Source: Gammaproteobacteria bacterium
GTDB taxonomy: Bacteria > Pseudomonadota > Gammaproteobacteria > GCA-001735895
Direction of reading: 5' to 3'
Length of the DNA stretch: 46,045 nt
Assembly: GCA_024229615.1 (NCBI GenBank)
Contig: JAAESG010000579.1
Span: 1-46,045 of the forward strand
The notes under the pieces were generated by a model, which was not told where the DNA came from, did not search any database, and saw nothing but the letters and a program-made list of their open reading frames with translations. Below, piece by piece: positions 1 to 46,045 of the stretch (positions within the stretch are counted from its first letter, which is position 1; the number at the start of each line of letters is the position of its first letter). A program made the position numbers and the translations under genes.

Positions 1-1
1 G

Positions 2-1180
2 CAACGCCTCGAGCAACGTGTTAACTATGATGTCGAAATGATGCGCGAACTCGGCTACTGCAGTGGTATTGAAAATTACTCGCGATTTCTGTCGGGGCGT
101 CAGGCCGGGGAAGCGCCGCCAACCCTGTTTGATTACCTGCCCGAGGACTGCCTGTTGTTTATCGATGAAAGTCACGTCTCGGTACCGCAAATAGGTGGCA
201 TGTACCGCGGTGATCGATCGCGCAAGGAAACCCTGGTGGAATATGGGTTTCGTCTGCCGTCCGCACTCGATAACCGGCCGCTGCGTTTCGATGAGTTTGA
301 ACGTATGTCACCACAAACCATTTTCGTCTCTGCAACCCCGGGTGATTACGAGGAAAAATTTAGCGGGGCTGTAGTTGAGCAAGTAGTGAGACCTACCGGG
401 CTGGTCGATCCGGTGATTGAAGTTCGGCCGGCGACTACCCAGGTTGACGATGTGCTGTCGGAGATAAACAAACGTGTCGCCCTCGAGGAGAGGGTGTTGA
501 TAACGACACTGACCAAGCGCATGGCCGAGGATTTGACCGATTATCTCGCCGAGCACGGGGTGCGGGTGCGTTACCTGCACTCGGATATCGATACGGTCGA
601 ACGTATGGAAATCATCCGCGATCTGCGCCTCGGCGAGTTCGATGTGCTGGTTGGCATCAACTTGTTGCGCGAGGGGCTGGACATGCCGGAAGTGTCCCTG
701 GTCGCGATACTCGATGCGGACAAGGAGGGTTTTCTGCGTTCGGATCGTGCGTTGATTCAGACCATCGGCCGCGCGGCTCGAAACATCAACGGCATGTCGA
801 TTCTCTACGCAGATAAAGTCACTGGTTCGATGGAGCGTGCTATCGCCGAAACAGACCGGCGTCGAGACAAGCAATTGAACTATAACCGCGAGCACAATAT
901 TACCCCGATGGGAATCGTCAAGGGTATTAGCGACGTGATGGATCTGGGTGATTCCAGCAGGCCCGGACGACACCGCAAATCTTATAATCGTGTCGCAGAA
1001 AGTGCCGAGGGCTACGATAAGCTCAGTGCGAAGCAATTAACCGCCAAACTCAAGCAACTCGAAAACACTATGTACAAACATGCGCGAGATTTGGAATTCG
1101 AGGACGCAGCGCGGGTTCGCGATGAAATCAGCAGTCTCAAGGACCGGTACTTCAAGACCTCGGAACTCGAAGCCATTTGA
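2..1180 (+). CDS. uvrB: UvrABC system protein B, C-terminal part (5' end outside window)
   Basis: This is the damage-verification helicase of nucleotide excision repair; it takes over the lesion from UvrA and recruits UvrC in the cytoplasm. The reading frame is open from base 2, so the start lies upstream of the window. Visible are the Walker B box DESHVS, helicase motif V in [15 protein letters not shown], motif [11 protein letters not shown], and a C-terminal UVR domain ([13 protein letters not shown]) that contacts UvrC. About 393 of the usual ~670 residues are present, lacking Walker A and most of domain 1. Long antisense ORFs over it are shadows. It converges on the transglutaminase-like gene. 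The product assignment is very secure. Confidence 0.97.
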
Positions 1181-1388
1181 ATCGACCCGCAGCGCCCATT
1201 CCCGGGATGATCGCGAGCACATGAGCGGTCTTCGCTTGACCAAAATTGTTATCAACCGAGATATCAATCCGCTAAATTCATCAAAGATAGCTGTGGGAAA
1301 TGGACCTCGTCAGTCAAGCTATCTCGAGTTTTGTGTGCGTATCCCCGGGGTGGCCTCGCCATGGGTGGGCGGGTCCGGATGTTTGGGG

Positions 1389-3377
1389 TCAGGGCTGGAT
1401 CGAGTTAATCAGGTTGCGCATGTCGTCGAGGGCCCGGGAGGAGAGACCGGAACGACCATACTTGATGCGGTTATATAGTTCGACGATCTTTGCGAGCTGC
1501 TCGCTTTGTACGAAGCCTTGCTCCGATACCCGGCGTAGAAAAGCGCGGGTATCTTCCGCCGATTTTTTCTGAATACCCTGTTTTGCCAGTTTTTTGAGTA
1601 GTCGATTAAACAGAATTTCATAGGCCTGCGGCCTCGGCGGTCGTTCGCGATACCATACGACGAACCAGAACAGGCCAGTCACTGCCACCAGTGAGGTGAC
1701 CAGCGTGAAGATCATGTCGGACCAGCTGTCGATTCCGATTTCAAGCTTGCTGAGGAAGTTTTGCTGTTTGCGCTGATCGTAGTTAATGACCCAATCGTTC
1801 CAGCTGTGTTGCAGATTATCCCAGCTATACAACAGGTTGCCGAAAATCGGATTTCGATTGCGAATACGAAAACTTGATCCTTCTTCTGACAATGCGTTGT
1901 CGATGCCCTGTTCAATACGGCTGGGGGATACCGCGGCAGTGGGGTCGACACGTATCCAGCCGCGATTTTCGATCCAGATTTCAGTCCAGGCGTGTGCATC
2001 AGATTGGCGAACGATCAGATAATTACCGACATTGTTGTATTCACCTCCCTGATAGCCAGTGACGATACGCGCGGGAATGCCCGCTGCGCGCATGATCAGA
2101 GCGAAACTACCGGCGTAGTGCTCGCAAAAACCCCGGCGAGTACCGAACAGGAATTCATCTACCGAGTCGTCTCCCAGCGCCGGGGGCTGTAGCGTATAGA
2201 CATATTCCTGTTCGCGAAACATGGTCAACACTTCATCGATGATATCTTCGCTGCGTTGGTAACGTTCGGCCAGAGATTTGCCAAACGCAATCGTTCTCAG
2301 GTTGGTTTTTTGCGGATATTCAAGTGTTAACTCACGATAGGCCAGGGTTTCATCCGTGCCCACCACGTAAGCCATGCGGGACTCCATCGAGTAACGCACC
2401 AGGTCGTTAATTTTTTTCTTGCTGATGAGTTGAAAGTCTTCAGTAATGACACTGTCGGCTGCCAGTTTCGTCGGTATGTCCAGCGCCAACAACCAGTGTT
2501 CGCCATGGGGCTCCAGGGTCACGGTATATTTAACCGGAGGCTCGGCCACGGTCAGGTTGAATCGGTTGAGTACCTGCCGGCGCGACTGTGACCAGCGGTA
2601 CCCGTTGTATAGCGCCATCACCGGACCGCGCCAGTAAAGTCGACTCGAGGCTGGAATTTCTTTCTCGAAGTCGACTCTGAAGGCAACTTCGTTACTGAGG
2701 ATAAGGTTGCTGATTTTACCCGGGGACATGTGATCGCTGAGGCCGGTTATGCCGCCCCGCTGATTGTTACTCACCCCCCAAAGCGGTCCAGGTACCCGCG
2801 GAACCAGCACGAACAGGATTAACATTAACGGGATCGATAACATGACCAGGCGCGCGCTGGTCGGCAGTATTTCCGCGACCACGATGTTTTCATCTCGACG
2901 ATTAATGATTACCAGGGTTGCTGTGATCACGATCAGGGTCGCGAACATCAAAACGGCGGTGAAGATACTTTGCGAAAACAGAAAATGGGTCGCGATCAGG
3001 AAATAACATAGAAAGACCAGAATCAATACGTCGCGGTGACGTCGACTTTCGAGGAACTTGAATGAAGCCATTACCGTCAATAGTGCCAGACCCGCGTCGC
3101 GGCCGACCACGGTCCAGTACTCGGCAAAGACACCCACTCCGCCGAATAGAACCAGTGGTATCAGCAACCACTTTGGCAGTTCTCTGATTTTTCCGTGGTT
3201 TTGCAGACAGCGCCATACAAGAGAAACCACGACGATGAGGCTGACCCAGACCGGCAGGTGGAGAAAATGGGGTGCGATCGAGAACAGAAAGCAAAAACAT
3301 ACCGCATAAATGCTGGATCGGTTCGTCACTTCCTGTGAAATCGAACGGATCGGCAGATTCTCGCTAACCGTGCTCAA
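1389..3377 (-). CDS. TgpA-like transglutaminase-domain membrane protein (DUF3488-transglutaminase-DUF4129)
   Basis: The architecture is N-terminal membrane segments (DUF3488-like), a periplasmic transglutaminase fold, one more membrane helix, and a cytoplasmic DUF4129-like tail. The catalytic triad is visible: Cys in RGFCEHYAG (about residue 416), His in DAHAWTEIW (about 460) and Asp in RVDPTAA (about 477), so the protein should be active. Family members such as Pseudomonas TgpA are essential envelope proteins of unclear substrate. It is the third gene of a MoxR-DUF58-TgpA operon. I chose a TTG start because AGGAG sits 7 nt upstream and the gene then overlaps the DUF58 gene by 14 nt; a GTG at 3329 is the main alternative (646 aa). 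Confidence 0.92.
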   Translation of the reverse strand: MSTVSENLPIRSISQEVTNRSSIYAVCFCFLFSIAPHFLHLPVWVSLIVVVSLVWRCLQNHGKIRELPKWLLIPLVLFGGVGVFAEYWTVVGRDAGLALLTVMASFKFLESRRHRDVLILVFLCYFLIATHFLFSQSIFTAVLMFATLIVITATLVIINRRDENIVVAEILPTSARLVMLSIPLMLILFVLVPRVPGPLWGVSNNQRGGITGLSDHMSPGKISNLILSNEVAFRVDFEKEIPASSRLYWRGPVMALYNGYRWSQSRRQVLNRFNLTVAEPPVKYTVTLEPHGEHWLLALDIPTKLAADSVITEDFQLISKKKINDLVRYSMESRMAYVVGTDETLAYRELTLEYPQKTNLRTIAFGKSLAERYQRSEDIIDEVLTMFREQEYVYTLQPPALGDDSVDEFLFGTRRGFCEHYAGSFALIMRAAGIPARIVTGYQGGEYNNVGNYLIVRQSDAHAWTEIWIENRGWIRVDPTAAVSPSRIEQGIDNALSEEGSSFRIRNRNPIFGNLLYSWDNLQHSWNDWVINYDQRKQQNFLSKLEIGIDSWSDMIFTLVTSLVAVTGLFWFVVWYRERPPRPQAYEILFNRLLKKLAKQGIQKKSAEDTRAFLRRVSEQGFVQSEQLAKIVELYNRIKYGRSGLSSRALDDMRNLINSIQP

Positions 3378-4368
3378 GTTCAAGCTCCTGGTTGGTATCC
3401 GACTGACTGAATATGGCGAGGGCCTGCAGGCAGGTATGCTTGTGAGCGTTGCCATAGTCCTGCTCGATGACTGTGCCGGGCAACCTCAGACCATATTTCT
3501 GTTCCTCACTTTCGGCCGCTAAAACCAGTGCGGCCATCAGGCTAAGCCGGTCTTCGAGTGAGCCTTCTCGCAGTCTTTGCCAATCTATCCACAGAGATGG
3601 TCTGGCGTGACCCTGGAATGTTTTGGTTAACAGGCCTTTACCCTGGGCATAGGCCTTCCAGGAAATATGGCGCAGAGATTCACCTTCGCGGTGCTCGCGC
3701 AGCCCGGCAAAATCGTCCCCTTCGATGGTGCTGGTCGAGGTCTGGCCGTCGTATTGTTCGATCATGCTCTGTTCCAGTTTGACGCTGGTGCTCGGCCTCG
3801 GGTAAATCAGGATTGGCAAATCAAACTTGAGCCAGCCCCAGGCATGAAATAGTCCGGTCGGGTAGCGGGTAAACACCGTGATACCGGCGGGTTTGAACTG
3901 ACCTCGGCGCATGGTAGGAATTTTCAGCTTGATCTCGGTGCTGCCTTCACGCTCCAGTTTCAGGTAAACCGGCGGCAAATTGGCGTACTGAATACCGATC
4001 GCGTAGCGCTTCGAGTTGTTCGAATGGCTAACCTCAAATTTAAATTCGCAATATTCACCACAGAAAACCGGTCTCGGGATCTGAAGTTTCACGGTAATTC
4101 CAAGCAAATTTTTATGCGTGTGCCAGAGACTGATAATGCCCAGTGAGGTCAGCATGAAGGTCAATACAAACGCCATGCTGTTTTGGTAGTTAATGGCTGC
4201 AAAGAAAAGCAACAGCAGCATGATTGCAAACAGGTAGCCGAAGCCGGTGGGCAGGATATACAGACGGCGATTATGTAACAGAATCGCAGATCGACTGGGG
4301 GGATTGTGGTTATCAAACCAGGTATCGAAGTAGCGACGGATGGGGCTCGGCAGACTAACCGAAAACAT
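3364..4368 (-). CDS. DUF58 domain-containing protein (short form)
   Basis: This 334-aa protein has two N-terminal membrane helices (about residues 35-80) and a DUF58 signature, GDDFAGLREHREGESLRHIS, near residue 215. DUF58 proteins accompany MoxR ATPases and carry a degenerate vWA-like fold that probably binds the ATPase's client. It is the middle gene of the minus-strand operon, 5 nt after the MoxR gene and overlapping the TgpA-like gene, so translational coupling is likely. It is shorter than the second DUF58 protein of the window (441 aa) and lacks most of the vWA-like C-terminus. The client protein is unknown. Confidence 0.93.
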   Translation of the reverse strand: MFSVSLPSPIRRYFDTWFDNHNPPSRSAILLHNRRLYILPTGFGYLFAIMLLLLFFAAINYQNSMAFVLTFMLTSLGIISLWHTHKNLLGITVKLQIPRPVFCGEYCEFKFEVSHSNNSKRYAIGIQYANLPPVYLKLEREGSTEIKLKIPTMRRGQFKPAGITVFTRYPTGLFHAWGWLKFDLPILIYPRPSTSVKLEQSMIEQYDGQTSTSTIEGDDFAGLREHREGESLRHISWKAYAQGKGLLTKTFQGHARPSLWIDWQRLREGSLEDRLSLMAALVLAAESEEQKYGLRLPGTVIEQDYGNAHKHTCLQALAIFSQSDTNQELELEHG

Positions 4369-4373
4369 AGGCG

Positions 4374-5321
4374 TTACGGGATCGGAATCTGATCGATCAG
4401 ATCGTTAACCAGTTCCATGGTCGGGAGACTATGTTGCTCCGAGGGTGTGAGACGATGGTCTGCGATTGCGCCGAAAACTGACTGGACATCCCCGGGTTCG
4501 ACATGGCTGCGGCCATTCATCAAGGCCCAGGCCTTGCTGGCCTGGATGACCGCGAGCGCTGCGCGCGGCGAAATTCCGTAGACGAACAGGCCAGGATTCC
4601 GAGTTGCCTGGACTAATTGCTGTACATAGCTCAACAGCGGCTCCGAGCAGTGGATACCGTCAACCGCGGATTGAATCGCGATGAAGCGATCGATACTGAT
4701 CGCCGGCTGGATTTTACGCATCAACTCGCGTGGGTTGCCGCCTGACAACAGGGCGCGTTCGGCTGCCTGATCCGGGTAACCCAGTGAAATCTTCATCATG
4801 AAGCGATCCAGCTGGGATTCCGGCAGCGGGAAGGTGCCGGATTGATCGAGAGGATTTTGCGTACCGATTACGAAAAAGGGTTCTTCCAGTTTATGGGTCG
4901 CACCCTCGACTGTGATTTGTTTCTCCTCCATGGCTTCGAGCAACGCACTCTGGGTTTTTGGTGTGGCGCGGTTAATTTCGTCGGCGAGAATGAAATGGGC
5001 GAATACCGGGCCTGGATGAAACTTGAAGACTTGTTGTTGCGGATCAAAGATTGATACGCCGAGAATATCGGCCGGCAACAGGTCGCTGGTGAACTGGATG
5101 CGGTTAAACTCGAGCCCGAACACCTGCGCGATGGTTTGCGACAGGGTGGTCTTGCCCACGCCGGGTAAATCTTCGATCAGGCAGTGGCCACGTGCGATGA
5201 GGCAACATACCGCCAGTTTCACCTGCTCGGATTTACCCAGGATGATGGTTTCGATTGCGCCTACCGACTTGACGATGTCGGCCTGAATGTTGGCGATTGA
5301 ATCGTCCGTGGTATCCAGCAT
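4374..5321 (-). CDS. MoxR-family AAA+ ATPase (first copy)
   Basis: This 315-aa cytoplasmic AAA+ ATPase has Walker A DLPGVGKT at residues 51-58, Walker B FILADEINRA with D114/E115, and a sensor-1 stretch GTQNPLDQSGT. The C-terminal helical lid contains YGISPRAALAVIQASKAWA. MoxR proteins act as chaperone-like assembly or activation factors for partner proteins, usually encoded beside them. Here the partners are DUF58 and TgpA-like proteins downstream in the same operon, a standard gammaproteobacterial arrangement. The start codon follows a GGGGC run, giving a modest ribosome site. It is the leading gene; the 123 nt upstream separate it from dinB, which lies on the same strand. Confidence 0.95.
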   Translation of the reverse strand: MLDTTDDSIANIQADIVKSVGAIETIILGKSEQVKLAVCCLIARGHCLIEDLPGVGKTTLSQTIAQVFGLEFNRIQFTSDLLPADILGVSIFDPQQQVFKFHPGPVFAHFILADEINRATPKTQSALLEAMEEKQITVEGATHKLEEPFFVIGTQNPLDQSGTFPLPESQLDRFMMKISLGYPDQAAERALLSGGNPRELMRKIQPAISIDRFIAIQSAVDGIHCSEPLLSYVQQLVQATRNPGLFVYGISPRAALAVIQASKAWALMNGRSHVEPGDVQSVFGAIADHRLTPSEQHSLPTMELVNDLIDQIPIP

Positions 5322-5444
5322 TAATTGCCCCGAAAATTAAAACACTAAAAGTATCGACCAAGTTTAGCCGAAATTGTTTAATAGTTTCGTGAAATAAAAC
5401 ACGCTACGTCTCTCCCGTTGCCGTCATTGGCAGGCCGACAGGGG

Positions 5445-6677
5445 TTAGACCGTCCTTCGATGACCCTGTGGTTTCCAGGCGGGAGAAATGACATCCGGCA
5501 TGCGGCTGCGGTCCACCAGTCTAGCCGAGGCCAGTGTCATTGCGCCATAGCGCCGATTGATTTGATCCATTGCCAGGTGGGCTCGCTCCCGTGCCGGGTG
5601 TTTTCGCTGGAACAGATCTGCCTGGCAGGGTGCTTTGGGATCCAGTGCCACGATACGAATTTGCCAGACCCCCTGGTTTTGCCAACCGTCGGTTAGCCAG
5701 CGATTGCCAAGCCTGAAGATGACCATTTCGTCATCGCTGGGCAGTAGCGAGCGGGCCGTTGTCTTGAGCCATCCATGGTACAGGCGCAAGCCAAAAAGGA
5801 ATTGTTGCGCCACCAGGTGATTACACCGCAATCGCTCCCCCAGCTTGTGCGCCATGTGCATCAGGTAAACGCGAATCGACTCGATATCGTGAGTATCGGG
5901 TGGCAGCACCTTGCCATGGCCAATCGACTGTACGCTCGGAATGCCTGTTTTGACCGGCTCGGGGTCGAGTCCCTGGGCCATCAACCAGATCCGCCTGCCG
6001 GGATTTCCCCAACGCTTGCCGAGAACACTAATGGGTAGTCTCTGCAAATCTGCGCATCGATGCACCCCGTAGCGCGAAAGCATGCCGGCGATACCAGAAT
6101 TGACGCCGCAGAGTTCGCTGACAGGTATATCCGCCAGGCTGTCGCGTGCCTGCCAGGGTGGAATAATGGTTACACCATCGGGCTTGTTTTGCTTGGCAGC
6201 AAACTTGGCGGTGGTTTTATCGCCGCTGATCCCGACCGAACAGAGGATTCCTGAGTGTTCGTAGACGGTTTGCTTGATGCGATGGGCAATTTGGTCTGGT
6301 GTACCCCACAACTGCTGACAATGGGTCAGATCGAGAAACGCTTCGTCGACTGAAAATATTTCGATATCCGGGGTGAAGCGGGCCAACGCCTGCATGATAT
6401 GGGTGGATACTTCAGCATAGCGTTGTGGACGGCTGCTTACCTGGATCAATTCCGGACAGAGTCGGCGCGCCCGCTTGATATGCATACCAGTGTGGACACC
6501 GTTCGCGCGGGCCTCGTAAGAGCAGGTAATTATACAGGTGCCGATGTTACCGTTGGTTAGCGCAATTGGCCTGGCGCGCCATTCCGGATGATCGACCTGT
6601 TCGACTGAAGCGAAAAAAGCGTTCATATCGGCGAGCACGATGAGACGTGGCCAGATTTCGGCGTTTTCATTTTTCAC
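5445..6677 (-). CDS. Y-family translesion DNA polymerase, DinB/Pol IV-like
   Basis: This is an error-prone polymerase that copies past damaged bases. At 410 aa it is longer than E. coli DinB (351) and near UmuC length. Catalytic residues are visible: D17 in LADMNAFFASVE, and D111/E112 in FSVDEAFLD; F22 matches the DinB steric-gate position. A thumb and little-finger region follows, ending with a basic tail. The start overlaps the stop of the UmuD-like gene by 4 nt (ATGA), so the two are translationally coupled. Sequence details (SYEARANGV, RYAEVS) fit DinB better than UmuC, but the genomic pairing is UmuDC-like. Regulation by DNA damage is inferred from the promoter upstream of its partner. 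Confidence 0.93.
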   Translation of the reverse strand: MKNENAEIWPRLIVLADMNAFFASVEQVDHPEWRARPIALTNGNIGTCIITCSYEARANGVHTGMHIKRARRLCPELIQVSSRPQRYAEVSTHIMQALARFTPDIEIFSVDEAFLDLTHCQQLWGTPDQIAHRIKQTVYEHSGILCSVGISGDKTTAKFAAKQNKPDGVTIIPPWQARDSLADIPVSELCGVNSGIAGMLSRYGVHRCADLQRLPISVLGKRWGNPGRRIWLMAQGLDPEPVKTGIPSVQSIGHGKVLPPDTHDIESIRVYLMHMAHKLGERLRCNHLVAQQFLFGLRLYHGWLKTTARSLLPSDDEMVIFRLGNRWLTDGWQNQGVWQIRIVALDPKAPCQADLFQRKHPARERAHLAMDQINRRYGAMTLASARLVDRSRMPDVISPAWKPQGHRRTV

Positions 6678-7108
6678 CGATAACGCCGGACCTGCCCGAC
6701 GACCTTTCCCTGAATTTGCACGCGAGATTCCGCGAACAGCAGGTCGACCAGATCTGGATTATCGGCGAGTAGCTGTATCCGCTTTTCGGATCGATATCGG
6801 ATTCGTTTCAAAACGACTTCCTCGTTATCAATCAGTGCGACCACGATATCGCCATTTCTGGCCCGTTGCTGACTTTGCACCACGACAATATCTCCGATAA
6901 AAATTCCGGCTTCGGACATGGAACTGTCGGTAACTTGCAAGGCGTATCGCCCTGGCGCAGTCAACAGGGTCAGTAATTCGCTACGCTGTCGATCTTCGAT
7001 TGCCTGCAGGGGAATGCCCGCGGCGATCCGGCCCAGCTGTACGAGGCCCGAGGCATGTGTCAGAGGCAAAATGGGCTTGAATTTGCAGGAGAGGGAGACG
7101 CTATTCAT
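6674..7108 (-). CDS. UmuD-like S24 peptidase (LexA C-terminal fold without HTH)
   Basis: This 144-aa protein matches the self-cleaving half of LexA/UmuD and lacks the LexA DNA-binding domain. The predicted cleavage bond is A30-G31 in GRIAAGIPL. The nucleophile is S63 (in DSSMSEAGI) and the general base K101 (in VVLKRIR), 38 residues apart versus 37 in UmuD. After RecA-stimulated cleavage such proteins form the accessory dimer of a mutagenic polymerase. The ATG was chosen because AGGA precedes it by 8 nt; an upstream in-frame TTG at 7159 lies inside the promoter and is rejected. It overlaps the polymerase gene by 4 nt. It could be annotated as a LexA-like repressor by homology alone, but there is no room for a winged helix. 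Confidence 0.9.
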   Translation of the reverse strand: MNSVSLSCKFKPILPLTHASGLVQLGRIAAGIPLQAIEDRQRSELLTLLTAPGRYALQVTDSSMSEAGIFIGDIVVVQSQQRARNGDIVVALIDNEEVVLKRIRYRSEKRIQLLADNPDLVDLLFAESRVQIQGKVVGQVRRYR

Positions 7109-7130
7109 ATATAATTTCCTGTAGAGGAAC

Positions 7131-7159
7131 ACTATAGAGAACAAAGTGAGAACTATCAA
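7131..7159 (-). promoter_or_regulatory. Sigma70-type promoter of the umuD-like/dinB-like operon
   Basis: Reading the minus strand, TTGATA (7159-7154) and TATAGT (7136-7131) are separated by exactly 17 nt. Each hexamer differs from the consensus at one position. The expected start of transcription lies about 20 nt before the ATG at 7108, leaving room for the AGGA ribosome site. This is the best-formed promoter seen in the window. Confidence 0.75.
7139..7153 (-). promoter_or_regulatory. Candidate LexA operator, GTTC-N7-GTTC direct repeat
   Basis: On the minus strand GTTC-TCACTTT-GTTC fills the spacer between the -35 and -10 boxes. A third GTTC (7130-7127) follows 8 nt later. GTTC-N7-GTTC is the established LexA box of Alphaproteobacteria; the usual gammaproteobacterial box is CTG-N10-CAG. 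The site would block RNA polymerase directly. The match is short, so the strength of the case rests on its position and on the SOS nature of the genes. Confidence 0.6.
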
Positions 7160-7280
7160 GAGTAAAAAATACTACCCCTGATAGAAAAAGACAATCGAAG
7201 AAGTATCCAATTTTGTGGACTCTTTAACAGTTATCCCCTTTTTTAATAGCGAAAATCCGGTCGGTTGCATAATAAACCTA

Positions 7281-8402
7281 ATGAGTAAGAACGCCTTGAT
7301 ACTGTGTGTTGATGATGAGCCGGTAAACCTGGTCATAATGCAAGAGTTGTTGCAGGACAGCTACGAACTGGTCACTGTCTGCTCCGGCGAGAGCTGTCTG
7401 CGGCAAGTCAGTGTTGAGAAACCGGATCTGATTCTACTCGATGTCAACATGCCTGATATGGACGGGCTAGAAACCTGCAAACTTTTGAGGGCCGATTCTG
7501 AGAGCGTCGAAATCCCTATCATTTTTGTCTCTGCGCTTGCGACTCATGAAGAGTTGATGGCGGGTTACGAGGCGGGCGGTGATGATTATATTACCAAGCC
7601 CTTCAGCGAGGATATTCTACAAAAGAAGGTGCAGATTGTTCTTGCCAGCCAGCTGCGCAAACAGGAACTGAAAAATATCTCCGAGCAAGCGGTCGAGGCG
7701 TTGAAGAAAACCCTGACTAATTCCGAGGAGCTCGCTATGGTGGTCAGATTTTTACATCAATGCCGGGCTGCGCACAAACTCGATGACCTGGCCAAAAATA
7801 TGTTTGACTGTTTGCGTGAGTTTGAGCTCGACGGCAGTTTGTTGATTCTGGCCGAACCCGAGAATCGATTGTGGTTTAGCGACAACATCGTGCGCCCGAT
7901 GGAAGCCCAGATTCTGGAGAGTCTGCGTGGACAGGACCGGGTATTGAGTTTCGGTACCCGTCTCGCGATCAACTCGGATTTCGTCAGCTTGCTGGTGCGC
8001 AATCTGCCGTCCGGATCGGAACCGATGGGCCGCCTGCGCGAGCTACTGACGATAATGATCGAGGGTCTCGATGCGAGGTTGTATGCGATGCAATCGGAAA
8101 TGCTGCAGAATCAACGACGCGATGTTCTGCTCGGCGCACTGGAGTCGACCCGTGAAAATCTGGACAATCTTACGATACGCCACAAGCAGCCAAAAGAGGA
8201 TGCGCTAGGGATTATTGCACAGCTCGAGGTTGAGTTCGAAAAATCACTAACCGGGCTCGATTTGACGAAGCAGCAAAAAGCGGTGTTGATGAATGTGATC
8301 GAGTCAGCGGCGGCAGATATCCAATCTGTGTATGATAATGGAATAAACCTCGATGAGCAGTTCGACGGGATCGTCGAGCAACTTTCCGCGGCGCTGCGAT
8401 AA
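7281..8402 (+). CDS. Response regulator with REC domain and unassigned C-terminal region
   Basis: The N-terminal 120 residues form a receiver domain: acidic pocket D11/D12, phosphoacceptor D54 in LLDVNMPDMDG, switch residue S84 and K106 in TKPF. A coiled-coil-like linker (about 125-165) leads to a ~200-residue region that I cannot assign to a DNA-binding, GGDEF, EAL or HD domain; it contains GSLLILAEPENRLWF and could be a degenerate GAF-like sensory module. No histidine kinase lies nearby, so it is an orphan. The ATG at 7281 starts the protein directly at MSKNALILCVDDE, as usual for REC proteins; an in-frame GTG at 7215 would add 22 unrelated residues. Output and partner are unknown. Confidence 0.85.
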   Translation: MSKNALILCVDDEPVNLVIMQELLQDSYELVTVCSGESCLRQVSVEKPDLILLDVNMPDMDGLETCKLLRADSESVEIPIIFVSALATHEELMAGYEAGGDDYITKPFSEDILQKKVQIVLASQLRKQELKNISEQAVEALKKTLTNSEELAMVVRFLHQCRAAHKLDDLAKNMFDCLREFELDGSLLILAEPENRLWFSDNIVRPMEAQILESLRGQDRVLSFGTRLAINSDFVSLLVRNLPSGSEPMGRLRELLTIMIEGLDARLYAMQSEMLQNQRRDVLLGALESTRENLDNLTIRHKQPKEDALGIIAQLEVEFEKSLTGLDLTKQQKAVLMNVIESAAADIQSVYDNGINLDEQFDGIVEQLSAALR

Positions 8403-8438
8403 ACAGTTTTGAGGAGGGGGGGTCGAGGTTGGGAAAGC

Positions 8439-8503
8439 GGGGTCGCATCCAGGTTTCAGCAATAATAAAAATGACTGAAAATGGATGCGTCCCCGTTTTT
8501 TTT
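8439..8503 (+). terminator. Intrinsic terminator after the response regulator
   Basis: A long imperfect stem pairs 8439-8459 with 8475-8494 (GGGGTCGCATCC against GGATGCGTCCCC, extended by TTTCAG/CTGAAA) and is followed immediately by eight T residues at 8496-8503. It starts 36 nt after the stop codon. The arms are unusually long for a terminator, so the hairpin may derive from a small repeat element. Confidence 0.75.
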
Positions 8504-8529
8504 GAAGGACCCTTTTAACGCTCGGAATT

Positions 8530-8805
8530 TTGATTGACGGCGTAATTTCGCTGCTCTATCGGTATTTTCGGAAGGTCCAGTTGAGTGAGTCAAATCGGTT
8601 GTACTGGCAGTGGCCAACGCTAGACCGCGTCACCATTGGACTACTGGTTATTCTCATCAGGCACATACTGTCGGTCTTCGAGACCGATATTATCGATATC
8701 GGTGAAACCAAGGAAAATCTGTTTGCGTTGTTCATCCTGTTGTACTGTGTTTCGATTCATTCGAGATTGAAACAAAGAGAATGGTTACAACAGCAAACGG
8801 GCTAG
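8530..8805 (+). CDS. Small hypothetical membrane protein
   Basis: A 91-codon frame opens at TTG and ends at a TAG that lies inside the adjoining palindromic repeat. The product has a hydrophobic stretch around residues 35-50 (VTIGLLVILIRHIL) and another around 63-75 (ENLFALFILLYCV), compatible with two membrane helices. I do not recognise the family. There is no convincing ribosome site and no ATG start, and the frame begins just after a terminator. It may be a real small protein, or the end of a larger gene whose front was lost when the repeat or terminator DNA arrived. Confidence 0.3.
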   Translation: MIDGVISLLYRYFRKVQLSESNRLYWQWPTLDRVTIGLLVILIRHILSVFETDIIDIGETKENLFALFILLYCVSIHSRLKQREWLQQQTG

Positions 8806-8889
8806 CCTGAATATTTCACCAGGCATAGCTGTCCTGCGTCGGAGTGCCGCATCACATCACTCGGGATACTGGTGAAATATCCAGGCTAG
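8802..8889. repeat. 88-bp palindromic intergenic element (family 1, copy 1)
   Basis: The two ends are near-perfect inverted repeats of 21 bp: the left arm begins CTAGCCTGAATATTTC and the right arm read backwards begins CTAGCCTGGATATTTC, with one mismatch. The interior is about 46 bp. Related ends occur at 23845-24023, and a degenerate relative at 30703-30761. No reading frame of its own is present, so it resembles a MITE or REP-type element mobilised in trans. Confidence 0.75.
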
Positions 8890-8996
8890 GGCCGGCACAT
8901 ATTCAGCGGCTGCACCTGAAATCCGAGGTTTGATCCTGCTGTAGATGCAAATTTTACCCGGAATATCAAGTCTGAGATTGCAGTTGACGAGGTTCG

Positions 8997-10016
8997 ATGA
9001 AAAAAAGAATTTTCAAGCTATGCCAATCGCTGTTTCCCGACTGGAAAGCACTCTCCGCAAGCGATTTCGAATTTGACGATCCGAAGGGTTTTTCTACCTT
9101 TACCATGGGTATCCGTGCACGCGTACCGGTGCATCCTCCTGCAGTGCTCTATCGGCAATTGCAAGGTAAGGAGAACGCGATACTGGATTTTGAAACTGAA
9201 AAGGATGTGTTTCTTACTCTGGGTGAGCAGAGCATAGCGGCGCATTGCTATTACTATGACAAATCCTGCCGCATCGAAGCTTTCTACCAGGGCCGCAGCC
9301 TCAATGCCGAAGACTTGTTTGAGCCAGACAACCTGCGACAGATCGCGAACCAGTTATATCGTTTTCACCAGTTGATGCCACCGACCCTACCACAGAAAAT
9401 GTTCTTCGAGATGTTGCACGACAAATGGGGGAGTCTGGCCCGGCGTGTGCTGGTAGACGAAATAGCTTCATTTCCGGCGGCGGAGCAAGTTTTATGCGCG
9501 GAACTGCGTGAAATTTACAGCGAGTCTACCCTGGCCAAAGTCATGCAGTGTTTGCCACAGGGGGAACTCTGCTTTTGCCACAACGACACCTATCACGGCA
9601 ATATCATGAAACTCGACAGTGGTGAGATAAAGTTGCTCGACTTCGAATTCTCCTGCCTCAATTACAAAGTTTATGATTTTTCCAATCTGTTTGCGGAAAC
9701 CGTGATGCGTCACCAACAAGCGGAATATCCGTATTTCCGGATTGCCGAGCCGGAATTTGGCGATCGAGAGCTTGGCATGCTGATCAATTTCTATATGGAT
9801 AATGTTGATTTCGAGACGCCCGAAACCAGGGGTCGTGAGTTTGACAGGCTACTACGCGACACGCGAGCGATGCTGATGATGTCGGACTACAAGTACGCCA
9901 TGGCTGCACTGCCGCTTGCCCTCAACCCGATTCAAAAGATTCGTTTTATTCCTTACGCATACCAGCGCTTGCAAAAGTTTTTTGCGGCCTTTGATCAGGT
10001 GGAGCCGCGATCTTGA
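8997..10016 (+). CDS. Choline/ethanolamine-kinase-like phosphotransferase (APH fold)
   Basis: This 339-aa cytoplasmic protein shows the two catalytic motifs of the choline kinase/aminoglycoside phosphotransferase superfamily: the Brenner-type loop CHNDTYHGNIM with D197 and N202, and the metal-binding LLDFEFS with D215. The following text, CLNYKVYDFSN, is typical of the choline/ethanolamine kinase branch rather than antibiotic kinases. The N-terminal lobe carries GFSTFTMGIRA as nucleotide loop. The substrate is probably a small alcohol or amine such as choline, ethanolamine or thiamine, but this cannot be settled from sequence. It lies alone between a palindromic repeat and gene fragments; the ATG start has only a weak GAGG ribosome site. 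Confidence 0.82.
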   Translation: MKKRIFKLCQSLFPDWKALSASDFEFDDPKGFSTFTMGIRARVPVHPPAVLYRQLQGKENAILDFETEKDVFLTLGEQSIAAHCYYYDKSCRIEAFYQGRSLNAEDLFEPDNLRQIANQLYRFHQLMPPTLPQKMFFEMLHDKWGSLARRVLVDEIASFPAAEQVLCAELREIYSESTLAKVMQCLPQGELCFCHNDTYHGNIMKLDSGEIKLLDFEFSCLNYKVYDFSNLFAETVMRHQQAEYPYFRIAEPEFGDRELGMLINFYMDNVDFETPETRGREFDRLLRDTRAMLMMSDYKYAMAALPLALNPIQKIRFIPYAYQRLQKFFAAFDQVEPRS

Positions 10017-10023
10017 GTGATGC

Positions 10024-10120
10024 TTACTTTCCTCTCCACAGCGGTTCGCGTATATCAGCAAAGGCGCGAGGACCTTCCATGAAATCCTCCGACATGATGC
10101 CGGTTAGATAGGGGGAGTCC
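10024..10120 (-). pseudogene. Enoyl-CoA hydratase/isomerase (crotonase), C-terminal remnant
   Basis: Reading leftward, the frame ends with MSEDFMEGPRAFADIREPLW-RGK and a TAA at 10026-10024. That is the usual C-terminus of crotonase-family proteins (a SEDxxEGxxAFxEKRxPxWxG pattern). Only about 30 residues remain; the catalytic core is absent and the frame runs into an unrelated element at 10130. It is the scar of a lost gene. Confidence 0.6.
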
Positions 10121-10129
10121 ATCTCATTC

Positions 10130-10474
10130 GTTAGAGCGCTACAAATAGGGTGGACATTAAATCAGTCTTAGTCACTGGAGGCATTGCTGGAGCAGGGGCA
10201 TGGACCTTCTCCCTTGTTATTGGCTCCCTCCAAAAACGTGCCATTGCTAAATTACCACATCCGAATAAACAGCTCGCGCCCGAAGGGAGGGTCCCAGTTG
10301 GCGTGGGACTGCGTCGGGATGCCACATCACTTGTCCCACACCAACTGGGACGCTCTGCACCCGTCATTATCAAATTGAAGGAGTACCAGGTTTGATTACG
10401 GGGAAAATTCCGACAATGTTGAAACAATATTGGCATACCTTGATTTGCGTTATAAGCAAATATAGCGCTCTAAC
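10130..10474. mobile_element. 345-bp element with 12-bp terminal inverted repeats
   Basis: The ends are GTTAGAGCGCTA (10130-10141) and its exact reverse complement (10463-10474). An internal 18-bp near-perfect inverted repeat pairs 10292-10309 with 10333-10350 (TCCCAGTTGG.../...CCAACTGGGA). Two overlapping short ORFs (81 codons plus, 101 codons minus) span the palindrome and look incidental. It sits between two gene fragments. I see no clear target duplication. A non-autonomous transposable element is the simplest reading; an integron-cassette origin was considered, because the ends begin GTTAG and end CTAAC. Confidence 0.45.
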
Positions 10475-10611
10475 AAAACAAGGCCGTCAAGGGCACGCAA
10501 GTTCGAAAGGTACCGGTCATCAATCATGTTGACGAGGAATTGAAACTGCTGGAGGCAATCGTCGGTCGCAAGCCACCCTGGGGATTTGGCAAAAAGTTCT
10601 ATCGCGATTAA
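10474..10611 (+). pseudogene. C-terminal remnant of an unrecognised protein
   Basis: An open frame of 45 codons starts right at the right end of the 345-bp element with no start codon and ends at TAA. Its text (KVPVINHVDEELKLLEAIVG, then RKPPWGFGKKFYRD) has the look of a genuine protein C-terminus. I do not recognise the family. It is probably the tail of a gene truncated by the insertion or by deletion. Confidence 0.4.
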
Positions 10612-10652
10612 AAAAGCTATCTGTTCTACCGTTTTACTTTAGTCGAATGGCA

Positions 10653-12179
10653 TCAATACCAGGCGTCCGTCATCGACGCCTTGCGACCCGCGATGAAATC
10701 CAGCAAGGCCTGGTCGAGTGCTGGGTCCAGGGCCGGTGCTTGATACTCCTCCAATTTGCGGTTCCATAATTCGTATGCGCGCTGTTGCATGTCTTTACTT
10801 CCCGCTTCGGTCCATTGCTCAAACGGAGTCGCATCGCTCAACTCGGCTTGAAAATTTGCGTGCCTGTAGTGTCGCATGGTGTGTCCGACACCGAGGAAAT
10901 TAGTGCCCACACCAACTTCCCGATAGGCATCCACCGCCAATTGATCCTCATCGACTTGCAGCCCGTCCACGACGCGCGCGATCGCGCCACACTGCTCGGC
11001 GTCCATGACAAATTTTTCATAACCAATGGTCAGTCCGCTCTCGAGCCAACCTGCCGCCTGGAAGATGAAATTTGCGCCTGCCATGATGGCCGGATTCATC
11101 GCGTTAGTCGATTCCATCATCGCCTGAGCATCCGCTACCTTGGACGCGGTCAAATGACCACCACAGCGAAACGGCAAGCCCATTCGCCGACTGAGCTGGG
11201 AAATCGCCAGGGTTGCCAAGGTGGATTCAGGTGTGCCAAAGGTGGGTGCGCCGGATCTCAAATCCATCGTCGTCAGAAAACTACCGTAAACCACCGGGGC
11301 ACCGGGACGCACCAGTTGGGTGAGTGCGATTCCGACCATGACCTCGGCGTGGGCCTGGGCGATGATCGCCGGCTGCGTGACCGGGCTCATCGCACCACCC
11401 ATGATAAAGGGAGATATCACATTGCCCTGGTTTGCCGCGGCATAAGTTCGCAATGCGGCAGTCATGGTGTTGTCGTAGACCAGCGGTGAGTTGACGTTGA
11501 TGTTGCCCTGAATGACGAGATTCTGTTGCATGAACTCCTCGCCGAAGACGATGCCTGCCATTGCCAGTGAATCCTCGGCGCGCTCGGGTGCCGTCACTGA
11601 ACCCATGAACGGTTTGTCGGAATATCGCAGGTGGGCGTAGACCATATCGAGATGACGTTTATTGACCGCGACGTCGACCGGTTCACAAATGGTGCCGCTC
11701 TGGTGGTGCAGCCACGGCGACATATAGGTCAGCTTGATGAAATTCTGAAAATCTTCGAGTCTGCCATAGCGCCTGCCACCCTTCAGGTCGGTCACAAACG
11801 GCGAGCCATAAGCCGATCCAAAGATCAGGTTACTACCACCAAACTCGATATTATTTGCGGGATTACGTGCGTGCATGGTGAAAGTTGCCGGTGCTGTCCG
11901 GCAAAGCTCGCGAACTTGTCCGCGCTCAAAGCGCAGCAATTCACCGTCAACACGAGCGCCGGCCTGCTCGAACAGTCGCAGGGCTTCAGCATCGTCACGA
12001 ATCTCGATTCCAATTTCACTGAGTAGCCATTCGGCGTGATCTTCGAGCCTGAGCAGAGATTCCTCGTCGAGTAATTCATAGGCGGGAATGCTGCGCCGTA
12101 AAAAAGCCGGTGCTTTCCGTCTTGTGGGTTCGGAGTCTGCACGATTGTCACGGCGTCGATCCCTGGCGCTTCTCGACAT
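10653..12179 (-). CDS. MttB-family (trimethylamine methyltransferase superfamily) methyltransferase
   Basis: This 508-aa protein belongs to the MTTB superfamily: an N-terminal basic tail, then the TIM-barrel region with ENHAEWLLSEIG-type text (here EDHAEWLLSEIGIEIRDD), MHARNPANNIEFGG, and the GAPVVYGSFLTTMDLRSG segment. There is no in-frame TAG at the pyrrolysine position, so it is a non-pyrrolysine member. Characterised relatives demethylate glycine betaine, carnitine or proline betaine and pass the methyl group to a corrinoid protein. No corrinoid protein or reactivase is encoded nearby. RBS AAGGA lies 6 nt before the ATG. A 43-codon ORF precedes it and a LysR gene is divergent. The substrate is a quaternary amine by inference only. 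Confidence 0.88.
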   Translation of the reverse strand: MSRSARDRRRDNRADSEPTRRKAPAFLRRSIPAYELLDEESLLRLEDHAEWLLSEIGIEIRDDAEALRLFEQAGARVDGELLRFERGQVRELCRTAPATFTMHARNPANNIEFGGSNLIFGSAYGSPFVTDLKGGRRYGRLEDFQNFIKLTYMSPWLHHQSGTICEPVDVAVNKRHLDMVYAHLRYSDKPFMGSVTAPERAEDSLAMAGIVFGEEFMQQNLVIQGNINVNSPLVYDNTMTAALRTYAAANQGNVISPFIMGGAMSPVTQPAIIAQAHAEVMVGIALTQLVRPGAPVVYGSFLTTMDLRSGAPTFGTPESTLATLAISQLSRRMGLPFRCGGHLTASKVADAQAMMESTNAMNPAIMAGANFIFQAAGWLESGLTIGYEKFVMDAEQCGAIARVVDGLQVDEDQLAVDAYREVGVGTNFLGVGHTMRHYRHANFQAELSDATPFEQWTEAGSKDMQQRAYELWNRKLEEYQAPALDPALDQALLDFIAGRKASMTDAWY

Positions 12180-12188
12180 CTGATTTCC

Positions 12189-12320
12189 TTAAGCGTGGGT
12201 ACGCGATTTATCCGGGTCGAAGAATGGGATCTCCTCGAGCGTGGCAAAATCGCTAAACTCGTTACTGACAACAGCAAGCCGATTGCCGGGTTGTGCCGAG
12301 CTACGTGAAAGTTCGCTCAT
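12189..12320 (-). CDS. 43-residue small ORF preceding the MttB-family gene
   Basis: The ORF has an ATG with GGGAGA 6 nt upstream and ends 9 nt before the start of the methyltransferase gene, so it would be the first cistron of that operon. The peptide is polar, with ATLEEIPFFDPDKSRTHA at the end. I do not recognise it. It may be a leader peptide, a small accessory protein, or the N-terminal scrap of a lost gene. The strong ribosome site argues that it is translated. Confidence 0.45.
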   Translation of the reverse strand: MSELSRSSAQPGNRLAVVSNEFSDFATLEEIPFFDPDKSRTHA

Positions 12321-12443
12321 GAAGTATCTCCCAGAATAGTTATTTGATACATGTGTTTAATTAAATTGACCGAAAGTAAACGTTTGACAAGTGGGTAATA
12401 CAGCAATTTTATTGCGAAGCATCGGCATATTCCAATCGAAATA

Positions 12444-12461
12444 TTTGACCTGATCGTCAAA
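12444..12461. promoter_or_regulatory. Candidate LysR operator in the mttB/lysR divergent region
   Basis: TTTGAC (12444-12449) and GTCAAA (12456-12461) form a perfect 6+6 bp dyad with a 6-nt centre, starting 37 nt before the lysR ATG. The left TTGACC also resembles a -35 box with TAAACA 17 nt downstream. A site overlapping the regulator's own promoter is where LysR autoregulation usually acts. A further TTTGACAA lies nearer the methyltransferase operon. Confidence 0.4.
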
Positions 12462-12479
12462 ATAATTTAAACAATAGTT

Positions 12480-13361
12480 ATGCGTTTCAGACGTTATGAC
12501 AATCTACGCAGTTTTGCCGTCGTGGCTCGCTATCTGAATATGGGTGCTGCCGCGAAGGAATTGAATTTGAGCAAGGGCGCGGTCAGCTACCAGATTCAAC
12601 AGCTCGAGGCCGAGTTGGGATTTGCCGTATTTTCTCGATCGAATCGAAGTTTGGCACTCACCGAAAAAGGTTATACGTTAATTCATGCCTGCGGGACTCT
12701 GTTCGACAATGTGGAGCGAAAGATTGCCGATCTGAGGCAAGATGATAGCCAACGCATTACGATCGGTATGGCAACCTACTTTGCATCACGTTGGCTGTCT
12801 CCGAGGCTGATGCGATTTATCACCGAGCATGCCGATATCGCGTTACGTATTCAGCCGCTAATCGATTTAATGGATTTGCGCTCCAATGAACTGGATCTCG
12901 CGGTGCGCTGGGGCAAGGGAGACTGGCGCCACGCGGAGTTCGAGGTTGAGTTGATTTTTATCTGTCCGGCGGTGCTGACCACCAGTCGCGACATCGGCTT
13001 GCAGATTGAAGCCGAAGGCATTGAAACTGTTATCAAGCGACAGACACTGTTACATGACCGGGACTCCAGCAAGGCCTGGAAGGACTGGTTTATGGCTGCA
13101 GGCATCGACTGGTTATCCGGATCCGATCACCTGGTCATTCCGGATCCGAATGTCAGGGTGCAAGCTGTTATCGACGGGCAGGGTGTCGCACTTTACGATA
13201 GTCTCGTCGACGATGAAGTCGCTGCGGGGCGTCTATACCAGTACCGACCAGTCAGCCTGGACGAGTATGGTTACTACCTGGTTTATCCACGCGAGCTCAA
13301 TTCCGACTCCGCGATCAAGACCTTCCGTGACTGGATAATGCAGGAAGCGCAACTCGATTAG
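12480..13361 (+). CDS. LysR-type transcriptional regulator (GcvA-like)
   Basis: This 293-aa regulator has the winged HTH at residues ~6-65 (FAVVARYLNMGAAAKELNLS, then KGAVSYQIQQLEAELGFAVF), followed by the substrate-binding PBP2 fold. The text DLRSNELDLAVRWGKGDW resembles the GcvA/AmpR branch. It is divergent from the small ORF-mttB operon with 159 nt between them, so it probably activates that operon in response to its substrate. It could instead have controlled the neighbouring agmatinase gene, which is now a pseudogene 26 nt downstream on the same strand. The first ATG is used; no strong ribosome site precedes it. Confidence 0.9.
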   Translation: MRFRRYDNLRSFAVVARYLNMGAAAKELNLSKGAVSYQIQQLEAELGFAVFSRSNRSLALTEKGYTLIHACGTLFDNVERKIADLRQDDSQRITIGMATYFASRWLSPRLMRFITEHADIALRIQPLIDLMDLRSNELDLAVRWGKGDWRHAEFEVELIFICPAVLTTSRDIGLQIEAEGIETVIKRQTLLHDRDSSKAWKDWFMAAGIDWLSGSDHLVIPDPNVRVQAVIDGQGVALYDSLVDDEVAAGRLYQYRPVSLDEYGYYLVYPRELNSDSAIKTFRDWIMQEAQLD

Positions 13362-13387
13362 AATTATTACCAGGGGGGTCCAGGAAT

Positions 13388-13776
13388 ATGACAGAAACCA
13401 AAATCGAATCATCTGACTCGATCTACGGGCGCGCAGAGCTGTTCGATACGACACCCGAGGCGCCTTTTTTTAGGCGCGAGTTTTCATGCGGCGACCCTAT
13501 CGGCGTGACCTCAGGGACGTCGATATCGCGGTGCTCGGTGTGACTTTCGATATAGATGCCCTGGACCCGGCCTATGCTCCAGCAACCGGCACCCCGGTTC
13601 CGGGTGGGTTGACCTCCAATCGGGTGCTCGAAATTTTGTGTGGCCTGGATAACATCGATTTCATCGGCATGGATGTGGTCTAAGTGGCACCCGATTACGA
13701 TCATGCCGAGATAACGGCGTTGATTGCTGCACAGTTGGCGCTCGAATACATCTGTTTGCAGGCAGCGGCAGTTTAG
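13388..13776 (+). pseudogene. Agmatinase/ureohydrolase-family pseudogene
   Basis: Fragments of one ureohydrolase are recognisable. MTETKIESS... opens at 13388 with a ribosome site, then the frame shifts near 13470. From 13486 [18 protein letters not shown], normally followed by a long N-terminal domain, is fused directly to [13 protein letters not shown], the manganese-binding motif of the C-terminal half. That implies an internal deletion, apparently joined at the repeated FD text. [10 protein letters not shown] follows. A TAA at 13681-13683 replaces the glutamate codon expected in DVVEVAPxYDHAEIT; VAPDYDHAEITALIAAQLA continues behind it. Frameshift, deletion and nonsense together make it non-functional. 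Confidence 0.85.
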
Positions 13777-14030
13777 CAGGGGACCAAAATGCCAAAAACC
13801 CGGCAGGAATATACATTGTCGACGGGTTGATATGACCAACCGAAATGCCTGGAACGAAGCCGCGCCAAAGCCTGCGCTGGCCGCCGCAAAGGCGTCGGTG
13901 ACACACGTCAAGGTCGCGTCAAGGTCGACCCCGAGGCAGTCAGTGCTCTACGCAAGGATTTGTTCAAAAAGAAATAGTAGCCGTGGCCTGAGAATCGGTT
14001 TCGAACGAACCTGATCGAGGGCGAGGAGTC
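13777..14030 (+). other. Decayed, unassigned DNA between pseudogene and membrane operon
   Basis: No intact gene is visible. Short open stretches such as NRNAWNEAAPKPALAAAK and KVDPEAVSALRKDLFKKK (ending at a TAG near 13978) look like protein remnants but match no family I know. A 10-base GTCAAGGTCG motif is repeated twice around 13907-13931. Confidence 0.3.
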
Positions 14031-14074
14031 CGTCATTGCACGAATCAACAGGCCCACGCGTTCTTTTTTTGCCC

Positions 14075-14083
14075 TGCTATAAT
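14075..14083 (+). promoter_or_regulatory. Extended -10 promoter of the seven-gene MoxR operon
   Basis: TGCTATAAT is a perfect extended -10 element (TGn plus TATAAT), 37 nt upstream of the ATG at 14121. No good -35 box is present at the right distance, as is common for extended -10 promoters. An AAGGA ribosome site follows before the start codon. Confidence 0.6.
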
Positions 14084-14120
14084 CAACTAGCATTCCATCT
14101 GTAAAATCAAGGATTTATTC

Positions 14121-14891
14121 ATGAACGATATACCCATGAACGATATCTATGCGGCGCCCGAAGCCGATCTTGCGCAACCCGCCCGGTCAGGGCGGAGCGG
14201 TGGCAATGTCGAAGATGCCATCGCCGGCAATATAGATGTCAGGATGCTCGGGACACTCGGCGAAGCCTGGCGTGAACTCAAGGGCTTTAAACTCAAGTGC
14301 CATATTGCCACGATGATCTGGTTCGTGGTTTACATGGTTGCCGTGCTCATTAGCATCCCGGTCGTTATCGGATTAGTCGCAATTGGCGCCGATGAGTCGA
14401 CCGCGTCAATCATTGCCTGGGTAGTGCAGATCATCGCGATTGCCGCGACCATGCCGATGATGGTTGGTATAACCGTCATGGGCATTCGCCATCACCAGGG
14501 CAAGTCGGTATCGCCCGGTTCGATTTTCAATTACTTCCACCGCGCTCCGGCCACGATGCTGTGGTATGTTCTGATGACACTGATGATCATGCTGGGTTAT
14601 ATCCTGTTGATACTGCCGGGTATTTATCTTTCCTTTGCCTATATGTTTTCGCTGCCACTGATGATCGAAAAAGACATGAGCCCCTGGCAGGCGTTGGAGA
14701 CTTCGCGCAAGGCGATTACACGGATGTGGTTCAGGGCGACTGGTTTTCTGTTGTTGATCATGCTGCTGATAACACTGGGCATGATTCCACTGGGTATTCC
14801 GTTAATCTGGATAGTGCCCTGGGTCACCCTGGCCTATGCCATGGTTTATTTCAAATTGTTTGGCGCCGAGGCCCAGACCCTCGCAGATTAG
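14121..14891 (+). CDS. BPSS1780-like multi-pass membrane protein
   Basis: This 256-aa protein has a short cytoplasmic N-terminus containing YAAPEADLAQP, a motif common at the start of membrane proteins of this kind. About five to six hydrophobic segments follow from residue 60 on, ending GAEAQTLAD. The text GYILLILPGIYLSFAYMF and SPWQALETSRKA is characteristic of the BPSS1780/DUF975-like family of unknown function. It is the first gene of the seven-gene operon. An AGGA ribosome site precedes the ATG. A second in-frame ATG lies six codons on. Role: inner-membrane component, otherwise unknown. Confidence 0.8.
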   Translation: MNDIPMNDIYAAPEADLAQPARSGRSGGNVEDAIAGNIDVRMLGTLGEAWRELKGFKLKCHIATMIWFVVYMVAVLISIPVVIGLVAIGADESTASIIAWVVQIIAIAATMPMMVGITVMGIRHHQGKSVSPGSIFNYFHRAPATMLWYVLMTLMIMLGYILLILPGIYLSFAYMFSLPLMIEKDMSPWQALETSRKAITRMWFRATGFLLLIMLLITLGMIPLGIPLIWIVPWVTLAYAMVYFKLFGAEAQTLAD

Positions 14892-14900
14892 GGAAAGTTT

Positions 14901-15587
14901 TTGCTGGACACACGTTATCGGGTCGAGATTCCTGGTGGTATTAACCTCGAAGCCCAGGTTGTAGGGCCCATTCCGAGGTGCTTTGCCTATGCCATAGATC
15001 TGGGTATCCGTGGCATTTGCATCTTGATTTTGTCGCTCGTCGCGATCCCATTCGGAGCCTTTGGTATGGGTGGCGGTCTATTCCTGATAGTCCTCTTCGC
15101 CATCGAGTGGCTCTATCCGGTTTTGTTCGAGCTATTCTGGCGCGGGCAAACGCCGGGGAAAAAATTACTCGGTATTTCCGTCATCAACGATGACTTAAGC
15201 CCGGTTACACTGGGCCCGTCGATGGTACGTAACCTGTTGCGCACGGTTGATTTCCTGCCACTTTTTTATCTCCTCGGCCTGATTTCCATGTTGTCGAATC
15301 GACGCTTCCAGCGACTTGGCGACCTCGCGGCCGGAACCCTGGTCATCAGCCTGCCGCAATCCGCCAAAGCGGTTGTAATCGATGACATCGCGCCACTCGC
15401 ACCGTCTATCGCGTTACTGCGCACCGAACAGTCGTCGGTAATCGATTTTTTACAGCGCAGTCAGCAACTGTCGGTGCCTCGGCAGCAGGAACTGGCCAGT
15501 ATTCTCGACGGGGTAACCCACGATAAAGATGACGACGGCGTAGACCGACTGCATCGTATCGGTGCCTGGTTCCTGGGGGTACGATGA
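14901..15587 (+). CDS. RDD family membrane protein
   Basis: This 228-aa protein contains the RDD domain: PRCFAYAIDLGIRG with the R and D of the first signature, ELFWRGQTPGKKLLGISVI in the loop, and RRFQRLGDLAAGTLVI, where the second Arg/Asp pair lies. Three or so membrane helices are evident. RDD proteins are small transporters or membrane scaffolds; in MoxR operons they are a recurrent partner. The gene uses a TTG start preceded by AGGGAAAG, 9 nt after the previous stop, and overlaps the next ATG by 4 nt. Its C-terminal 70 residues are cytoplasmic and charged. Confidence 0.9.
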   Translation: MLDTRYRVEIPGGINLEAQVVGPIPRCFAYAIDLGIRGICILILSLVAIPFGAFGMGGGLFLIVLFAIEWLYPVLFELFWRGQTPGKKLLGISVINDDLSPVTLGPSMVRNLLRTVDFLPLFYLLGLISMLSNRRFQRLGDLAAGTLVISLPQSAKAVVIDDIAPLAPSIALLRTEQSSVIDFLQRSQQLSVPRQQELASILDGVTHDKDDDGVDRLHRIGAWFLGVR

Positions 15588-16540
15588 AACAGCAATCGTT
15601 CGAGGAACAACATCAGGAGTTGTGGTTGCAAATCGAGGAGTCGCTGCTAAAACCGACGCAGGGTGATAGCAGCAAAGTACTGGCCGAGCACTACATGCTT
15701 TTGTGTCAGCACCTGTCTATCGCCAAGGAACGACTTTACGATGCCGCGCTGGTGGAGCGACTGAACAACCTGGTGCTTGGTCTTTACCGTGAGCTGTATC
15801 GTTTTCGCTCAGAGACGCGGCTCAATCTATACGCCTTTTTTAAACGGGATTTTCCGTTGGCCATCTATCGTCATCGTTTTTTTATCCTGTGGGCCTTCAT
15901 CGTCATGGTGTTACCCGGGCTGGTTATTGGCACCTGGACTTACCTCGATGAGGATGCCATATACAGTGTGCTCGATCCGTCCCAAGTGCGCGAGATCGAA
16001 CGCATGTACGATCCGGAGGCGGGCAAGATTGGCCGCGAAAGAGAGTCGGAGACCGATATTTTCATGTTCGGCTTTTATATCAAAAACAATATCAGCGTCG
16101 CTTTTCGCTGTTTTGCAGGTGGCATGGTGGTTGGCCTGGGCACGCTACTGGTATTGTTTTTTAACGGCATGTTCATGGGTAGTATCGCCGGGCACCTGAC
16201 CCGACTGGACTATGTCGATACCTTTTACCCATTTGTCGTCGGTCACGGATCATTCGAGTTGACCGCGATAGTGTTCAGTGGGGCGGCCGGCCTGCGCCTG
16301 GGCTATGCCATTCTGAACCCGGGTCAGACATCCCGGCTAGACTCGCTACGCCGTGCCGGACGCGACGTTGTACCCATGCTTTATGGCATTGTTTTAATGC
16401 TGGTCATCGCAGCATTTCTCGAAGCTTTCTGGTCTTCCAGCGCCAGTCTTTCTATTCAGATCAAGTACTCGGTTGGCGCTGTGTTATGGGCGTTAGTGTT
16501 GCTGTACTCGTTCTCGGGGCGGCGCTATGAATCTCGATAA
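15584..16540 (+). CDS. SpoIIM-like (stage II sporulation protein M family) membrane protein
   Basis: This 318-aa protein has a ~105-residue cytoplasmic N-terminal region, then hydrophobic segments near residues 100-120, 170-205 and 260-315. The text FYIKNNISVAFRCFAGGMVV and FVVGHGSFELTAIVFSGAAG matches the SpoIIM family, whose Bacillus member is part of an engulfment complex. Non-sporulating bacteria carry family members beside MoxR, RDD and DUF4129 genes, as here, so it is presumably an envelope component. It overlaps its neighbours (4 nt upstream, 14 nt downstream). Confidence 0.9.
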   Translation: MKQQSFEEQHQELWLQIEESLLKPTQGDSSKVLAEHYMLLCQHLSIAKERLYDAALVERLNNLVLGLYRELYRFRSETRLNLYAFFKRDFPLAIYRHRFFILWAFIVMVLPGLVIGTWTYLDEDAIYSVLDPSQVREIERMYDPEAGKIGRERESETDIFMFGFYIKNNISVAFRCFAGGMVVGLGTLLVLFFNGMFMGSIAGHLTRLDYVDTFYPFVVGHGSFELTAIVFSGAAGLRLGYAILNPGQTSRLDSLRRAGRDVVPMLYGIVLMLVIAAFLEAFWSSSASLSIQIKYSVGAVLWALVLLYSFSGRRYESR

Positions 16541-18017
16541 ACTGCAGATAAACGCCTGTACTCGTTCGGGTTGGCAGGCGATAGATCTCGGTTTCCTGAT
16601 GGCGCGTGCGTGGTGGCGTCAGCTATTTTTATCGAGCCTGGTTCCCCTGTTACCCCTGTCCACGATTTTACTGATCGTTTTTTCTGAAAGCCCTTTCTGG
16701 GCCGTTCTCATTATCTGGTGGTTGAAACCTTTCTGGGAACGTCTGCCATTATATATCGCCAGTCGAAAGTTGTTTGGCGAAGAACCAGACATCTGGTCCC
16801 ATATGAAATCACTACCGCTCAAAGATAGCCTGCCATGGTTATTGTGGCGGCGGTTTTCGGTGCAACGCGCCTTTGACAATCCGATCACCGTGCTCGAAGA
16901 ACTCATAGGCGGGACACGTCGGCAAAGGTTGCGCGTGCTGCACGGTCGACACAGTGATGTCGCAATCGCCAACCAGCTGGTCTGTTTTTGTTGCGAAATT
17001 CTGGTGGCATTTGGTCTTTTGGTGATGTTCGATTTCTTCACTCCCGAATCGTTCGGGATCGAGTTCTACAATAATTTTAATGATTTGAGCCAGACCGGCG
17101 AGTGGATATATAGTCTGGCCGGAATCCTCGCCATGACGCTGGTCATGCCGTTTCATACGATGGCCGGGTTTGCTCTCTACCTGAATCGAAGAATCGAACT
17201 CGAGGCCTGGGATATCGAAATCAGTTTCCGAAACCTGGCCAACCGCAAGCAGCAGGAACGGACAAGTATGTCGACGCTGGTGTTGGCACTGACACTCAGC
17301 TTGATAGTGATGTTAGCAAGCCCGGCCATTGTCGAAGCAGCGATCGACCACGATCGTGAATCGTCCAGGCAATTGATCGAGTCGGTATTTCAGGGGGAGG
17401 ATTTCGGCGAGGAGCGCACGCAACGCAAATGGCGCTTTAAGGACTGGAGTGAGGAAGTGGATGATGAAACCTTTCCCGAGTGGCTGATCGATTTCTTCGA
17501 ATGGTGGGAAGACAATGTGGACTTTTCCGATGACCTCAGCGGCGCGGCCTTCTGGTTCAAGATCCTGCTGGTTGTGCTGTTCGCCGGATTGTTGATATAT
17601 CTGCTGCGACGTTATCGCGGACCGCTGTCGAGATGGGGTCGCGGCAAGGCCCGTGAAACCGCGCCCGAAGTCTTGTTCGGACTCGATGTCACGCCTGAAA
17701 GTCTCCCGGAGGACGTTCCACATCAGGTTATGCGCCTGTGGGCAGAGGGCGATTATCGCGAGGCCCTCAGTCTGCTTTACCGTGCCTCGCTATCGCGCCT
17801 GATCGCCCGTTATGAACTGGCGTTTCGTGCCAGTCATACCGAGCTTGAATGTGCCGCGCTGGTACGGGCGCGTGGCATTGATTCGCTCAGCGACTATTTC
17901 TGGCAACTCACCAGTATCTGGCGAAAACTCGCCTATGGGCATCAATTGCCGGAAACCGAAGCCATCCGAGATTTGTGCAATGACTGGGTCACGGAGCTAT
18001 CCGATGAAGCAAAGTAG
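16527..18017 (+). CDS. DUF4129 domain-containing membrane protein
   Basis: This 496-aa protein has hydrophobic segments near residues 30-65, 150-170, 190-220 and 250-270, a charged periplasmic stretch, a further helix near 345-365, and a C-terminal cytoplasmic DUF4129 domain (MRLWAEGDYREALSLLYRAS, SHTELECAALVRARG). It is unusually tryptophan-rich around RALMARAWWRQLF and EWLIDFFEWWED. DUF4129 domains also form the tail of TgpA-like proteins, so this gene parallels part of the first MoxR operon. The gene overlaps the SpoIIM-like gene by 14 nt and the next gene by 14 nt. Confidence 0.87.
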   Translation: MNLDKLQINACTRSGWQAIDLGFLMARAWWRQLFLSSLVPLLPLSTILLIVFSESPFWAVLIIWWLKPFWERLPLYIASRKLFGEEPDIWSHMKSLPLKDSLPWLLWRRFSVQRAFDNPITVLEELIGGTRRQRLRVLHGRHSDVAIANQLVCFCCEILVAFGLLVMFDFFTPESFGIEFYNNFNDLSQTGEWIYSLAGILAMTLVMPFHTMAGFALYLNRRIELEAWDIEISFRNLANRKQQERTSMSTLVLALTLSLIVMLASPAIVEAAIDHDRESSRQLIESVFQGEDFGEERTQRKWRFKDWSEEVDDETFPEWLIDFFEWWEDNVDFSDDLSGAAFWFKILLVVLFAGLLIYLLRRYRGPLSRWGRGKARETAPEVLFGLDVTPESLPEDVPHQVMRLWAEGDYREALSLLYRASLSRLIARYELAFRASHTELECAALVRARGIDSLSDYFWQLTSIWRKLAYGHQLPETEAIRDLCNDWVTELSDEAK

Positions 18018-19254
18018 CGTCATCGTCAAGTACCTGCTGGGCTTCGGACTATTGGCCCTGATGGCATGGGCTCTGTATGCAAGTATCGAGTTCTATGAAG
18101 AAACGGAGGAGTCGGGCTGGAGCGTGGAAGCCTTGCTCAATCCATACCTGGCGGCGCAAAAATTCATGACGAAAAGTGGCATCGAAGTCACCGATGTCGA
18201 TAGCCTGGTTAAACTCGACGAACTCACGGGTCTGGGAACTCTATTTTTCAGTGATGCCAATCAGGTGCAAACGGATCGGCAATTGCTACAGGTCATGAAC
18301 TGGCTGGAGCAGGGTGGAAATGTTATCTATACCGCCGATTCGGTGTCCCATGACGACGACCTGCTACTGCGGGAATTCGCCGTCAGCGTTGATTTACGCG
18401 AGTACGATTTCGAAGACGGGAAAGAGGCAGAGGAAAAGCCGCTCAGTGAAACCATGCGCGAGTACAATCGACAGATCGAAGAGGGCAAGTCCAGGGAAGA
18501 AATCGCGCAGTCACTGGGTAAAGATGAACAAAGCATAACCCGGGTCAAGTTTGGCGATGAAATCGGCGAACTCGAGATCGCATTCAACGACAGGAAAGTC
18601 CTGACCCAGGCTTATATCACCGATGCGGAAAGTGATAGCGAGTACCAGCCTTTCAGCTGGTCTAATTCCGAACACGGGATTCACATGATGCAGTTTGAGG
18701 TGGGTAGCGGCCTGCTGACCATAGTTTCCGATCCGGGTATCTGGACCTCATATCATATCGATCAGTACGATCATGCCTATCTGCTCTGGCTGCTGAGTTC
18801 GGGGGAAGGAAATTTCGCAATATTACACTCGGTTTTACACGAATCGCTGTGGACCTTGATGCGACAAAATGCGGCCGAGCTTTTGCTCGCTGCTGGCTTG
18901 TTGATACTGGTCTGGATTTGGCGCACAGCTTATCGATTTGGTCGACTGCTACCGCGTGACCTGTCGCAATCGCGTGCCCTTGGGGAACACTTTTCGGCTG
19001 TATCCCACTATCTCTGGCACCGCCACGAGGGTGGCTACCTGGTAGAACCGCTACGTCAGCGTGTACTGCGCCGTGCCAGTCTGGTGCTGGGTGATTTTTC
19101 ACGGTCAGACGAAGCCAGGCAATATGAGTTGATCGCGGAACGCTGCGAGCTGTTCCCGGAAGTCATCGCCAGGGCTTTCAGTATCGATGAATTTACCGAG
19201 GCTTCCTTTGTGAAAACCGTAAGACTTTTAAAACATATCGAGCAATCACTATGA
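18004..19254 (+). CDS. DUF4350 domain-containing protein
   Basis: This 416-aa protein begins with a membrane anchor (YLLGFGLLALMAWALYAS) and a soluble domain that resembles DUF4350, a GATase-like fold (TLFFSDANQVQTDRQLLQ, WLEQGGNVIYTA). A second membrane helix lies near residue 295 (AAELLLAAGLLILVWIW), followed by a cytoplasmic C-terminus. The start ATG at 18004 overlaps the DUF4129 stop by 14 nt; the longer frame from 17812 would overlap the previous gene by 200 nt and is rejected. DUF4350 proteins regularly lie between DUF4129 and MoxR genes. The function is unknown. Confidence 0.87.
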   Translation: MKQSSVIVKYLLGFGLLALMAWALYASIEFYEETEESGWSVEALLNPYLAAQKFMTKSGIEVTDVDSLVKLDELTGLGTLFFSDANQVQTDRQLLQVMNWLEQGGNVIYTADSVSHDDDLLLREFAVSVDLREYDFEDGKEAEEKPLSETMREYNRQIEEGKSREEIAQSLGKDEQSITRVKFGDEIGELEIAFNDRKVLTQAYITDAESDSEYQPFSWSNSEHGIHMMQFEVGSGLLTIVSDPGIWTSYHIDQYDHAYLLWLLSSGEGNFAILHSVLHESLWTLMRQNAAELLLAAGLLILVWIWRTAYRFGRLLPRDLSQSRALGEHFSAVSHYLWHRHEGGYLVEPLRQRVLRRASLVLGDFSRSDEARQYELIAERCELFPEVIARAFSIDEFTEASFVKTVRLLKHIEQSL

Positions 19255-20201
19255 ATGATACAAGCCACACAACATCAACCGCGCTGAACGCTTTACGCAC
19301 GCATATCAATGGTCGGCTCATCGGGCAGTCTCAGGTTGTCGACCAGGTGTTAATCGCGATGCTCGCCGGTGGTCATGTCCTGATCGAGGGAGTGCCCGGA
19401 TTGGGTAAAACCTTGCTGGTGCAGACCCTCGCGGCCGGCATCGGTGGCCAGTTCAAACGCATCCAGTTTACGCCGGACCTGATGCCAGGTGATGTTACCG
19501 GACATGTCATGTTTGACATGTCGCAAAGCAAGTTTGTACTCAAGCAGGGACCCATTTTCACCAATTTGTTACTCGCCGACGAAATCAATCGAGCACCCGC
19601 GAAAACTCAGGCCGCGTTACTCGAGGTCATGCAAGAGCACCAGGTCACGCTGGACGGCAAGTCGATGGAAGTGGGAAAACCTTTTATGGTGCTGGCAACG
19701 CAAAATCCGATAGAACAGGAAGGAACTTACGCGTTGCCAGAGGCGGAACTTGACCGGTTTATCGTCAAGGTGAATATCGACTATCCAGAGGCTGACGATG
19801 AAGTATTGATTGCGACGCGTTATGCACTGCAATCCTTTGCCGTCGAGCCGAACGACAGCCAGCAACTACTCGATGTAGAAGCCGCCCAGCAACATTGCGC
19901 CGCGATCGAGGTTGACGATAAGGTGTCTGAATACGCGGTAAAACTGGTACGCAGCACACGGGGTACCACATTGTTGCGTCATGGAGCAGGTCCGCGAGCG
20001 AGTATCGCGCTGTTGCGTTGTGCGCGCGCATTGGCGCTGATCAATGGTGTAGGGTTCGTTACCCCTGACGATGTCAAAGCGATGGTATTGCCGGTCATGC
20101 GACATCGGGTGATTCTCGCACCCGAGGTGGAAATCGATGGGCTTGGCGTCGATGAAGTGTTGCGTAACCTGCTGGAAAAGGTCGACGCCCCGCGTTCATG
20201 A
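19251..20201 (+). CDS. MoxR-family AAA+ ATPase (second copy)
   Basis: This 316-aa AAA+ ATPase has Walker A GVPGLGKT at residues 47-54, Walker B LLLADEINRAP with D110/E111, and sensor-1 ATQNPIEQEGTYALPEAELD. The lid domain contains GAGPRASIALLRCARALA. It is the sixth gene of the operon, overlapping both neighbours by ATGA, so stoichiometric co-expression with the DUF4350 and DUF58 proteins is expected. Compared with the first MoxR copy (4374-5321) it differs at many aligned positions, suggesting different MoxR subfamilies rather than a recent duplication. It probably remodels the membrane proteins encoded with it. Confidence 0.95.
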   Translation: MNDTSHTTSTALNALRTHINGRLIGQSQVVDQVLIAMLAGGHVLIEGVPGLGKTLLVQTLAAGIGGQFKRIQFTPDLMPGDVTGHVMFDMSQSKFVLKQGPIFTNLLLADEINRAPAKTQAALLEVMQEHQVTLDGKSMEVGKPFMVLATQNPIEQEGTYALPEAELDRFIVKVNIDYPEADDEVLIATRYALQSFAVEPNDSQQLLDVEAAQQHCAAIEVDDKVSEYAVKLVRSTRGTTLLRHGAGPRASIALLRCARALALINGVGFVTPDDVKAMVLPVMRHRVILAPEVEIDGLGVDEVLRNLLEKVDAPRS

Positions 20202-21523
20202 AACCATCTCGTTTATTATTGCAATTGTTGCTGCTGTGGCTGTTACTGGGCTTGTTGGCAGCAATCGCCACGGTGCTCGAATGGCCACGCGAGTTTGAAA
20301 TCAAGCTGGTTTTCTGGTGCTGGATCGGGTTGGTTGCGATGCTGGCCCTGCTCGATCGATTCGCCCTGCGCAAACCACGACTGCAAGCGAAACGCTCACT
20401 CGAACCTCACCTGGCGCTCGGGGTGCCTCAACGGGTTGGCATCGAGATCAACAATCATGAACCGCGTAGTCTGGAACTGTGGCTAACTGATTTTCCACCG
20501 GCGCAGTTACAGATCGAAGGTTTGCCGCTAAAACTGAAAATCGATCCCGGCTCTTTTGCCCGGGTACGCTATACGATCACGCCACTGCAACGTGGCTTTG
20601 CCGAATTTGGGCAGTTTTGTTGCCGTGTAAAGTCGAGCTGGGGGCTATGGGAAAAAAACTATTTCTATGGTGAAAAACAGGCGTCGAAGATATACCCGAA
20701 CTATAAACCCCTGTTTCGCTCGTCTTTTATCGGTAGCGATCAACTCTATGTTGATCTCGGTTTACAGCTGCGCCAACGCCGCGGCGAAGGCACCGACTTT
20801 CATCAGCTGCGCGATTTTCGCGTCGGTGATTCCTTGCGCCAGGTCGACTGGCGTGCGACCGCCCGGTTTCAGAAACCGATCTCACGCGAGTACCAGGAGG
20901 AGCGTGATCAGCAAGTTGTGTTTCTGCTCGACTGTGGGCGGCGTATGCGCGCAAAGGATGGAGAGATCAGTCATTTTGACCACGCGCTTAATGCACTTTT
21001 GATTTCGGCCTTTGTCGCATTGCGGCAAGGGGACAGTGTCGGCCTGCTCAGTTTCGCTGGCCAATCGCGTTGGGTTGCACCGATCAAGGGACGTTTTCAA
21101 ATCAGTCGATTACTGGACCAGATATATGATCTCGATAGTTCAGCGGCCACCAGTGACTATCTCGAGGTTGCCCAACAGATCATGACGCGCCAACCGCGTC
21201 GCTCGTTGATTATTCTGATTTCCTCGCTGGAGCCGCAGGACCGGGACGATTTGGCGAAAGCTGCCAGATTATTGTCACAGCGTCACCTGGTGATGGTAGC
21301 TTCGATGCGCCAGCAAGTTCTCACTGACACACTCGCCTCTGAGGTGGTATCTATCGACGATGCCTTGAAGTACTGCGGGGTCAGCCATCATTTACAGGAT
21401 CAAACCGCTATGTACACACAATTGCGCAGCGATAACATCATCGTCGCCGACACACCACCGGCGTACATGCATTCGACCCTGATCAACGAATACATGGCCC
21501 TCAAACGTAGCGGAATTTTCTAA
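20198..21523 (+). CDS. DUF58 domain-containing protein (long, vWA-like form)
   Basis: This 441-aa protein has two N-terminal membrane helices (residues 5-25 and 30-50) and the DUF58 signature GEGTDFHQLRDFRVGDSLRQ near residue 190. The C-terminal vWA-like half reads VVFLLDCGRRMRA and SLIILISSLEPQDRDD; its MIDAS-like DxGxR is degenerate compared with true vWA DxSxS. It is the last gene of the operon, coupled to MoxR by a 4-nt overlap. The usual model is that DUF58 presents or is a client of MoxR. A hairpin without a T-run follows the stop. Confidence 0.93.
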   Translation: MKPSRLLLQLLLLWLLLGLLAAIATVLEWPREFEIKLVFWCWIGLVAMLALLDRFALRKPRLQAKRSLEPHLALGVPQRVGIEINNHEPRSLELWLTDFPPAQLQIEGLPLKLKIDPGSFARVRYTITPLQRGFAEFGQFCCRVKSSWGLWEKNYFYGEKQASKIYPNYKPLFRSSFIGSDQLYVDLGLQLRQRRGEGTDFHQLRDFRVGDSLRQVDWRATARFQKPISREYQEERDQQVVFLLDCGRRMRAKDGEISHFDHALNALLISAFVALRQGDSVGLLSFAGQSRWVAPIKGRFQISRLLDQIYDLDSSAATSDYLEVAQQIMTRQPRRSLIILISSLEPQDRDDLAKAARLLSQRHLVMVASMRQQVLTDTLASEVVSIDDALKYCGVSHHLQDQTAMYTQLRSDNIIVADTPPAYMHSTLINEYMALKRSGIF

Positions 21524-21551
21524 CAGGATTGACGCAAATCAAAACGGAATC

Positions 21552-21601
21552 CCGGGATTCGTCCTACTGTATATCGATGGCAGGACACCTTCCAGTCCCG
21601 G
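21552..21601. other. Hairpin after the seven-gene operon
   Basis: CCGGGA (21552-21557) pairs with TCCCGG (21596-21601), and GTCCT (21561-21565) with AGGAC (21582-21586), giving a two-part stem around a 16-nt loop. There is no following T-run, so it may stabilise the 3' end or act in factor-dependent termination rather than as an intrinsic terminator. Confidence 0.4.
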
Positions 21602-21631
21602 TATCAACTTGTTTTGAAAGAGGGTTTGCAT

Positions 21632-22066
21632 ATGTTTAAATCGCTCAACCACTGGTTTGACACGCTTAAAGATGAGAGCAGGTTGTTTGAACATCCCGAG
21701 GACGAAATGCTGCACTCAGCGTTGGCGTCGGTTTTGTATCACGTGATGAATGCCGATCAACGGGTCGATGCCCGCGAAAAGCGCGAGTTCGACCGCATTC
21801 TTAAACAGGAATTTGATCTCGATCAGGATCAGGTCGATCATCTTTACCTCGCGGCCAAAGGCTCTACCGCAGACGCACCAGACGATTTGCACACGATCAA
21901 CTTTTACCTGAAGCGTAATCCGGCTGCGCGCATGCTTTTCATGCGCAAGTTATTGCAGTTGGTCGATATCCACGGTGCCCATCGTCGAGAACTGGATCTG
22001 TTTTACGAAACATTGCACGAAGTATTTCCTGAAATCCGCGATATCGATCGCCAACAGGCGCTTTGA
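21632..22066 (+). CDS. TerB-like protein
   Basis: This 144-aa all-helical acidic protein resembles the TerB/DjlA-N fold: MLHSALASVLYHVMNADQRV followed by a basic helix, and DIHGAHRRELDLFYETLHEV near the end. The DADGxxxxxE-like metal-binding text of classical TerB is present in altered form as NADQRVDAREKREF. The ATG at 21632 was chosen because GAGG lies 8 nt upstream; a TTG 18 nt earlier is the alternative. It is a single gene after the MoxR operon. TerB proteins are linked to envelope stress and tellurite resistance, but the role here is unknown. Confidence 0.75.
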   Translation: MFKSLNHWFDTLKDESRLFEHPEDEMLHSALASVLYHVMNADQRVDAREKREFDRILKQEFDLDQDQVDHLYLAAKGSTADAPDDLHTINFYLKRNPAARMLFMRKLLQLVDIHGAHRRELDLFYETLHEVFPEIRDIDRQQAL

Positions 22067-22073
22067 AACAGCA

Positions 22074-22274
22074 CTAACTACCTGCTTCGGGGTTTCCGGG
22101 TCTCTCGGCAAAATGCAACAGCACGCCCGCCGGGCCCCAGAAGTGGGTCGTGAGCAAGCCCCAGGGCATCAATTCGGGCGACGAGACTTTGCTTCCAGAA
22201 AATTCTTCTGTCAATTCCACGGCTGCAAAATGGTCGTACCACTGCTGTGCTGAATTCACCATAAAATGGAGCAT
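22074..22274 (-). pseudogene. VOC-superfamily protein, C-terminal fragment
   Basis: The reading frame gives LHFMVNSAQQWYDHFAAVEL and then SSPELMPWGLLTTHFWGPAG, VLLHFAERP, the C-terminal half of a vicinal-oxygen-chelate (glyoxalase-like) protein. The N-terminal half is missing; sequence upstream of about 22275 belongs to a transposase remnant. A matching VOC N-terminus lies beyond that remnant on the same strand (22478-22617). Confidence 0.65.
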
Positions 22275-22289
22275 GAGGCTATGCGCATA

Positions 22290-22480
22290 GTTGTTATGGT
22301 TTTGTGGCACTCACAAGCCACTCATCCTGAACTGGTTCAAGGCGAAAAAGCATTCTCCAGTGGCGTTGTAGAGGACTTAAACAACAAAGCAAAAGTCACT
22401 ACGAGAAATTCATATGGTTTTCGTACCTATCGGGGGGCAGAAGTTGCCTTATATAATGCATTTGGGAACCTACCCACCCC
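22290..22480 (+). mobile_element. ISL3-family transposase remnant
   Basis: Two frames together spell the C-terminus of an ISL3-type transposase: HKPLILNWFKAKK in one frame, then AFSSGVVEDLNNKAKVTTRN and SYGFRTYRGAEVALYNAFGN in the next. The junction at GCGAAAAAGCATTC lacks one base. The DDE catalytic part is gone. It lies between two VOC fragments of opposite orientation and appears to have broken that gene. Confidence 0.75.
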
Positions 22481-22617
22481 GTCGCTGACGGCTGAACGTG
22501 GGTAACTCTCGTCTCGTCCGGATTTGTCCCAGCCCAGGCAGTCTACGAAAAGGAAACGCTCTACTGCGGATTATTGACCGACAATCCGAGATGATTGATC
22601 CCTTGGGTTTTGACCAT
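22478..22617 (-). pseudogene. VOC-superfamily protein, N-terminal fragment
   Basis: From an ATG at 22617, MVKTQGINHLGLSVNNPQ runs into a TAG; a one-base frameshift further on restores FVDCLGWDKSGRDESYPRSA and VSDGVGRF. This is the typical first beta-alpha-beta unit of a VOC/glyoxalase protein, including the metal-ligand His in INHLGLSV. The frame ends at the transposase remnant. Nonsense, frameshift and truncation make it dead. Confidence 0.65.
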
Positions 22618-22793
22618 GCTGTCTCTGTCCAGTGTTGATTGTTCGAAACCCAAAGTAGGTACCGGGCAAACTGAATCTGTACAGGGTCAGCCTGAGCAAA
22701 TGTGGATTTACACTCGAAATGAATCCCGGGGATAAATATGACCCGTTGAACGCGGCGGGCGAGTAGGCCTTGCGACTCGCCCGCGATCTTCGA

Positions 22794-23132
22794 CTAGAGT
22801 GTAATTACCTGACCCGGCATATTGCCGGAAAGTCCTTCATACAAATTTGGAAAACAACCGATACTGGCACCGTCGACGAGTTTGTCGTGAATCTCACGCT
22901 CCCAGCAGCATTGATCGCAACCCATCAACATGATGTTTTGCTCCCTGGCCACCTTGGCCAGTCTTTCCCCCAATGGATCCCCCTTAACCAGGACATAATT
23001 ATTGTCCTCGAAAAAAAACATGCCAACAACTTCCGGTCCATGGGAGCGTTCCTCAAGTTGAGGCAAAATCATTTTTCCAAGTTTGTATGAAACCGTATGA
23101 CCCTGGCTGGAAAAAATATACGCAACTTTCAC
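22794..23132 (-). CDS. DsrE-family-like protein with CxxCC motif
   Basis: This 112-aa protein starts MKVAYIFSSQGHTVSYKLG, a DsrE/DsrF-like Rossmann opening, and has VGMFFFEDNNYVLVKG in the middle. A conserved-looking CDQCCWEREI near residue 72 and a further Cys in GCFPNLYEG could form a persulfide or metal site. DsrE-type proteins carry or transfer sulfur. The GTG start has AAGG 8 nt upstream. It lies alone between decayed DNA and a cold-shock gene; no sulfur-relay partners are adjacent. The family call is moderate; the exact function is not known. Confidence 0.7.
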   Translation of the reverse strand: MKVAYIFSSQGHTVSYKLGKMILPQLEERSHGPEVVGMFFFEDNNYVLVKGDPLGERLAKVAREQNIMLMGCDQCCWEREIHDKLVDGASIGCFPNLYEGLSGNMPGQVITL

Positions 23133-23222
23133 TGGCTAACCTTTATTGTTTTCGCTAACTATAGTAATCCGTAACGCCACCGACATCAGTCCGGCGTTAT
23201 CGGGTAACTAGTGTTTATTTAT

Positions 23223-23429
23223 TTAAACAGGTACAACGTTATTGGCGCAGGGTCCTTTTTGGCCCTGACCAACTTCAAACTCAACGGTCTGGCCGTCATT
23301 TAACGTTGCATAACTATCGCCGCTCTTGATTTCTGAATGATGAACAAAGAGATCCTTGCCGCCATCTTCGGGTGTGATAAAACCGTAACCTTTGGTTGCG
23401 TTGAACCACTTAACTGTACCTTTACTCAT
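23223..23429 (-). CDS. Cold-shock domain protein (CspA family)
   Basis: At 68 aa it is full length for a CspA-family protein: [20 protein letters not shown] contains RNP1 (KGYGFI), and DLFVHHSEI contains RNP2. It is a five-stranded OB-fold single-stranded nucleic-acid binder acting as RNA chaperone. A GAGAGAA ribosome site precedes the ATG. The upstream ~400 nt hold no gene and could include the long cold-responsive leader typical of such genes, but no specific element was identified. A TAACGCC/GGCGTTA hairpin lies past the stop (about 23173-23203). Confidence 0.95.
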
Positions 23430-23844
23430 GTATATTCTCTCAACAAAAATGGTGAATCATTTTAGTAGTGCCTGAATCGAATTCACCGTTTCGAAGCAGG
23501 AATAGTATGTCACGACCTGATTACAAGGCGTATCACGTCAGCTAAACAGTTTACAAAAGGGAGTACTGCAGGTTGTTTACAAGCATAGTACTGGAATTCT
23601 TTTCGTTATCGTAACAGCTACTGACACCGATCATAGGGCAAAGCGCAATCAACAATCAAGGTGAATCCATCCTGGTGGTTACCGTTTTAAGTTACGACTG
23701 GCATATTGTGGTGCCCTCGCTACGTAAATAGGTGGCTTATGCGGGCTAGCTATTTCGACTGCATCTTCGAGGTCTGGAGAACTATTTGAATTCAGGGTTT
23801 GAGGACAATCTTTGGCGAAGCGGCATTGCCCCGGTGAATTTCAC
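23430..23844. other. Gene-free interval upstream of the cold-shock gene
   Basis: No coding region or recognisable RNA was found in these 415 bases. The part nearest the cold-shock gene probably contains its promoter and a leader transcript. The remaining part is featureless apart from short AT-rich stretches. Confidence 0.5.
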
Positions 23845-24023
23845 TAACCTGAATATTTCATCAGTATCCCGAGTTCAGGCGTAGCTGGACAAGTCAGCGC
23901 CGGGATAGGGCTCAGGCCGGTTACAAATTGCACAGTCTCACCTGGCAAGAAACCATCGATTAATCTTTCATATTCAATGAATTATGACAAGGTTTGAGAC
24001 CGACTGGTGAGATATTCAGGCTA
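23845..24023. repeat. 179-bp element with palindromic ends (family 1, copy 2)
   Basis: The left end reads TAACCTGAATATTTCATCAG and the right end, reversed, TAGCCTGAATATCTCACCAG; 17 of 20 positions agree. They match the ends of the 88-bp element at 8802-8889, and CAGTATCCCGAGT next to the left end is shared as well. The interior is longer and different. The right end covers the last codons of a broken membrane-protein gene. Confidence 0.65.
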
Positions 24024-24224
24024 AATGCGCTTCTCGTTCCAGCATGGTGATAGCCAGGCAAATGACGGCTGCAAAAAGAACCATGAATTCACCTACATCA
24101 CCCATTGAAAAAAACGGATTCTGGTCGGATGGCAGGGCGATTTATCCGATCGCCACGTTGAGGCAATAAATGCCAAGCAGCAGCCCACTACCGACCAGCC
24201 ACCAATGACCAGTTTTTTACTCAT
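24016..24224 (-). pseudogene. Small membrane protein, frameshifted
   Basis: A strong ribosome site (GGAGG) and ATG at 24224 open MSKKLVIGGW, but after about 15 codons the frame must shift to read LLLGIYCLNVAIG. A TAA (for an expected Lys or similar) then interrupts before IALPSDQNPFFSMGDVGEFM and VLFAAVICLAITMLEREA. Two hydrophobic segments suggest a small inner-membrane protein, perhaps a transporter subunit of the sulfo-lyase operon just upstream. It is non-functional as read, unless the frameshift is a sequencing error. Confidence 0.6.
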
Positions 24225-24310
24225 GTTTCCTCCAGTCGGTGACAATGTTTTTGATTCGTTTGTCCGATACCCAATTGGCCCCGGTAATAAAAACGCCGCA
24301 ACATATGGTA

Positions 24311-25486
24311 TTACGCGCTCTCGTAGAGCCTGGTTAGTACAAATTCACGGTGTCCCAGGGCCTCGGCCGATGTCAGGCGACCATTGGCAGTACGAAACAT
24401 GGACTCAAGCAGCATGTCGCCCGCATCACTCGGGGTCATTTCTTTGCGTAAAAGGCCCGAAACATCGACATCTACGTGCTCGCTCATGGTGCGAACGGTG
24501 CGCGGGTTTGCGCATAATTTGATCACCGGGAGGATCGGGTTACCGATGATGTTGCCCTGCCCGGTCGGGAAGAAGTGAACGACATAACCCGCCGCTGCTG
24601 CCAGAGTCACCATTTCAGCCGCAGCCGATGAGGAATCCATAAACCATAAACCCGGTCCCGTCGGCGCTTCTGCCTTATCAAGAACGCCATCGACCAGGCA
24701 TTCCTTGCCAATTTTCTGAATGTTGCCGAGCGCTTTTTCCTCGATGGTTGTCAGGCCACCTTCGATATTTCCCTTGGTTGGCTGGGAGTCGGACAAATCC
24801 GAAGTTTTAAAACGCTCAATCATGTCCTGGTAGCGATTGAACATGAACATGAAACGCTCTCGAACTTCATCATTGCGACAACGCTCGGCGACCAGATGCT
24901 CGCCACCGGTAATTTCCGAGGTTTCACCAAACAGCAGCGTTGCGCCATGGGGATATAGCTTGTCGAATGCGTTGCCAACCGTCGGGTTTGACCCGCAACC
25001 GGAGGTCGTGTCAGATTCACCACATTTGGTTGAAACCCAAAGCTCACTGACTGGCGCGTCTTCACGACGCAACTCGGAAGCCCACTGTACGTATTCCTTT
25101 GCTACTTTGGACGCTTCCATAATAGTTTCATGGTCGCCGTGCTGCTCGATACCAAACCCGGTTACCGGTTTACCGGTCGCCGCAATGCCTTCGACAATTT
25201 TTTGCGTCCAGCCGTTTTCGATGCCGATGACGACAACCGCAGCAACATTTGGATTGGAACCGGTACCGATCAAGGTACGAAAATGCAATTCAAGATCTTC
25301 GCCAAACTGTAATCTTCCATAAGAATGGGGCAGGGCCATGGTGCCTGAAATATTATTCGCGACTGCTTCACAGGCGGCATTAGAAAGATCATCGACAGGC
25401 AGGATAATGACGTGATTGCGGACACCGACTCGACCATTTTCACGGCGATAACCTGAAAATGTTGCTGTACTTAAATCTTGGGACAT
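24311..25486 (-). CDS. suyB: UxaA-family lyase large subunit, probable sulfolactate sulfo-lyase beta
   Basis: This 391-aa protein belongs to the altronate/galactarate dehydratase C-terminal family: [20 protein letters not shown] at the start, [20 protein letters not shown] (cysteines probably hold the metal centre) near residue 150, and a [18 protein letters not shown] tail. With its small partner SuyA it would release sulfite from (R)-sulfolactate, giving pyruvate. The SuyB call rests on the neighbour, which closely resembles SuyA, and on a length near 390. The general alternative is a split altronate- or galactarate-type dehydratase. GGAGA precedes the ATG by 9 nt. No sulfite exporter or other sulfonate enzyme is next to it in this window. 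Confidence 0.72.
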
Positions 25487-25535
25487 TTATTTTTTCTCCG
25501 AAAGGGGATTGACAATTTTGACTGTTGTTGGCCGA

Positions 25536-25817
25536 TTACCAGCGTTTGGTCTTGATGTTGTGAACGTGAGCATGTTCGCCGGTGCCGATATCAGCCACGA
25601 CCTTGCCGATATCCGTGCTGTACTTGATCACGGTATCGCCCGCGGTCATTGCCTTGATCGCAAGTTTATGTCCAATCGGAATATCGCTGGCCGCCTTGAA
25701 TTTAATGTCCAGGTTTTGATCCATCACCCAGCCTGTTAATTCATCCCCGGCTTTTACGCCCTCGACGACGACAACGCCGACGCTATCCCCTTCGTCATGT
25801 ACCACAAAATCTATCAT
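25536..25817 (-). CDS. suyA: SAF-domain small subunit, probable sulfolactate sulfo-lyase alpha
   Basis: This 93-aa protein is the SAF-domain partner of the UxaA-family large subunit. The text MIDFVVHDEGDSVGVVVVEG and DIPIGHKLAIKAMTAGDTVI, ending HVHNIKTKRW, corresponds to my knowledge of SuyA from sulfolactate degraders. In altronate dehydratase the SAF domain is fused to the large part; here it is a separate gene, as in SuyAB. It lies 49 nt upstream of suyB in the same operon, with a GGAG ribosome site 6 nt before the ATG. The substrate assignment should be tested; a non-sulfonated hydroxyacid is possible. Confidence 0.75.
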   Translation of the reverse strand: MIDFVVHDEGDSVGVVVVEGVKAGDELTGWVMDQNLDIKFKAASDIPIGHKLAIKAMTAGDTVIKYSTDIGKVVADIGTGEHAHVHNIKTKRW

Positions 25818-25902
25818 CTGAGTCTCCAGAAATTGAGAAAGAACTGCTCTAATGCAGCGTTATAATGAGACCCTACACCCCATTATAAGATTAGTCAAGT
25901 GG

Positions 25903-25914
25903 TCTTATATAAGA
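25903..25914. promoter_or_regulatory. Candidate operator for the GntR-type regulator
   Basis: TCTTATATAAGA is a perfect 12-bp palindrome in the suyA/gntR divergent region, 86 nt upstream of suyA. A related half, CATTATAAGAT, lies at 25881-25891, and TATAATGAG at 25861-25869. HutC/UTRA-type GntR proteins bind AT-rich palindromes of this length. Overlap with a promoter cannot be judged with confidence. Confidence 0.45.
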
Positions 25915-26150
25915 GTAGTTTATAGAAAGATATTCGTTCACTGGCGTATCTGGTTGATTTTTGGCGATATTTCTTGATTAAGAATTCAGGCAATCAATAG
26001 CAGATAAAACAATATGTTGCTTCTGCATTTTTTTGCCACAGTCTAATGTAAGACATATACTAGCTTCGAAGACCTAAAGTCGTGTGCTTAGCCGAGAGGA
26101 TTATGGCTTGCCAACTCACAAATTGCTGCTGAATGAGATGCGGAGTTTTA

Positions 26151-26879
26151 ATGCTTACTACCGGAAAAGGCTCTATTTCACTTTACATGCAGATAAAGGA
26201 ACTCCTCACGACAAAGATCGGCAAAGGGGAATGGCTGCCAGGCAGCATTATCCCTAGCGAAATAAATCTCGCGCAGGAACTCGGAGTTAGTCAGGGCACC
26301 GTGCGCAAAGCGATTACTGAACTGGTTGAAAACAACGTGTTAATGCGCAAGCAGGGGCGCGGAACATTCGTATCAATCCATGATACAGATAGAGCCCTGT
26401 TTCATTTTTTCCACATTACCGACAACAATAACCACAAAGTTCTGCCCGATAGCCGTGTGCTGCACTGTCGCACGAAACCGGCATCACGAATGGAATCCGC
26501 CAAACTACATTTGGCCGCCGGTACTGACGTAGTCCGAATCGAACGTGTGCGCAGTATCTCTGCTAAACCGACCATGATCGAAACCATCACCTTAGCTGCC
26601 GGGTCTTTCGACGATTTGGGCCGGGAAGGAAATTGCGATTTACCCAATACGCTCTATGAGCTCTATGAAAAGAGGTATGGAATCACCATCCACAGCGCCG
26701 ACGAGCAACTGCGCGCTGTTGCGGCTTCAAGGCATGATGGGAAAATACTGAATCTGGAGGTCGGTACGCCGCTGCTCGAAATCGAAAGGGTTGCACTGAC
26801 CCTGGATAAAACTCCGGTTGAACTGCGTATCAGTCGCTGCAGCACCCGGAATCACCATTATCAGAATACAATTTTTTAA
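26151..26879 (+). CDS. GntR-family (HutC/UTRA) transcriptional regulator
   Basis: This 242-aa regulator has a winged HTH in residues 10-70 (LYMQIKELLTTKIGKGEWLP, LAQELGVSQGTVRKAITELV, RKQGRGTFVS) and a C-terminal UTRA effector domain (SAKPTMIETITLAAG, ADEQLRAVAA, VGTPLLEIERVALTLDKTPV). UTRA domains sense small organic effectors. The gene is divergent from suyAB, so it most likely represses that operon until sulfolactate or a related acid is present. The ATG at 26151 has CGGAG 5 nt upstream and is preferred to the ATG at 26133. The downstream dehydrogenase and hydrolase may be in the same regulon. Confidence 0.9.
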   Translation: MLTTGKGSISLYMQIKELLTTKIGKGEWLPGSIIPSEINLAQELGVSQGTVRKAITELVENNVLMRKQGRGTFVSIHDTDRALFHFFHITDNNNHKVLPDSRVLHCRTKPASRMESAKLHLAAGTDVVRIERVRSISAKPTMIETITLAAGSFDDLGREGNCDLPNTLYELYEKRYGITIHSADEQLRAVAASRHDGKILNLEVGTPLLEIERVALTLDKTPVELRISRCSTRNHHYQNTIF

Positions 26880-27047
26880 CACCAACTTGCCAGTACTACC
26901 GGGATGAAACAATCTAAGCGATTCATCATGCGCCTTGAAATTAACTCTTTCCATTGGGACTAAATGTATTTGCTCTATTCGGCTTCGGCAAGATAGACTC
27001 ACACGTCGATTTTCAAGATAAACCAGTTTTCGTAAACTCAAATACCT

Positions 27048-28196
27048 ATGGGCAATAAGATATTTAGCGTCTCGGATGCGCGTAAATATGCCAGGCGCCG
27101 CTTGCCGCGGATGATATTCGATTTCATCGACGGCAGCGCCGGTGAAGAAAGGGCCTGTGTGCTTAACGTCGAAATGATCGAAACCTTGCGCATGTTGCCC
27201 CGGGTTCTGGTCAACGTTGAAAATCGTAACCATCAGAAAGCCTTGTTCGATCAATCCTGGAACCTGCCGTTTGGCATTGCGCCGATGGGGATGTGCGACC
27301 TGACCTGGCCAGGTGCCGACGCGATGCTGGCCAGGGCGGCCCAGCAATACGGTATTCCGCTGGTGTTATCGACCATGGCTTCGAGCAACATTGAGACGAC
27401 TGCCGAGCGCGCCGGTGAGCATGCCTGGTTCCAGCTCTACGTCGGTCAGTCGGAAGAAGTCGCATATCACCTGATTGAACGTGCCGAGACCGTGGGGTAC
27501 ACCAACCTGATTCTAACCGTCGATGTCCCGTCAATCGGGGCGCGGCCGCGTGAAGAGCGCAACGGTTTCCAGTCGCCGTTTCGAATTGGACCGAAGCAGT
27601 TTTTCGATTTTGCCATACATCCGCAATGGTCGCTTATGACCTTGAAAGCAGGGATACCGAAGCTCGCCAACGTTAATGTTGTCGGCGGCAAGCAATTCAA
27701 GCGTAACGAGGCGCGGGGCCTGGTTGATTGGGATTTCCTCGCACGCCTACGCGAGCACTGGCCGGGTAAGTTGATCGTCAAGGGTGTGCTCGGGTGCGAA
27801 GATTCAGTGCGCATCCGTGATGCCGGGGCCGATGCGGTGTGCGTGTCCAATCATGGAGGTCGGCAGCTCGACAGTGTACCCGCGGCGATTCAGATGTTGC
27901 CGCAGGTCAGGGCGGCGGTCGGCCCCGATTTCCCGTTACTGTTTGACAGCGGCGTGCGCAATGGCGAAGGGGTGATCAAGGCACTCGCATTAGGTGCCGA
28001 TTTCGTATTTATCGGGCGTCCGTTCCTGTACGCCATGGCTGCTGACGGTTATTCGGGCTTGCAGCAGATAATTGAACTGTTCAGGAGTCAGATCGATATC
28101 AGCCTGGCGCAGCTTGGTTGTAGAGATATCAATGATATCAATTCGAGTTATGTGATTGATGGCCCGGTGCCTGGCCGTGAGGTAGAGCCTAAATGA
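27048..28196 (+). CDS. FMN-dependent alpha-hydroxy-acid dehydrogenase
   Basis: This 382-aa protein is a member of the L-lactate dehydrogenase/glycolate oxidase family. Visible are the FMN-barrel text PFGIAPMGMCDLTWPGADAM, FQLYVGQ, LILTVDVPSIGARPREERNG, the catalytic H269 in VSNHGGRQLD, and LLFDSGVRNGEGVIKALALG with ADFVFIGRPFLY. It oxidises a 2-hydroxyacid to the 2-oxoacid. Next to suyAB its substrate could be sulfolactate, lactate, glycolate or mandelate; only location points to the first. It follows gntR by 168 nt on the same strand. Its stop overlaps an ATG (ATGA) of a now broken gene. Confidence 0.9.
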   Translation: MGNKIFSVSDARKYARRRLPRMIFDFIDGSAGEERACVLNVEMIETLRMLPRVLVNVENRNHQKALFDQSWNLPFGIAPMGMCDLTWPGADAMLARAAQQYGIPLVLSTMASSNIETTAERAGEHAWFQLYVGQSEEVAYHLIERAETVGYTNLILTVDVPSIGARPREERNGFQSPFRIGPKQFFDFAIHPQWSLMTLKAGIPKLANVNVVGGKQFKRNEARGLVDWDFLARLREHWPGKLIVKGVLGCEDSVRIRDAGADAVCVSNHGGRQLDSVPAAIQMLPQVRAAVGPDFPLLFDSGVRNGEGVIKALALGADFVFIGRPFLYAMAADGYSGLQQIIELFRSQIDISLAQLGCRDINDINSSYVIDGPVPGREVEPK

Positions 28197-28329
28197 AAAT
28201 TCGCGGTGGTCAGCTGCTGACGAGGGCGTTACAGACTATTGGGATGCGGGCACCGAGTTAGAGTTGGACTCGGGTGATGGCCGTCAACGCCATGGTGTTG
28301 TGACCGATCTACCGATACAGGAGCGATGA
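28193..28329 (+). pseudogene. Fused remnants: thiamine-enzyme N-terminus and GcvT-like C-terminus
   Basis: The ATG overlaps the dehydrogenase stop (ATGA), as expected for a coupled next gene. MKIRGGQLLTRALQTIG resembles the start of thiamine-diphosphate enzymes of the acetolactate synthase type, but a TAG follows after 22 codons. In a second frame DYWDAGTELELDSGDGRQRH and GVVTDLPIQER resembles the C-terminal end of glycine-cleavage-T-like proteins. Each match is short. Two genes appear to have been joined by a deletion. Confidence 0.35.
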
Positions 28330-28380
28330 GCAAAACTCTGCATCGCAAGGGCATGCAGCAGCGTACAAGACGTGTAGAAT

Positions 28381-29058
28381 ATGCGCATGAGTGACTGGAA
28401 AACAGCCTATCGTTCGTTTTACTACGCTAACGCGGAGCTCCCGGACGACATTGAATTGTCGGCACAGAAAACCGCGCTGCTGGTGATCGATATTCAAAAC
28501 ACTTACCTGGAAGTCGACTCAAACTCGTTTGAGGCTGAACGCTGGGCGCCGTTTCGTGAGCGCATGAATCAAACCGTGATCCCGAATACCGCGAAACTGG
28601 TGGCGGCCTGTCGTGAGCGAGGCGTCGAAGTTATTTTCGCGCGTATCGCCTGCCTCAAGCCGGATGGGCGTGATCGTTCCCTGAGCCAGAAGAAACCGGG
28701 ATTCAATTACCTGTTGTTGCCCAAAGACCGAGAAGACAGCCAGATGGTGCCCGAGCTGACGCCACAAGTGGAAGATATCGTCGTGCTCAAAACCACCGAT
28801 AGCGCGCTTACCGGTACCAATTTACGCCTGCTGCTGCGTAACATGGAGATCAGCGATGTTATCGTCGCCGGTATCTTTACCGACCAGTGCGTCAGTTCGA
28901 CGGTGCGTAGCCTGGCCGATGAAAGCTTTGGCGTGGTCGTCGTCGAGGATTGCTGTGCCGCTGCGACCGAAGCGTTACACCTGAACGAACTCCTGTCGAT
29001 CAATATGATCTACTGTCATGTTCTCCAATTAGAAGACGTCATAGAATCAGTAACTTAG
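28381..29058 (+). CDS. Isochorismatase-family cysteine hydrolase
   Basis: This 225-aa cytosolic hydrolase shows the family triad: D37 in LLVIDIQN, K137 in VVLKTTDSA and C170 in TDQCVSST. An N-terminal extension (WKTAYRSFYYANAELP) precedes the Rossmann-like core. Family members hydrolyse isochorismate, nicotinamide, N-carbamoyl compounds or ureidoacrylate; the substrate here is not evident. The start is one of two in-frame ATGs (28381 and 28387) without a clear ribosome site. It lies after the dehydrogenase and a broken gene, so it was once probably part of that operon. Confidence 0.88.
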   Translation: MRMSDWKTAYRSFYYANAELPDDIELSAQKTALLVIDIQNTYLEVDSNSFEAERWAPFRERMNQTVIPNTAKLVAACRERGVEVIFARIACLKPDGRDRSLSQKKPGFNYLLLPKDREDSQMVPELTPQVEDIVVLKTTDSALTGTNLRLLLRNMEISDVIVAGIFTDQCVSSTVRSLADESFGVVVVEDCCAAATEALHLNELLSINMIYCHVLQLEDVIESVT

Positions 29059-29345
29059 ATACCCCGCTTTCACAAAATGTAGTCTGTTAAGTGGCTGAAA
29101 TGTTCATACTATGCTCAAGTCAATAGAGTACTTAAAGCGCCGAACACCAACCCAGACCCTGAAATCGTACATAGAAAGTGGACCTTAAAATGCCAAACTT
29201 AAACGGCTCAGAGACGGCACCAAGGTCGTTTACCAATCTCGTAACTTGAGTTATACGGACTCCGCCTGTCTCAGTTAACATAGAGTCTGTAAATTCGCTG
29301 TTGTTATACGATCACTCCAAAATATCTGACAGAATAATAATTTCG

Positions 29346-30020
29346 ATGAACAGTAAAACCCAGGAAAGCAACTTCTCCTTTTTTAGGGACCTGCCCGAAG
29401 ATTTAAGGAATACGATTGATAGAGATTCTAAGATAATAATGCCTGAGAAAGGTCAGGTCATTGTTCGTAAAGGCGAAAGAATAGGCGGCGCATATTTAGT
29501 CAAGTCAGGCAAAATTCGGGTTTATACGCTTGATTTAAATGGAAATGAAAAGCCGATATACGATATTGAAGAAGGTGAAATTTGTATTTTCTCCGTCAAT
29601 TGCATTTTCCAAAAGATACTATACCCCGCTTGGGTAACAGTTGACTCGGATAATACGCATATTCTTTCAGTGCCCACTAAGACATTTAGACATTTATATG
29701 ACAATGAACGTATGGTTAGAGACTTTATTTTTAATTCACTTTCGCAACGTCTCTTTGACCTCATGTCCGCTATTGAAGACGTTACTATTCACAATGTTGG
29801 TCAACGTATTAATAGTTTGTTAGTGCGTTTATGCCCTGAAAATCGACGGTTAAATATTAGTCATCAAGAGATTGCCACAAGATTAGGCACCGCGAGAGAG
29901 GTGGTTTCAAGGCATCTGAAATTTTTGGAAAAATCTGGATGTATCAGACTCTCGAGAATGAAAATACAGATTCTTACTCCTGACGAACTTGTGAGTTTGC
30001 CACCTAAAAATGATCAGTGA
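29346..30020 (+). CDS. CRP/FNR-superfamily transcriptional regulator
   Basis: This 224-aa protein has a cyclic-nucleotide-binding fold at residues 15-130 (IVRKGERIGGAYLVKSGKIR) and a C-terminal HTH (ISHQEIATRLGTAREVVSRH). The recognition helix carries R-E-x-x-x-R (AREVVSR), the CRP pattern that reads GTGA half-sites, rather than the FNR pattern for TTGAT. There is no N-terminal cysteine cluster, so it is not an oxygen-sensing FNR; two internal Cys (EICIFSVNCIF) could respond to redox. The CRP-type cAMP arginine pocket is not obvious, so the ligand is open. Codon usage is more AT-rich than in the first 28 kb. A GTGA-N6-TCAC site overlaps its stop codon and precedes the DUF4142 gene. Confidence 0.92.
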   Translation: MNSKTQESNFSFFRDLPEDLRNTIDRDSKIIMPEKGQVIVRKGERIGGAYLVKSGKIRVYTLDLNGNEKPIYDIEEGEICIFSVNCIFQKILYPAWVTVDSDNTHILSVPTKTFRHLYDNERMVRDFIFNSLSQRLFDLMSAIEDVTIHNVGQRINSLLVRLCPENRRLNISHQEIATRLGTAREVVSRHLKFLEKSGCIRLSRMKIQILTPDELVSLPPKNDQ

Positions 30021-30031
30021 CTCAAGTCACT
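30016..30031. promoter_or_regulatory. Candidate CRP-type operator (GTGA-N6-TCAC)
   Basis: AGTGACTCAAGTCACT is a 7+7 bp inverted repeat and contains the exact GTGA-N6-TCAC core of CRP boxes. The centre lies about 41.5 bp before the start point predicted from the -10 box at 30053, the standard class II activator position. It sits between the CRP-type gene and the DUF4142 gene. Confidence 0.6.
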
Positions 30032-30058
30032 TACAAGTGCCTGTCAGATATTTATAGT
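30031..30058 (+). promoter_or_regulatory. Candidate promoter of the DUF4142 gene
   Basis: TTACAA (30031-30036), 16 nt, then TATAGT (30053-30058). The -35 element is poor and overlaps the candidate operator, consistent with a promoter that depends on an activator. The ATG is 34 nt downstream, after an AGAGGG ribosome site. Confidence 0.45.
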
Positions 30059-30092
30059 GTTCCTCGACATTTTTTAATAAAGAGGGTAACCC

Positions 30093-30617
30093 ATGAAATC
30101 ACTGGTCAATACAATGGCATTGTTCGTTTTTACAATCATCGGTGTCAATGCCTATGCCGGTAATTCACCAGGCGAAAAAGAGCTTTATTCGATATTTGAT
30201 CAAGTCAATGGGTTTGATATCGAAACAGCGAGTTTGGGCGTAGTTCAGAGTGAAAATAAAGCCATTAGAGAGCTGGCAGCAATAGTGCTTCGAGATCACA
30301 GCATGGTTATTCAAATGGCTCGAGATACCGCAAAACAGCATAGTATTGACTACAAAATAGATCCCGCCAATGTTTCAGCAGCTACTCATAAGAAAACGAT
30401 TAATAAATTACAAGGCTTGTCCGGAAGGGAATTTGACAAAGCCTATTTGAGGCACGAAGTTGAGTTTCATAACTCCGCCATTAACGCGGTTAAAACCGTA
30501 CTTATTCCCGCTGCACAAGGTACAGAGCTCGAGGTATTATTGAAAGCGGTACTACCGGGTTTCGAGCATCACTTAAAGCTAACCAAAAAGTTGGCTAGCG
30601 ACATTGGCGCTCTTTAA
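30093..30617 (+). CDS. DUF4142 family exported protein
   Basis: This 174-aa protein has a clean signal peptide, with cleavage expected after NAYA (MALFVFTIIGVNAYA). The mature part is a ferritin-like four-helix DUF4142 domain: NGFDIETASLGVVQSENKAI, LRDHSMVIQMARDTAKQH, and LRHEVEFHNSAINAVKTVLI. The His/Glu-rich helices could hold a metal, but no function is established for the family; stress and envelope roles have been proposed. An AGAGGG ribosome site precedes the ATG. It is a single gene and is probably controlled by the CRP-type regulator just upstream, judging from the operator position. Confidence 0.88.
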   Translation: MKSLVNTMALFVFTIIGVNAYAGNSPGEKELYSIFDQVNGFDIETASLGVVQSENKAIRELAAIVLRDHSMVIQMARDTAKQHSIDYKIDPANVSAATHKKTINKLQGLSGREFDKAYLRHEVEFHNSAINAVKTVLIPAAQGTELEVLLKAVLPGFEHHLKLTKKLASDIGAL

Positions 30618-30702
30618 TTAGATTATCTCGCTACGAAGACTCAGTATCATCCTGCCCCCTGGTGAGCGATGCGGGCTAGAGCTATGGATTCCGGTCTAGT
30701 CC

Positions 30703-30761
30703 GGCATACAGCCGCATCTGTCCGGCGTCAGCATCCGGGATACTGATGCAATATGCAGCGC
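30703..30761. repeat. Degenerate copy of the family-1 palindromic repeat
   Basis: Read on the minus strand, GCATCAGTATCCCGGATG followed by ACGCCGGACAG and TATGCC parallels the interior of the 88-bp element at 8802-8889 (ACCAGTATCCCGAGTGATG, ACGCAGGACAG, TATGCC). The outer arms are not conserved. It adjoins the broken end of an IS110 transposase. Confidence 0.4.
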
Positions 30762-30767
30762 AATTAT

Positions 30768-31060
30768 CTGTCGGTATATGCCGTAGCCACAAGGGCCGGC
30801 TTCATAGGAAAACAACAATACCTCACCGCCAAATTCCTGACTCAATCGCGCCACCAGCTTCGCCACCTCTTTTGGCGGGTTTGCTATTTCTCCTCTTGAC
30901 TGCGGGTTATTCCGACCGGCTATCGCCACCGATACCGCTATAGTGTCCTCCTTGTGCGTATCAAGACCAATGTAGGCTGATACAAAAAGTTCGCCTGCCG
31001 GATCGCATGCAGTGCGGATGACGTTTCGATTTCAATCGCTTTTTGGTTAAACTGTTTCAT
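30768..31060 (-). mobile_element. IS110-family transposase N-terminal remnant
   Basis: From an ATG at 31060 with a good ribosome site (AGGACAGG), MKQFNQKAIEIETSSALHA runs until a frameshift near 30985. The next frame gives AYIGLDTHKEDTIAVSVA and EIANPPKEVAKLVARLSQEF, GEVLLFSYEAGPCGYGIYR, the DEDD-type N-terminal domain of IS110/IS116 transposases. The rest of the protein is missing. It is inactive. Confidence 0.75.
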
Positions 31061-31238
31061 GACCTGTCCTCCCAATTATGGCTCTGTGTTGAGGGTTTCC
31101 ATCTCAGCATAACCCACGTGCTTGAGATGGGCAGGTCAAATCATTATGTCTAGTTTCACTGAATAGTGTTTAAGCTGGCAATGCCTTCGAAAAGCCCCAA
31201 TATCTTTAATCGTCAAATATGCAATATGTTTTATTGGC

Positions 31239-31252
31239 TATAATTAGCTGGT
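31239..31252 (+). promoter_or_regulatory. Perfect -10 box directly before the HDOD gene (leaderless?)
   Basis: TATAAT at 31239-31244 ends only 8 nt before the ATG at 31253. Transcription would start at about 31251-31253, leaving no room for a ribosome-binding site, and none is seen. A leaderless mRNA is therefore likely if this start codon is right. The -35 region is weak. Confidence 0.45.
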
Positions 31253-32503
31253 ATGCAAAGCCTTGATGTCAAACTTGATCTCCCAACGCTTAAAGGAATT
31301 CGAAGCCTGGAATTATTCAGCGACGATCAATTGAGTAACCTCGCTCAATCGCTGACAGTCGATGTCGCAAAATCGGGTGAACAACTCATTACGGCTGGAG
31401 AGGTCGGCAGCTATAGCTTGTATATATTATCGGGCGATGCTATCAGCCGAGCCATAGATGGCGTTACTCTAAAAATAAAATCGATGAAAGATGGTTATCT
31501 TCAACCAATTGCGCAACTTCGACCCAGCCTCTATGACGTTGATGCAATTAGCACGGTGCATTATTTAAAAATAGGCGACGAAGTATTATCCGAGCTATCG
31601 AAAGCATTGGAAAGTGAGAATCCTGAAATTAAAGTCAGATTTGTTGATCGGGGTGAAAAAGCGAACCGATTAACATCCGAGTTATTTCGGGATATATTGA
31701 GTGGAAATATAAGGTTGCCGACCCTGCCGGATATCATAGTCAAGGTCCAACAGGAATTTGCCAAAGAAGATTGTGATCTTGATAGAATTCACAATCTTAT
31801 CCAGTCGGATCCCGTGATAACCGCATATCTATTGAAACACGCCAATAGCCCCCTGTATCAGGGAAGCTCACCCGTGGAATCCTTGCGGCAGGTCATTGTT
31901 CGCCTGGGCATGAAGGCGGTGCAAAACCATGTCGTGATTATCGCAGCCACGCGGTTGTTTCAGGAAAAATCAGTCGGCATGAAAAAGCGGATGCGGCAAC
32001 TTTGGAAGAGCAGTCGCAGAGTAGCCGCATTTAGCCGGGTGCTCGCCGTGAAATCCGGCATTTTCGATCCTGATTCTGCTCAAATGGCCGGACTGTTAAA
32101 CGACCTGGGCGTCATTGCAATCCTGGAATACGCCCAGGAGAACAGTGACCTGTACGATGATGAGAATGCTCTTGACCAAACCATTGATGCATTGAGGCCC
32201 CAAATCAATAGTATGTTACTGCAACAATGGAATTTGGGGGATGAGCTGGTTACGGTGGGAGAAGAATCCCGAAGCTGGTTTCGTAACAATTCTGTCAGCA
32301 CCGATCTTTGCGATTTGGTCCTGATAGCCCGGTACCATAGTTATTTGGGAACGGAGCAGGCGAATCAGTTACCGCTGCTCTCCAAATTGCCAGCATTTTA
32401 CAAGCTGAAACTGACTGATTTCGACTCACAGGATAGTATGGAGTTTATGAACGAATCACAGGATGAGGTTGCCGCGATCGAACAAATGCTAGGCAGCATC
32501 TGA
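31253..32503 (+). CDS. Cyclic-nucleotide-binding-like and HDOD domain protein
   Basis: This 416-aa cytoplasmic protein has an N-terminal cNMP-binding-like fold (residues ~15-120; QLITAGEVGSYSLYILSGDA, YLQPIAQLRPS) and a HDOD domain from ~140: LPTLPDIIVKVQQEFAKED, NLIQSDPVITAYLLKHANSP, SLRQVIVRLGMKAVQNHVVI and MAGLLNDLGVIAILE. HDOD is related to HD phosphohydrolases but lacks the catalytic HD pair; such proteins link second messengers to signalling. The cNMP pocket arginine is not clear, so it may be structural only. It follows an IS110 remnant and is followed by a good terminator, so it is monocistronic. Confidence 0.88.
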   Translation: MQSLDVKLDLPTLKGIRSLELFSDDQLSNLAQSLTVDVAKSGEQLITAGEVGSYSLYILSGDAISRAIDGVTLKIKSMKDGYLQPIAQLRPSLYDVDAISTVHYLKIGDEVLSELSKALESENPEIKVRFVDRGEKANRLTSELFRDILSGNIRLPTLPDIIVKVQQEFAKEDCDLDRIHNLIQSDPVITAYLLKHANSPLYQGSSPVESLRQVIVRLGMKAVQNHVVIIAATRLFQEKSVGMKKRMRQLWKSSRRVAAFSRVLAVKSGIFDPDSAQMAGLLNDLGVIAILEYAQENSDLYDDENALDQTIDALRPQINSMLLQQWNLGDELVTVGEESRSWFRNNSVSTDLCDLVLIARYHSYLGTEQANQLPLLSKLPAFYKLKLTDFDSQDSMEFMNESQDEVAAIEQMLGSI

Positions 32504-32557
32504 TCGAGGGGAAATGGGTGCCTGTATTGAGGTCAGAGAGGAACAGTACTTACTTAA

Positions 32558-32585
32558 GCCCGCAATGACCGTCATGGGCCTTTTT
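32558..32585 (+). terminator. Intrinsic terminator after the HDOD gene
   Basis: GCCC (32558-32561) pairs with GGGC (32576-32579), ATGA with TCAT inside with a 3-nt bulge, and five T residues follow at 32581-32585. It lies 55 nt after the stop codon. Confidence 0.55.
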
Positions 32586-32757
32586 ACGTATTCGGTGTTC
32601 GGGTTTCAATGACGGCTTCCAGGGAACAGCCGTTCAATTTACGCCTGGGAATTGGTGCTTTCGGTAAGAAGCGGTCGTCCGAATTCAAACCCGCCGTGCA
32701 TAATTCAAAACTCGCCCCGTGATAGTATCTTGAAATATCTGTTTCTTGGAGAGTGGC

Positions 32758-33567
32758 ATGAAGAGTCTGTATCTGCCCGAGTGGAATGCTTTCATCAGGT
32801 ATTTTGATATACCACGTGACGGAGAGACTATTGTTTACCTGCCCGTACTAAGTTTTCCTGTAGTAGTGAATTTTCTTTCGGTTGCAACACATCCCAAAAT
32901 GCCGAAGCATCGTGCAATATTAGTAGACAATTTGGGCTCAGGATTTAGTGACCACTCAGAGAGCTTCAATTACTCGATGGAAGGTCACGCCAAAACTGTT
33001 GCCAATATTCTTGATCATGAAGGTATAAAAAATGCAACAGTTGTCGGTCATAGCATGGGCGGTACTATTGCAATTATGCTGGCCCTGTCACGACCAGACT
33101 TGGTTTCAAAACTTGTTGTCGCTGAAGGTAATATTACGCCTGGAGGTGGAGAAGCAACACGTAGTATTGCCTCATATTCAAAAACCGAATATGTCGAGCA
33201 TATATTTCCAAAGTCCCGTAAAGAATGGTTTCAAGCTGCTATTGAGGGAGATGCAACGGGCACAATTTTGTCTGGTGCCTGGTCAACAGCTAGTGCTGCT
33301 GGACTTCACGGAAACTCAAAATCCTTGGTAGAAATTGATCCTTCAGTCAAAGACCAATTTTATGAATTGCCCATACCTCGTACATTTATATATGGCGAGA
33401 AATCGCTACCGGAGAATTCCGGTGAAGTAGGCGCCGATGCACCGGAACCCGGTAAACTGGAAGCGCATGGTATACAAATAGGCGTGGTGCCGAACGCTGG
33501 CCATTTACAGATGCTCGAAAATCTTGATGGATTTATCGCGGTTTTGACAAAAGCGATCAAGGTATAA
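32758..33567 (+). CDS. Alpha/beta hydrolase
   Basis: This 269-aa hydrolase has the nucleophile elbow VVGHSMGGTIAIM with S99 and the catalytic His H249 in PNAGHLQMLEN. The oxyanion region appears as AILVDNLGSGFSDHS. The acid residue is not clear; a Glu in FIYGEKSLPE stands where Asp is usual. No signal peptide is present, so it is cytoplasmic. GGAG precedes the ATG by 7 nt; the longer frame from TTG at 32746 is less likely. It is a monocistronic accessory gene. Esterase, lactonase or dehalogenase-type activities cannot be told apart. Confidence 0.88.
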   Translation: MKSLYLPEWNAFIRYFDIPRDGETIVYLPVLSFPVVVNFLSVATHPKMPKHRAILVDNLGSGFSDHSESFNYSMEGHAKTVANILDHEGIKNATVVGHSMGGTIAIMLALSRPDLVSKLVVAEGNITPGGGEATRSIASYSKTEYVEHIFPKSRKEWFQAAIEGDATGTILSGAWSTASAAGLHGNSKSLVEIDPSVKDQFYELPIPRTFIYGEKSLPENSGEVGADAPEPGKLEAHGIQIGVVPNAGHLQMLENLDGFIAVLTKAIKV

Positions 33568-33785
33568 ACCTGGAGAGCATGCTGAAAGATAGCGGTCATT
33601 CACGGCGCGACTAGGAATGCGTGCGATCGGCACGGAACAGTCATTCAATTCAGAGTAAATTCAACCTGAGTAACAGGGTCAGAGCACGATCAAATTCGGT
33701 TTATCCGACTCGAGAAATAAACCTGGCCTGGCTCCTTTGGCCAGAATTTCGATGGTGCTCGTGAAGCATCTTGCTAGCCATCCCG

Positions 33786-34493
33786 CTAGCTGAATAGCAA
33801 TCCATAAATCAGTGTTCCGATGGTGAGCAGCATGCAGCTAGTGGCCGCAACACGGAAAGTCTTGATTTCACGTTGAGAGGTTTCCGACCAGAAAAGGAAA
33901 CCCAAAAGAAAGCCGCTAACAAAGCCGATCGCATGCGCCCAGTTGTTTACGTTTGGCAAGGTCAGCCCGGTAATGACAATCAAGGCGACCCAGATACCGA
34001 CTGATACTATCTGTTTTTTCAGATTTCCCTTGCTGGCGCGCCATTCATCGTACGACATACTACCGATCATGGCGCAGACTGCACCTGAAGCGCCGAGCGT
34101 GAGCGGTATTCCAGCTAGACTGGAAACTGCCATGCTGAATAAGCCGCCAAGAAAATAAATAAGGAAAGATCGGCTGGGCGCATAGATCTCAATGTTAATT
34201 TTTCCAACCGCATGTAAGGCAGAAACATTAAACAGTAAGTGCAGCAAGCTGCCATGCAGGTAGTTGGCCGTGATCAGTGTCCACCAGCGATCCTCCGCAA
34301 AGACGGGTAATGTACCCGATGCTCCAAGTTTAAAAAGTACGCCGGTACTTGGTGAAAGAAAAACCATTGGATTCAGATCGTAGTTCACTGCCCCAGGCGC
34401 AATAAACAAAGAGGTGATGTACAGTACAATATTGACTGTTACCAGAAACCGCACTAGTTCCGTTGGTTCCCAGATATTTCTTATTAATCGCAT
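33786..34493 (-). CDS. Rhomboid-family intramembrane serine protease
   Basis: This 235-aa protein has about six to seven membrane helices. The catalytic Ser is S136 in TLGASGAVCAMIGS and the catalytic His H187 in NNWAHAIGFVSGFLLG. The loop text NYLHGSLLHLLFN provides the HxxxH pattern upstream of the active site. A second GASG in the first periplasmic loop is incidental. Rhomboids cleave within the membrane; the substrate is unknown. It lies alone on the minus strand, with its start beside a recombinase pseudogene. Confidence 0.93.
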   Translation of the reverse strand: MRLIRNIWEPTELVRFLVTVNIVLYITSLFIAPGAVNYDLNPMVFLSPSTGVLFKLGASGTLPVFAEDRWWTLITANYLHGSLLHLLFNVSALHAVGKINIEIYAPSRSFLIYFLGGLFSMAVSSLAGIPLTLGASGAVCAMIGSMSYDEWRASKGNLKKQIVSVGIWVALIVITGLTLPNVNNWAHAIGFVSGFLLGFLFWSETSQREIKTFRVAATSCMLLTIGTLIYGLLFS

Positions 34494-34640
34494 AAGTGCA
34501 GTATAGGTGATTGTATGCGCGACTCTAATACCGACAATGTCGCAGTTGGGCAGGAAAGGGAGATTTGAGTTCGCAGCGTGGGTCAGCTAACGGGAACGTA
34601 AGACATACTTTGATTCCATCCAACATACGGAGGAATCGAA

Positions 34641-35267
34641 ATGAACGATCTTTAATGTAATCACCATCATCAAGTACCATGGAAAAAAGGAAAGCTGATT
34701 GGTGAAAAGCCACCACTGAACCTGAAAGAAATTTGGGCCATTCGGATTCGACTTCAGATTGCTAGTAATTTACGTGATCTGGCGTTGTTCAACCTGGCGA
34801 TTGATAGCAAGCTGCGAAGTTGTGATTTGGTCAAAATCAGGATCAAGGATATCTCGAGCGGCACAATTGTTTCTAGTCGAGCCATTGTAATGCAGCAGAA
34901 AACTGGCCAGCCCGTACAATTTGAGATAAGCGAACAGACCCGACAATCGATTTCAAACTGGATCGATTTTGCCGGACTCAATTATCAGGATTACTTGTTC
35001 AAGAGCAGGTTTAGGTCTTCGTCTCATATTTCAACCCGTCAATATGCATGAATTGTCGAAAGCTGGGTTTCTCAGATTGGTCTCGATCCAACCGCCTATG
35101 GCACTCACTCGCTGAGAGGCACTAAGGCATCGTTGATATATCGTAGGACAAAAAATCTGAGGGCGGCTCAGTTACTTATTGGGTATTCCAAGCTGGAAAG
35201 TACCATCAAATATCTGGGCATTGAGGTTGACGATGCTCAGGAGATGGCTGAGCAGACCGAAGTTTGA
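34641..35267 (+). pseudogene. Tyrosine recombinase (phage-type integrase), two nonsense codons
   Basis: A 208-codon frame with a GGAGG ribosome site 7 nt before the ATG is interrupted by TAA at codon 5 and TGA at codon 137 (35049-35051). Read through, it gives PWKKGKLIGEKPPLNLKEIW, SKLRSCDL with the catalytic Arg, THSLRGTKASLIYRRTKN with H-x-x-R, and TIKYLGIEVDDA with the catalytic Tyr. The length of 208 aa agrees with an intact small recombinase widespread in proteobacteria. The TGA could come from CGA. All four catalytic elements survive, so decay may be recent. Confidence 0.85.
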
Positions 35268-35414
35268 CCGGAAAGACCGGGGATCAGCAATATAGTTGAT
35301 TCCTGGTCTTTACTCGATAGCTGTCATTCAAATTCGAATCTGAATACTCGCTCTTCGGCACGAAGCCGCCGTTCACCGAACCATTCATATAGTCTTAAGA
35401 ATAGAATCGCCCAA

Positions 35415-36599
35415 ATGATTAGCGATAATTTCGCCCTAGGTATCCGTTTGAGATACGCTGTCAGTTCCGACGAGGATGGCAAACACTTACTTCAAAGCGA
35501 CGGGAGCTTGGATGCGATGTTAAACACGATACCTTTGCAGCTGAAAGACGGCTGGTCTATTGCCAGTCCGGTCGAAGCCAATATGGATGTGCAATCTATG
35601 GTCGACCTCACCCAATGGATTGAAGAAACTTATAAATATCATAATACCCACGCTGTTCTGATCGAACATGCGGGTCGTCTCATCTACGAACTCTATCTGA
35701 ACGGTGAGGATGGCAATGCTGGTCATAGGAAATTCAATGTCAATTCGCTACATGATTTGAGATCTATTTCAAAAAGCGTAACGTCTTTGTTATTTGGAAT
35801 TGCATTCGAAGGGGATTATGGGAGAGCCCTTTCAACGCCAATAACTGAATACTTTAAAAACTCAAATATCACCTTCGGAGCTGGTGTTGAAGAAGTCACC
35901 CTACAACATGCTTTGACAATGACCGCCGGGATCGAATGGGATGAATCGACATTGCCTTATAGCGATCCCCAGAACGACGCGGCCCAACGGCATAGGGCAG
36001 AAGATCCTGTTGCGTTTACGCTGGGGCGGCCTGTAAAAAACCCACCTGGCTCACATTGGGTTTATAACGGTGGGTTAACTGACTTGCTGGTGTCAATTAT
36101 TGAACAGAAAACGGGTAAACGTTTTCGTAATTTCGCCGCCGAAGTTCTATTCGAACCATTGGGTATTAACAATTTTGAATGGTGGGGAGGACGGTATTGG
36201 AAGCCGAAAGGCAGGGCTAGCGGCGCGTCGGGTTTGAGGATGAGGGCTCGTGATTTGGCTAAAATCGGCTCTCTTGTCCTTCACGATGGCCTTTGGGGAA
36301 ACCAAAGGATCGTGTCATCAGAATGGATACAACTATCTATCCAACGCCATGTGAAGGAGTCGATTCAGGGTGCTCGGGGGAACTACGGTTATGGCTTTCA
36401 GTGGTGGCCTGGCCGCTCCAATAGCATTCCTGCTTACAATATCATTGCCGGGTTTGGATTGGGTGGACAGCAATTGCTTGTCGTTCCCGAACTCCATCTG
36501 GTCGTTACTGTTTTTGCAGGGAACTATGACCGCCATGGCCAAAATTTGTTTAACTGGGTGATGGACCGTGTTGCGTTCGCTCATCGAAGACATGGCTAG
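35415..36599 (+). CDS. Beta-lactamase-fold serine hydrolase (class C/PBP4-like)
   Basis: This 394-aa protein belongs to the beta-lactamase/esterase family. The SxxK motif is at S117-K120 in RSISKSVTS, and the second motif appears as Y217-N218-G219 in HWVYNGG. A GFGLGGQ stretch near the end stands where an HxG/KTG-like motif is expected. No signal peptide is seen, so it could be a cytoplasmic esterase rather than a penicillin-binding enzyme. Substrate unknown. The ATG lacks a recognisable ribosome site, and a longer form upstream is not available. It is monocistronic in a repeat-rich region. Confidence 0.85.
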   Translation: MISDNFALGIRLRYAVSSDEDGKHLLQSDGSLDAMLNTIPLQLKDGWSIASPVEANMDVQSMVDLTQWIEETYKYHNTHAVLIEHAGRLIYELYLNGEDGNAGHRKFNVNSLHDLRSISKSVTSLLFGIAFEGDYGRALSTPITEYFKNSNITFGAGVEEVTLQHALTMTAGIEWDESTLPYSDPQNDAAQRHRAEDPVAFTLGRPVKNPPGSHWVYNGGLTDLLVSIIEQKTGKRFRNFAAEVLFEPLGINNFEWWGGRYWKPKGRASGASGLRMRARDLAKIGSLVLHDGLWGNQRIVSSEWIQLSIQRHVKESIQGARGNYGYGFQWWPGRSNSIPAYNIIAGFGLGGQQLLVVPELHLVVTVFAGNYDRHGQNLFNWVMDRVAFAHRRHG

Positions 36600-36660
36600 C
36601 GAATCCCCTATTACTCACTACTAACGCATGGCATTACTCTGTACAGCGGAAGTCCGAAAG

Positions 36661-36750
36661 GGGCACTTTGTACGCATTCATGATTCAAAAATGAATGCCC
36701 GCTTCCATATTGCAGTCATTCAAAACTTCAGGTCATAAGGCAAGTTTCGG
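36661..36750. repeat. ~90-bp direct repeat (family 2, copy A)
   Basis: The stretch from GGGCACTTTG to CAAGTTTCGG is repeated with about 5 differences at 45182-45271, in the same orientation. It contains an inner hairpin, GCATTCA/TGAATGC around TGATTCAAAAA. No coding role is apparent. Copy A adjoins an IS91 remnant. Confidence 0.75.
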
Positions 36751-36751
36751 C

Positions 36752-37111
36752 ACACAGCGGACACCCTGCTCTCGGGTAATGGGTCGAACTCTTTTGATTC
36801 CGCTTTGCTCTCCAAATGTGCAAGTATCTGCTTGATCACCACAAGGCCCTCGATGCTAGCGAATACCTTGACAGCGCCACCGCATGCGTCACAGGTCGAT
36901 ATTGAATACTCGCATGAGGCGCTGTGCCTTTATGCCCTCGGGTGCAGGTCATCGCGGTATGCTGCTCCACAGGCGATCGCTCATCGCCGTTTATCTGGTG
37001 TTTGGCGCTCTTGCCTCGTTTCGACGGCGTCACCTGGGCTCGGCGGGCCGGCACCCCCATCAGCTGCTCCAATCTTGTACTACGGTCCGGGAAAAATATC
37101 CAATACAACAA
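36752..37111 (-). mobile_element. IS91-family transposase C-terminal remnant
   Basis: Three frames together spell the C-terminus of an IS91-type transposase: QVTPSKRGKSAKHQ, then AQRLMRVFNID, then CDACGGAVKVFASIEGLVVI with the zinc-ribbon cysteines, and KQILAHLESKAESKEFDPLP. At least two frameshifts are needed, and the N-terminal replication-initiator part is absent. It lies directly after repeat family 2, copy A. Confidence 0.75.
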
Positions 37112-37263
37112 AGATTCTTAACAAACTGTGGTCTTACTCACTGCCTGCGCAACCGATGCATGACAGCATAGGCATGCAGCTTTTCAGCTCGCGATAGGCA
37201 CAAACAACTAATTGTGTTTAAATGGAAAACTGGAAAAATTAATTTGAAATCAAGGAGATAAAA

Positions 37264-38202
37264 TTGTTAAAAGTTTTGCCGATAATCGTTTTCTTATCTG
37301 CTCTCCTAATTGGGTGTTCCAGCGTTACCAAAGAAGCTGTAAATACAGTTGATACCCAGCCACAGGTCAGCAAGACCATTGTTGAGGACGAGGTGAAAGG
37401 CTTGAAGCGTAAAGTCGTAATTGCCCGCTTTAGCAATGAAACAAAACATGGAAACTCTTTCCTGCTAGACGAAAACAACGATCGTATTGGCAAACAGGCG
37501 AGTGATATTCTGGCTGCACGCCTGACCGATTCGGGCAAGTTCCTGATGTTAGAACGCGGAGATCTGGATAAGATCAAGGCGGAGCAGGATTTGGCCAACA
37601 TTACGCCCAAATTTGTTGGAGCTGATTTTCTTATCATCGGCTCGGTATCCGAATTCGGGCGTTCCAACGAAAGCGAAGTCGGCATATTTAGCCGCAACCT
37701 GAAGCAAAAAGCTAACGCGACCGTGAATGTACGCCTGGTTGACGTGACTACCAGCCAAATTATTTTTTCGCAGGAAGGTAGTGGCGAAGCGCTCTCTGAG
37801 GCTAACCGGGTTTTCGGGGTGGGAGAAACGGCAGGTTATGACTCCAAGCTTGACGATGAAGCATTGTCGGCGGCAATTTCGAAATTGGTCAGTAACTTGA
37901 TTGAAAACCTGTTAGATCAGCCCTGGGTCGCTTATATCCTTGATGTGCAACAGGAGCAAATTATTATGTCAGGTGGCGCATCACAGGGGCTTAAGCAAGG
38001 CGACATATTACGAGTTATGAAACGTGGGCGCACAGTGACGAATCAGCAAACTGGCTTTGATATCGAACTGCCCCGGCAAGAGGTGGCCAAAATAGAAGTA
38101 TTGAGTTTTTCTGGAACCGGCAATAACGAGATATCTATTTGCAATTTGATCTCGGGTAGCATTACCGGTTTGGAAGTCGATCAACTGGTTATTCAGGAAT
38201 AA
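37264..38202 (+). CDS. CsgG/LpoB-like lipoprotein with FlgT-like C-terminus
   Basis: This 312-aa protein begins with a lipoprotein signal (LSALLIGCSS, Cys18). Residues ~45-220 match the CsgG fold (KVVIARFSNETKHGNSFLLD, ADFLIIGSVSEFGR, NVRLVDVTTSQIIFSQEGSG). The C-terminal 80 residues (GGASQGLKQGDILRVMKRGR, NQQTGFDIELPRQEVAKIEV) resemble the FlgT C-terminal domain. CsgG proper is an outer-membrane pore for curli export, but no csg genes are here; with DUF4810 and DUF799 partners it is more likely a periplasmic scaffold. TTG start with AAGGAG upstream. First gene of a six-gene cluster. Confidence 0.85.
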   Translation: MLKVLPIIVFLSALLIGCSSVTKEAVNTVDTQPQVSKTIVEDEVKGLKRKVVIARFSNETKHGNSFLLDENNDRIGKQASDILAARLTDSGKFLMLERGDLDKIKAEQDLANITPKFVGADFLIIGSVSEFGRSNESEVGIFSRNLKQKANATVNVRLVDVTTSQIIFSQEGSGEALSEANRVFGVGETAGYDSKLDDEALSAAISKLVSNLIENLLDQPWVAYILDVQQEQIIMSGGASQGLKQGDILRVMKRGRTVTNQQTGFDIELPRQEVAKIEVLSFSGTGNNEISICNLISGSITGLEVDQLVIQE

Positions 38203-38216
38203 ATGGGGCGAAGCGC

Positions 38217-38534
38217 ATGAAGAGCATAATAATAGTGGCTTTGGCATTGTTCATGGTGGCAGGTTGCGGCTCGTATAAAGAGACGGTACAGGTCGATGAT
38301 AGGGGTTACCTGTTATTGATTGGTGAAACCAAAGGCAATGTTGTAATTATCGACGGCGGCTCGCCGATTGATCTCTATCGAGATACCAGATCGTATGATT
38401 TAGAAGGACAAAAAGCCACCAAGATAGAATTGACAATAGGCTCGCACACGTTGAAGGTTACCAAGGACGGCGTGCTTACCGTGAATAGGAAATTTTATCT
38501 ATCAACTGGAACATCTTTCGAGGTGAAATTGTGA
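38217..38534 (+). CDS. Small lipoprotein, PEGA-like
   Basis: This 105-aa protein has a lipobox (MVAGC, Cys17) and a short mature part rich in beta strands, e.g. NVVIIDGGSPIDLYRD and IELTIGSHTLKVTKDGVLTV, resembling a PEGA-type surface module. I do not recognise a specific family. It is the second gene of the lipoprotein operon, 14 nt after the first and overlapping the third by 4 nt. In the usual CsgG-DUF4810-DUF799 operon these three genes are adjacent, so this one looks like an added component. Confidence 0.8.
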   Translation: MKSIIIVALALFMVAGCGSYKETVQVDDRGYLLLIGETKGNVVIIDGGSPIDLYRDTRSYDLEGQKATKIELTIGSHTLKVTKDGVLTVNRKFYLSTGTSFEVKL

Positions 38535-38878
38535 GGATCGTCTTATTTGCTATTGTTTTTGTCTTTATCAGTGGTTGCGCACCCAAGGTCAGCCAGTCGA
38601 ATTTGTATTGGGGAAATTATTCGAACACGCTGTACGCGCTTAAAAAAGCGCCAGTCGATGACACCAAAGCCGCTCACGAGGCAGAACTCGAAGGGATAGT
38701 TGCAAAATCGAAAGAATTGAACCTGAAGGTGCCACCTGGCATTTATGCTGAACTCGGGTTGTTCGCATTGGAGAGGGGTGACAAATCTTCGGCGCAGAAT
38801 TATTTCGGGCTGGAGCAGGAATCCTACCCGGAAAGCGCTATTTTGATGGAACAGACGCTTAAAACGAAAATCGATTAA
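38531..38878 (+). CDS. DUF4810 domain-containing lipoprotein
   Basis: This 115-aa lipoprotein (FVFISGCAP lipobox) contains the DUF4810 text NLYWGNYSNTLYALKKAPVD and a TPR-like C-terminal half (LGLFALERGDKSSAQNYFGL). It uses a GTG start overlapping the previous stop (GTGA). DUF4810 proteins accompany CsgG-like and DUF799 lipoproteins in many gammaproteobacteria. The function is unknown; the repeat-like helices suggest an adaptor in a periplasmic or outer-membrane complex. Confidence 0.88.
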   Translation: MRIVLFAIVFVFISGCAPKVSQSNLYWGNYSNTLYALKKAPVDDTKAAHEAELEGIVAKSKELNLKVPPGIYAELGLFALERGDKSSAQNYFGLEQESYPESAILMEQTLKTKID

Positions 38879-38897
38879 AACTTGAAAGGGAGTCGTG

Positions 38898-39569
38898 ATG
38901 AGATCACAGCTGTTATTACTGTTGGGTTCGCTGGTATTGCTCACCACTGGCTGTGCTACGAATACTGCAACCAAGGGAGCAACTTACCCTGACATGTATG
39001 TTGAGAAACCAGTGGCGATCCTGGTGGTTCCGGCAATCAATCACAGCACTGCGGCCGACGCACCAATATTATATGAGTCCACGGTAAATGAACCATTGTC
39101 AAATGCTGGCTTTTATGTGCTGCCGATCGAAGTAACCAACAGATTTTTACGCAATGAAGGTTTCACCGATGGGCAATCCCTGGCCGGCATTCCGCCGCAG
39201 AAATTTGCCGAGCCCTTTGGTGCTGATGCGGTTCTCTATGTAACTATTGATAAATGGGACACCAATTACTACGTAATCGGGGGCAATGTTGTTGTTGGCG
39301 CATCGTTTCAATTGAAATCCTGTAAAACCGGCAGCACTTTGTGGTCCTACCAGGATGAAATTCCAGTGGATACTTCTGGTGATTCTGGTGGCGGGTTAGT
39401 CGGCATGATCATCGCGACTGCTATTAGTACGGGGTTGCAGGATTACGTGCCTGTTGCGCGCAACGTAAATCTTATGACCTTGCAGTCTATACCTTATGGT
39501 AAATACCATAATCAGCATGACAAGGACCAGGCCGCCAGGATTAATGCGGGCAAGGTGCCAGCGAACTAG
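38898..39569 (+). CDS. DUF799 (GNA1162-like) lipoprotein
   Basis: This 223-aa lipoprotein (LLTTGCATN lipobox) matches DUF799, to which the Neisseria lipoprotein GNA1162 belongs: VEKPVAILVVPAINHSTAAD, GADAVLYVTIDKWDTNYYVI and SGGGLVGMIIATAISTGLQD. The ATG has GGGAG 5 nt upstream; a GTG three nucleotides earlier is too close. It is fourth in the operon. The fold is related to CsgG-like periplasmic domains, so it may co-assemble with the first gene product. Confidence 0.9.
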   Translation: MRSQLLLLLGSLVLLTTGCATNTATKGATYPDMYVEKPVAILVVPAINHSTAADAPILYESTVNEPLSNAGFYVLPIEVTNRFLRNEGFTDGQSLAGIPPQKFAEPFGADAVLYVTIDKWDTNYYVIGGNVVVGASFQLKSCKTGSTLWSYQDEIPVDTSGDSGGGLVGMIIATAISTGLQDYVPVARNVNLMTLQSIPYGKYHNQHDKDQAARINAGKVPAN

Positions 39570-39587
39570 ACACTAAGCGATATTAAA

Positions 39588-39923
39588 ATGACAAGCGAAA
39601 CATCTAAGCTTCCGCGTTTACTCGGCGGAGTAATATCTGTCTTAGTTTTTGTGTCCTGCTCTGGTTTGTCAGCAGCAAGTTCTGCAAACGAATCAAACGA
39701 CAAGGCGGGCTCAAATACGCCGCCTAAAACTGCAGACCAAATGGTTTGTCAAGCAGGCAAGATCCTGACCGTTTTAAACGAAAATTATTCAAAGAAATCA
39801 TTGACCTGTTTGCAGCGATTTACTGGAAAAACTTACGAGTATAATAATTTGGCGGATATATATGCTGAAGGGTGGATTGTTGTAGACATCAATAACGTCA
39901 ATACATGGGTGTTCACGAAGTAA
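39588..39923 (+). CDS. Small exported hypothetical protein
   Basis: This 111-aa protein has a signal peptide with a long N-region (LGGVISVLVFVSCSGLSAAS) and a mature part with two cysteines (MVCQAGKILTVL, LTCLQRFTGK) that could pair. YAEGWIVVDINNVNTWVFTK ends it. The signal could also be read as lipobox-like (FVSCSG), but the Cys is preceded by FVS, not a good box. I do not recognise the family. It follows DUF799 by 18 nt and is probably in the same operon. Confidence 0.7.
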   Translation: MTSETSKLPRLLGGVISVLVFVSCSGLSAASSANESNDKAGSNTPPKTADQMVCQAGKILTVLNENYSKKSLTCLQRFTGKTYEYNNLADIYAEGWIVVDINNVNTWVFTK

Positions 39924-39939
39924 TTATGGAGTTCAAATA

Positions 39940-40524
39940 GTGTATAGCTATGCTGTTTCACGTGGTCTTCCGATGGCAGTAATATTGGTGGCTTCATCAA
40001 CCGCAATTGCCAGGGATATTAGTTACGACTACGTACAGGGCACATATTCTTCCGTCTCTAATTCAACCTTCCCGAACGATGTTGATGGCGACCGAATTGG
40101 AGTTTCGGGATCGCTGGCTGTAACAAAAAGCATGGCGATTACCGTGGGTTTAAATTCAACAGATTATGACCGCGATATCGATACTTCGCAGTTTGCTTTG
40201 GGCGTGACGTTACATGCGCCAATTGCGGTGGGAACTGATGTTGTTTTTGGTTTGTCAGCACTTAAAGAGGAAATTGAAATTAAAAGTGCCGATGATAGTG
40301 ATACGGGTGCCGCCGTCAGTCTTGGAATGCGCCATTTGATAACAGATACAATCGAGTTCGATGCGGGTATTTCTTATACCGAAATATTTGATGATGATTT
40401 CACTGAGTACGGCTTTGGCGCAAGGTTTTATGCCAATGATCAAATCTCAATCGGCGTTGGGTACGCGGTTGAAGATGATGTGGATACACTGTTATTGAAT
40501 GCACGATTTGACCTGAGCTTGTGA
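39940..40524 (+). CDS. Small outer-membrane beta-barrel protein
   Basis: This 194-aa protein has a signal peptide (residues 1-24, ending STAIA) and about eight alternating strands with hydrophobic/polar periodicity (GVSGSLAVTKSMAITVGLNS, ITDTIEFDAGISYTEIF, DQISIGVGYAVEDDVD), ending in LNARFDLSL. The C-terminal residue is Leu rather than Phe, slightly unusual for a barrel. GTG start with GGAG upstream, 16 nt after the previous gene. It probably supplies an outer-membrane anchor for the lipoproteins encoded before it. Confidence 0.78.
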   Translation: MYSYAVSRGLPMAVILVASSTAIARDISYDYVQGTYSSVSNSTFPNDVDGDRIGVSGSLAVTKSMAITVGLNSTDYDRDIDTSQFALGVTLHAPIAVGTDVVFGLSALKEEIEIKSADDSDTGAAVSLGMRHLITDTIEFDAGISYTEIFDDDFTEYGFGARFYANDQISIGVGYAVEDDVDTLLLNARFDLSL

Positions 40525-41096
40525 GTATAGGAAGTATTAACACCGCATTTTCCTAATTCCACCAAGATAAGAATGAGAATCGAGGCACCGAGCTAGCCCC
40601 GAAGCATCCGAAATCTGCCCGATCCCCGCCGACACGCCTAATATTGTTCCTCCTCTGCGGGCAATTCAACCTGATTTCAGCCACCAGGCATGCAGGCCAT
40701 CTGCCAAGAATCTTGCGTGCAGCAATCTGGTGAGTTGAGTGTGTCAAACAGTTCTCGCTGGCTCCCCAACAAACCTGCTTGGAATCACGAATGCACTAAT
40801 GTCACTACCAATCAGCGTCTCCATTGGGCACCTTCCGACCTATCACCATTCGAGGGCCTGGTCGACAGCTTAGTGAGTGGTCATTCGATGTGCCCAAAAT
40901 TAATCTGCCAGATAGTCTCTGATCGGCTGCACAAAACGGACATTCAGGCATATGGAATTATGGAGTCAGGAGAGCCTAAATTCCTGAAATCTGATTGAAT
41001 TTTGCCTTGAATACGATAGTTCCTGTTGAGCCGCTGTCCTTGTTCCGCATTACTGTCCACGAGGCAGGCAGCTTGTTCGTAGTGCATCAAGGATGA
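40525..41096. other. Gene-free interval with direct-repeat copy
   Basis: A 572-base stretch without a credible gene. It contains repeat family 3, copy A (40826-40948), and otherwise short, unassigned ORFs on both strands with no ribosome sites. No terminator was clearly seen for the preceding operon. Confidence 0.5.
40826..40948. repeat. ~124-bp direct repeat (family 3, copy A)
   Basis: GGGCACCTTCCGACCTATCA through CAAAACGGACATTCA reappears at 43595-43719 with small differences and an 8-base insertion. The longest identical core is TTAATCTGCCAGATAGTCTC plus GATCGG. The two copies are direct and bracket the dipeptidase-like and AraC genes. Confidence 0.75.
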
Positions 41097-42338
41097 TTAA
41101 CGGGTACCGTATTTCTCCATAAATTCCTTTCGCAGTTTGATACGTTCCTGGTATTCCTTGTCCCACATGCCTTCTGGTGCGCCTTCCCATACCCGCTGGT
41201 AAACACGCATCTTGTTGCCGCCATAGATCTTGGCCAGATCTTCATTGCTGTAACCACGCTTCCAAAGTTCGTCTGTCACTGCAGCCAAAATTTTTGCAAG
41301 TGGTGCACTATCGGTGGCGCCCTTGTTGAAGGCATTAATCATGTAACCACCATCCGCATACATACTTGCGTTTTTCTTGGCGAAATCTACAACTAATGAA
41401 ACGTCGAACATGTCATCAGAGGCAATTGCCACATGGTCAACACCCACCAGTTTGGCGTAGTAATCGATCATGTCAGCAGCCTGTTTCGGTGTGAGGTTAT
41501 CTGGCCAGATGCCGTCGACCATCCACTCGGTAAAAGTCGGCGCGACATAACCGCCGCTTTTGGCTGCACGTTTTGCTTCTTCATCCGTGATGTTGCGATA
41601 GCAACCTTTCGGTGATTTGTTCTTCTCGTTCTTGTACAGGCCGGCAGGTAGCGAATGCGTATAGATGTAAGGTACACCGGCATGGTTTTTGTCCATGTGG
41701 TCCATGGCATCCATAGCTGTCTTTTTACCGGTATGGCTAAGGTCGAGGATAATGCCATACTTCACCATCTCGTCGATGACGGCTCGACCCCAGTTAGTCA
41801 AGCCATCATCCTTGCCATTGTAGGCGGCGAGTGAACCCGAGCCGGTTCTGAAGCGGTCGTTATAGGCAAGGATCATGCTGGCAATACCCATTTCTTTCAG
41901 GGCGGCCATACGCGTAAGGTCTTCTTCAAGGATGGTCGCGGTTTGCGAGTTCCAGATTACCGCGGTCTTGCCCTTGATATGCGCCGCTTCGATATCACGG
42001 GTCGTTTTAACAAAGATATAGTTTTCCGGCTCCTCAGCCATCGCAGCGCGGAAGGCATGGTGTTGTTGCATGAGATGATCCCAGTTCATGGACGCTGCAG
42101 TCAGTGTCATCTCATGACCAGTGACACCAGCATCACGAGCTTCCTTAAAGTAGGTCAGCAGCTGTTCGTTCTTGGACCAACCGGTGCCATACGGGCTTGC
42201 GAGCATACCGATAACAATCGTGTCCTTGACGAACTGCTTGGCCTTATCCGACGCTGGCCATTTCTTGGCGACCAGGCTGGCGTAACCTGTGGATGTAACA
42301 GTCATCGCGATGGCGAGTGCCAGTAGTATTTTTTTCAT
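41097..42338 (-). CDS. Exported M19 (renal dipeptidase-like) family protein, divergent
   Basis: This 413-aa protein has a signal peptide ([20 protein letters not shown]). The M19 fold is evident from [21 protein letters not shown]199-L-S-H202, IYTHSLPA with H228, and [13 protein letters not shown]. The usual N-terminal HxD metal pair (DGHND-type) is replaced by [16 protein letters not shown], and the bridging Glu of LEGG is not visible in [15 protein letters not shown]. The binuclear site may therefore be mononuclear or lost. The gene is divergent from an AraC regulator. Cell location: periplasm or exterior. The substrate is unknown; classical dipeptidase activity is doubtful. Confidence 0.88.
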
Positions 42339-42478
42339 GTAATTTTTCCTTTGATGTAATGAAATTCACTGGATAAATTCGAACAGTTCGATATATCTAT
42401 AATTACTTTGTTGTTAAACATGGTGTTGTGACATGTTTACACGATCACATTTCTTGAAACAGTATCAGAACAGACATT

Positions 42479-42500
42479 ACCCGACATTATCATTTCGGGT
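42479..42500. promoter_or_regulatory. Candidate operator between dipeptidase-like and AraC genes
   Basis: ACCCGA (42479-42484) and TCGGGT (42495-42500) form a perfect inverted repeat with a 10-nt spacer. Flanking ACATTA and TGTAAT extend the symmetry loosely. It lies 54 nt before the AraC ATG in the divergent region. Confidence 0.4.
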
Positions 42501-42553
42501 CATTTTTGATGTAATGTTTACCTGGTTTTCATGAATGAATACACTGAGGAACC

Positions 42554-43546
42554 ATGCTGCAACTCCATCTGATTAAAGCTACTCAGGCCATTCCTTTCGT
42601 CAGAGTGCTCGAAGAGGCAGGTGCACCCGTGCGAAAAATCAGTGAACGTGTCGGGATGCCCATTGATGCGGTCTATGCAGGCAAGGGAGTAATCGGCGAA
42701 TACTGTGTGTGGCGCTTTATTGACCTCGCTGCAAAACACGAACGGCTTGATTTATTCGGCTACGATGTCGCGAATCAATATCCAGTTAATTCTGTTGAAG
42801 GGTTAGGTGGTATACGTACGCGCACGGCGACGACTCTGAAAGAGCTGCTCGAGTACTTCATCGAGGATGTACAAGTCGAATCGACCGGGTGCCCGTATTC
42901 ACTGGTGCCTAATCCGAGCGGCATATGGTTTGTTCGCGAGCTGATGTTTGGCGATAAACGGAAGAACTGGCAGACCGAACAATACATGATCGCCATCATC
43001 ATCCAGATCATCCGGTTGTGCACCGGACCCAGGTGGCTGCCATCCGAGATCAAGATCAGCTCGTCAAACAAAGCACTGCCGATTCCTGAAGAATGGAAAA
43101 GTATCAAGCTTGTTTGGGGAAGCGAGGCCACAGAAATCATGATTCCTGAGAGGGTACTGCCACTACCTCTTACCAAACAGTCAACTCAAAAAATATCAGG
43201 CTCTGATGAAACACCTGACCCTGCGACAAGGACTCCCCTGGAAATTACCGAACTCGTTCGAACTCAGATACTGACAAATACGATAGGCCTTGAAAACGCC
43301 GCGCAGCAAACCGGTCTCAGCCCTAAAACACTCAAGCGGAAACTGCTGCAAGATAACACCAGCTACTCAGAGATAGTGGATCAGCTACGGTTCGAGTTAG
43401 CGCAGTCGAAACTAAAAAATGTGGGAATCCCCATTCATGCTATCGCGCGGGAACTTGGTTATGAGCACCAGGCCAATTTCACCCGTGCATTCAAAAGAAT
43501 GTGCGGTATTACGCCACAGGAATACAGGAATCGATTAGGCCTTTAA
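42554..43546 (+). CDS. AraC-family transcriptional regulator
   Basis: This 330-aa protein has an N-terminal effector domain of the arabinose-binding-protein-like type (residues 1-200, PFVRVLEEAGAPVRKISERV) and a C-terminal AraC HTH pair: GLENAAQQTGLSPKTLKRKL and IPIHAIARELGYEHQANFTR, followed by AFKRMCGITPQEYR. GAGGAACC precedes the ATG. It is divergent from the exported M19-like gene (215 nt between), so it most likely regulates it. Repeat copies flank the pair on both sides. Confidence 0.92.
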   Translation: MLQLHLIKATQAIPFVRVLEEAGAPVRKISERVGMPIDAVYAGKGVIGEYCVWRFIDLAAKHERLDLFGYDVANQYPVNSVEGLGGIRTRTATTLKELLEYFIEDVQVESTGCPYSLVPNPSGIWFVRELMFGDKRKNWQTEQYMIAIIIQIIRLCTGPRWLPSEIKISSSNKALPIPEEWKSIKLVWGSEATEIMIPERVLPLPLTKQSTQKISGSDETPDPATRTPLEITELVRTQILTNTIGLENAAQQTGLSPKTLKRKLLQDNTSYSEIVDQLRFELAQSKLKNVGIPIHAIARELGYEHQANFTRAFKRMCGITPQEYRNRLGL

Positions 43547-43594
43547 CCTCCTCAATGCATACATAAATCCATAAAGTTTTTAAACGTCCACTCA

Positions 43595-43719
43595 GGGCAT
43601 CTTCCGGCCTATCACCATTCGAGGGCCTGGTCGACAGCTTGCTGAGCCTGAGCGGTCATTCGAGGTGTACAAAATTAATCTGCCAGATAGTCTCTGATCG
43701 GCACAAACCGGACCTTCAT
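43595..43719. repeat. ~125-bp direct repeat (family 3, copy B)
   Basis: The same sequence as 40826-40948, in the same orientation, with changes such as GCTGAGCCTGAGCGGTCATT for TAGTGAGTGGTCATT. It lies between the AraC gene and the ankyrin-protein leader. No reading frame. Confidence 0.75.
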
Positions 43720-43840
43720 GATGTGGTCATTTACTTCTGAAAACGATCCAAAGCTAGCATTCCTAGCAGATTCATCATTCCGATTATGTAGTAAATTTGG
43801 ACTTATCAAATGGCCAGGTGTATAAAAAGGATCACAATAA

Positions 43841-43955
43841 ATAACGATATTGCCAAACCCGTCTAAAGACGGGGACGGAAAGCCACGGGTCCTCGCTTCC
43901 TCCGAGAAAGTACAGAACTCTTCCCGAAGGACTCCAAGATCGCCGGACTGCTACT
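43841..43955 (+). ncRNA. GEMM-like (cyclic-di-GMP-I-type) leader, possibly degenerate
   Basis: The leader contains TGCCAAACC (43851-43859), a CCCGTC-TAAA-GACGGG hairpin (43858-43873), GGGACGGAAAGCCACGGGTC (43872-43891), a second hairpin, and ATCGCCGGACTGC (43939-43951). Order, spacing and core text follow the GEMM-I riboswitch (GGCAAACC, GACGCAAAGCC, ATAGCCGGGTTGCC). Deviations are present: GGC became GCC in the first motif, which disrupts the usual pairing, and GACGC became GACGG. It ends about 28 nt before the ankyrin-gene start, close enough to act on translation. It may be a variant, a relic or a coincidence. Confidence 0.4.
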
Positions 43956-43983
43956 TCTTTACCACAAGAGAGAGGGCGCTCCG

Positions 43984-45126
43984 ATGAAGCAAAGCTTAAT
44001 AATCCTGCCAATTATTCTATTCACGCTGTTAATCTCGGGTCCTACTTTCGCAGGTGCTTCTACTGTTAATCCGGTGAAGGCGACTGATCTCGATCCAGGT
44101 TCCCTGCTTCTGCTCACCGCTGCACAGGGAGGCGATGTCGAGACTGTGAGGCAGATGATCAGAGAGCAGAAAAATATTGAGACCACGGACGATTACGGCA
44201 GAACGGCGTTACACATATCAACTGAGTACGGACAAGCAGAGGTTGCTGAAATGCTCATCGAAGCCGGTGCCGATATCGAAGCAAGAACAAAAGGTGGAGT
44301 GCTCCATACCTACTGGCAGTATACACCGTTGATGATTGCTGCTGATTGGGGTCGTCCGAACATTGCTAAACTACTTATCGATGCTGGCGCTGACGTGAAT
44401 GCCAGAGACGGCGGTGGTCGGCGAACATGGAATATCCTTCATATCGCGGCCGCCGATTGGCATACTGAAATTGCCGAATTACTGATTGAAAATGGCGCAG
44501 ATATAGATGCGTTGACCGATCCCGATCTCAATACGCCACTTCTCCTTGCAGCGAGGCAAGGGAATAAAACAATGGCTGAATTACTCATCAGCAAGGGCGC
44601 CAATATCGACGCCGCAAATCGCGATGCCAGCACACCGCTGTACTTTGCGGCCCAATCGGGCACATTTGAAATCGCTCAGTCATTGCTTGCTAGTGGCGCT
44701 GACGTCAAGGCGAAGACTGTAGCTGGGTCCTACCCCGGTGATACCCCTTTACACGCCAGCGCTTACTCCGGTAACACGCAAATTGCTGAACTGCTACTGG
44801 TTAAAGGTGCCGATATCAATGCGACCAACCAATACGGCTTCACGCCACTACGCCGAGCAGTGGATCAGAACCATATAGCTATGACTAGGCTGCTCATCAA
44901 GAAGGGTGCTGACTTAGCGGCTACCGATAGCGGCGGTCTCACTTTGTTACATGTTATCGCGCAAACAGATCACATAGAGTTAGCCGAATTGCTGATTTCT
45001 GAAGGTGCTGAAATCAATGCAAAGGATATCAACTTAGGTTTTACTCCGCTGGATTACGCTCAAGGTGGTGAACCAGTAATGATCGCGTTGCTAGAGCAAC
45101 ACGGTGGTATATGCACCAGCTGCTAG
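43984..45126 (+). CDS. Exported ankyrin-repeat protein
   Basis: This 380-aa protein has a signal peptide (residues 1-23, cleavage near TFAGA) and about nine ankyrin repeats from residue ~40 to 370: YGRTALHISTEYGQAEVAEM, TPLMIAADWGRPNIAKLLID, DTPLHASAYSGNTQIAELLL, FTPLDYAQGGEPVMIALLEQ. It ends with CTSC. Ankyrin stacks bind proteins; secreted bacterial forms often act in the periplasm, for instance as inhibitors or partners. A GAGAGAGGG ribosome site precedes the ATG. The leader has a GEMM-like fold, hinting at second-messenger control. Confidence 0.93.
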   Translation: MKQSLIILPIILFTLLISGPTFAGASTVNPVKATDLDPGSLLLLTAAQGGDVETVRQMIREQKNIETTDDYGRTALHISTEYGQAEVAEMLIEAGADIEARTKGGVLHTYWQYTPLMIAADWGRPNIAKLLIDAGADVNARDGGGRRTWNILHIAAADWHTEIAELLIENGADIDALTDPDLNTPLLLAARQGNKTMAELLISKGANIDAANRDASTPLYFAAQSGTFEIAQSLLASGADVKAKTVAGSYPGDTPLHASAYSGNTQIAELLLVKGADINATNQYGFTPLRRAVDQNHIAMTRLLIKKGADLAATDSGGLTLLHVIAQTDHIELAELLISEGAEINAKDINLGFTPLDYAQGGEPVMIALLEQHGGICTSC

Positions 45127-45436
45127 ATGTTGGGTCTCTGGAATCGAGCTTTGATGCATTTGTTATTTGAACGTCTCTTGTGGGCACTTTGGTACGCATT
45201 CATGATTCAAAATTGAATGCCCGCTTCCAGATTGCAGTCATTCAAAACTTCAGGTCATAAGACAAGTTTCGGTTGCGGACCTTGGCCTGGGTCTCTGCAA
45301 ATCGCTGCAAAGTGCCAGGAGGTGACATACGAGAGTAAATTAAATTAGTCCAATGTGCCCAAACCAGTCGCTTAAGTAGAATCTCCTCAAAAAGCATAAC
45401 TTATTGATTTATAAACAATAAACTGATTATATCAGG
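45127..45436. other. Gene-free interval with family-2 repeat
   Basis: About 310 bases without a gene. Repeat family 2, copy B lies at 45182-45271. The rest is AT-rich, particularly next to the IS element (45390-45436), where no terminal inverted repeat could be identified with confidence. Confidence 0.5.
45182..45271. repeat. ~90-bp direct repeat (family 2, copy B)
   Basis: Nearly identical to 36661-36750 and in the same orientation: from GGGCACTTTGGTACG to CAAGTTTCGG. Only a few substitutions and one inserted G separate the copies, which are 8.5 kb apart. Confidence 0.75.
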
Positions 45437-45484
45437 TATAATGGTGCACGATAAATCGGCATTTCACTCTAATAAGCGTGCACC
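45437..45484 (+). promoter_or_regulatory. Promoter -10 and start-proximal hairpin of the transposase
   Basis: TATAAT lies at 45437-45442. GGTGCACG (45443-45450) and CGTGCACC (45477-45484) form a perfect 8-bp inverted repeat, the right arm ending 1 nt before the ATG. In the mRNA this hairpin would cover the ribosome-binding region, a known way to limit transposase synthesis. Confidence 0.5.
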
Positions 45485-45485
45485 T

Positions 45486-46045
45486 ATGATTCGTTATCGA
45501 AGCCAAAAACAACTGCCGCTGGTCGACTTTGAATGGCCCTTCCAGGTGGCGCTCGACGAGCAAAATCGTTGGGTAAAGTTAAGCCAGTGCATTCCCTGGG
45601 ATGAACTGGCTGAAGGTTATTACCGCAGTTTCTCTGCTAGCCAGGGCCGCCCGGCGAAAGATGCCCGACTGGTCATCGGTGCCGTGATTATCAAACACAA
45701 GTTATGCCTGTCGGATGAAGAGACCGTGCAGCAGATTCAGGAAAACCCATACCTGCAGTACTTCGTCGGGTTGCCGGGATATCAGATGCAAGTTCCGTTT
45801 GTTCCCTCGCTGTTTGTGGAAATCCGCAAGCGCATGGGACAAGACGTATTTGAAGTGTTTCATGGTGCGATCGTTGATGCGGTGGAACGGAAACGGGCAA
45901 AGCCTAAAGTATCGCGATCGGATGATCCGGACGATCAGGACCCGCCACCCTCCAGAGCTGAACCACCCGGCTCTGAAAAGAAACCGACCCACCAGGGCAA
46001 GCTGATCCTGGACGCCACCGTTGTCGAACAGGCAATTCGTTATCC
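45486..46045 (+). CDS. IS5/IS1182-type transposase, N-terminal part (runs off window)
   Basis: The frame gives 186 residues before the window end: YRSQKQLPLVDFEWPFQVAL near the start, SQGRPAKDARLVIGAVIIKH and ENPYLQYFVGLPGYQ of the N-terminal DUF772 domain, then a linker rich in Asp/Pro and KLILDATVVEQAIRYP, where the first catalytic Asp is expected. No frameshift is seen, so the element may be intact. The start is fixed by phase and by the hairpin upstream. Whether it is IS5 proper or IS1182 cannot be settled from half the protein. Confidence 0.88.
   Translation, partial: MIRYRSQKQLPLVDFEWPFQVALDEQNRWVKLSQCIPWDELAEGYYRSFSASQGRPAKDARLVIGAVIIKHKLCLSDEETVQQIQENPYLQYFVGLPGYQMQVPFVPSLFVEIRKRMGQDVFEVFHGAIVDAVERKRAKPKVSRSDDPDDQDPPPSRAEPPGSEKKPTHQGKLILDATVVEQAIRY

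Follow-up and report, generated by a model that had tools for sequence, protein, structure and literature searches.

At class II promoters, of which galP1 is one example, Escherichia coli CRP binds a palindrome of TGTGA-N6-TCACA register with its centre at -41.5, next to a weak -35 element. NtcA, the global nitrogen regulator of cyanobacteria, occupies GTA-N8-TAC at -41.5. DUF4142 proteins are widespread and, to our knowledge, have no established role. The base contacts of CRP are made by R180, E181 and R185, and this R, E, R set is found across most members of the Crp/Fnr family (PMC12531629). One DUF4142 protein, MllJ, belongs to the cluster for methylolanthanin, a lanthanide chelator, and is described as exported and ferritin-like (PMC11317620).

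The locus considered here lies in a 46,045-nt stretch of gammaproteobacterial DNA, which was analysed as a whole (the window), and consists of a Crp/Fnr-type regulator gene followed by a DUF4142 gene, with a palindrome before each of them. The arrangement probably represents a self-contained cassette in which an autoregulated class II activator of the Crp/Fnr type, responding to a ligand other than cAMP, switches on an exported DUF4142 protein. A dimer of the regulator would bind the palindrome at 30016-30031 and, from its position at -41.5, would touch RNA polymerase in the class II manner, activating DUF4142 transcription from the TATAGT promoter; it would also bind the palindrome at 29241-29254 and control its own gene. 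Regulator, site and target would form a unit of scattered occurrence in Pseudomonadota, arranged in the other genomes as a DUF4142-crp operon. The features of the locus are:

29241-29254, no strand assigned: GTAACTTGAGTTAT, the second palindrome, which precedes the regulator gene and is predicted to serve its autoregulation
29276-29281, plus strand: TAACAT, the -10 box predicted for the regulator gene, which would put the second palindrome at -40.5
29346-30020, plus strand: gene of P0001, a Crp/Fnr regulator of 224 aa with REVVSR as its recognition helix and with C80 and C86 at the site of the former nucleotide pocket
30016-30031, no strand assigned: predicted dimer site AGTGACT-CA-AGTCACT, centred at -41.5 of the DUF4142 promoter and overlapping the regulator stop codon
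30030-30058, plus strand: predicted DUF4142 promoter CTTACA - 17 bp - TATAGT, start expected near 30065
30093-30617, plus strand: gene of P0002, the DUF4142 protein of 174 aa that is the predicted target, with a signal peptide recognised by eye

The regulator and the DUF4142 protein

P0001 belongs to the Crp/Fnr superfamily, with matches to PF00027 (cNMP-binding fold, N-terminal; 4e-12) and PF13545 (Crp-type winged helix, C-terminal; 2e-13) that both exceed the cut-off. An earlier reading of this DNA, made from the sequence only, had reported the RExxxR pattern in the recognition helix, and the pattern is present as R184, E185 and R189, the last replaced by K in two relatives. The helix residues alone do not predict GTGA, since R, E and R are common to most of the family (PMC12531629).

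As a cAMP-dependent CRP orthologue P0001 was rejected: the residues of the cAMP pocket are replaced, and the NCBIfam CRP model gives 49 bits against a cut-off of 266. The nucleotide cassette FGEL...PRQAS of the genome's CRP-type homologue, L113, aligns with FSVN...YPAW in P0001. Judged from this pocket, the ligand of the regulator is not cAMP. FNR was likewise rejected, as the Fnr model gives 34 bits against 228 and inspection of P0001 for the FNR 4Fe-4S cluster found no N-terminal cysteines; the FNR type of this genome is L114. Of the two cysteines in the C-x5-C stretch, which lies at the site of the lost nucleotide pocket, C80 is kept in all aligned relatives and the other is Ser in three paired relatives. 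The invariant C80 at this position makes a thiol or metal signal plausible. A literature search for persulfide-sensing Crp/Fnr regulators found none. A scan of genome contigs with the regulator as query returned only Bacteroidota relatives with 29-32% identity, which were of no use for the site, and among the 31 species of the genus that were covered the regulator occurs only in the source genome.

P0002 scores 88 bits with DUF4142 (PF13628; cut-off 27). A single-sequence structure model, examined for a ferritin-like four-helix bundle with a metal site, is all helical and, with a pLDDT of 64, too weak for placing metal ligands; its fold matches are weak and include DUF305 (2qf9) and YciF (4eru), none at E<=0.001. 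Comparison by sequence with solved structures yielded no significant match, the copper protein CopM appearing at E 0.43. One other species of the genus carries the gene, 77% identical, and no close relative can be compared at the window's own site since the contig of this congener ends upstream of the gene. This part of the window is A+T-rich, with 38.6% G+C compared with 45-57% in the surroundings. Downstream, a small minus-strand frame at 30696-30929, with no Pfam match, looks by eye like the broken end of an IS110-type transposase, and the next gene (31253-32503) encodes an HDOD-domain protein.

The palindrome at the regulator stop codon

The sequence-only reading had placed a GTGA-N6-TCAC palindrome just downstream of the regulator, with its centre about 41.5 bp upstream of the start that TATAGT predicts, and the coordinates agree with both points. 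GTGACTCAAGTCAC at 30017-30030 is the core of the perfect 7+2+7 palindrome AGTGACT-CA-AGTCACT, with the regulator stop codon (30018-30020) inside its GTGA, and TATAGT at 30053-30058 predicts a start at about 30065, 41.5 bp from the palindrome centre at 30023.5. A scan of the window lists CTTACA-17-TATAGT as a promoter-like site. The poor -35 element that had been claimed is found in the four relatives described below and not in the window itself, where CTTACA matches the consensus at 4/6 positions with the ideal 17-bp spacing and is not clearly poor.

The motif alone is little proof, because about one match per window is expected by chance (0.84 for GTGA-N6-TCAC). Across the genome it matches 57 times, compared with 42 for the reversed pattern as a control; the chance of a match in the 150 bp before the DUF4142 gene is 0.00135. 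Two further repeats were observed nearby. A short inverted repeat, CACTTACAAGTG (30028-30039), overlaps the main palindrome and extends into the -35 region in a register that differs from that of the relatives, and CTCAAGTCA (29114-29122), between an isochorismatase gene and the regulator, is a partial third copy with nine bases in common with the main site.

Pairing of regulator and DUF4142 genes in other genomes

The search for the pair covered genomes counted at 1,082, some of them repeated. A close DUF4142 relative followed directly by crp, in an operon, was found in four further genomes: G273, of the same class as the source; G534 and G486, of one family in another class; and G445, of a third class. 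The pair spans three classes of Pseudomonadota, the source included. The five paired regulators form one clade (support 97/93) on long branches, and the paired DUF4142 proteins fall into one clade (SH-aLRT 99) that also holds L036, L049 and L104, for which no crp partner was seen. The upstream region of L036 is cut off; L049 and L104 are close DUF4142 relatives without the regulator, which counts against the proposed cassette. No regulator stood beside the more distant DUF4142 genes examined, and in this sample the dedicated regulator accompanies only one DUF4142 subclade. No further pairs turned up in the class of G445 or in the families to which G273, G339, G445 and G486 belong.

An SCO4226-like gene comes first in the operons of G534 and G486, with PF14026 matched in G534. 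In G486 (L095 3831-4463), an IS110-family transposase gene splits this first gene and leaves the promoter palindrome, DUF4142 and crp intact. The clade that holds the paired DUF4142 proteins also includes L104 (3920-4480), carried by a plasmid of Gemmatirosa kalamazoonensis, a member of another phylum; it has no adjoining crp and matches the DUF4142 of G445 at 50%. Apart from this gene, plasmid searches returned distant relatives only, and a scan of viral sequences found nothing.

Conservation of the site and of its spacing

Palindromes in the Crp register precede all four operons: TGTAACATTTGCTACA in G273, TGTATCTTTTGATACA in G534, TGTATCTTTTGGTACA in G486 and TGTGATATCGGTCACA in G445. Their centres lie 68-82 bp before the first start codon, compared with 69 bp in the window. 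The exact GTGA-N6-TCAC recurs only in G445, in another class; the window site carries AGTGA and the sites of the other four genomes carry TGTR. TGTR-N8-YACA, a pattern widened from GTGA-N6-TCAC after the relatives had been seen, is present in the 150 bp ahead of the operon in 4/4 paired relatives and ahead of 0/38 DUF4142 genes that lack the regulator (Fisher P 9e-6, with G534 and G486 sharing one family and not fully independent). The shorter GTR-N8-YAC gives 4/4 and 2/38, respectively.

The sequence-only reading had set the class II offset on the window alone, ahead of any look at the relatives, and a -10 matrix was scored at each of 48 offsets from the palindrome centre. Offset 30, which corresponds to a centre at -41.5, takes the top rank among the 48, and does so even when the window is left out (permutation P 0.0004 with all four relatives, 0.011 when three independent ones are used). 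The hexamers at this position are TATAGT in the window, TATCTT, TAAAAT and TACCAT in three relatives, all of the form TAnnnT, and GCATGC in G273, where a weak -10 box (CATGCT) fits one bp further out, at -42.5, and a better one (TACATT) stands at offset 45. By sequence, the layout of a class II Crp-type promoter is found in the window and in three relatives, and with a centre at -42.5 in the fourth. The -35 places of the four relatives read CAGATC, CAGACC, CAGACC and CAGAGC and match TTGACA at 2-3/6 positions. The proposed link between the regulator and the DUF4142 gene is supported by the conservation of pair, palindrome and spacing in four other genomes. The site is kept where both genes are kept, in distant rather than close relatives: the palindrome in 4/4, the -10 box at class II distance in 3/4 and one bp off in the other.

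A second palindrome before the regulator gene

In the window the gene order, crp then DUF4142, is the reverse of that in the relatives, so the DUF4142 promoter does not serve the regulator gene. The palindrome upstream of the regulator (29241-29254) is identical to the first at 11/14 bases, for which P is 0.028 over 287 bp. Sequences no more than one mismatch away from GTRACTYRAGTYAC occur at seven places in the 5.2-Mb genome, two of which are the window sites, 0.8 kb apart; the pattern was drawn up after both sites had been seen, and the count serves as support rather than as a clean test. No common theme was found among the other five near-matches. The description of a single GTGA-N6-TCAC site was right in that such a site is present; it missed the site before the regulator, and GTGA is too narrow for the family of sites, TGTR-N8-YACA.

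The same region contains an inverted repeat with two perfectly matching 13-nt arms, AAATATCTGACAG in the 5' leader of the regulator (29320-29332) and CTGTCAGATATTT just past its stop codon (30041-30053), with a P of about 0.0008 by shuffling. It may allow leader and tail to pair in a read-through regulator mRNA, or another factor may bind it. The loci of the four relatives were searched for pieces of the repeat, and none was found.

Which protein is likely to bind the palindrome, and to what effect

We infer that the neighbouring regulator is the binder and that it activates rather than represses. The main rival holds that the site is read by L113, the genome's cAMP-type CRP homologue and a global regulator, which has an intact-looking nucleotide cassette, the helix REMVHR and orthologues across the genus; GTGA-N6-TCAC is, moreover, the CRP core. 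This is unlikely, as the palindrome tracks the neighbouring regulator in the comparison of paired and unpaired DUF4142 genes, three relatives carry GTA-N8-TAC, which is not the CRP consensus, and the regulator gene has a site on either side, the two being closely similar and part of a genome total of seven.

Repression of both DUF4142 and itself by the neighbouring regulator, which would occlude the -35 region in the absence of a releasing signal, appears quite unlikely. The palindrome does overlap the -35 position, and the window promoter, with its -35 match and ideal spacing, might fire without help; the -35 places of the relatives, however, are so poor that their promoters would be hardly active unaided, and the fixed distance from site to -10 box is expected of an activator and unneeded for a repressor.

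It is very unlikely that the palindrome acts as an RNA hairpin ending the regulator message, as a terminator or processing signal: it folds well (-6.5 kcal/mol, z -3.1), overlaps the stop codon and coincides with a listed terminator-like site, but that site is on the minus strand, where no gene reads toward the palindrome, the plus strand lacks a T run behind it, the palindromes of the relatives precede the first gene rather than standing behind one, and that of G273 hardly folds (-0.9 kcal/mol).

Activation by the neighbouring regulator looks like an ordinary mechanism in an undescribed conserved cassette. A search for literature joining Crp/Fnr with DUF4142 found none, which is weak evidence of novelty with most subscription journals outside the search. 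Thiols or metals are suggested as the signal because C80 sits at the lost nucleotide pocket, an SCO4226-like gene is a partner in some genomes and the DUF4142 protein MllJ belongs to a lanthanide-chelator locus; the DUF4142 protein of the window is perhaps metal-linked. We tentatively consider, at somewhat less than an even chance, that this is an undescribed, horizontally spread cassette for periplasmic metal or thiol stress, in which a C80-based Crp/Fnr sensor controls DUF4142 and, in some genomes, an SCO4226-like nickel-responsive protein through autoregulated class II sites. The unit of regulator, site and target offers a handle on DUF4142, since knowledge of the activating signal would show to what the exported protein responds. 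In addition, the paired regulators provide a natural series on how the target of a Crp-type helix changes: REVVGR with GTGA, REVVAK with GTAT and GTAC, REVIAR with GTAA, and REVVSR with GTGA and GTAA.

Comparison with known systems

The cassette resembles MllJ in that its DUF4142 protein is predicted to be exported, and the MllJ locus is one of metal handling; unlike in the cassette, no Crp/Fnr partner is mentioned for MllJ in the available portion of its report (PMC11317620). Among solved structures, the closest relative of P0001 by sequence is the Crp/Fnr regulator of PDB entry 3dv8 (1e-23), which has the same C-x5-C at the former nucleotide pocket and differs from the cassette in having no known link to DUF4142. 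The sites of G273, G534 and G486 resemble those of NtcA, reading TGTA-N8-TACA with identical or almost identical spacing, whereas P0001 matches NtcA weakly (39.8 bits, cut-off 245) and NtcA acts globally on nitrogen. Unlike E. coli CRP, the regulator has no cAMP-contact residues and a local target beside its own gene, its motif is relaxed to TGTR-N8-YACA, and Ser, Ala or Gly stands at the position of CRP G184. With CRP at class II promoters the cassette shares the register of the palindrome, the centre at -41.5, a -35 element that is weak in the four relatives, and the base-contact residues.
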